Source of the DNA: an uncultured bacterium
GTDB lineage: Bacteria; Planctomycetota; UBA1135; GCA-002748355
Assembly (NCBI GenBank): GCA_937858895.1
Contig: CALLZN010000263.1
Span: 1-32,220 of the forward strand
Reading direction: 5' to 3'
Length of the DNA stretch: 32,220 bases
The notes beneath the pieces are model-generated. The model was not told the DNA's origin. It ran no database searches and saw only the letters and a program-made list of their open reading frames with translations. Shown here piece after piece: positions 1 to 32,220 of this stretch; position 1 is the first letter of the stretch; every line of letters begins with the position of its first letter. A program made the translations under genes and the position numbers.

Positions 1-503
1 CACTCCCCGCTTTGGGGGGGGGTGGATTCCCGGACCTTCGCGGGCAGGAGCCCCTCGCCGTCGATGGCGAGAACCGCCAAGTCTGTGGCGCGATCCGTCC
101 CGAGCACCTTCGCCTCGAAGACGCGACCGTCGGCGAGCTTGACCTCGACGGCGGACGCTGCACGCAGGACGTGGTTGTTGGTGAGGATGTAGCCCTTGTT
201 CGAGACGATCACGCCCGAGCCAACACCAGCCGCTTGCATGACACCACCCGAGTCGTTCCAGGTGCGGACGAAGCGCTTCGGAGTGACCTGCACGACCGAC
301 GGCCTCATGATGCGAGCGACATCGCGGATCCGCGTTTCGAATGCGCCGCGCGGTGTGTTTGCGAGCACTTCGCGCGCGGCTTCGATGCGACCCTCTTCGA
401 GAGATTTGCCGACCGACTTGGCGATGGAGGGAACGATGGTCATGCCAACACCGAAGAGGCCGAGACCCGCGGTCAGCGAGATCCAAGATTTGATCGAAGT
501 CAT
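1..503 (-). CDS. HtrA/DegP-type trypsin-like serine protease (N-terminal part, cut by window edge)
   Basis: This is an envelope protease of the S1C (HtrA/DegP/DegS) type, expected to degrade or sense damaged exported proteins. The first ~167 codons are visible. They show a hydrophobic N-terminal segment (about residues 8-26) that is either a signal peptide or an anchor. The start of the trypsin fold follows: GVGSGVIV, then TNNHV with the catalytic His at 111, then TDLAVL with the catalytic Asp at 141. The catalytic Ser and any PDZ domain lie outside the window, so completeness cannot be judged. The ATG at 503-501 is preceded by AAGGAG about 8 nt upstream on the minus strand, a strong ribosome-binding site. 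The gene is divergent from the unknown gene at 660, across 156 bp. The family is clear; DegS-like versus DegP-like cannot be decided without the rest. Confidence 0.9.
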   Translation of the reverse strand, partial: MTSIKSWISLTAGLGLFGVGMTIVPSIAKSVGKSLEEGRIEAAREVLANTPRGAFETRIRDVARIMRPSVVQVTPKRFVRTWNDSGGVMQAAGVGSGVIVSNKGYILTNNHVLRAASAVEVKLADGRVFEAKVLGTDRATDLAVLAIDGEGLLPAKVRESTPPQSGE

Positions 504-659
504 AGTCTCTCTCCTTATGATCGTTGCGACTCGAGGCACGCCGTTCTTGCAGCCTCCTGCCAACGAAGGCGCTTGCTACGACAAGTGGGCGAAAATGCTC
601 CCGATTTCGAGACGAGGGACCAAAGCTCTCTCAGCGGTCGCGAGGCGCTTTGGAGCGAG

Positions 660-1346
660 ATGGCACGCATGAAGGCGAGCATCGTTGCTTGGTATGGCGA
701 CAAGACAGCGGCCTTCGCAAGCTGGCTTGCAGCCCTGCAAACACGACTCGAAGCAGAGCTCGGAAGCGCATTTCGGCCCTATGATCTGGCGCAGCTCCAC
801 GCGACTTTGGTCGACGTAAGCCAAGAAGACGGCAGTGGTGCGATGTTCCGCGAACTGCACGGACGCGATGTGGCATGCGAGCTCAACGGCTTCGAAGCAT
901 GGCTCGCCGAGCAGCTGCGAGACGACGTGCTGCGCGTGCGCTTCGGAGGCGTGATCGAAGACAGCGCGTGGACGAGCCGCGGTCGACCGCGGGCCGATCG
1001 CCGTTTCTCGATCCAAGGCGACAAGGTCGTCTTGATCGGATGGACCGACACGAAGGGACGCTTAGACGCGATCCGACGCGGCGCGGAACGCTTCGGCTTC
1101 TTGCACCGCTACCACGCTAGCCCCGATGCCATCGACGACGACTGCTACATGCGACTCGGCTGCCTCGACGCGAGCTTTTCCGCGTCGCAGGCTGAGATCG
1201 AAGCCATCGAACGCGACGTGCGCTCGAGCCTCGACGGCTCGAGCATCGACATGCTCATGACGGCTCGAGACCTGAGGATCGCGTACTACGTGGACGAGAC
1301 CCTTCCGCCGTCGACGACACGGACGCGTCAGTTGGCGGGCGCGTAA
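660..1346 (+). CDS. Uncharacterised protein with a 2H-phosphoesterase-like HATL motif
   Basis: Cytosolic protein of 228 residues with no signal peptide or membrane segment. The early segment RPYDLAQLHATLV resembles the H-x-T motif of 2H phosphoesterases (LigT/CPDase-like). A later FLHRYHASPDAIDDDCYMR segment contains a second H-x-S, but its context is not the usual second strand, so catalytic function is only a guess. The central TSRGR and RRFSIQGDKVVLIGW segments look like conserved blocks of a family I cannot name. GGAG lies 4 nt before the ATG at 660 and favours it over the ATG at 669. The frame stays open far upstream to position 12, but that part is the antisense of the HtrA gene. The last 19 bp overlap the convergent Nfu gene. 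Real gene very likely; function unknown. Confidence 0.75.
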   Translation: MARMKASIVAWYGDKTAAFASWLAALQTRLEAELGSAFRPYDLAQLHATLVDVSQEDGSGAMFRELHGRDVACELNGFEAWLAEQLRDDVLRVRFGGVIEDSAWTSRGRPRADRRFSIQGDKVVLIGWTDTKGRLDAIRRGAERFGFLHRYHASPDAIDDDCYMRLGCLDASFSASQAEIEAIERDVRSSLDGSSIDMLMTARDLRIAYYVDETLPPSTTRTRQLAGA

Positions 1347-1927
1347 TACGGACTCGTGCCCGCTTGGTGGTCCGTGGCATCGATGATGCGCTCGACCTCG
1401 GGGAGAGCGTCACGAATCATGCGCTCGACGCCTTGGCTCATCGTCGCTGCCGCCGAACCGCAGCCCTGGCAACCGCCACCCATGCGGACGTAGATGTCCT
1501 TGCCTTGCACGTCGACGACCGTCACGTAGCCACCGTGTGCGGCAATTTGTGGGTTGATCTCCGCGTCGAGGATGCGCTCGGCCTTGGCTCGCAGGACCTC
1601 CTCCGCGGGCAGTTGGGGTTCGTAGCCAGCACGCACGACGGCTTCGCCGCTCTGAAGATGGGCTCGGATCGTCGCTCCCACTTGCTTGGCGATGGGCATC
1701 CACTCGAGGCCGCCGCCTTGGGCGACCTTGACGAAGCGGCCGTCGAACTCCACGCGCGTAATGCCTTCGATCTCGAAGAGCTTGGCCGCGAGCGGCGAGC
1801 CGTCTCGCGCTGCCTCCGCATCCACGAAGAGCACGCTCTCGGGCCAGATCTCGCGGTCCACGAGGAAGCGAAAACGATTCGGAACGGTGTCGGGCTGAGC
1901 TTGGATACGGATTTCGTCAGTGGTCAC
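1328..1927 (-). CDS. Nfu-type iron-sulfur cluster scaffold/carrier (Nfu_N plus NifU C-terminal domain)
   Basis: Binds and delivers Fe-S clusters to target apoproteins in the cytoplasm. The first ~95 residues match the Nfu N-terminal domain (NRFRFLVDREIWP, FEIEGITRVEF, WMPIAKQVGATIRAHL). Residues ~112-185 are a NifU domain with HGGYVTVVDV and the cluster-binding C-x-x-C as GCQGCG (Cys153, Cys156). The architecture matches mitochondrial NFU1-like proteins rather than E. coli NfuA, whose N-terminal half is A-type-like. The start codon is GTG at 1927-1925, with GGGAG 6 nt upstream. A possible -10 (TATAGA) lies at 1968-1963 on the minus strand. The 199-residue length is normal. The 3' end overlaps the convergent unknown gene by 19 bp. 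Confidence 0.92.
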   Translation of the reverse strand: MTTDEIRIQAQPDTVPNRFRFLVDREIWPESVLFVDAEAARDGSPLAAKLFEIEGITRVEFDGRFVKVAQGGGLEWMPIAKQVGATIRAHLQSGEAVVRAGYEPQLPAEEVLRAKAERILDAEINPQIAAHGGYVTVVDVQGKDIYVRMGGGCQGCGSAAATMSQGVERMIRDALPEVERIIDATDHQAGTSPYYAPAN

Positions 1928-2025
1928 AGTTGGCTCCCGGGGACATCAATGCGGCGAACTAGTCTATAGCAGCTCCCTTGCCAAGCTCGCGCTTCCTCGA
2001 TTTCGATCGTTACGACCGTCCTCGA

Positions 2026-3246
2026 TCAAGGCTCGAGCTTCGGTGCCGGCGGGTCCGGGAAGCCGAGCACCTTGCGCAACTCTTCGTCTTCGCGCACGTG
2101 CCAGATCTTGGCATCGACCCAGTAGTGCAAGAACGACCAGCCCCACAGCGCAGCCGCGAGGCCCAAGCCAAACGCCCGCGCGACGAAGGAAGCCGTGTTT
2201 TGGGGCTTCAAGAGGCTGATGTCGTAGTACTGGAAGCCGATCGTCACGACCGTGTAGGCGAGGCCCAGAGCAAAGTAGACGAACATGTTCTGGTTGGCCG
2301 CGGCTGCCAGCCCATAGCGTTCACGCGCTCCGTCGACCCGGTACTTGGACCTGTTGTAGAACCAAAGGAGGGCGTGGTACTGCAGGTTGTGGTAGGTCGT
2401 CAACAGAGCCGTCAAGACCCCTGCACCTTCGATGAAGTGCTCTCCGGGCCTCGAGACGAAGTGGTAAACAATCACCCAATGTAAGCTCACACTCGCGGCG
2501 ATGATCATGGTCTCGGGCAGGTTGATACCTCGCCCAGCCGCCACACGTCGCACGAGATGCATCAAGTAGAAGACTTGGAGCGCAGCGAAGATCCATGGTC
2601 CGAGACGCGCGACCCACGACGAGAACGTCAGTATGCCCTTCACCCCCGTATAGTCCGATACCCAATAGGCGAAGGGCATCCATGGCAGCGCCGTCGTCAA
2701 ATAGAGGATCACGATCGGCGCCCAAAGGGACAGGATCAAGTAGCGCCGATGTAGCATCAGCTCAGCGCGATCAAACTCGCGGTGCTTCGCGCGGTACAAG
2801 GCCATGAAACCAAAATGTTGTTTGATCACATGGTGGTAGGCCCAAATGCTCGCGAGAAAGAAGAAGAGCTGCCAGAAGTCCTGGCGTCCTGTCAATGATT
2901 CGAGCCCGAGGCCGACAACGACGAAGACCGGCCCCACGACGAAGAGGAGCAAGCTACGCCAGAGTTCAGGTCCGCGCTTCGCGAGCTCGGACTTGTCGAG
3001 ATATGTCCGGCTGATCTGCCCCCAGAAATGCGGGCCGTGAAACCCGAAGATCCACACGAGCACGATGACATCCGCGGCCAGCCAGCCGAGGCGCCACGCC
3101 GCAAACATCGCGAGGCTGACGAAGACTCCGCCAAAGAGGAAGAGCAGGTCGACTGGCTTCGAGATGAGCCATTTCGGCTCGAGGAAGACTCGCTGCCGAC
3201 GGCCTGAGGCCACCGCTTCACTCGGATTCGTTTCAGTCGTGCTCAT
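2026..3246 (-). CDS. Multi-pass membrane protein with paired histidine motifs, function unknown
   Basis: A 406-residue polytopic inner-membrane protein with about ten predicted hydrophobic helices, starting near residue 33. Histidines recur at helix ends in conserved-looking motifs: FHGPHFWGQISRTYLD, YHHVIKQHFGFMALYR, HWVIVYHFVSRPGEHF, YHNLQYHALLWFYN and HYWVDAKIW followed by HVREDEELR. Such spaced histidines are typical of membrane metalloenzymes (diiron hydroxylases, desaturases, heme proteins), but the exact spacing fits no family I can name. A metal or heme role is therefore inference. The gene ends an apparent minus-strand operon, 47 bp after the TPR gene. It also seems to have its own -10 (TATAGT, 3261-3256) 9 nt before the ATG, inside a perfect inverted repeat. 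No Shine-Dalgarno is visible. Gene certain, function unknown. Confidence 0.88.
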   Translation of the reverse strand: MSTTETNPSEAVASGRRQRVFLEPKWLISKPVDLLFLFGGVFVSLAMFAAWRLGWLAADVIVLVWIFGFHGPHFWGQISRTYLDKSELAKRGPELWRSLLLFVVGPVFVVVGLGLESLTGRQDFWQLFFFLASIWAYHHVIKQHFGFMALYRAKHREFDRAELMLHRRYLILSLWAPIVILYLTTALPWMPFAYWVSDYTGVKGILTFSSWVARLGPWIFAALQVFYLMHLVRRVAAGRGINLPETMIIAASVSLHWVIVYHFVSRPGEHFIEGAGVLTALLTTYHNLQYHALLWFYNRSKYRVDGARERYGLAAAANQNMFVYFALGLAYTVVTIGFQYYDISLLKPQNTASFVARAFGLGLAAALWGWSFLHYWVDAKIWHVREDEELRKVLGFPDPPAPKLEP

Positions 3247-3248
3247 GC

Positions 3249-3273
3249 GCGCGCGACTATATCAGTCGCGCGC
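3249..3273 (-). promoter_or_regulatory. Perfect 10-5-10 inverted repeat overlapping a -10-like box
   Basis: GCGCGCGACT (3249-3258), five bases, then AGTCGCGCGC (3264-3273) form an exact inverted repeat between the TPR gene stop and the membrane-protein ATG. TATAGT on the minus strand (3261-3256) sits across the left arm and spacer, 9 nt before the ATG. It could be an operator, a hairpin that ends or processes the upstream transcript, or both. There is no T-run on the minus-strand side, so a simple intrinsic terminator is less likely. The repeat is seen directly; its role is inferred. Confidence 0.55.
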
Positions 3274-3293
3274 AGAGCTGGCCGCGCCGCGTT

Positions 3294-3926
3294 TCAGCGC
3301 AGGCAGTCACCGAGGTTCTGTCGCGCGTCGTCGTTCGTCGGGTCGAGCGCGAGCGCGCGTTCGAAACACGCCTTGGCTTCGGCGATGCGGCCGTTGTGGA
3401 AGCGCGCCACGCCGAGGTTGTTCCAGGTTTCGGCGTCGCTCGGCATGAGCTCCGCAGCGCGCGCGAAGGCACGCTCTGCCTCACCGAACTGGTTCTGACC
3501 GAAGCGCACCATCGCGAGGTTGTACCAAGCCTCGCCGTTCCGCGGATCGACTCGGAGGATGTCCTCGAAGACGCTCGTCGCCGAGTCATCCCCGGTCAAG
3601 TAGCGCAGGTAGCCGAGCTGGTTCTGGTACTCGAGCGAAGTGGGCAGCATGCGCACGGCGCTCTCCTGGTGGACCAGCGCGCTCTCGAGTCGGCCCTGCG
3701 TGCAGTAGGCCTCAGCGACGATGCGGTGGAACTGCGCCGCCTGGACCTCGAGCTCAGCGAGCCGATCGAGGACTGCCGGGATCTCCTGCGCCGTAAGCGT
3801 GGCGCCCGGCGAAGCAATGCGCGTCGGCACCTTCGCGAAGGAGTTCGATACGAACGTCGCGCTCGATGGACTCGCGAAGTTCGATCCGAGGTTGGACGGG
3901 GATTGGGGATAGGTAGTCACACTCAT
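3294..3926 (-). CDS. TPR-repeat protein
   Basis: A 210-residue protein made mostly of tetratricopeptide repeats, which act as scaffolds for protein-protein contacts. After a low-complexity Ser/Asn-rich N-terminus (~45 residues) come about four TPRs. The two clearest are AWYNLAMVRFGQNQFGEAER and TWNNLGVARFHNGRIAEAKA, each followed by the typical A-x-x-L-x-P turn. The protein ends abruptly after NLGDCLR, inside what would be a further repeat. There is no signal peptide. The ATG at 3926 overlaps the stop of the upstream glycosyltransferase in an ATGA, so the two are probably translationally coupled. The TPR-rich glycosyltransferase next door suggests the two proteins work together in protein or surface glycosylation (inference). 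Confidence 0.88.
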   Translation of the reverse strand: MSVTTYPQSPSNLGSNFASPSSATFVSNSFAKVPTRIASPGATLTAQEIPAVLDRLAELEVQAAQFHRIVAEAYCTQGRLESALVHQESAVRMLPTSLEYQNQLGYLRYLTGDDSATSVFEDILRVDPRNGEAWYNLAMVRFGQNQFGEAERAFARAAELMPSDAETWNNLGVARFHNGRIAEAKACFERALALDPTNDDARQNLGDCLR

Positions 3927-6436
3927 GGTCTTGCTCCTTCGGGAACGCCGGCTCCTACGAGGACCGGAAGACTCTGCTGGTTCGAGGAATGGAAGGTGTC
4001 AGTTCGCTTGCAGCGGCTCTTTGCGGCTTCACTCTCGCAGTGCCGTCGCCAATCAGCCGCGCGATGCGCGAGACCCGAGCGCTCGAGAATCGAGTCGCCG
4101 AGCCGCGGAATGGAAGTCGAAGTCGGGTGCCAGCGCGCGCCCTCGCCGAGGATCGCGATCGCGCGGCCTGGGTCTCGCGCCGAGAGCGCGACCGAAGCCG
4201 AGTGCATCCAGACCGGCTCCCAGTCGGGATGCTCGATGCGAAGTGCCGCGAGAATGTCCTCGGCGCGGTCGACGCGGCCGAGAGCGCAGTAGCTCATCGC
4301 CATGCCCGCCCGCGCGATCCAATCGGTTGCGCCCTCTTGCACGCCGACGATGATGACCTTGTCGCCAAAGGCCAGGAGCCGCTCGAAGAGCTCGAGGGCG
4401 TCGAGGTGGCGGTCGAAGCGCTGTGCGATGGCCGCGGCGACGTAGGTCGCGTTCGGAGTCGGCACGAAGCGCGCAAGCGCTGTTTCGATGACGCTGCGCG
4501 CTTCGTCGTGGCGCTCGAGCTTCGAAAGCTCGAGCGCGAGCAGAGCAGCGACCTCACCCGCGAACGGCGCCTGCCGCGCGAAGTCGCTATGGCCGCGCGT
4601 TAGAACATCAAAGGCCCGGCGCAAGACATCGACGACCTGCCTCGGATCGGCGTCGATCGAACGCAAGAAGTCGCCATACTTGTAGAGGCAGTAGGGATCA
4701 TCGGGCCGCGCGGCGACTTCCTTCTCGAAGATGCGCGCGTTGCGCTCCTTCTTCCCGCGCTCGACGACGACCTGCTGGTCATAGCCCGCGTGCACGACCC
4801 GCAGGTCGCAGGGCCAGATCCCGAGCCCACGCGCCGTGGCAGCGAGCTGCAACGACTCGATCACCTGTTCGTGGATGGCGCCGATGTAGCGAAGCTCGTC
4901 GAAGCGCCGGAAGAAGCGCGGCATGAGCAGGCCGCGACTCTCCTTGCCGGCGTCCGTGTTCACGAAGTGGAGCAAGAAGCCAGCTGCTCGTTCGCTCGCC
5001 GCGAGCTGCCTCAGACCCGAAAGCGATTTCTCGTCAACGACCTCGTCAGCGTCGAGCACCAAGACCCAATCGCCGGTCGCAGCCGCGAGCGACGCGTTGC
5101 GCGCCTTCGCGAAGTCGTCTTCCCACGGGACGTCGATGACCTTGGCGCCGAAGGAGCGCGCGATCGCGACCGTCCGATCACGCGAGCCGGTATCGACGAC
5201 CACGATCTCGTCGACGACGTCGGCGACGCGTCCGAGGCAGGATCCCAAGCGCGCTTCTTCGTCGCGCACGATCATGCAGAGACTGATCGTCGGTGACCGC
5301 CCTTCGCGGCGCCACGGCGTGACTTCGCAAGCGGCCGCGGCCTCGTCGATGGTCGTCGAGGTCGCAGGAGCCTGCCAGCGCTGCACGAGTGCGAGGGCTT
5401 CGTCGCGGTCGATCGTTCGAGGCGAGGAGCTGAGGCCTTGGTCACCTTCGACTTCGATGGTCGCGCTCACCGTTTCGGCGCTGACCGCTCGGAGTCGCCA
5501 CTCTTCACCTGCCACCGCAGGACAGCGGATGTGATCGACGAAGGGTCCGACCTCGAAGACCAAGGTCCTCTCGAGCATGGATCCAGCGAGCCCGTGCGCG
5601 CCGCCCTTCTGGTCCAGGCCCTTGTTGTCCAGGCCCTTGTTGTCCAGGAACGTCGAGACGGCACGTCGCGACATCGTCGTGAAGAGCTCAGCTGTCGGTC
5701 GATCGCCGGTCCGCAGCAACCAGATGCAGGCTCCGCGTGACGCCGCAACGACCGAGTTCCAGGACGCCGACTCGTGGTCTTCGGCATCGCCGACGACGAT
5801 GTCCCAAGCATCTGGCAGGAAGCTGCGGAGATGCGTGATCGTCGCTTCGACGCTGCTTCGATCATCTCCAGGGCCGCGCGCGATCAGCACGCTGCCGCTC
5901 TTCGAAGCCGAGGCGACGGCACGAACGAAGAAACGTTCGGGCCGGCTACCGAGCGCCGCCGGTGCGACGACGATGCCATCGCGGGCGAGGGCAGCGCGGG
6001 TCTCGGCCGTCATGTCACAGTGCACGACGCCGTGGCGCTCCTGCACGTCTTCGATGACGAAACCGCGTGCTGCCAGCGCGCGCAAGACGCGCCCGAGCGA
6101 CAAGGATTGCTCACGCAACCGGAGCGACGGACGCGGCGCGCAGGGGCTCGGCACGCCCTCGAGCAGCTCGCGAAGAAGCGACGGAGCAAAGCGGTTCGCG
6201 AACGAGAGTGCTAGCACGCTTCCGACCTTGAGTTCCGCCCCGAGGCGCGCAAGGATGTCCTCGACGGCTGCGTCGCCTTCGACGATGCGCTCGACCAAGA
6301 CGCCGTCTGCCGCGGCGATGGCGGCGCCCGGCTGCCACGTGAGAACACGCGCGCGGTCGGCGAGCCACTCGCTCGGATCATCGATGCGCCGGGTAAAGGC
6401 TCGGCGCCTGTCGGCAGCGGACGACTCTTGCTGCAC
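3923..6436 (-). CDS. Large GT2 glycosyltransferase with N-terminal unknown region and C-terminal TPRs
   Basis: Predicted cytosolic or membrane-associated family 2 glycosyltransferase of 837 residues. The GT-A domain starts near residue 384 with ISLCMIVRDEE, continues with VDEIVVVDTGSRDRT and PWEDDFAKARN, and reaches the metal-binding D-x-D as LVLDADEVVD (~residue 460), then the acceptor-side FVNTDAG and GAIHEQV segments. This layout is of the SunS/TPR-associated GT2 type. Residues ~600-790 are helical and TPR-like. The N-terminal ~150 residues (SVLALSFANRF, LRLREQSLSLGRVLRALAARGF) resemble the end of a methyltransferase-like fold. A following stretch (SVLIARGPGDDRSS, AASRGACIWLLRTGD) looks like a decayed second GT2 domain. 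The start is GTG at 6436 with only a weak ribosome-binding site, so it could be slightly downstream. First gene of the minus-strand operon; acceptor unknown. Confidence 0.88.
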   Translation of the reverse strand: MQQESSAADRRRAFTRRIDDPSEWLADRARVLTWQPGAAIAAADGVLVERIVEGDAAVEDILARLGAELKVGSVLALSFANRFAPSLLRELLEGVPSPCAPRPSLRLREQSLSLGRVLRALAARGFVIEDVQERHGVVHCDMTAETRAALARDGIVVAPAALGSRPERFFVRAVASASKSGSVLIARGPGDDRSSVEATITHLRSFLPDAWDIVVGDAEDHESASWNSVVAASRGACIWLLRTGDRPTAELFTTMSRRAVSTFLDNKGLDNKGLDQKGGAHGLAGSMLERTLVFEVGPFVDHIRCPAVAGEEWRLRAVSAETVSATIEVEGDQGLSSSPRTIDRDEALALVQRWQAPATSTTIDEAAAACEVTPWRREGRSPTISLCMIVRDEEARLGSCLGRVADVVDEIVVVDTGSRDRTVAIARSFGAKVIDVPWEDDFAKARNASLAAATGDWVLVLDADEVVDEKSLSGLRQLAASERAAGFLLHFVNTDAGKESRGLLMPRFFRRFDELRYIGAIHEQVIESLQLAATARGLGIWPCDLRVVHAGYDQQVVVERGKKERNARIFEKEVAARPDDPYCLYKYGDFLRSIDADPRQVVDVLRRAFDVLTRGHSDFARQAPFAGEVAALLALELSKLERHDEARSVIETALARFVPTPNATYVAAAIAQRFDRHLDALELFERLLAFGDKVIIVGVQEGATDWIARAGMAMSYCALGRVDRAEDILAALRIEHPDWEPVWMHSASVALSARDPGRAIAILGEGARWHPTSTSIPRLGDSILERSGLAHRAADWRRHCESEAAKSRCKRTDTFHSSNQQSLPVLVGAGVPEGARP
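5612..5648. repeat. 15-bp tandem repeat inside the glycosyltransferase gene
   Basis: The 15-base unit GTCCAGGCCCTTGTT occurs at 5612-5626 and 5627-5641, and a partial copy (GTCCAGG) runs to 5648. On the coding strand it gives LDNKG, LDNKG and LDQKG in a linker before the GT2 domain. Because the unit is a multiple of three, copy-number change would alter linker length without a frameshift. Confidence 0.85.
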
Positions 6437-6548
6437 CTTCGGAACTCAGAACTGCTCGGTTCGGGGAGGGGGTAAACGGCCCCACAGGGGAGCCGAGTTA
6501 CCTTTCGGCTGCGCGGCCTGTCGACCTGAACCCCTTGCCGACGGAAGC

Positions 6549-6575
6549 TTGGATGCAGCGGCGCAGCGCTATTCT
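6549..6575 (+). promoter_or_regulatory. Candidate birA promoter with -10 TATTCT close to the start codon
   Basis: TATTCT at 6570-6575 lies 6 nt before the birA ATG. A weak -35 candidate TTGGAT at 6549-6554 is 15 bp upstream, shorter than ideal. No Shine-Dalgarno is seen, so a transcript from here would be leaderless or nearly so. The string GCTATTCT-T-GCGCC is almost identical to the sequence in front of proS. Confidence 0.4.
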
Positions 6576-6581
6576 TGCGCC

Positions 6582-7415
6582 ATGGGAAGCAGCCCCGGAT
6601 GCAGCATCGGATTCAGCTCTGACGACGGGGACCGCATCCGCGCGGCGTGGGAGAACGCGGCGGCGTCGGCTCCGGGCTCGGGGCAAGCGGCCACGTGTTA
6701 CGTCCTCGAGCAATGCGCGTCGACCCAGGACTGCGTCAAGGAGGCCATCGCGCGCGGCGAGAGCGCCCCGATCCTCGTCGTCGCTTCGACCCAAACGCGA
6801 GCGCGCGGCACTCGCGGTCGACTCTGGCATCACGACGGGTCGAAAGACCTGGGCTTCAGCTTCTTGGTCGCGCCGCGCTTCGACCCTCGCCTCCTGCCGA
6901 TGGCCATCCCGGTCGCGTTGCGGCACGCGCTGATCGAAGAACTGCGCGAGGCCAACGCGGACTTCGACGCCGATCGACTACGCGCCAAGTGGCCCAACGA
7001 CCTACTCCTCGACGGCCGCAAGCTCGCCGGCATCCTCATCGAAAGCGCAGACCGCGGCTCATGGATCGTCGGTATTGGCATCAACGTCGGGCGCGTCGAC
7101 TTCCCGAGTGACGTCGAGGCGACCGCGACGAGCCTCACGCGTCAGATGCTGTTGAGCTTCGATCGCAGCTCGGTCCTCTGCCGCGTCATCCAGTGGCTCG
7201 GAAAGATCCTGGATCAAGCGACAAGGTCATCGACAGCCGTCGTCGCGCTCTACGAAGCCAGCCTCGGCCTCGTCGGCAAACCCGTCTTCGTCCGCACCCA
7301 CCACCACACCCACAGTGGCGTTCTCGCCAGCGTGTCCATCGACCAGGTCCGCTTGGCGGACGGGCGCAGCTTTGCCTGCGGCGAGGTCGAAGGCCTCAGT
7401 TCCGCCACGGAATGA
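6582..7415 (+). CDS. birA: Biotin--[acetyl-CoA-carboxylase] ligase without DNA-binding domain
   Basis: Activates biotin with ATP and attaches it to the biotin carboxyl carrier domain of carboxylases in the cytoplasm. The 277-residue protein has the BPL/LPL catalytic fold. The N-terminal part has CASTQD (substrate entry). The biotinyl-AMP loop is present as ARGTRGRLW, a variant of GRGRxGR. The signature KWPNDLLLDGRKLAGILIE is complete, followed by IVGIGINV, and a C-terminal SH3-like segment ends in FACGEVEGL. There is no N-terminal winged helix, so this is a class I ligase that does not itself repress bio genes. ATG at 6582 is chosen because it follows a TATTCT box and precedes the conserved fold. 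The frame is open much further upstream, but that part is antisense to the glycosyltransferase. The 3' end overlaps the convergent subtilase gene by 20 bp. Confidence 0.92.
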   Translation: MGSSPGCSIGFSSDDGDRIRAAWENAAASAPGSGQAATCYVLEQCASTQDCVKEAIARGESAPILVVASTQTRARGTRGRLWHHDGSKDLGFSFLVAPRFDPRLLPMAIPVALRHALIEELREANADFDADRLRAKWPNDLLLDGRKLAGILIESADRGSWIVGIGINVGRVDFPSDVEATATSLTRQMLLSFDRSSVLCRVIQWLGKILDQATRSSTAVVALYEASLGLVGKPVFVRTHHHTHSGVLASVSIDQVRLADGRSFACGEVEGLSSATE

Positions 7416-9924
7416 CGCCGCCGAGCTCTCCGGTCGTCGCGCCGTCCACGACGACCTTTCGCGACAAGAACCACTCTTGTGGATCGCCGAGCATGCCGTT
7501 CTGGTCGCGATCGACGCCGGCCTCGAGAAAGTAAGTGCCGGCTTGCAGACCTGAGAAGGCGAACGATCCATCGGCAGCGCTGCGCGTCTTCGCGATGAAG
7601 CGACCATCGAAGCTCAGCCAGACCTCGAAGACCGACGGCGGCTCCGGAATCGGACGGCGCCACGAGATGTCGAAGCTCGCCGACCCACCGTTCGAAGTCA
7701 GGCGGTAACTCTCGAGCCGATTGCCGACCAGGGACTTGTCGCGATCCACGCTCACGACGATGTCGCCCGGTGCGTGCAACGGCACGTCGAAGCTCAGCGC
7801 ACCCGAGGCGGAACCGATGGACTGGAGCAAGAAGTCGCCAAGCAAGCGACCACCGAGGTTCTCGATGCGCAGCTTGCCTGCCGTCTGCTCATCCTCGATT
7901 CGCAACGCTGAAGGCGTCAGCGCGAGGACCGGCGCCTTGTCGAGCTCGAGGGCGCGACGAACCGCGAGGTCGGCCTGGAGGAGACCGTGTCCGTAGAAGC
8001 GATCCTTGCCGACAGGACCAAGGTCCTTGGCGGTCTCAGCGAGGATGCGTCGCGCGAGTTCGGGCTCGAGCTTCGGATGCACCGCCTCCATGAGCGCCAA
8101 GGCCGCCGTGACCGACGGTGTCGCGACCGAGGTTCCGAGGAAGGTCGCATAGAGATACGTGAGCTTCCCTTCGATCCGGTAAGCCCAGGTCGTCAGGACC
8201 CCCTTGGGCCCGAGGATCTCGGTCCCGCCAAGGGCACAGACGTCGACGTAGTCAGCCGCGTTCGAATACGTCGTCCGCACGAGGTTCTCGTCGACCGCCG
8301 AGCAGCAAAGCACCTCGGGCCAGGCGGCCGGGTAGAGCAGCGGCGCGGGGTCGAGGCCCTGGTTGTCGATAGCCGCGACCATGTGCACCTTTTGCTCGTA
8401 GAGGCGCTGGATCTCGACGTGCTCCGCCATCGTCGGCACCGAGATCGCGAAGCTCAAGTTGACGACCCTCGGCCGCTCGGCCTCGGGCAGGATGCGGCCG
8501 CTGTCGTTGGGCTGCCCCGACAGATAGCGATACGCCTGGACCCGGTCGTAGCTCGCGCCACCCAACTCACCGAAGACTCGGATCGGCAGCACCTTGCCCT
8601 TCCAGGTCCCGCCGGCGACGCCGATCGTGTTGTTCGTGACCGCCGCCGCGACGCCACCGACGTAGGTTCCGTGGAAGAAGTACTTGTCGAACTCCTGCGG
8701 CTCGCTCGGGTCATCGTCGATGCCGTCGCCGTCGCCCGCGCTGTCCTTGTCGCTGATGAAGTCGTAGCCAAAGGCCGAGACGCGCGGCGCGAGGTCCGGA
8801 TGGGCCGTCATCATGCCGGTGTCGACGATCGCGATGTGCACCGCATCGCTGCCCGTCGTCGTCTGCCAAGCATCCGGAAAACCAGTCAGGCGCAGGTTGA
8901 ACTGCTCACTCGTCTTCCAGCGTTCGTCGTTGGGCTCAGTCGTCTGCAAGGCCGCGGCCGCTGACGCGAGCGTGGCGGCCGACGCACCGGCGAGGGCGTC
9001 CTCGAGCGGCGTGATGATGTTGGGGCTCACCCAGGCTGCATCGGGCAGGGCGCGGCGCACCTCTCGGAGCAGGTCCGACTGGGCGCGTTGCGCTTCGAGC
9101 CGATCCGCCGGCAGGACGAAGCCATCCCGCACGTAGCGCCCGACCGATGTCTTGCCGGCAAGGCGGCGGAAGCCCATGGCTGCAAGGCGCGCCTCGGCGG
9201 CGGCGCAATCGACGATGACTTCTCCGGCCAAGAAGCGAAAGTCCACCCCGCCGTGCACGGCTTCGCGCTGGGCTTGGGCCTTCGCGGACGGAACATGGTT
9301 CATGACGGCGAACGACGAAACAGCAGCCTCGGCGACCGCGACCTCGAGCTCCCAGTCGTGCGCAGCGCCGTCCTGTGACTCGATGATGATGACGACGTCT
9401 TGACCGACTTCGAGCCGCAGCGCGCCACGCTCGCCAGGTAGGACCTCGAACGCAGGCTGACTGCTGCCAGCTTCGACGTGGACGCTCGCCCGCACCGAGA
9501 CTCCGCGCAGCTCGAAGTCGAGATAATGCTCGGGCTCCGCCGCGACCACGCGACCGATGCGCAGTACGTCGCGAGGATCGAGCGCAGCGCCAACCCGACC
9601 CTGGGCCACGCGCCGACCGAAGACCTTCGCGTCGACTTCACCGAGGTCGATGGCCGAGAAGAGGTGGTCGTTGGGCTCGAAGTCGCGCCCGGCGCGCTCC
9701 TGCAGCGTCGTCGCCAAGCCGCGCAGGGCGGGCAGCGCGGAAGGTGAAGCGGACTCCGCCTCGAGCCGCAAACGGCCTGCCAACACATAGGTCGCCGCCC
9801 CTCCCCCGCCTCCGCCGCAGCTCGCGAACCCCAGCACCCCACCAAGGGCCAAGAGGCCGACAACGGGAATCGAGCCGAAGCTGCGAACGAGCGCTGCGCG
9901 CGCCAACTGTTGGGCTCTTGCCAT
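7396..9924 (-). CDS. Subtilisin-like (S8) serine peptidase lipoprotein
   Basis: A secreted, probably lipid-anchored peptidase of 842 residues. The N-terminus is a lipoprotein-type signal (basic start, hydrophobic VVGLLALGGVLGFASC, then a Gly run after the Cys). Residues ~35-340 hold a pre-domain with an EPNDH segment like those of bacterial pre-peptidase domains and a propeptide-like part (KTSVGRYVRDGFVLPADR). The S8 domain has the full triad: Asp368 in IAIVDTGM, His418 in FFHGTYVGG, Ser599 in GTSVATPS, plus the oxyanion Asn520 in AAIDNQG. An insert after the Asp (DGDGIDDDPSEP) looks calcium-binding. The C-terminus has Ig-like and carboxypeptidase-regulatory-like parts (FSGLQAGTYFLEAGVDRDQNG). 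ATG at 9924 is chosen because the signal peptide starts there; a promoter-like TTGGGG-17-TACGCT lies upstream. Catalytically competent by motif; substrate unknown. Confidence 0.9.
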   Translation of the reverse strand: MARAQQLARAALVRSFGSIPVVGLLALGGVLGFASCGGGGGGAATYVLAGRLRLEAESASPSALPALRGLATTLQERAGRDFEPNDHLFSAIDLGEVDAKVFGRRVAQGRVGAALDPRDVLRIGRVVAAEPEHYLDFELRGVSVRASVHVEAGSSQPAFEVLPGERGALRLEVGQDVVIIIESQDGAAHDWELEVAVAEAAVSSFAVMNHVPSAKAQAQREAVHGGVDFRFLAGEVIVDCAAAEARLAAMGFRRLAGKTSVGRYVRDGFVLPADRLEAQRAQSDLLREVRRALPDAAWVSPNIITPLEDALAGASAATLASAAAALQTTEPNDERWKTSEQFNLRLTGFPDAWQTTTGSDAVHIAIVDTGMMTAHPDLAPRVSAFGYDFISDKDSAGDGDGIDDDPSEPQEFDKYFFHGTYVGGVAAAVTNNTIGVAGGTWKGKVLPIRVFGELGGASYDRVQAYRYLSGQPNDSGRILPEAERPRVVNLSFAISVPTMAEHVEIQRLYEQKVHMVAAIDNQGLDPAPLLYPAAWPEVLCCSAVDENLVRTTYSNAADYVDVCALGGTEILGPKGVLTTWAYRIEGKLTYLYATFLGTSVATPSVTAALALMEAVHPKLEPELARRILAETAKDLGPVGKDRFYGHGLLQADLAVRRALELDKAPVLALTPSALRIEDEQTAGKLRIENLGGRLLGDFLLQSIGSASGALSFDVPLHAPGDIVVSVDRDKSLVGNRLESYRLTSNGGSASFDISWRRPIPEPPSVFEVWLSFDGRFIAKTRSAADGSFAFSGLQAGTYFLEAGVDRDQNGMLGDPQEWFLSRKVVVDGATTGELGGVIPWRN

Positions 9925-9978
9925 CGACGATCTGCTTCCCTCTGGGTGTCCTCGGACTTCGCTCGCAGTCCATGCGCG

Positions 9979-10007
9979 AGCGTAGCTCCGAAAACAGTTT
10001 CCCCCAA
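9979..10007 (-). promoter_or_regulatory. Candidate promoter of the subtilase gene
   Basis: On the minus strand, TTGGGG (10007-10002) and TACGCT (9984-9979) are separated by 17 bp. A start near 9972 would give a leader of about 48 nt before the ATG at 9924. A purine-rich GAGGGAAG lies about 12 nt before that ATG and could serve as ribosome-binding site. Confidence 0.4.
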
Positions 10008-10048
10008 GGTTGCAGGACCTCCGCCCGCCTGGCAGCCGCTTCCTGCTC

Positions 10049-10068
10049 GGCGACCCTCTTGGGTCACC
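10049..10068 (-). terminator. Hairpin after the PRC-barrel gene
   Basis: Shortly after the stop of the PRC-barrel gene the minus strand reads GGTGACCC, AAGA, GGGTCGCC. This is an 8-bp stem with one G-U pair and a 4-nt loop. There is no clear U-tract, so it may be a weak or factor-assisted terminator. It separates the gene from the downstream subtilase promoter. Confidence 0.45.
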
Positions 10069-10076
10069 CGCGCGCG

Positions 10077-10997
10077 TCACTTCTTCTTCGTGTCGCCCTT
10101 GGCTTCGGCGAAGTACTTCGCGAGGCACTTGCGGTAGGTCGGGTCATCGATGCCATAGCCGTTCTCTTCCGAGGGCTGGGGCATGGCCGCGACCGCTTCC
10201 TTGTCGACATCGAGGTGGAGCTCGACGCGCTTGGCAGAAGACCACGCCGGGCTCGCATTGCCGTAGGGGACGTAGTGCAGCGTTTGGCCGCTACGTAGTC
10301 CGAGGTAGGCGATGCGCTGCTGAGGGACGTCGAGGATGAGCACGCGGGCGCGGCCCATGGCCGTTTCATCCTTGCTCACGATCTCGTAGGCCATGACGGA
10401 GCTGAGCGTCGCGAGGATGGGCAGAGGCTTCGGTTGAGCCTTCGCTTCGGCGCTTGCGACCTTGCTGTCCTTGTCGCCGTCCTTGTCGCCGTCCTTGCTC
10501 TTCGTGTCGCTGGCGTCGGCGGCGTCGATCTCCGTGACACTCTTCTGCTTGGGACGCAAGTTTGCTGGGACAAGATCGTCGAGCTTGGTCGAGTCGAAGA
10601 TCGGCAGCGCGTCGAGTTCTTCCTTCGAGATCTTCGCTGTGAAGACCTTCTCGACGTCGTGCCATTCGAACGCGGCTGCTTCGACCGCGGACGTGCGGCC
10701 CCCGGTCGAGCCGATCACATAGTGCGTAACGCTTCCGGTCTTGTTCGCGAAGACGATGTCGAGCACACGACCGTATGCGTCGGCGGGGTTCTTCACGTCT
10801 TGCACGACACGTACTCCGAGGAGCACAGTCGCATCGACGAAGGCCTTGGCAGCCTGACCGCCTTCTCCTTCGGGGACTGGCAAGGCCGGCCGCGGCGCGG
10901 GGTTGCTTTGCTTTACTTGGGAAAGCAGCGACACATTGGTCGCTGCGAATATGGAAACCGCCACTAGGGCACGCATTGGCATTGGTGTTCGGAACAT
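10077..10997 (-). CDS. Exported protein with two PRC-barrel-like domains
   Basis: A 306-residue protein with an N-terminal signal peptide (MPMRALVAVSIFAATNVSLLSQ). Two copies of a PRC-barrel-like unit follow. The first is at ~60-150 (VQDVKNPADAYGRVLDIVFANKTGSV, then THYVIGSTGG). The second is at ~195-290 (KDETAMGRARVLILDVPQQR, then IAYLGLRSGQ). They are joined by a charged linker with DGDK repeats. PRC-barrels in exported proteins are commonly involved in envelope stress or surface contact, but the ligand is unknown. The start is fixed by AAGGAGG 5 nt before the ATG at 10997. The frame is open 31 codons further upstream, but that part has no ribosome-binding site and would bury the signal peptide. 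Divergent from tatA across 188 bp. PRC assignment is moderate; export is clear. Confidence 0.75.
   Translation of the reverse strand: MFRTPMPMRALVAVSIFAATNVSLLSQVKQSNPAPRPALPVPEGEGGQAAKAFVDATVLLGVRVVQDVKNPADAYGRVLDIVFANKTGSVTHYVIGSTGGRTSAVEAAAFEWHDVEKVFTAKISKEELDALPIFDSTKLDDLVPANLRPKQKSVTEIDAADASDTKSKDGDKDGDKDSKVASAEAKAQPKPLPILATLSSVMAYEIVSKDETAMGRARVLILDVPQQRIAYLGLRSGQTLHYVPYGNASPAWSSAKRVELHLDVDKEAVAAMPQPSEENGYGIDDPTYRKCLAKYFAEAKGDTKKK
10471..10494. repeat. 12-bp tandem repeat in the PRC-barrel linker
   Basis: TTGTCGCCGTCC is repeated head to tail at 10471-10482 and 10483-10494, encoding the DGDK-DGDK linker. The unit is a multiple of three and frame-neutral. Confidence 0.8.
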
Positions 10998-11150
10998 CGT
11001 TCCTCCTTGCGAATGTCGCGCTGGATCTGGTAGCTCGCACGTCTCGAGCGAGTTCTCACGCGACGAGCCCACTACGCAGAGCGAGAGCATCGCGGGCCGT
11101 CTTCATGAGAATTGATCCGCGCGGCCAAGAGGCGCGACCAGATGCTCGCA

Positions 11151-11179
11151 TTGACAGGCGTTCCGATGCGATCGAAGAT
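11151..11179 (+). promoter_or_regulatory. Candidate tatA promoter
   Basis: A perfect -35 hexamer TTGACA (11151-11156) is followed after 17 bp by GAAGAT (11174-11179), a poor -10 with three of six consensus bases. The predicted start would be at or next to the tatA ATG at 11186. A GAGG lies too close to the ATG (1 nt) to be a good ribosome-binding site. Confidence 0.35.
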
Positions 11180-11185
11180 CGAGGC

Positions 11186-11659
11186 ATGAGTTGCGCCCCC
11201 TTCCTGCTTGCGATCTTCGGCCTCCCGGGCGGTCCGGAAGTGCTCGTGATCCTCCTCGTCGGCCTCCTGCTCTTCGGCGGCCGCCTACCCGAAGTGGGTC
11301 GTTCCCTCGGTCGAAGCCTCGTCGAGTTCCGAAAAGGCCTCCGTGGCCTCAAGGATGAAGTCGGCCTCGATAAAGAAATCCAGAGCATCCGCCGCGACCT
11401 CGACGAAGCGTCACGAACCGCGCCGACCCACCCATGGCCCGAGTCGGATCGATCGCCCTGGAACGAAGTCGGCTTCGACGACAGCCTCAATTCTACAAAC
11501 GCGCGCGACGCCAAGAAGGGTGGAGCGACCAAGAACGACGCCGCCCGCGAGAGCGCCGACGAGAGCGCCGACGAGAACATCATCGACACCGAGGCCAAGA
11601 GCCCCGTGAGCGAAGGCTCGCCCAAGACCGACATCGATGCCTCGAAGGCGAGCGAATGA
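11186..11659 (+). CDS. tatA: Sec-independent protein translocase subunit TatA/TatB
   Basis: Membrane subunit of the twin-arginine translocation pathway, which exports folded proteins. The 157-residue protein has the TatA/B plan: one N-terminal transmembrane helix (IFGLPGGPEVLVILLVGLLL), the FGGRLPE hinge and an amphipathic helix (GRSLGRSLVEFRKGLRGLKDE). A long acidic, low-complexity tail rich in Ser, Asp and Glu follows. Its length and a second helix near 60-75 (DKEIQSIRRDLDEASR) leave TatB possible, but the FGG hinge favours TatA. No tatC is in the window. ATG at 11186 is the only start that places the helix correctly. mutY overlaps the 3' end by 23 bp, so the two are probably co-transcribed. 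A 12-bp tandem repeat (11549-11572) encodes ESAD-ESAD in the tail. Confidence 0.88.
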   Translation: MSCAPFLLAIFGLPGGPEVLVILLVGLLLFGGRLPEVGRSLGRSLVEFRKGLRGLKDEVGLDKEIQSIRRDLDEASRTAPTHPWPESDRSPWNEVGFDDSLNSTNARDAKKGGATKNDAARESADESADENIIDTEAKSPVSEGSPKTDIDASKASE

Positions 11660-12722
11660 CGCGCCGAACGTGAAGCCAAGCGCAGCGACCCTCCTCGCGT
11701 GGTATGCGCAAGTGCGTCGCGACTTGCCCTGGCGTCGCACGAAGGACGCCTGGGCGATCTGGGTCAGCGAGATCATGCTGCAGCAGACGCGCGTCGAAGC
11801 CGTGCGCGAGCGCTTCGACGCCTTCCTTGCTCGCTATGGCGAGCCACGCGCTTTCGCGCTTGCGAGCGACGACGAAGTCTTGAGCGCGTGGCGTGGCCTC
11901 GGCTACTACCGCCGCGCGCGCGCCCTTCACGAAGCAGCGCGCATTGTCGTCGACGACCACGACGGCGAAGTGCCACGCGACCTCGATGCGCTCGAGCGGC
12001 TTCCGGGCATCGGTGCCTACACGGTCGGCGCGATCGCCTCGATCGCCTTCGACATCGCGGCCCCCGCCATCGATGGCAACGTCGAACGTGTGCTCGCGCG
12101 TGTGCTCGGCATCGAGGCAGCGATCAAGTCGCAGCCTGCGCGCGCGACGATGCGCGCGGCCATCGCGGAACTGCACGAGGCGGGTGCGCCCGGCGACGTC
12201 AACCAAGCCCTCATGGAGCTCGGGGCGACCACGTGCTTACCGCGCGCACCGCGCTGCGAGCTCTGCCCTTGGCACGACGCCTGCATGGCGAAGCGCGAAG
12301 GCAAGATCGACGACCTGCCGCAGACCAAGCCGCGCGAGGCTGGCATCGCCGTCGAGACCGAAGTCCTCGTTGCGCGGGACGAAGACCGAGTCCTCGTCCA
12401 TCGCCGCCCAGCAGGCACGGTCAACGCGGGACAGTATTGCCTGCCTTCCCTCGGCATTCCGCGCCCGCTCGCGACCGAGCTCGGCGAGCACTTGCGCGCG
12501 ACCTTGTCGCTCGACGCGGCCATCGGGCCTCGACGCGCGAGCTTCCGCCATGCGATCACGAAGTGGCGCATGGAGGTCCACGTGCGCGAAGCGCTGCAAG
12601 CGCCGCGCTCCGACTCGCTGCTCGCGGACCACGACTTGCGCTATGTGAGCGAAAGCGATGCTTCGATCCCGACGACGACGATCGTGCGGAAGGCGCTGCG
12701 CGCGCTCGTCAAGCTTCGATGA
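11637..12722 (+). CDS. mutY: A/G-specific adenine glycosylase MutY
   Basis: Removes adenine mispaired with 8-oxoguanine, the last guard of the GO repair system. The 361-residue protein carries LPWRRT and SEIMLQQTRV (with the catalytic Glu), the HhH motif LPGIGAYTVGAIASIAFD and the catalytic Asp in DGNVERVL. The 4Fe-4S loop has the canonical C-x6-C-x2-C-x5-C (CLPRAPRCELCPWHDAC). The C-terminal ~130 residues form a NUDIX-like 8-oxoG-recognition domain (VLVHRRPAGTVNAGQYCLP). The ATG at 11637 overlaps tatA by 23 bp; a GTG at 11670 would give almost the same protein without overlap, and neither has a strong ribosome-binding site. The cluster could be loaded by the Nfu protein encoded nearby (inference). 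The 3' end overlaps convergent kdsB by 14 bp. Confidence 0.95.
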   Translation: MPRRRANDAPNVKPSAATLLAWYAQVRRDLPWRRTKDAWAIWVSEIMLQQTRVEAVRERFDAFLARYGEPRAFALASDDEVLSAWRGLGYYRRARALHEAARIVVDDHDGEVPRDLDALERLPGIGAYTVGAIASIAFDIAAPAIDGNVERVLARVLGIEAAIKSQPARATMRAAIAELHEAGAPGDVNQALMELGATTCLPRAPRCELCPWHDACMAKREGKIDDLPQTKPREAGIAVETEVLVARDEDRVLVHRRPAGTVNAGQYCLPSLGIPRPLATELGEHLRATLSLDAAIGPRRASFRHAITKWRMEVHVREALQAPRSDSLLADHDLRYVSESDASIPTTTIVRKALRALVKLR

Positions 12723-13500
12723 GTTCGCCTTCTGTGTCGAGTATGCGCTCGACCTTGGCGACATCGCTCGGGTTGTCGATCGAAGCGTGGCTGCGCCCGC
12801 GGTAGGAGACCTCGACACAGCGAACCTGCATGCCGTGCTCCAGGTAGCGCAGTTGTTCGAGGCCTTCGCAGCGCTCGAGTTCGGTCGGCTCGAGTTCGAC
12901 GTAGCGGCGCAAGGCAGCGAGGCGATAGGCGTAGAGGCCGATGTGGCGGAAGACCGGACAAGGCGCAGTGCGCACTTCTTCGCGCACGAGCGGCAGCGTC
13001 TCCTTCGAAAAATAGAGAGCGTCGCCGCTGCGCGCCCGCACCACGGTCGTGCCGCCGACGACGCCGCGCGCCCTCGATTCTCGCCGCGCGTCGACTTCGT
13101 CCCAGGTCATGCGCACGCACGGAGTCGCAACTTCGACGGCGGCGTCGTCGCGCATCGCCTCGAGGAGGGCCTCGATCACCCACGGAGGCGTCAAGACGGC
13201 GTCACCCTGCAGATTGACGACGACGTCCGGTGCGAGCCCGAGCTTGTCGACGGCCTCGAGGACACGCTCGCTGCCGTTACGACACGACTCCGAAGTCAGG
13301 ACGACCTCGCCTCCGAAGGCGCGGACATGATCCGCGATGCGCGAGTCGTCCGTGGCGACGACGACACGGTCGACGCCGACCGCCGAGGCCGCGATGCGCT
13401 GCACCCGCTGGACCAGCGACACGCCATGAACCAAGACCAAGGGCTTACCCGGCAAGCGGCTCGACGCAAAGCGGGACGGAATGACGACGACGTTCTGCAT
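12709..13500 (-). CDS. kdsB: 3-deoxy-manno-octulosonate cytidylyltransferase (CMP-Kdo synthetase)
   Basis: Activates Kdo with CTP for lipopolysaccharide inner-core synthesis in the cytoplasm, which implies a Gram-negative envelope. The 263-residue protein begins with the nucleotide-binding IPSRFASSRLPGKPL, then VVVATDDSRI, TSESCRNGSERVLEA, VVVNLQGD, the sugar-binding FRHIGLYAYR and the final LEQLRYLEHGMQVR. NLQGD in place of the usual NVQGDEP is a small change in the metal/CTP region, followed by AVLTPPWVI rather than PxI. ATG at 13500 places the signature at residue 6 as in the family. It lies 24 bp after the phosphatase gene on the same strand, so the two probably form an operon. An AGGCGAG about 4 nt upstream is a weak ribosome-binding site. 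Confidence 0.93.
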   Translation of the reverse strand: MQNVVVIPSRFASSRLPGKPLVLVHGVSLVQRVQRIAASAVGVDRVVVATDDSRIADHVRAFGGEVVLTSESCRNGSERVLEAVDKLGLAPDVVVNLQGDAVLTPPWVIEALLEAMRDDAAVEVATPCVRMTWDEVDARRESRARGVVGGTTVVRARSGDALYFSKETLPLVREEVRTAPCPVFRHIGLYAYRLAALRRYVELEPTELERCEGLEQLRYLEHGMQVRCVEVSYRGRSHASIDNPSDVAKVERILDTEGELIEA

Positions 13501-13524
13501 GCGCTCGCCTGCTGCGTGTACGGA

Positions 13525-14199
13525 TTAGAGGTGACTCGAAGTGCGCGGCTCAACATTCCAATACCGCAGGACCGCCGTCGGAGGAGCGTCGACCGCCCGT
13601 TCGTCACGAGCCACGTCGATACGACCGAGGCGCCCGGTCCCGACGGCGAAGGCCTTGGTCGCGCGGCGCCGCTCGAATTCGCCATCGATCAGTTCGAGGA
13701 AGTAACGCAGTCGACCGTTGGAACTCACGAGGAGCACGGCCGTGTCGTCCACTTCGTCCCCAAGCTCGTGCTGCAAGTCGGCCACGAGCGAACGCGCCTC
13801 ATCGCGCAACGTGGCCTCATCGTTGCCGAAGCCGGCCTTGTCGGGCCAGCGCGCGTGCTCGACCCACGCATCGACTTCGTCGGCGCCGAAGCGCGCAACG
13901 ATCTCGTCGCGCGTGAGGCCGCTCCACGCCCCGTAGTCGATCTCGTCGAGGCGCGGCTCTATGCGAGCGGTGGGGAGGCCGAGCGCGCCCGTGACGATGT
14001 CGGCGAACTCGCGCGTGCGCGTCAGCGGGCCACAGAGCACCAGGGACGGAGCGACGTGCGCGCGAGCGAAGGCTTCGGCCAACGCTTCGGCCTGCCTACG
14101 CCCTGCTTCGACGAGCGGCAGGTCTTGCTCGCGTCCGATCCAGACGACGCGGTCCGTCGGCCCGAAGGTGTTGCCATGCCGTGCCAAGAAGAGCTGCAT
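13525..14199 (-). CDS. Histidine phosphatase family protein with Asn in place of the second catalytic His
   Basis: A 224-residue cytosolic protein of the phosphoglycerate-mutase-like superfamily. The N-terminal LARHGNT gives the phospho-accepting His8, and LTRTREFA and DEIDYGAWSG (with the acidic residue near 86) follow. The second catalytic His, normally in a VSHGG-type motif, is replaced by Asn161 in VSSNGRLRYF. Some family branches carry this SNG form, so the protein may have altered chemistry rather than be dead. The ATG at 14199 is chosen because the family starts a few residues before RHG; the frame is open 51 codons further but that part is not conserved in type. First gene of the kdsB operon, which might suggest a sugar-phosphate substrate (weak inference). 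Confidence 0.85.
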   Translation of the reverse strand: MQLFLARHGNTFGPTDRVVWIGREQDLPLVEAGRRQAEALAEAFARAHVAPSLVLCGPLTRTREFADIVTGALGLPTARIEPRLDEIDYGAWSGLTRDEIVARFGADEVDAWVEHARWPDKAGFGNDEATLRDEARSLVADLQHELGDEVDDTAVLLVSSNGRLRYFLELIDGEFERRRATKAFAVGTGRLGRIDVARDERAVDAPPTAVLRYWNVEPRTSSHL

Positions 14200-14356
14200 G
14201 AAGCGCGCAAGAAGACCGCCTCGGCGGACCTTATGCAAGCGGCGGCTGCCATCGCCGCGAGGCGCCGCGTGGCGCAGCGAGGCAAGACTGGGCGCCTGCA
14301 GTGCGGCTTCCGGGGGCTTTCCCCCCAACGCTGCTTTGCAACTGAGGCACATACTG

Positions 14357-14362
14357 TAGCCT
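14357..14362 (+). promoter_or_regulatory. -10-like TAGCCT, 7 nt before the metallophosphoesterase ATG
   Basis: TAGCCT fits the TAnnnT pattern and is followed by seven bases and the ATG at 14370. TTGCAA at 14336-14341 is a possible -35, at a short 15-bp spacing. No Shine-Dalgarno is visible, consistent with a leaderless or very short leader transcript. Confidence 0.35.
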
Positions 14363-14369
14363 GACGACG

Positions 14370-15302
14370 ATGCGCGAGCCTGGCCACCCTGAGCTTCGAC
14401 CCTGCGATTCCTCGCGCAAACTGTGGTTCATCGGGGACCTTCACGGGCACTTCGATGAAACAGACGCGAACTTCCTCGGCGACAGGGATCCCACCCTCGT
14501 GGTCTTCGTCGGCGATCTCGGCGACGAGAATCCGCGCATGGCACAGCGCGTTGCCGCCCTCCAGGTCCCGACCCGCTGCATCCTCGGCAACCACGACGCC
14601 TGGCTCAGCTTCCGCCAGAAGGCAGCGACCCCGGCCTTGCTCGAGTCGCTCGCCATCCTCGGCGACAAGCACATGGCCTACGACTGCCACGACATCGAGA
14701 GCGCCGGCGTTTCGCTCGTCGGCGCGCGCCCCTTCTCATGGGGTGGACCGAGCCTGCGCAGCCCCGAGCTCTACACCGAGCTCTACGGTGTCGGCGACCA
14801 CGAGGCGTCGGCCGCTCGCATCGTCGAGGCCGCCGAGCGTGCCCGCTTCAAGAGCATCGTCGTCGTCGCCCACAACGGCCCCTACGGCCTCGGCAAGCAG
14901 TCCTCGGACATCTTCGGCAAGGACTTCGGCCGGCCCGGCGGCGACTGGGGCGACCTCGACCTCCAGCTCGCCCTGCGCGAGCTCGAAAAGCGCGGCTTCC
15001 GCGTCCCCCTTGTGGTCGCGGGCCACATGCACCACGTGCTCTCCTACCCGCGTGGCGCGTATCGCAAACGCTGCGTCGTGACCGATCGCACCGTTTACGT
15101 CAACGTCGCGCGTGTGCCTCGCATCCACAGAACGAGTGAAGGAGCCACCGTGCGCCACTACGCATCTGCAAGCCTTCGTGACGGGCGCTTGCTCGCTTTC
15201 GAAGAACACTACGTCAGCGCCGACAACAGCAACACCGTGACCCTCTTCGCTGGCAAGACGGGACACGTCGACGCTCGCGAGCTAGGTGGCGCATGCGAAT
15301 AA
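14370..15302 (+). CDS. Calcineurin-like metallophosphoesterase
   Basis: A 310-residue cytosolic phosphoesterase with a dinuclear metal centre. All signature blocks are present: D-x-H in FIGDLHGHFD, GD-x-x-D in FVGDLGDE, GNHD in ILGNHDAW, the metal His in VVAHNGPYGLG and G-H-x-H in VVAGHMHH. The FIGDLHG start, HNGPYGLG block and SSDIFGKDF insert resemble the uncharacterised cyanobacterial/plant-type family annotated TIGR04168 rather than the Ser/Thr phosphatases. The substrate is unknown. ATG at 14370 puts the first metal motif at residue 23 and follows a -10-like box. The last 10 bp overlap the start of the next gene, so the two are likely co-transcribed. Confidence 0.88.
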   Translation: MREPGHPELRPCDSSRKLWFIGDLHGHFDETDANFLGDRDPTLVVFVGDLGDENPRMAQRVAALQVPTRCILGNHDAWLSFRQKAATPALLESLAILGDKHMAYDCHDIESAGVSLVGARPFSWGGPSLRSPELYTELYGVGDHEASAARIVEAAERARFKSIVVVAHNGPYGLGKQSSDIFGKDFGRPGGDWGDLDLQLALRELEKRGFRVPLVVAGHMHHVLSYPRGAYRKRCVVTDRTVYVNVARVPRIHRTSEGATVRHYASASLRDGRLLAFEEHYVSADNSNTVTLFAGKTGHVDARELGGACE

Positions 15303-16003
15303 CCCCCCGCCTGTGGCTCCTGTTGCTCAGCGTTCCGGGGGCCATCCCTTCGGCCTGCGGATGCTCGTCGACCCAACAAGCGCGGCCGGCAGCAGCGCCA
15401 ACGAAGTCGAACGCGTCGCCTGGGTCGACGCCCGGAGCATCGGAAATCGTCGCGGACGCCGTCCGAAGCGACGTCCATGGCTTCGCGTCCACGCTGTCCG
15501 TGCCCACCGACGCCAATAGCAGCGCGCAGACGCGGCTCTTTCTCAATGGCTCCGGGCTCTGCGAATACGGCATCTTCGGGATCGACGTCTACTACGCAGC
15601 CCTCTACTTGGAGAAGCCGACCAGCGACGTCGAGACGGCGATCCGCGAAGGCGGCCTCGCCTGCATCGAGAAGCGCTGGTGCCGCAACCTCTCCAAGAAC
15701 CAGTTGACCTCGGCGTGGAACGGCGCCTTCTCAGCGAACTTCGGCGACGACCTGCCGCGCTACAAGGCAGCCCTCGATCGCCTGAACGCCCTCATGGAGC
15801 CCGTCGAAGAGGGCGAGCTCACGCGCTTCATCGTGCGTCCGGGCAGCGTCGAAGTGACGATGCGCGGCAAGAGCGTCGGCTTCATCGAGGACACAGCGCT
15901 CGCCGCGGCCTTCGTCCGCCTCTACCTCGGCGAGCACCCACCCGATCGCCGCCTGCGATCCGCGATGCTTGCGGGCGCGCGCTACCAGACAGACCGCAAG
16001 TAG
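15293..16003 (+). CDS. Chalcone isomerase-like lipoprotein
   Basis: A 236-residue envelope protein with a lipoprotein-type signal (LWLLLLSVPGAIPSACGC). A Pro/Ser/Ala-rich linker is followed by a chalcone-isomerase-like domain from ~residue 80. Typical blocks are FLNGSGLCEYGIFGIDVYYA, ALYLE, NQLTSAWNGAFSANF and the C-terminal FVRLYLGEHPPDRRLRSAML. Bacterial members of this fold are usually exported and lack the plant enzyme's known role; fatty-acid-like ligand binding is possible. The ATG at 15293 overlaps the preceding gene by 10 bp. The TAG stop lies inside a 17-bp tandem repeat. Export and fold are well supported; function is unknown. Confidence 0.82.
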   Translation: MRITPRLWLLLLSVPGAIPSACGCSSTQQARPAAAPTKSNASPGSTPGASEIVADAVRSDVHGFASTLSVPTDANSSAQTRLFLNGSGLCEYGIFGIDVYYAALYLEKPTSDVETAIREGGLACIEKRWCRNLSKNQLTSAWNGAFSANFGDDLPRYKAALDRLNALMEPVEEGELTRFIVRPGSVEVTMRGKSVGFIEDTALAAAFVRLYLGEHPPDRRLRSAMLAGARYQTDRK

Positions 16004-16037
16004 CAACAGACCGCAAGTAGCAACAGACCGCAAGTAA
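15991..16037. repeat. 17-bp tandem repeat spanning a stop codon
   Basis: The unit AGACCGCAAGTAGCAAC occurs at 15991-16007 and 16008-16024, and a third copy is partial (AGACCGCAAGTA, 16025-16036). The stop codon of the chalcone-isomerase-like gene (TAG, 16001-16003) is within the first copy. Because 17 is not a multiple of three, the copies also supply stops in a second frame. It looks like a recent replication-slippage duplication. Confidence 0.9.
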
Positions 16038-16081
16038 CGACGGCTCGCCTTTGCAGCAGTGGGGTCACGAGGGGGAGCTGC

Positions 16082-16087
16082 TATTCT
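16082..16087 (+). promoter_or_regulatory. -10-like TATTCT, 8 nt before the proS ATG
   Basis: TATTCT at 16082-16087 is followed by eight bases and the ATG. A start 6-8 nt downstream would be essentially at the initiation codon. A GGGGGAG lies about 18 nt before the ATG, too far for normal Shine-Dalgarno use. The surrounding GCTATTCT-C-GCGCC is nearly identical to the sequence before birA. Confidence 0.4.
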
Positions 16088-16095
16088 CGCGCCCC

Positions 16096-17814
16096 ATGCG
16101 ACTGTCCATGATCCCGCTCGCGACGCTCCGAGACGACCCGGCCGACGCCGAGGTCCCGAGCCATCGCTTGCTCGCCCGCGCCGGTTACATCCAAAAGATC
16201 GCCGCCGGCATCTATGTCTACTCTCCCCTCATGTGGCGCACGCTGCGCAAGGTCTCGAACATCGTGCGCGAGGAGCTCGAGCGCGAAGGCGCAAACGAGA
16301 TCCTCATGCCGATCCTCCAACCGAAGGAGATCTGGGAGCAGAGCGGTCGCTGGGCGCGCTACTTGGCCGAGGGCTTGATGTTCCACATGGTCGACAAGCG
16401 CGGCAGCGAACTCTGCCTCGGCCCGACGCACGAAGAAGTCGTCACGACCTACATCAAGCGCATCGTCAAGTCCTACAAGCAACTGCCGGTCAACGTCTAC
16501 CAGATCCAGGACAAGTTCCGGGACGAGATCCGGCCGCGCTTCGGGCTCATGCGCGGGCGCGAGTTCGTGATGAAGGACGCCTACAGCTTCGACATCGACG
16601 AGGCCGGCCTCGACGCCAGCTACCTCGCCATGGACCGTGCGTATCGGCGCATCTTCGAACGTTGCGGCCTCGCCTTCCGCGCGGTGGAGGCCGACTCGGG
16701 GGCCATCGGCGGCAGCGGTTCGCAGGAGTTCATGGTCCTGGCCGAGACGGGCGAGGACGCGATCCTCTACTGCGAAGAATCGGGCTACGCAGCCAACGTC
16801 GAGAAGGCGACCTCGATCATCAGTCCGACTCCCGACGGCGGTGAAGCGAAGCCGCTCGAGAAGCACGCAACCCCTGGCGTCAAGACCGTCGACCAGCTCG
16901 TCGCCTTCTTCAAGATGGACGCTGCGCGCATGGCCAAGACGGTCATCTACAACGCGACCTATGCCGACCGCGTCGAAGCCGTCGCCGTCATGATGCGCGG
17001 CGACTTGGAGATCAACGAGGTCAAGCTCTGCGGCATCCTCGACGCGCTCGCCGTCGGCCTCGCGGACGAAGCGACGATTCTGCGCGTCACTGGCGCCGAA
17101 GTCGGCTTCGCCGGCCCTGTCGGCCTCGACGCGGACTGCCGCCTCCTCGCCGACCTGACGCTCGAAGGCGCGACGAACTTGCTCACGGGCTGCTGCGAGA
17201 GCGGCTACCACTGCCTCAACGTCAACTTGGGCCGCGACTGCCGCATGCCGACCTTCCACGACCTGCGACTCGCGAGGGCTGGCGAACGCTCCCCTGACGA
17301 TCGCGGCGCGCTCGTCGAAACGCGCGGCATCGAGGTTGGTCACATCTTCAAGCTCGGCACCAAGTATTCGAAGGCGATGGACGCGACCTTCATCGCCGAG
17401 AACGGCAAGCCCGAGCCCTTCGTCATGGGCTGCTACGGCATTGGCGTCTCGCGAACGGCGGCGGCAGCGGTCGAACAGAACCACGACGAGAGCGGCATCG
17501 TCTGGCCGCGGCCAATCGCGCCCTTCGAGGTCGTCGTCGCCCTCCTCGACGCCAAGCGCCAAGACCAGGTCGACCTTGCCGAAGCCATCTACGGCGAGCT
17601 TCGCGCCGCCGGCGTCGACGTCTGCTTCGATGATCGCAAGATGTCCCCGGGTGCCAAGTTCAAGGACCTCGACCTCTTGGGCTTCCCGGTCCGCGTCGTC
17701 GTCGGCCGCCGCGCCGACGAGGGAATCGTCGAGTATTCGATCCGCAAGACCGGCGACAAAGAAGACCTCGCGCGCGAAGAGGTCATGGCGCGCCTGCGGC
17801 CGCGGGCCAGTTGA
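16096..17814 (+). CDS. proS: Prolyl-tRNA synthetase, bacterial type with editing domain
   Basis: Charges tRNA-Pro with proline. The 572-residue length equals that of the long bacterial ProS form. Class II motif 1 lies around YVYSPLMWRTLRKVSNIVREE. Motif 2 is FRDEIRPRFGLMRGREFVMKD. The YbaK-like insertion that edits Ala-tRNA-Pro spans ~230-380 (TVDQLVAFFKMDAARMAKTV, then GDLEINEVKL). Motif 3 is GCYGIGVSRTAAAAVEQN. The anticodon-binding domain closes the protein (FDDRKMSPGAKFKDLDLLGF). ATG at 16096 gives the family N-terminus MRLSMIPLATLRDDP; the GTG-free extension to 16051 adds 15 non-conserved residues. It ends 8 bp before the convergent LON-domain gene. Confidence 0.97.
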   Translation: MRLSMIPLATLRDDPADAEVPSHRLLARAGYIQKIAAGIYVYSPLMWRTLRKVSNIVREELEREGANEILMPILQPKEIWEQSGRWARYLAEGLMFHMVDKRGSELCLGPTHEEVVTTYIKRIVKSYKQLPVNVYQIQDKFRDEIRPRFGLMRGREFVMKDAYSFDIDEAGLDASYLAMDRAYRRIFERCGLAFRAVEADSGAIGGSGSQEFMVLAETGEDAILYCEESGYAANVEKATSIISPTPDGGEAKPLEKHATPGVKTVDQLVAFFKMDAARMAKTVIYNATYADRVEAVAVMMRGDLEINEVKLCGILDALAVGLADEATILRVTGAEVGFAGPVGLDADCRLLADLTLEGATNLLTGCCESGYHCLNVNLGRDCRMPTFHDLRLARAGERSPDDRGALVETRGIEVGHIFKLGTKYSKAMDATFIAENGKPEPFVMGCYGIGVSRTAAAAVEQNHDESGIVWPRPIAPFEVVVALLDAKRQDQVDLAEAIYGELRAAGVDVCFDDRKMSPGAKFKDLDLLGFPVRVVVGRRADEGIVEYSIRKTGDKEDLAREEVMARLRPRAS

Positions 17815-17822
17815 GTAGCGGA

Positions 17823-18452
17823 TCAGTTGAGCCGCGGGTCACCGCTCGTGAACGAGCAGTAGGACGGCGGTCCGTCGATGTCGGCGGCGGCGTGCTCGAG
17901 GGCTTCGAGCCGCTCGGCGAGCCGCGGCATCGCGAAGATCTCGTGCTTGACCGTCATCGTCGTCGTGATGCGCAGCAGCAAGGAGTCGAGGAGACGACTC
18001 AGCGGCAGCTTGGCGAAGACTGCTCGCTCTTCTTCATCGAAGCTTGGCAGCTTGTCGAGCAAGGCCTTCGCGCGGTCGCGCAGGTCGCTTGCCGGCTCGA
18101 TCTCGACCATCGGTGAGGCGCGGACGATGCGATAGGGCTTGTCGGTCGTCAGCTCCTCTTCGATCTCCATGCGCGCGAGGCCTTCGATGATGATGTCCGA
18201 GCGGCCATCGGGGTAGAGCTGGCGGTGCAGGATGCGGCCGAGCCCGAGCACCGGATCCACAGCGGGACACCCGAACTTGCTGCGCACCGTGCTCGAAGCC
18301 ATGCCGATCAAGCGCGCGCCGTCGAGTGCGTCCTGCACCATCTGCCGATAGCGCGGCTCGAAGATGTGAAGGGGGAGCAAAGCACCGGGGATCAGCACGA
18401 CTTGGTTGAGCGGGAAGATCGGGAAGACGCTTCTGAGCTCCATGTCGTGCAT
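17823..18452 (-). CDS. Stand-alone LON substrate-binding domain protein
   Basis: A 209-residue cytosolic protein consisting only of the LON N-terminal (substrate-binding) domain, without ATPase or protease parts. Typical blocks are FPIFPLNQVVLIPGALLPLHIFEPRYRQM, GRILHRQLYPDGRSDIIIEGLAR and PYRIVRASPMVEIEP, followed by a helical bundle with LLDSLLLRITTTM. Such proteins are widespread and their role is not settled; binding of damaged or unfolded proteins is plausible from the Lon homology. Start candidates are ATG 18452 and ATG 18443, with only a weak GGTGGCGAG upstream; the frame is open 41 codons further but that region is not domain-like. Convergent with proS, divergent from the thiolase. 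Confidence 0.88.
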   Translation of the reverse strand: MHDMELRSVFPIFPLNQVVLIPGALLPLHIFEPRYRQMVQDALDGARLIGMASSTVRSKFGCPAVDPVLGLGRILHRQLYPDGRSDIIIEGLARMEIEEELTTDKPYRIVRASPMVEIEPASDLRDRAKALLDKLPSFDEEERAVFAKLPLSRLLDSLLLRITTTMTVKHEIFAMPRLAERLEALEHAAADIDGPPSYCSFTSGDPRLN

Positions 18453-18562
18453 TCTCGCCACCGCCCGTGGCTTCTCGTGTTCGTTTTCGTAGCAGTTTCG
18501 CTCATCCGAGCGTGACTCCAGGAAGGCGTGCTCCATGAGCGCGCCGGAGCCAGGGATCTGCT

Positions 18563-18579
18563 CTACTTGTGCCAAGTAG
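18563..18579. promoter_or_regulatory. 7-3-7 inverted repeat in the LON-domain/thiolase intergenic region
   Basis: CTACTTG, TGC, CAAGTAG form an exact inverted repeat within the 195-bp region between the divergent LON-domain gene and the thiolase, 68 bp before the thiolase ATG. The geometry suits a dimeric repressor such as a TetR-family fatty-acid regulator, or a short hairpin in the thiolase leader. No regulator gene is next to it. The repeat is directly seen; the role is inferred. Confidence 0.4.
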
Positions 18580-18647
18580 GCACTCGCGGCAAGGCCGCGG
18601 TGCGACAGCCAGCAAAGACAACGTCACGAGCAACGACCACAGCCCCG

Positions 18648-19835
18648 ATGCCTGAAGCAGTCATCACGAACGCAATTCGCACGCCGATCGGCAAGTTCCT
18701 CGGCGGTCTATCCGACCTCTCGGCGGTCGAGCTCGGCACCTTCGCGGTTCGCGGCCTCCTCGACCGTGCCGGCATTCCGCTCGAGGATGTCGACGAGGTC
18801 CTCTTCGGCCACGCCCGGCAACTGGGTTCGGGGCCGAATCCGGCGCGACAAGTCTCGATCGCAGCGGGGCTTCCGGAGACCTGTCCCGCCCAGACCCTGA
18901 ACCGCGCTTGTGGAAGCGGCCTCGAGGCTGTGGTTCAAGCGGCGCGCATGATCCGCAGCGGCGAGGCCGACTGCGTCATCGCCGGCGGCATGGAATCGAT
19001 GACCAACATGCCCTTCTTGCTGCCGGACATGCGCCGCGGTTACCGCCTCGGACACGCGCGAGTCGAGGACGGGACCTATACCGACGGCTTCCAGTGCCGC
19101 ATCGTTGGCGAGCCGATGGGCAAGACCGCCGAGTACTTGGCCGACGAACATAGCATCACGCGTGAAGAACAAGACGCCTACGCCCTGCGCTCCTTCGAGC
19201 GCTGGGAGGCGGCCGAAGCCGCCGGGCGCTTCGACGCCGAGCGCCTCGTCCTCGAATGGCAGGACAAGAAGGGCCGCCCGCAGCAACTAGCAAGCGACGA
19301 GCACGGGCGCCGCGGCATGACCCTCGAGGCCCTCGCCAAACTGCCGCCGGTCTTCCGAACGCTCGCCGAGGGCGGCAGCGTCCATGCCGGCAACTCGTCC
19401 GGAATCACGGATGGTGCTGCTGCCCTCCTCGTGACGAGTCGCGACTACGCCGATCAGCATGGGCTAGAAGTCCTCGCGCAGGTTCGCAGCTGGAAGCACG
19501 CCGGCGTGTCACCGCGCCTCATGGGTCGCGGGCCCGTGCCAGCCGTTCGCGCGCTCTGCGACCAGGAAGGGCTCACGGTCGACGACTTCGACTTGATCGA
19601 ACTCAATGAGGCCTTCGCTGCCCAGGTCATCGCCTGCGACCGCGAACTCCGATTGCCTGGCGACCGGCTCAACGTCAACGGCGGAGCGATCGCCTTGGGC
19701 CACCCCATCGGCTGCACCGGCGCCCGCATCGTCGCCACGCTCTTGCACGAGCTCCAGCGTCGCGACGGCAAGCTCGGACTCGCGACCCTCTGCATCAGCG
19801 GCGGTCAAGGCATGGCAGTCGCATTCGAACGCTGA
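18648..19835 (+). CDS. Thiolase (acetyl-CoA C-acyltransferase)
   Basis: Catalyses reversible Claisen condensation or thiolysis of acyl-CoA in the cytoplasm, either making acetoacetyl-CoA or finishing beta-oxidation cycles. The 395-residue length is typical. Cys88 in NRACGSGLEAV is the acyl-accepting residue, with AGGMESMTNMP nearby. The C-terminal half has NEAFAAQV, NVNGGAIALGHPIGCTGAR (catalytic His) and CISGGQG (second Cys). Sequence alone does not separate biosynthetic from degradative thiolases, and no other beta-oxidation or PHB gene is in the window. ATG at 18648 puts EAVITNAIRTPIGKF at the N-terminus as in the family; the open frame extends 40 codons upstream without conserved sequence. 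No ribosome-binding site is evident. Confidence 0.93.
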   Translation: MPEAVITNAIRTPIGKFLGGLSDLSAVELGTFAVRGLLDRAGIPLEDVDEVLFGHARQLGSGPNPARQVSIAAGLPETCPAQTLNRACGSGLEAVVQAARMIRSGEADCVIAGGMESMTNMPFLLPDMRRGYRLGHARVEDGTYTDGFQCRIVGEPMGKTAEYLADEHSITREEQDAYALRSFERWEAAEAAGRFDAERLVLEWQDKKGRPQQLASDEHGRRGMTLEALAKLPPVFRTLAEGGSVHAGNSSGITDGAAALLVTSRDYADQHGLEVLAQVRSWKHAGVSPRLMGRGPVPAVRALCDQEGLTVDDFDLIELNEAFAAQVIACDRELRLPGDRLNVNGGAIALGHPIGCTGARIVATLLHELQRRDGKLGLATLCISGGQGMAVAFER

Positions 19836-19854
19836 GGGATTGCGCAGCTCGACG

Positions 19855-21411
19855 TCAGCGCGTCATGAGCCACTCGATGAGGTCGGCGCCGAGTTCGAGG
19901 TTTGTATTGCCGACGTGGAGACTCTTGTCCTCGAAGGCACGCGCGGCCAGCACGATGCACGTGGCCTTGGAGAGAGGACCCTCGGGCACGAGGCAGGCGA
20001 CCGGATAGGAACGCAGGGCGGTGGCGTCTTGCGGCTTGTCCTCTGGCGCGCCGAGCCAGGCGAAGGGCGGCGAAGCGAGCAGGACTAGAGGCTCGGGCTT
20101 GTCAGCGATGAGCGCGCTCGCCGCGTCGAGCTCGACGATGGCTTCGCCGACGCGCCGGCTCTTCGTCACCGACGTGGCCGTCCCGAAGCCCTCACCGAGC
20201 ACATCGATGCGGTCCGTGCGAGCACCGAAGGTCGTCTCGCCAGACATCGGGTCCCGCGAACCGCTGCGCAGAGCCTTGGCTTCGAAACGCAAACCCATGC
20301 TCGCGGCCAAGTCGCGCCATGGTGCAGCGATCGCCGCATCGCTGTCGTGAGGCAGAGTCAAGAAGAGCTCGACACCTTGGGCCATGAGCGCACGCACGCG
20401 CTCGATGTCGATCGCGCTGCGCGGTGCCAGCACGACGACGGCGTCGACAACGCCAGCCAAGTCCCCCACAACCTCGTGGCCGCGGCGCTCGAGTTCGCGC
20501 CGCAGCTTGGCATAGCGCTCAGCGTCTGCCAGGAGGGCCACGCGGTACGAGCGTAGCAACACGCGCGTTCGGAGGTCCAAGACCTCAGGCGCTCGCCATG
20601 CGCGCAGGATCGGCTCCGGCCGTGCACCTGACGCTGCGAACTCGACGTACCCGAAGTCCTGCAGCGGGTCGAGGCGACGCTCCTTGTCTCCGGCACGCAG
20701 GATCACGACGTCTTTTTCATCACCCTCGAAACTCTCGACGACGCTAGAAGAAGCCGCAGCCGCGAGCTTATGAAGCGCGGTCCGCGTCGCCGCACGGATG
20801 CGGGCCTGCAGGCGCACGAAGGAGCGCCGACTGAGGCCTTCGTCCGCTTCGGCTGCGTCGTTGCTCTGCGGCCAGGTGAGCGCGCGCCCTCGGTACTCTA
20901 TTCCGAGCTTGGTGCCGGCCTGGGCAAGGTACCGCTTCAAGCCCGCGAAGGCCTCGTCGCCGACAGCAGTGATCGGATCACCATCGAAGGCTGCGCGTTG
21001 CAGCGCCGCCTTGTAGTCAGCCTCCGCCGCGTCGATGCGCGGTTCGCGGCCTCGCTCGAAGCAGGCAAGCTCGAGGCTCCTCGCGTCGAGTCCCTTCACG
21101 CCTTCGAGGCGGGTCCCGTTGAGGCTCGTGCAGACAAGCTTGGCGCCAGTCAAATCGGCACCGCGCAAGTCAGCACCGTCGAGGATGGCGAAGCTCAGAT
21201 CGGCGCCGCGCATGTCGGCGTTGCGCCGATCCGCATGGGCGAGGAAGGCGCCGACGAGCTTGGCGTCGCGCAGCTTCATGCCCTCGGGCTCCGACTCACC
21301 GCAGCTCGTCAGCAACGACATTGCGAACACGGCCGTGACGGCGGCTGCGAAGCACGAACCCAGCCGTCCGCTCGAAAGCGCGCTGGACCGCAAACCTTCT
21401 GGCATCGACAT
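19855..21411 (-). CDS. Pentapeptide-repeat lipoprotein with GldG-like C-terminal domain
   Basis: A 518-residue predicted lipoprotein. The signal ends in the lipobox LLTSC (Cys37). Residues ~45-95 form a short pentapeptide-repeat helix (AHADRRNADMRGADL, AILDGADLRGADLTGAKL). A charged helical part follows to ~230. The C-terminal half recalls the auxiliary domain of GldG/ABC-type gliding and export systems: RVALLADAERYAKLRRELERRGHEV, DAVVVLAPR, GVELFLTLPHD and the closing AFEDKSLHVGNTNLELGADLIEWL, where NLELGADLIEWL is the typical end. I do not know of this combination as a named family. ATG 21411 follows a TAAGCT box by 7 nt and lacks a Shine-Dalgarno; ATG 21405 is an alternative. The gene is divergent from the beta-lactamase-like gene and convergent with the thiolase. 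No GldF-like permease or ATPase is adjacent. Confidence 0.75.
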   Translation of the reverse strand: MSMPEGLRSSALSSGRLGSCFAAAVTAVFAMSLLTSCGESEPEGMKLRDAKLVGAFLAHADRRNADMRGADLSFAILDGADLRGADLTGAKLVCTSLNGTRLEGVKGLDARSLELACFERGREPRIDAAEADYKAALQRAAFDGDPITAVGDEAFAGLKRYLAQAGTKLGIEYRGRALTWPQSNDAAEADEGLSRRSFVRLQARIRAATRTALHKLAAAASSSVVESFEGDEKDVVILRAGDKERRLDPLQDFGYVEFAASGARPEPILRAWRAPEVLDLRTRVLLRSYRVALLADAERYAKLRRELERRGHEVVGDLAGVVDAVVVLAPRSAIDIERVRALMAQGVELFLTLPHDSDAAIAAPWRDLAASMGLRFEAKALRSGSRDPMSGETTFGARTDRIDVLGEGFGTATSVTKSRRVGEAIVELDAASALIADKPEPLVLLASPPFAWLGAPEDKPQDATALRSYPVACLVPEGPLSKATCIVLAARAFEDKSLHVGNTNLELGADLIEWLMTR

Positions 21412-21418
21412 TGTCGCG

Positions 21419-21424
21419 AGCTTA
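21419..21424 (-). promoter_or_regulatory. -10-like TAAGCT, 7 nt before the pentapeptide lipoprotein ATG
   Basis: On the minus strand TAAGCT is followed by seven bases and the ATG at 21411. No -35 consensus is recognisable at 16-18 bp. This is another member of the start-proximal TAnnnT set seen in this window. Confidence 0.3.
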
Positions 21425-21495
21425 GCGGCTCGTACCACGCCCCGGGCCTCCCAGGAGCAAAAGATAATCATCCCCCGGCTCACCGCGCCTCCTGC

Positions 21496-22398
21496 ATCGC
21501 AGTCTTTACCTGCCTGCTGAGTGCTTGCCACAACGCTCGTGTCAGGAGCGTCGCCCCCAGCGGAGACCCGAGCGACCGCAGCGCATCGCGGCTCCAGGAC
21601 CTCGTCGAAGCGACGATCCGCGGCTTCGAGGGGCGGGTCGGCGTCTATGTCGAACATGCGAGCGGCGTGCGCGCCGAGGTGCATGCCGACGAGGTCTTTC
21701 CCACGGCGAGCCTCATCAAGGTCCCGATCCTCTGCGCCCTCTACGACGGCATCGCCGAGGGGCGCATCGACCCGCAGCAATCCCTCGTGTGGTCGAAGGC
21801 TCGCGTCTACCCGGGCGAAGACCTCTGCGCCAAGCTCGAGGACGGAGCCAAGATCAAGCTGCGCGACCTGGTCCTGCTGATGCTGTCCCTGTCGGACAAC
21901 ACGGCGAGCCTCTGGTTGCAAGAACTCGCGGGCACGGGTACGGCGATCAACAACTGGCTGGCGGCGCGCGGCTTCGACGCGACGCGCATGAACTCCCGGA
22001 CTCCCGGGCGCGAAGACGCCTGGAAGACTTACGGCTGGGGCCAGACCTCGCCGCGTGAGATGGCCCAGCTCCTGCGTCGCCTGCGCGATGGCGTCGACCT
22101 GCCGCCGGAACTCGCGCGCCAAGCCTACCGCGCGCTTTGTCGCACGGCCTGGGACGACACGGCTCTGGAGCCGCTACCAAACGGCGTCGAGGTCGGCTCC
22201 AAGCAAGGCGCAGTCGACGCCTCGCGCTCGGAAGTCTTCCTCGTTCACGCGCCGCACGGCGACTACGTGGCCTGCATCATCACGAAGGACCAGGTCGACC
22301 GGAGCTGGAAGCGCGAGAACGCCGGCTTCGACCTGCTGCGACGACTGTCCGCTGCCTTGTGGGACTTCTTCGAAGGCCGGCGTAACATGCGGCCATGA
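21496..22398 (+). CDS. Class A beta-lactamase-like serine hydrolase, probable lipoprotein; start codon uncertain
   Basis: Serine hydrolase of the beta-lactamase/penicillin-binding superfamily, acting in the envelope. S-x-x-K is present (TASLIKVP), as is SDN (SLSDNTAS). The third motif is KQG (GSKQGAV) instead of KTG/KSG. No E-x-x-L-N is seen; the segment SRTPGREDAWKTYGWGQTSPREMA occupies that place. Antibiotic hydrolysis is therefore doubtful, and a peptidase or esterase role is equally possible. The N-terminus has a hydrophobic stretch ending in the lipobox-like LLSAC (Cys codon at 21526). No in-frame ATG, GTG or TTG occurs between about 21390 and this signal, so the start is unclear; ATC at 21496 is only a placeholder. 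The stop overlaps the next gene in an ATGA. Confidence 0.7.
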   Translation: MAVFTCLLSACHNARVRSVAPSGDPSDRSASRLQDLVEATIRGFEGRVGVYVEHASGVRAEVHADEVFPTASLIKVPILCALYDGIAEGRIDPQQSLVWSKARVYPGEDLCAKLEDGAKIKLRDLVLLMLSLSDNTASLWLQELAGTGTAINNWLAARGFDATRMNSRTPGREDAWKTYGWGQTSPREMAQLLRRLRDGVDLPPELARQAYRALCRTAWDDTALEPLPNGVEVGSKQGAVDASRSEVFLVHAPHGDYVACIITKDQVDRSWKRENAGFDLLRRLSAALWDFFEGRRNMRP

Positions 22399-24314
22399 GC
22401 GAGACCGACACCTTCTCCTGCTCGAGCTGCGGCACGAAGTTCCGACGCGGCTCCCTCGCGCAAGGCGCCCGCGTCAAGTGCCGGAACTGTGGTACGACGA
22501 TCACCGTGCCGCCTGACGAGTTCGAGGCCCTCGAAGAGGTCCTCGAGACCCACGCCGAAGCCGCGGGCGAAGCGGCACCCGCCGCTCGTTCGAGCGCGGC
22601 GCGAGCACGCGGTGGCAAGGCCGGCCGCGGTGGCAGGACTGCGCGCAGCGGCAACGCCGCGCGTCCAGGCCAGAGCGAACGCGACAAGAAGGCACCGGTC
22701 ATGCTCTTCGCGAGCCTCGGCGCGATGGCCCTGATCGCCGGCGGCATCTGGTTCTTTACGAGCGGGAACTCGAAGCCGACCAACTCGACATCCACTGGCG
22801 AACAAAGCTCAACCGTCACCGACGCGTCCAAGCAGACGTCTGGCGACAAGCCGGCCGAAAAGACGAAGACGCCACGAGAACGCTTCGACGAAGCGCTGCG
22901 CGCCGCCGAAGCGAGCGGTGACAGCGCGACCAAGGTCGAACACTTGCGCGATGCCCTCGCCTTGGCCGAGAGCGCATCGCTCGGCGACGGCGCGTCGAGC
23001 CCCGAGAAGATCCACGAGCTCATCGTCGCCGCCGACCCGGACAACAAAGAATCACGCCTCGCGCTCGGCTACAAGCTCTACGGCGGCAAGCACCCGGACT
23101 ACGCGGGCAAGTGGGTCACGGACGCCGACTACACGCGCATCACGACCGAGTGGCAGAAACTCGAGCGCGAGCGCGAACTCAAGGAAGCGGCGGCGGCCGA
23201 CGCCGCGCGCTGGGAGACGCCCTTCGGCAAGAAGGCCAAGCGCGTCGCCGACTACTACCGCAACGACGTCAAGGATGTGCCGGGACTCGACCTGCGCTTC
23301 TACTTCGCGACCGAGAAGATTCCGCACCCCTACTTGCTGATGGTCGAGGAAGCGCAGTCACCCGACCCGACGGCGACAGCCGAGCTCATCGGCCCAGGCC
23401 TCAGTGCCCTGCGCAAACAATTCCGCGCCGCCTACGCCGACGAAACGCTGCCGAGCTGGGACGACGCCGAGTTCGTCGTGCCGGTCATGGTCTTCAAGGA
23501 CCAGAAGAGCTACGAGAACTACCGCGACCACGGGCACAAGTTCTTCCCGTCGACCGGCCTCGCAGCGGCCTTCTACACTTCGAGTGTCGACGAAGGGATC
23601 GCCGACTTCTGCCGCGGCACGCTTTACGTGTGGCAGGGCGCGAGCGAGTCGCAGTTCTACCACGAGCTCTTCCACGAGGCGACGCACCAGATCATGCACA
23701 ACGCGGCGCAGTTGCCGCGCATGCCTCCGACACCGTGGCTCCAGGAGGGCATTGCCGAGTTCTGGGGCGCCTACGAGGGCAATCAGTACTCGGGCTACAA
23801 GTTCCGCCGTGCTCTCAAAGGTCGGCAAGGCACGATCTCGAGCGCGACGGATGCCTACTTCGCCTGGAAGGCGCAACAAAAAGAAGGCAAGGGAGCCGAG
23901 GACGGGGATGCAAACGCGAAGAATGCGAAGACCTTCCTCACGCCAAAAGAGTTCCTAGGCATCGACCAGATCCGCTTTGCGCGCGCCAAGAACGCGATCG
24001 AAAACGAAAAGGCAACGCCCGAAGACCAACTGATCGTGAGCACAGTCTACGCGCTCGGCTGGGCATGGATCTTCTACTCGCACGTCGGCCCTTCGAAGGC
24101 GTCCCTCGGTGAGCCGGGCAAGTGGACCAAGGCCTTCGAAGACGTGCTCGGCCTCGAGCTGCGCTATCGCTACAACCGCGACCGGCTCGCCGAGGCCTAC
24201 GACATCAAGAGTGACGAAGATTGGGACAAGATCACCGATGACTTCTTCCTTTTCTGCGCTCGCAAGCTCCGCCGCTACATGAGTGGTGACCTCGACATTC
24301 CCGAGATGAAGTGA
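22395..24314 (+). CDS. Zinc-ribbon, single-pass membrane protein with HEATH gluzincin-like peptidase domain (DUF1570-like)
   Basis: A 639-residue protein in three parts. Residues 1-45 are a zinc ribbon with two CxxC pairs (CSSCGTKF and CRNCGTTI). A basic Ala/Gly/Arg-rich linker leads to one transmembrane helix (~101-120, VMLFASLGAMALIAGGIWFF). The C-terminal part has a coiled region and a metallopeptidase-like domain with HEATH (His427, Glu428, His431). About 20 residues later comes WLQEGIAEFWG, which supplies the Glu expected as third zinc ligand. This resembles DUF1570-type domains that are abundant in Planctomycetota. With the ribbon cytosolic, the peptidase would face the periplasm. The ATG overlaps the beta-lactamase-like stop (ATGA), and a TAACAT box lies 6 nt before it. 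The two may act together on envelope substrates (inference). Confidence 0.85.
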   Translation: MSETDTFSCSSCGTKFRRGSLAQGARVKCRNCGTTITVPPDEFEALEEVLETHAEAAGEAAPAARSSAARARGGKAGRGGRTARSGNAARPGQSERDKKAPVMLFASLGAMALIAGGIWFFTSGNSKPTNSTSTGEQSSTVTDASKQTSGDKPAEKTKTPRERFDEALRAAEASGDSATKVEHLRDALALAESASLGDGASSPEKIHELIVAADPDNKESRLALGYKLYGGKHPDYAGKWVTDADYTRITTEWQKLERERELKEAAAADAARWETPFGKKAKRVADYYRNDVKDVPGLDLRFYFATEKIPHPYLLMVEEAQSPDPTATAELIGPGLSALRKQFRAAYADETLPSWDDAEFVVPVMVFKDQKSYENYRDHGHKFFPSTGLAAAFYTSSVDEGIADFCRGTLYVWQGASESQFYHELFHEATHQIMHNAAQLPRMPPTPWLQEGIAEFWGAYEGNQYSGYKFRRALKGRQGTISSATDAYFAWKAQQKEGKGAEDGDANAKNAKTFLTPKEFLGIDQIRFARAKNAIENEKATPEDQLIVSTVYALGWAWIFYSHVGPSKASLGEPGKWTKAFEDVLGLELRYRYNRDRLAEAYDIKSDEDWDKITDDFFLFCARKLRRYMSGDLDIPEMK

Positions 24315-24380
24315 TGCGGCGTGCAGCAACGCGCCGATAGCAACGAACGAAACGACAGACCCCCCACTTCCGAGACAGCC

Positions 24381-25298
24381 ATGACCGAACGCGTCGACCA
24401 AATTCTCTCTTGGTACGAATCCGACTCACCAGGCGTGCTCGCCAAGCTGCGCACGATGCTCATGCATGGCCGCCTCGGCGGCAGCGGCAAGATGGTCATC
24501 CTGCCCGTCGACCAAGGTTTCGAGCACGGACCGGCGCGCTCGTTCGCGAAGAACCCCGCGGGCTACGACCCGCACTACCACTTCAAGCTCGCGATCGAGT
24601 CCGGCTGCAACGCCTACGCGGCGCCACTCGGCTTCCTCGAGCAGGGCGCTCGCACCTTTGCTGGCCGCATCCCGACCATCCTGAAGCTCAACAACTCGGA
24701 CAGCCTCGTCTCGACGAAGGACCCTTGTCCGGCCGTGACGGCTTCGATCGAGGACGCCTTGCGCCTCGGTTGCTCGGCCATCGGTTACACGATTTATCCG
24801 GGCAGCATCGAGCGCAACCTCATGTACGAGAACTTGCGCATCCTCATCCAGGAAGCAAAGGAAGTCGGCTTGCCGACCGTGCTCTGGGCTTATCCGCGTG
24901 GAACAGCCCTGACCAAAGTCGGGGAGACCGCGACCGACGTCGTGGCTTACGCAGCGCAGATCTCGGCCCAGCTCGGTGCCCACATCATCAAGGTGAAGCC
25001 ACCGACCGCTGACCTCGAGCAGGCTGAGGCCAAGAAGGTCTACGAGAGCGAGAAGATCGCGGTCGGCACGCTCGCCGAGCGTATCCGCCACGTCGTTCAG
25101 TCAGCCTTCGACGGCAAGCGCATCGTGATCTTCTCGGGCGGGCCCGCGAAGGGCACGGACGAGGTCCTCGAAGAAGTCCGGGCGCTCGCCGCCGGCGGAA
25201 GCTTCGGTTCGATCATGGGCCGCAACGCCTTCCAGCGCCCGATGAAGGACGCGATCACGCTGCTCCACCAGATCATGGACATCTACGCCGACGCGTGA
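24381..25298 (+). CDS. fbaB: Class I fructose-bisphosphate aldolase (FbaB type)
   Basis: Cleaves fructose-1,6-bisphosphate to dihydroxyacetone phosphate and glyceraldehyde-3-phosphate through a Lys Schiff base. The 305-residue protein belongs to the archaeal/DhnA-like class I family. ILPVDQGFEHGPARSF binds substrate, and GFLEQGARTFAG and IGYTIYPGSIERN follow. The Schiff-base Lys is expected in AHIIKVKPPTAD. The phosphate-binding end has IFSGGPAKGTDE and GSIMGRNAFQRP. ATG at 24381 is the likely start; a GTG at 24321 would add 20 low-complexity residues. No ribosome-binding site is obvious before either. It stands alone between the membrane peptidase (66 bp upstream) and the HEAT-like gene (133 bp downstream). 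Confidence 0.93.
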   Translation: MTERVDQILSWYESDSPGVLAKLRTMLMHGRLGGSGKMVILPVDQGFEHGPARSFAKNPAGYDPHYHFKLAIESGCNAYAAPLGFLEQGARTFAGRIPTILKLNNSDSLVSTKDPCPAVTASIEDALRLGCSAIGYTIYPGSIERNLMYENLRILIQEAKEVGLPTVLWAYPRGTALTKVGETATDVVAYAAQISAQLGAHIIKVKPPTADLEQAEAKKVYESEKIAVGTLAERIRHVVQSAFDGKRIVIFSGGPAKGTDEVLEEVRALAAGGSFGSIMGRNAFQRPMKDAITLLHQIMDIYADA

Positions 25299-25300
25299 GT

Positions 25301-25349
25301 CGGGCACTCTGCCCGGCTACGTCCCAAGGCAGCGGAAGGACAGCCGGGC
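25301..25349 (+). promoter_or_regulatory. Two overlapping, mutually exclusive hairpins after fbaB
   Basis: CGGGC (25301-25305) pairs with GCCCG (25311-25315) in a small hairpin immediately after the fbaB stop. GCCCGGCT (25311-25318) pairs instead with AGCCGGGC (25342-25349) in an 8-bp stem with a 23-nt loop. Both use the same central strand, so only one can form. This could be a simple processing or termination structure, or an attenuator-like switch before the HEAT-like gene. No U-tract follows either stem. Confidence 0.4.
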
Positions 25350-25431
25350 TCGGGAGGCGCTTGAGATCGAAGCTCAGGATGCCGATCAGGGACATGACCC
25401 TAGAGGGCCTGGCCTCGCGCCGCCCCGAAGC

Positions 25432-27408
25432 ATGTCCGAGCACCACCCAGCAAGCACGCAAGTCGACCTGAGCGCCGCGACGACTTCGGACCAGACCGAA
25501 GCCGCGCTCGCCGTTGCGCTCACGCTCGTCGACTACCTCAAGGCCTACGCGCTGTACCCAGCGGGTAATCATCGCGTCGCGACGAACTGCCAGCGCGTCG
25601 TCGACCAGATCCGGCAAGCCGTCGCCGCTGATCCCGCGCTGCCGGACCATCGCTTCGTCTTTCAAGGCGATGAGTATGTCACCGGCGAAATCCGCATCTC
25701 GTGCCAAAGCGATCCGCGTCTCGAGTGGTTGCGCGAACGCTTCGACCGCTGCGCGCTCGCGGGCCTGGCCTTCTCGCCGGACACCGAAGTCGATGCTTTG
25801 GCCGTCTTCGCTCAGCGCTTCTTCGACATCGTGCGCGAGCGACCCAAGAACCCTCAGTTCGACGACTACTGGGAAGAGTCGATCTTCGGAATCGCGCCGC
25901 TCGAACGTCGCTACGACGGTCAGTTCTCCGGCGACGCAGACTCGAACCGTGCAGACATAGCGGAGTGGCTGCTCCAAGGTTCCGACAGCAGCAAGCTCTT
26001 GACCGAGATGCTGCGACGCAGCTCGCGCATCGCCAACCGCATCGAGAGCATCGAAGGCCGCCTTCGACAACTCGCGGACGAGCGCGAGAAGTCCGGCACG
26101 AGCTACGAAGGAGTCGAGGTCGATGTCCTCGAGCAAGTCCTCAAGACCCTGCCCCTCGAGGTGCTCGGCGACGGGCCGACGATCGTCAAGATCGTCGACG
26201 AGGTGCTCACGAAGCTGGAAGAGAGCATCGCCAACAGCGCGCTCGAGACCGGCACACTCGAGCTCGGCAAGCTCTTGGGCTCGATCAGCCAGCGCTTCTT
26301 CGCGTTGAAAGGTGATCCGAATGCGCCCAACACGAAGCCGAAGAAGCACGAGAAAGAAGCGAAACGAGAACTCGGTCATGCCGGCGACGAGCGCATCACG
26401 GACGACACTTCGCTGCTCTTCGATGAACTCGCGACCCTGCCACCCTGGGAGGGCATCGAGCTGGGCGAAGAGAGCGAGGAACAGCTCGGTGAGATCTACG
26501 CGGTCTACCTCACCTTCCTCGTTCACGTCGACGAGCCGCACGCGCTCACGCGGATTCGCCGCCTCTTGCGCGGCCTGCTGTCGCGCGAAGAGGCGATCTT
26601 CCCCGCCGTCGCCGCCAACTACTTGACGTGGTGCGAGTCACAAGCCGAAGAGCATGGTGATTGGACGGCCTTCGATCGCTTCGTCGACCTCGTCGAAGAA
26701 GCCGGTTGCCCGGAGCTGCTGACCGAACTCGGCCAACTCGAACTCGGCAGCCTGGTCCAGCGCTTCCCGCGCACCTTCTTCGCCTTCGTCGACGCGACGG
26801 ATCCTCGTCGCAATCCGCGGGACGCCGAGAAGCTCTACCAGTTGCTCGAGCTCCTCGACCCGGACCGCATCACCGCCGCCGAAAAGGACCTGCGCGATGG
26901 GCTCCAGAAGAAAGACCGCGCCGAGAAGATCTTGGCCGTGGCTCGACCGCGCATCATGCCCTTCCTCCAGATGCTGCTCACACAGGACCGTGAGCGGTGG
27001 ATGCCCATGGCTGCCAAGTTCATCTCGGAGCTCCCGACGCAGCTTTCCGAGGCGGATGTCTTCCGCTTGCTAACGCCGGACGAGCTGCCCCCCGATTGGA
27101 CGGCGCTCTATCTGCGAGCGGTCGTGGACTCGAGCGCGCGGACGACTTTGCGGGCCAGGACGGCAGAACTCGTAGCCGACTACCTCGACACGACGGCCTT
27201 CGATCCTGCGATGGTCGACGCGCGGCTCTGGGGGATTCAGCTGCTGGGTCGCCTGCCCTGCTCGAGCTCCACGAAGGCCCTTCATCGCATCCTGAGTCGC
27301 AAGAAGCTCTTCGGCATGAAGAAGGAAGATCCGGTCGTTCGCGAAGCGGCGGAGATCTCGCTCAAATCGATCGAGGCGGCGTTGTCGCCAGGAGGTCGCC
27401 GTGTGTGA
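25432..27408 (+). CDS. Large helical-repeat (HEAT-like) protein with N-terminal domain shared with the HD-GYP neighbour
   Basis: A 658-residue cytosolic protein, almost entirely helical by its heptad-like Leu/Ala pattern. It ends in helical pairs resembling HEAT repeats (VDARLWGIQLLGRLPCSSSTKALHRILSR, then DPVVREAAEISLKSIEAAL). Residues ~18-130 form a separate domain with LKAYALYPAGNHRV, then FVFQGDEYVTGEIRIS and GLAFSPDTEVDALAVFAQRF. The next gene's N-terminus has a similar succession. ATG at 25432 is the first credible start. The last 8 bp overlap the HD-GYP gene, whose ribosome-binding site lies inside this gene. I infer a scaffold or signal partner of the HD-GYP protein. HEAT is a structural guess and the biochemical role is unknown. 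Confidence 0.82.
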   Translation: MSEHHPASTQVDLSAATTSDQTEAALAVALTLVDYLKAYALYPAGNHRVATNCQRVVDQIRQAVAADPALPDHRFVFQGDEYVTGEIRISCQSDPRLEWLRERFDRCALAGLAFSPDTEVDALAVFAQRFFDIVRERPKNPQFDDYWEESIFGIAPLERRYDGQFSGDADSNRADIAEWLLQGSDSSKLLTEMLRRSSRIANRIESIEGRLRQLADEREKSGTSYEGVEVDVLEQVLKTLPLEVLGDGPTIVKIVDEVLTKLEESIANSALETGTLELGKLLGSISQRFFALKGDPNAPNTKPKKHEKEAKRELGHAGDERITDDTSLLFDELATLPPWEGIELGEESEEQLGEIYAVYLTFLVHVDEPHALTRIRRLLRGLLSREEAIFPAVAANYLTWCESQAEEHGDWTAFDRFVDLVEEAGCPELLTELGQLELGSLVQRFPRTFFAFVDATDPRRNPRDAEKLYQLLELLDPDRITAAEKDLRDGLQKKDRAEKILAVARPRIMPFLQMLLTQDRERWMPMAAKFISELPTQLSEADVFRLLTPDELPPDWTALYLRAVVDSSARTTLRARTAELVADYLDTTAFDPAMVDARLWGIQLLGRLPCSSSTKALHRILSRKKLFGMKKEDPVVREAAEISLKSIEAALSPGGRRV

Positions 27409-28819
27409 TGTCGGCTATGACCAGGAAGCTCTCGGCGGTGTCGATGGCTTCCTCGACGAACTCATCGTTGCGCTCGTCAATGGCCGGGTTTACTCGGAGA
27501 CGCACCCACGCCTTCGCGACACGCTGAGCGGTCTCGTCAAGCGCCTCGAGCAACACGCTGCGTCAGCTGCAGGCTCCTCGATCGAAGTCGGCGTCGTTGA
27601 CGGCTACCTCATCCACGACGGAAGGCCGTTGATGTCGGCGACTTTGTCCGCCCAACGGCTCATCGACCCGATCACGCGCGCAGGCAGTGGTGGGCTGATC
27701 TTCGACCGCGGCGCGAGCTTCGAAGACTTCGTCGCGATCGTCCGCCTTCTCAACGCGCGGCCGCAGGAGCAGGGCAAGGACTGGTCCGAGGCCAACACGA
27801 TCCTGGAGAAGAGTGGCTGTCGACGCATACGCTTGCTGCCACCGCTGAGCCTCGCGAGCTGCGCGAAGCGCACCGAGGGCTTCGGTGACTCACAGCGCGT
27901 CGAGACCGAGCTGGAGCTGCCGCTCGAGATCTACCAGGGAGTCATCAATCTTCTACAGAGCGTGAGTATCGCTGTCTGCCGCGGCAAGAGCTTCAAGCTC
28001 GACACCGTGCGCGGCGAGATCGAGCGCATCATGAAGCGCATCGAAGTCGACCCGGCATCGATGCTCGAGGTCGCTCGTTACGAACAGTACGACGCCTTCA
28101 CGTTCGGCCATTCGGTCCGCGTGTGCTTCCTCGCCGTCATCTTCGCGAAGGCGCTAACACCCGACCTGCGCTTGCAAGAACGCGTCGGACTCGCCGGCCT
28201 CCTGCACGACATCGGCAAGGCGAAGGTCCCCTTCGAGATCGTGCACGCGCCCGGCCGCCTCAGCGAAGAAGAGAAGCTCGAGATGCAGCTCCACACGGTG
28301 CACGGCGCGCGCACGCTGCTCGACGTCGGCGACGCCGACCCTGTCGCGGTCGCGACGGCGTTCTCCCATCACAAGACGATGGACGATCGTGGCTATCCGA
28401 AGACGGGTTTCTGGGCACCGCGCAGCCCGATGACCAAGATCGTCAAGATCTGCGATGTCTACGAAGCACTGACCGCCGTGCGTCCGTACAAGCCTGCGAT
28501 GTCACCGGTTCGCGCCTATCGCATCATGCTCTCGATGCGCAACCACTTCGACCTGCCGCTCCTACGTCGCTTCATCGAGACCAATGGCATACACCCGGTT
28601 GGCACCGAGGTGCGGCTCAACACCGGCGAGTTCGCTGAGGTCGTGAAGCAGACCGACGACCTACATCGACCGATCGTGCTCTTGACCAAGGATCGCGAAG
28701 GCAACGAGCTCGACGTCCTCGACCGCACACGCTTCGACTTGAGCGGTGACGCAAGGACCGAGCGTTGGGTCGCGCTCGAGCACGAACCCGCGCTCGAGGT
28801 CGTCGGCGCCGAGGCCTGA
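27401..28819 (+). CDS. HD-GYP domain protein, probable cyclic-di-GMP phosphodiesterase
   Basis: A 472-residue cytosolic protein. HD-GYP proteins hydrolyse cyclic-di-GMP or related signals. Residues ~10-130 are an accessory domain (LVNGRVYSETHPRLRDTL, VVDGYLIHDGRPLMS, GLIFDRGASFEDFVAIV) that parallels the N-terminus of the preceding protein. The HD-GYP core runs from ~225: FTFGHSVRV, LLHDIGKAKVP (His269, Asp270), HTVHGARTL, SHHKTMDDRGYP (GYP 331-333), KICDVYEALTAVRPYK. All main metal ligands and the GYP triplet are present, so it should be active. The start is GTG at 27401, fixed by AGGAGGT 4 nt upstream inside the previous gene. There is no receiver domain, and input presumably comes through the N-terminal domain or the HEAT-like partner. 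Confidence 0.92.
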   Translation: MCDVGYDQEALGGVDGFLDELIVALVNGRVYSETHPRLRDTLSGLVKRLEQHAASAAGSSIEVGVVDGYLIHDGRPLMSATLSAQRLIDPITRAGSGGLIFDRGASFEDFVAIVRLLNARPQEQGKDWSEANTILEKSGCRRIRLLPPLSLASCAKRTEGFGDSQRVETELELPLEIYQGVINLLQSVSIAVCRGKSFKLDTVRGEIERIMKRIEVDPASMLEVARYEQYDAFTFGHSVRVCFLAVIFAKALTPDLRLQERVGLAGLLHDIGKAKVPFEIVHAPGRLSEEEKLEMQLHTVHGARTLLDVGDADPVAVATAFSHHKTMDDRGYPKTGFWAPRSPMTKIVKICDVYEALTAVRPYKPAMSPVRAYRIMLSMRNHFDLPLLRRFIETNGIHPVGTEVRLNTGEFAEVVKQTDDLHRPIVLLTKDREGNELDVLDRTRFDLSGDARTERWVALEHEPALEVVGAEA

Positions 28820-28932
28820 CTGCATCCAGGTCGCTCGAGCGCCACGGCGGGCCTTCGATTCGGGCATGGGCTCCTTCCTACCTCCTCGACGTACCTAGCG
28901 ACCGTCGCCGTGCAACGTGAGGACCTCTGCTC

Positions 28933-28962
28933 TTGACCCGACGGCCTCAGCGCGGCTAACCT
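28933..28962 (+). promoter_or_regulatory. Promoter of the tRNA-Val gene
   Basis: TTGACC (28933-28938) and TAACCT (28957-28962) are separated by 18 bp, a good sigma-70-type match. It lies about 65 bp before the mature tRNA, giving a plausible precursor 5' leader. The remaining part of the 209-bp gap after the HD-GYP stop shows nothing else I can name. Confidence 0.55.
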
Positions 28963-29028
28963 GCTCGCCCGCCGAGGACTCTCACGAGGGTCCGGAGCGC
29001 CCAGCCGCCCTGGGGCAGTTCACACCAG

Positions 29029-29104
29029 GGGCCGTTAACTCAGTTGGTAGAGTGCGACTATCACAAGGTCGAAGTCACTGGTTCGAGTCCAGTACGGCCC
29101 ACCA
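29029..29104 (+). tRNA. tRNA-Val (anticodon CAC)
   Basis: A complete cloverleaf can be folded. The acceptor is GGGCCGT with ACGGCCC, and the D arm is ACTC/GAGT. The anticodon stem is CGACT/GGTCG around the 7-nt loop ATCACAA, giving anticodon CAC at 29062-29064 (reads GUG, valine). The T arm is ACTGG/CCAGT with loop TTCGAGT. Discriminator A is followed by an encoded CCA. Promoter upstream and hairpin downstream suggest a single-gene unit. Confidence 0.96.
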
Positions 29105-29110
29105 AGCAAG

Positions 29111-29154
29111 AAGCCCGGTTCAACACGGTTCGCCGTGCGCCGGGCTTCGTCATT
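29111..29154 (+). terminator. Terminator hairpin after tRNA-Val
   Basis: AAGCCCGG (29111-29118) pairs with CCGGGCTT (29140-29147). Inside it CACGG (29124-29128) and CCGTG (29133-29137) pair around a TTCG tetraloop. The following bases are only moderately T-rich (CGTCATTTCT), so it is an imperfect but likely intrinsic terminator. Confidence 0.7.
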
Positions 29155-29280
29155 TCTGGACCACGCCTTGTCTTCTCAAGGTGGCAGTCGTGCGACAGGG
29201 CGTTAGGTGATGCGTAGGGTCGTGACTCGTATCTCTTCTTGCCTGCGACGGTGCAGGTTCACACGGCAATACATGCCATG

Positions 29281-29297
29281 CATCTGTCCCACAGATG
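29281..29297. promoter_or_regulatory. 7-3-7 inverted repeat upstream of the EF-hand gene
   Basis: CATCTGT, CCC, ACAGATG is an exact inverted repeat located 29 bp before the ATG of the small EF-hand gene. It lies in the 5' leader or promoter and could be an operator or a leader hairpin. The rest of the ~170-bp region between the tRNA terminator and this gene has no clear consensus promoter. Confidence 0.4.
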
Positions 29298-29326
29298 TTC
29301 CAAACGCCAGAGACAGGAAGAGAGAG

Positions 29327-29587
29327 ATGATCCGACTGATGCTAACGACCGCCCTCACCGCCTTTACTTTCACGACCCTCGCAACGACGGCAACGGCCCA
29401 GCGCGGCGGTGACAAGGCGATCGACAAGATCTTCGAGCGCCTCGACACGAACAAGGACGGCAAGATCACGAGCGAAGAAGCCGGCGAGCGCTGGGCACGC
29501 CTCAGCAAGGCCGACACGAACGAAGACGGCGGCGTGACCAAGGACGAACTCGCGGCGAGCATGAAGAACCGCAAGCGCCGCCGCTGA
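29327..29587 (+). CDS. Small exported EF-hand protein
   Basis: An 86-residue protein. Residues 1-24 form a Sec signal peptide (LMLTTALTAFTFTTLATTATA, cleavage before Gln25). The mature ~60 residues hold two EF-hand calcium loops: DTNKDGKITSEE (Asp40-Glu51) and DTNEDGGVTKDE (Asp63-Glu74), both with the right acidic positions. The end is very basic (KNRKRRR). It probably binds calcium in the periplasm, as a sensor, buffer or structural piece. ATG at 29327 is fixed by an AGGAAGAGAG purine tract just upstream; the longer frame from 29207 lacks this. It converges, with a 10-bp gap, on the thioredoxin-like/Cu-monooxygenase pair, whose larger member also carries EF-hands. Confidence 0.88.
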   Translation: MIRLMLTTALTAFTFTTLATTATAQRGGDKAIDKIFERLDTNKDGKITSEEAGERWARLSKADTNEDGGVTKDELAASMKNRKRRR

Positions 29588-29597
29588 TTGAAGCTGA

Positions 29598-30182
29598 TCA
29601 ATCGATCACAGGCACAGAGCAACCAACGGCCGCAGTGCGGGCACGCGGAATCGTCTGCCCGCTCGAGACTGCATCGAGAGCTGCACGGAGATCATGCGTC
29701 CGTGCAGCTCGTCGCTTTTGTCCGAGTTCGGCCCATTGATCGTCGATGCGCCCTCGATAGGCGAGCTCGGCTCCGCGAAGCACAACAGCGACTTCGGGCG
29801 TGATCGTGATACCCAAGGCGCGCACGAAGGCATGCTTGGCATCGATCAGGATCGGGGCAGCATCTATGCCGTAAAGGCGTGCGTGCTCGCGCGCCGCTTC
29901 CACAGTGAGGTCGGGATCGACGTGCACGATGTAGAAGTCGAAGCCCTTGCTCGCATACGCATCGATGATGGCGCGAAGCTCTGGCGCATAGGCATTGGCG
30001 ATCGGACAGTCCGTCGTGATGAAGAAGAGCACGTTCGCGCGCGCTTCGCGCTTCGGCTCGAGCGGTTGCCGCCGTTCCCCGCTCAGGTCCACGATCGACA
30101 TTGCGCGCTCGCCGGCCGGATCGCTCGCCACAGTGCACGCGCCGACCAAGAGGCAAGCGAGAGAGAGCGCGCTGCGTCTCAT
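29598..30182 (-). CDS. Thioredoxin-fold (redoxin-like) lipoprotein
   Basis: A 194-residue predicted lipoprotein with signal and lipobox LVGAC (Cys16). The thioredoxin fold follows: ANVLFFITTDCPIANAYAPEL (active-site Cys59), then FDFYIVHVDPDLT and LGITITPEVAVVL (cis-Pro region). Instead of a CxxC it has one Cys in TDCPIAN, and a second Cys188 at the C-terminus in VGCSVPVID. Redoxin domains with TDCPI-N-YAPE and a late GC are known to me as the N-terminal part of planctomycete-type cytochrome/Cu-monooxygenase fusions. Here the domain is a separate gene, its ATG overlapping the stop of that partner in an ATGA, so coupled translation is likely. Electron transfer or copper delivery to the partner is inference. 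Confidence 0.85.
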   Translation of the reverse strand: MRRSALSLACLLVGACTVASDPAGERAMSIVDLSGERRQPLEPKREARANVLFFITTDCPIANAYAPELRAIIDAYASKGFDFYIVHVDPDLTVEAAREHARLYGIDAAPILIDAKHAFVRALGITITPEVAVVLRGAELAYRGRIDDQWAELGQKRRAARTHDLRAALDAVSSGQTIPRARTAAVGCSVPVID

Positions 30183-31726
30183 CGCCGACGTCGCCCGTTG
30201 CGCCCGCCGAGCGCTTTGACGAGTTCATCGACCTCACTGTCCTCGAAGGTCCCATTGCCGTTCGCGTCAAAGCGCGACACCATCACCCACAGGCGAGCCG
30301 GTACCTCCTCGCGCTTCACGATCCCATCGGCGTTCTGGTCATAGCGCGCGACGACACGACGGCGCGCGCCCCGCACGGCGCTCGCCCGCATCTCCTCGCG
30401 CTCGCCGCTCTGGAACAGAGCTACGTCTTTTTCCTTAGCGGTCACGCAAGTGAAAATGAGCGAGCCCATCTCGTCGGTCGACTGCAGACCCCAGCGCACA
30501 TCCCGCGGTGGGTCGAAGGGGTTCGAAGCATTGGACGCGCTGTTGTCGTAGTGCAGCGTCGCCTCGATGACGCTGCCCTTGGGCAAGGCAACGGGTTGCT
30601 TGTAGAAGTAGGCGTTCTGCCAATCGAAGTCCCACTTCGGAATCGAGATCAGCTTGACGACTTCGCCATTCGGCAGCTTCGCCGAAGCCTTCATCGAAGT
30701 ACAAAGATAATGCGCGTGACCCCAAGCACCGACCAACTCGATGTCACACGGGACGACGAAGCGGTCCTCGACGACATAGTCGCTGCGCCCGGCCGGGATC
30801 TCGATCCCCCAGAGCGCGCCGTACTGCGGCGGGACCTGGAAGTCGATCAAGGTCCGCGCCGGAGCCTTCTTGGCGAAGAAGATGCCGATCTTGGTCTTCT
30901 CGGCCTCTTCCTTGCCCGATGGGTGGAAGTGTGAAGAGAGCACGATGACCGCGCTGCGCGAAAGCGGACGAGCCAGCCCGTCGGGCAAGCGTCGCGGCGT
31001 GCCGCCGACGGCCCACGCCCCTACCTGGCTGCTGCCGCGAAAGTTCATCTTCTTGAAGCCCGGCTGCCCGCTTCGGTCCTGCGCTTCGAGGCGCTCCGCT
31101 TCGCCTGTCTTGTCCTCGAAGATCAGCGTGTGGTGCAAGACCGACCGTGAACTCGGTCGCACTTCGATCGCCTCGATCCACTTGTCTTCATCGAGTTCGA
31201 GCGGCAAGACGAAGTTGCGGTAGATGTCGGGACCAGAGGCCGGCACGACGAAGGACTCGGCCATCTCGAGGACGAGGTCGGGCTCGCCGAGTTGCCAGCC
31301 ATCGACGAAGCGAGGCAAGCCAGGCAGCGCGGCCTTCGAACCTTCGGTCATGCCGCTCGCGACCCACTTCTCGATGACCGCGATCTCACGGTCACTGAGT
31401 CGCCTCGCATCATGAAAGTCACCCCAGCCCTCTTCAGGATGCCAGGGCGGCATGTAGCGGCTCTTCGTCACTCGTTCGATCGTATGCGCGCGCTTCTTCG
31501 CATCCTCGTAGCTCAGGAGGGCGAAGGGACCGATCTCCCCCGGTCGATGACAAGAAGCGCAGTGCTCGTAGAGGATCGGAGCGACGTGCTCGGTGAAGGT
31601 CGGTCGATCCGGCACGCGCGACTCGGCTGTGGGCGCGGGGGCAGGACCTTGAGCACGCAGCAGTGAGTGGCAAGGCACGAGCAGCACAACGCTCGTTGCA
31701 AGGCGAAGCAGGGCGTTCGGGATCAT
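30179..31726 (-). CDS. Cytochrome c / type II copper monooxygenase-like protein with C-terminal EF-hands
   Basis: An exported 515-residue redox protein. A signal peptide ends near residue 25 (LLRAQ). A cytochrome c-like region follows with heme-binding CASCH (Cys56, Cys59, His60) in PILYEHCASCHRPGEIGPF, continuing through RYMPPWHPEEGWG and RLSDREIAVIEKW. The ~160-440 region resembles the Cu type II ascorbate-dependent monooxygenase fold (PHM/DBM): VLHHTLIF, SSHFHPSG and GAWGHAHYL with a nearby Met give candidate CuH and CuM ligands. The C-terminus has two EF-hand loops (DQNADGIVKREE and DANGNGTFEDSE). Substrate unknown. The start is fixed by AAGGAG 5 nt before the ATG at 31726; the longer frame to 31804 lacks this. 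The thioredoxin-like partner overlaps its stop. Confidence 0.9.
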   Translation of the reverse strand: MIPNALLRLATSVVLLVPCHSLLRAQGPAPAPTAESRVPDRPTFTEHVAPILYEHCASCHRPGEIGPFALLSYEDAKKRAHTIERVTKSRYMPPWHPEEGWGDFHDARRLSDREIAVIEKWVASGMTEGSKAALPGLPRFVDGWQLGEPDLVLEMAESFVVPASGPDIYRNFVLPLELDEDKWIEAIEVRPSSRSVLHHTLIFEDKTGEAERLEAQDRSGQPGFKKMNFRGSSQVGAWAVGGTPRRLPDGLARPLSRSAVIVLSSHFHPSGKEEAEKTKIGIFFAKKAPARTLIDFQVPPQYGALWGIEIPAGRSDYVVEDRFVVPCDIELVGAWGHAHYLCTSMKASAKLPNGEVVKLISIPKWDFDWQNAYFYKQPVALPKGSVIEATLHYDNSASNASNPFDPPRDVRWGLQSTDEMGSLIFTCVTAKEKDVALFQSGEREEMRASAVRGARRRVVARYDQNADGIVKREEVPARLWVMVSRFDANGNGTFEDSEVDELVKALGGRNGRRRR

Positions 31727-31914
31727 GTCGACTCCTTGTCGTGAGCACGGGAACGGGGACTCATGGCATGTGCCCAATGCGAACAATGAGAGCAAAGCGA
31801 GCACAAGAATGGCCTCGGACTTTTCTGAAGCTGAGCTATATCGGTTCTGGCACGTGCGGAGCCGACTTCGTTTCGTGGGGCCAGCCCCCCGCGACTTCCG
31901 CTCAACCGGAACAA

Positions 31915-32220
31915 ATGACCGCCAAGATCCTACTCGTAGAGGACGACGTCGAACTCGGTAAGCAGATCGTCGACACCCTGCATCGCGAAAACTTCGAACT
32001 GCTCTGGCTGCGCGACGGCAGCGCCGCGATGCAAGTAGATCCCCAAGTTTTCGGGCTCATCATCCTCGACCTGATGCTTCCTGGTGCCTACGGCCTCGAC
32101 GTCCTCAAGCGCATCCGCGATAGCAGCGATGTCCCGGTCGTAATCCTGAGCGCGCGCAACGAGACGACGGACAAGGTGCGTGCGCTCGAGCTCGGCGCCG
32201 ACGACTTCGTGACCAAGCCA
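31915..32220 (+). CDS. Response regulator receiver domain (OmpR/PhoB-like), cut by window edge
   Basis: N-terminal 102 residues of a two-component response regulator. The receiver motifs are complete: acidic pair Asp10-Asp11 in LLVEDDVEL, phospho-acceptor Asp52 in LIILDLMLPG, Ser79 in VILSARN and Lys101 in DFVTKP, the last visible codons. The LGADDFVTKP form is typical of OmpR/PhoB-type transcription factors, but the output domain is outside the window. ATG at 31915 is the only start giving a normal receiver N-terminus, preceded by a weak CGGAACAA. A possible -10 TATATC lies at 31837-31842. It is divergent from the cytochrome/Cu-monooxygenase gene across 188 bp. A cognate kinase may follow outside the window. 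Confidence 0.9.
   Translation, partial: MTAKILLVEDDVELGKQIVDTLHRENFELLWLRDGSAAMQVDPQVFGLIILDLMLPGAYGLDVLKRIRDSSDVPVVILSARNETTDKVRALELGADDFVTKP

Follow-up and report, generated by a model that had tools for sequence, protein, structure and literature searches.

HD-GYP enzymes are widespread, and we know of no established input for many of them. RpfG is arranged as REC-HD-GYP and PmGH as GAF-HD-GYP. Another domain that precedes HD-GYP, the uncharacterized DUF3391 (PF11871), is reported to be fused to SpoIIE too, and its fold is described as comprising four to five strands in antiparallel order plus one or two helices (PMC12943098, available part). In DvhD from Desulfovibrio vulgaris, an HD-GYP c-di-GMP receptor, the protein forms a dimer and a stalk helix couples the upstream regulatory domain (PMC13090378, available part). 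The locus described here pairs an HD-GYP gene with a gene for a HEAT-like protein, and each of the two products is headed by a copy of a domain that we refer to as the N-domain.

Results

The gene pair lies on the forward strand of the window, i.e., the whole stretch of 32,220 nucleotides that was analyzed. P0001 (25432..27408, +), the first gene of the pair, encodes a putative HEAT-like scaffold protein of 658 residues; P0002 (27401..28819, +), a probable HD-GYP phosphodiesterase of 472 residues, starts with GTG at 27401. Both open reading frames were confirmed, and the overlap that an earlier note on this DNA had pointed out amounts to 8 nt. The hexamer AGGAGG, read in the sequence at 27390..27395 (+) within the 3′ end of P0001 and five bases before the GTG, is the likely ribosome-binding site of P0002. 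An Rfam scan near the pair returned a tRNA and no other match. Response_reg was unmatched in P0001 and P0002 (Pfam, E ≤ 1), in agreement with the earlier description of a module without a receiver domain.

Pairwise BLASTP of the two N-termini gave no match (best 13.9 bits, E 1.3), so that a claim of homology would fail on these two sequences alone, and it is their families that rescue it. Profiles built from P0001 residues 25–170 (28 sequences) and P0002 residues 10–155 (30 sequences) were compared with hhalign, the L116 sequence 9827–11710 being left out of the profile alignments because its start is wrongly set, and the match extends over 106 columns with a probability of 98.5 and an E-value of 1.9e-15. 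The profile comparison that the earlier note had proposed is thus significant. The N-domain comprises residues 18–158 of P0001 (25483..25905, +; model m3fc74b430953) and residues 14–147 of P0002 (27440..27841, +; AlphaFold2 model m9efef2c2160c), and the profile comparison places LKAYALYPAGNHRV of P0001 opposite LVNGRVYSETHPRL of P0002, FQGDEYVTGEIRIS opposite VDGYLIHDGRPLMS, and GLAFSPDTEVDALAVFAQRF opposite GLIFDRGASFEDFVAIVRLL, which is the register in which three blocks (helical, beta and hydrophobic) had previously been aligned by eye. Sliding windows elsewhere in the two proteins gave E ≥ 0.011, barring two windows that overlap the domain, while reversed profiles gave E-values of 0.024 and 0.1, and column shuffles (n = 30) E ≥ 0.065. 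Convergence, i.e., two unrelated helical starts with a beta stretch that happen to align by eye, would account for the empty BLASTP search and for an identity of only ~11%, but is very improbable in view of the profile matches, which reach ~1e-20 between phyla and 5e-29 within sets against E ≥ 0.02 for the controls, of the reciprocal HMM searches (E 1e-13 from the HEAT-family profile to an HD-GYP N-terminus and 2e-11 from the HD-GYP profile to a HEAT N-terminus), and of the identical predicted topology. The N-termini of P0001 and P0002 are, by these computations, homologous and represent paralogous copies of one domain of ~135 residues. Its hallmark is the motif Y-P-x-x-[HN]-P-R-V, located after helix 1 and before helix 2; a tyrosine and a histidine are conserved in the loop that joins these helices, and a P-L-x-G-A-S stretch is conserved in the HD-GYP-type N-domain only.

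Structure prediction of each N-terminus, also proposed earlier, gave the same order of elements in both proteins, helix-helix-three strands-helix-strand-helix-helix-strand, with pLDDT values of 81–98 by ten-residue block for residues 11–150 of P0002. No Pfam model covers the N-domain, either in P0001 and P0002 or in 65 N-domains (E ≤ 1, among the families listed, 25 of 27). With respect to DUF3391, PF11871 was unmatched in P0002 (E ≤ 1) and absent for the 65 N-domains (E ≤ 1, again among the families listed, 25 of 27), and the identification was rejected; a DUF3391 search of the host genome gave no match, and is uninformative since none was obtained in any control genome. Structure searches of the PDB returned no clear relative (Foldseek best E 0.87, VIA-align best Z 3.7), and absence from these match lists does not establish a new fold. 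Seven weak matches of the 65-row N-domain profile to PDB sequences, the best of them (E 0.0023) covering 33 residues in a cytochrome, were taken as chance, as were 17 plasmid records, nearly all annotated as dioxygenases, that were found by tblastn with the P0002 N-domain (E ≥ 5e-4). In the open-access literature, as far as its texts were available, we found no description of the paired genes or of the N-domain.

The remainder of P0001 (residues 173–651; 25948..27384, +) is all-helical in the structure model, with low confidence at about residues 290–345. No HEAT or ARM model, and no Pfam family at all at E ≤ 1, matches the protein. Compared with known structures, residues 344–656 align best with deoxyhypusine hydroxylase (VIA-align Z 8.9, rmsd 1.7 over 68 residues) in a list dominated by importins, catenin and AP-2; many ARM/HEAT chains score Z 7–9, a range where a common arrangement is possible, and the best Foldseek E-value is 0.022. 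The long helical repeat noticed earlier is supported as a predicted, putative alpha-solenoid, though one without a Pfam match. The partner proteins of the second phylum have true HEAT repeats, with matches to HEAT_2 (down to 9e-36) and HEAT_PBS, and most of those scanned there pass the HEAT/ARM Pfam cut-off.

The catalytic domain of P0002 (28091..28552, +) matches HD_5 (PF13487) with 78.8 bits against a curated cut-off of 27.2 (E 5e-22), which bears out its reading as a complete HD-GYP domain. The metal ligands of the H..HD..H..HH..D list (PMC4159591, available part) are present as His237, His269, Asp270, His298, His323, His324 and Asp352, together with Gly331-Tyr332-Pro333 as the GYP motif, and the ligands are invariant in 13 sequences. 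Across the paired HD-GYPs, all seven ligands are conserved in 69 of 71, and the motif residues in 69 (Gly), 67 (Tyr) and 70 (Pro) of the 71. P0002 would be an HD-GYP phosphodiesterase of the Y/F type, probably with a binuclear site, and its family suggests c-di-GMP as the probable substrate for degradation. The host genome contains six GGDEF and four HD_5 matches.

A long helix predicted for residues 164–193 (27890..27979, +; AlphaFold2, pLDDT about 50–82) joins the N-domain to the HD-GYP domain, and by likeness to the protein in PMC13090378 (available part) it is possibly a dimerization stalk. Such a helix would also suit an N-domain that serves homodimerization only, with separate HD-GYP and HEAT dimers whose genes are adjacent as members of a common regulon: the characterized HD-GYP protein dimerizes via the helix that precedes its catalytic domain (PMC13090378, available part), and partnerless HD-GYPs with the N-domain exist. 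We consider this unlikely, as it leaves unexplained why, in three phyla, a HEAT partner encoded next to the enzyme has retained this domain as well.

The adjacency of the pair in other genomes, set beforehand as a refuting test, was surveyed, and a HEAT-family gene lies directly upstream of the N-domain HD-GYP gene in all 30 assessable cases (L087–L116, with L114 cut by its contig end). The same survey found 14 HD-GYPs that carry the N-domain without an upstream HEAT-family ORF; pairing is thus not obligatory, and the domain can work without a HEAT partner. A total of 71 pairs was collected, including 24 from two further phyla. This set leaves out 18 locus ids that duplicate other loci, and L160, L163, L176, L226, L242 and one of the two L187 pairs fall outside it owing to contig-end cuts, excess distance, or values below the match or length thresholds; alignment A2 is without the partners of L088 (frameshift-split) and L110 (contig-cut). 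The N-domain of the HD-GYP protein starts 0–100 nt beyond the partner ORF in 66 of the 71 pairs and overlaps this ORF in four, the remaining pair having a 536-nt gap and a frameshifted partner. In the phylum of genome G333, 64 of 148 genomes match, with at least 49 same-strand tandem pairs in at least 41 genomes (among the 150 matches listed), and in Planctomycetota at large the figure is at least 94 of 294 genomes, counted as matches rather than pairs and with 13 candidates scored in most genomes. The two genes are inherited together, and their order and close spacing are conserved across three phyla. No conserved third gene stood out around the pair (L087–L120 and the window), in a screen blurred by antisense ORFs.

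The N-domain also heads receiver-SpoIIE phosphatases in other Planctomycetota, hence the absence of a receiver cannot be generalized to all proteins with this domain, and it occurs inside GGDEF-AAA-N-domain-HEAT proteins, which link the combination of N-domain and HEAT repeats to c-di-GMP synthesis. Its presence on SpoIIE proteins would suit a sensor as well as a homodimer domain. As a sensor of a ligand or of stress, the N-domain would let P0001 and P0002 read the same small molecule independently and never touch, in keeping with its attachment to differing effectors (HD-GYP, SpoIIE phosphatase, GGDEF-ATPase-HEAT), its occurrence without a partner, and the conserved Tyr and His in the helix 1–2 loop. 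However, the constant adjacency and tight gene spacing suggest stoichiometric or assembly needs beyond a common input, and the two N-domain types, of which only the HD-GYP type has P-L-x-G-A-S, remain distinct; we regard the sensor reading as rather unlikely, if less so than homodimerization only. In a quick, unrooted tree of 151 columns with long branches, HEAT-type and HD-GYP-type N-domains cluster apart, their labels requiring seven changes compared with a shuffled mean of 47.7.

Discussion

The explanation that we favor, with moderate confidence, is a two-gene c-di-GMP phosphodiesterase module in which the paralogous N-domains pair and the HEAT protein regulates the enzyme or determines its location. 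Gene 1 would supply a HEAT/ARM-type alpha-solenoid and gene 2 the HD-GYP phosphodiesterase, each with its N-domain copy in front. An ancient homodimer domain would have become a heterodimer, through which the HEAT protein may dock on the enzyme, and partner binding by the solenoid could then alter or localize the phosphodiesterase via the helix between N-domain and HD-GYP domain. The recurrence of the pair in distant bacteria points to an undescribed signaling unit. The earlier interpretation, that a shared domain lets scaffold and enzyme assemble or read one input, holds in part: the shared N-domain on a helical-repeat protein and an intact HD-GYP, the lack of a receiver and the conserved adjacency stand, and its steps of assembly and of a common input are retained here as conditional ones.

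More tentatively, the N-domain may represent a new signaling and assembly domain in at least three phyla, which together with HEAT repeats would form a hub. This hub would occur in fusion with a diguanylate cyclase (GGDEF-AAA-N-domain-HEAT) or else be encoded beside an N-domain HD-GYP phosphodiesterase, so that one scaffold family would govern both the making and the breaking of c-di-GMP via heterotypic N-domain pairing. A domain for input or assembly that is widespread yet uncatalogued, and that has a conserved scaffold partner next to it, opens c-di-GMP control to testing in Planctomycetota and a second large phylum, and a definition of the N-domain family would serve annotators of proteins that are now labeled as hypothetical, or just as HEAT or HD-GYP.

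Compared with HEAT_2 and PBS-lyase HEAT-repeat proteins, to which the second-phylum partners are similar by their HEAT_2 and HEAT_PBS matches, the paired partners add the new N-domain and directly precede an HD-GYP gene, and P0001 has drifted below Pfam detection. The N-domain resembles DUF3391 in being uncharacterized, in preceding HD-GYP and in its SpoIIE fusions, but differs from the fold described in the available part of PMC12943098 in that its models open with two long helices. P0002 shares with DvhD a helix, predicted in our model, between the upstream domain and HD-GYP; DvhD, however, has dCache and PAS domains and is without the metal ligands (PMC13090378, available part), which the paired HD-GYPs retain. 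With RpfG and PmGH, finally, P0002 has the catalytic domain in common, including the H..HD..H..HH..D ligands and GYP (PMC4159591, available part), whereas the domain in its regulatory position is not REC, GAF or any other Pfam family, and has a copy on the adjacent HEAT protein.

Gene arrangement and domain content

The HEAT-like scaffold protein P0001 (25432-27408, + strand, 658 aa) and the HD-GYP phosphodiesterase P0002 (27401-28819, + strand, 472 aa) are encoded by ORFs that overlap by 8 nt, and an AGGAGG motif (27390-27395, + strand) lies five bases 5' of the GTG start of P0002. A DeoC/LacD-family aldolase gene (24321-25298) is located 5' of the pair and tRNA-Val (CAC; 29029-29104) 3' of it; the window is one contig of a draft genome of 5.77 Mb, 87.55% complete. 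P0002 belongs to a known enzyme family, HD-GYP, with HD_5 at residues 231-384, while no Pfam or NCBIfam family covers its N-terminus or matches P0001. A receiver domain was ruled out as the identity of the N-terminal domain (N-domain) by sequence scan, and DUF3391 by sequence and topology. We found no description of the N-domain or of the HEAT/HD-GYP pairing in the openly licensed papers that our searches returned; since the search covered openly licensed papers only, a prior description elsewhere is possible.

The two N-domains are homologous

BLASTP gave no match between the N-termini of P0001 and P0002. Among 61 genomes of relatives, own genome included, P0001 has matches in 12 and P0002 in 58, many of the latter being generic HD-GYPs. 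HMMs of the two families, made from these matches, detect each other's N-termini, the HEAT-family model reaching HD-GYP N-termini with a best E of 1e-13, and the HD-GYP-family model reaching HEAT N-termini with a best E of 2e-11 (1.3e-5 for P0001 itself). Alignment of 28 HEAT with 30 HD-GYP N-termini by hhalign gave a probability of 98.5 and E 1.9e-15 over 106 columns, in the register of an earlier alignment by eye that had suggested a shared domain, which is thereby borne out; control windows beyond the domain gave E ≥ 0.011. The test was enlarged to 47 Planctomycetota pairs (including L093 and L116, loci for which no phylum is given) and 24 pairs of two other phyla. The two domain types, HEAT-N and HD-GYP-N, match within the first set at E 5.1e-20, within the second at E 4.6e-29, and across the sets at E 1.3e-20 and 7e-20, compared with 0.024 and 0.1 for reversed profiles and a lowest E of 0.065 in 30 column shuffles. 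The N-domains of P0001 and P0002 are thus homologous.

The structure models predict a common topology, compared as order of elements, which is identical in both proteins. The AlphaFold2 model of the P0002 N-domain (30 sequences, block pLDDT 81-98) consists of H14-30, H36-55, E60-66, E69-72, E75-78, H82-93, E98-102, H107-118, H128-137 and E143-146, behind which come a loop, weakly modelled, and the long helix 164-193. In full-length P0001 (28 sequences, mean pLDDT 80.6) the modelled elements are H18-41, H47-66, E73-78, E81-84, E87-90, H95-106, E109-114, H120-136, H143-146 and E154-158, and then helices as far as residue 651. A structure search of the PDB with the N-domain returned no clear match; P0001 residues 344-656 are similar to ARM/HEAT solenoids, with a best Z of 8.9 over 68 residues, a likeness that, at this score, may be a common arrangement.

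A tyrosine in the loop after helix 1 is conserved in 97% of HEAT-N and 90% of HD-GYP-N, and is followed four residues later by H or N (92%) in HEAT-N and by H (98%) in HD-GYP-N; P-L-x-G-A-S is conserved in HD-GYP-N only. In a quick tree built from the 142 N-domains of 71 pairs, the HEAT/HD-GYP label requires 7 changes, against a shuffled mean of 47.7, and 0 of 500 shuffles were as low. The starred branches force one label change only, so the two types may stem from a single ancient split.

Conservation of the gene pair

Adjacency of the two genes is not confined to the window. In L087-L116, mostly Planctomycetota MAGs going by the titled records, a HEAT-family ORF lies directly 5' of all 30 N-domain HD-GYP genes having upstream sequence, as counted with a profile made from most of the same proteins (L114, cut by the contig end, is outside the count; the L110 partner is cut and that of L088 frameshifted). 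An earlier partner profile, from 14 loci of relatives plus the window, many on the same contigs, recovered 28 of the 30 (E ≤ 2.2e-32), the exceptions being the two partners in L116. L116 carries two HEAT + HD-GYP units in succession on one contig (4765-11710). Among the 71 pairs collected, the enzyme N-domain begins 0-100 nt beyond the partner ORF end in 66, overlaps the partner ORF in four, and in one, frameshifted, follows a gap of 536 nt. Gene order and tight spacing are conserved; no conserved third gene was seen in the neighbourhood.

A 65-row N-domain profile has matches in at least 94 of 294 Planctomycetota genomes (a lower bound, with 13 candidates scored in most genomes), in 64 of the 148 genomes from the phylum to which L117 belongs (the L117 record is titled Deltaproteobacteria), and in 5 of 9 genomes from a small phylum. 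Among the 150 matches listed for the L117 phylum, there are 49 tandem pairs in 41 genomes, and 52 matches are in no pair. In the fetched examples the HD-less protein comes first and the HD-GYP second. Genuine HEAT repeats are present in most of the first proteins: among nine scanned, seven scored above the HEAT_2 cut-off, one equal to it and one below.

Other architectures

Twenty HD-less N-domain proteins were scanned. Ten carry SpoIIE (L151, L152, L154, L155, L157, L166, L167, L169, L173, L174), the N-domain standing at the head of these SpoIIE-type PP2C phosphatases and, in most cases, separated from the phosphatase by a receiver domain (present in 8 of the 10). Six have HEAT_2 (one below cut-off); DUF4388 accompanies it in two (once below cut-off), and PilZ is added in one of those two; four showed no other domain. 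L177 1476-5837 is a 1454-aa ORF in which PilZ occurs together with the N-domain, HEAT_2 and a weak match to DUF4388. Four very large proteins from Planctomycetota and a second phylum have the order GGDEF-AAA_16-N-domain-HEAT_2 (L239 553-4920; L240 500-4771; L250 604-4224; L189 296-4495), with a STAND-like AAA_16 ATPase, one or two N-domain copies and C-terminal HEAT repeats. These GGDEF fusions and the HD-GYP adjacency tie the N-domain and HEAT repeats to c-di-GMP synthesis and to HD-GYP, respectively.

On another contig of the window's own genome, a 386-aa protein (L259 1363-2523) adjoins a histidine-kinase-like ORF. Residues 46-269 align with the HD-GYP family profile (E 4.5e-7) in the absence of an HD match, so this protein may be a degenerate paralogue; it matches the N-domain weakly (E 3.6e-6).

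Enzyme and proposed mechanism

The HD-GYP active site is intact, all seven metal ligands being present in 69 of the 71 paired enzymes. At the position of PmGH E185, 38 of the 71 have Y and 27 have F, so that they fall in the Y/F subgroup, which is suspected to be binuclear (PMC4159591). Given the conserved ligands and subgroup, and 6 GGDEF and 4 HD_5 matches in the host genome, c-di-GMP is their likely substrate.

We propose that HEAT-N and HD-GYP-N would pair heterotypically, and that the HEAT solenoid would supply a partner or a cellular address. Counting against this mechanism are 14 N-domain HD-GYPs with no HEAT-family ORF upstream (L066, L068, L073-L075, L077-L080, L082-L086), sometimes in genomes also holding the pair. 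They may have a drifted partner upstream, since the three upstream ORFs scanned (L075, L080, L086) lack a Pfam match. Under heterotypic pairing, helix 164-193 of P0002 could pass the signal to the HD-GYP dimer, much as the stalk does in DvhD (PMC13090378).
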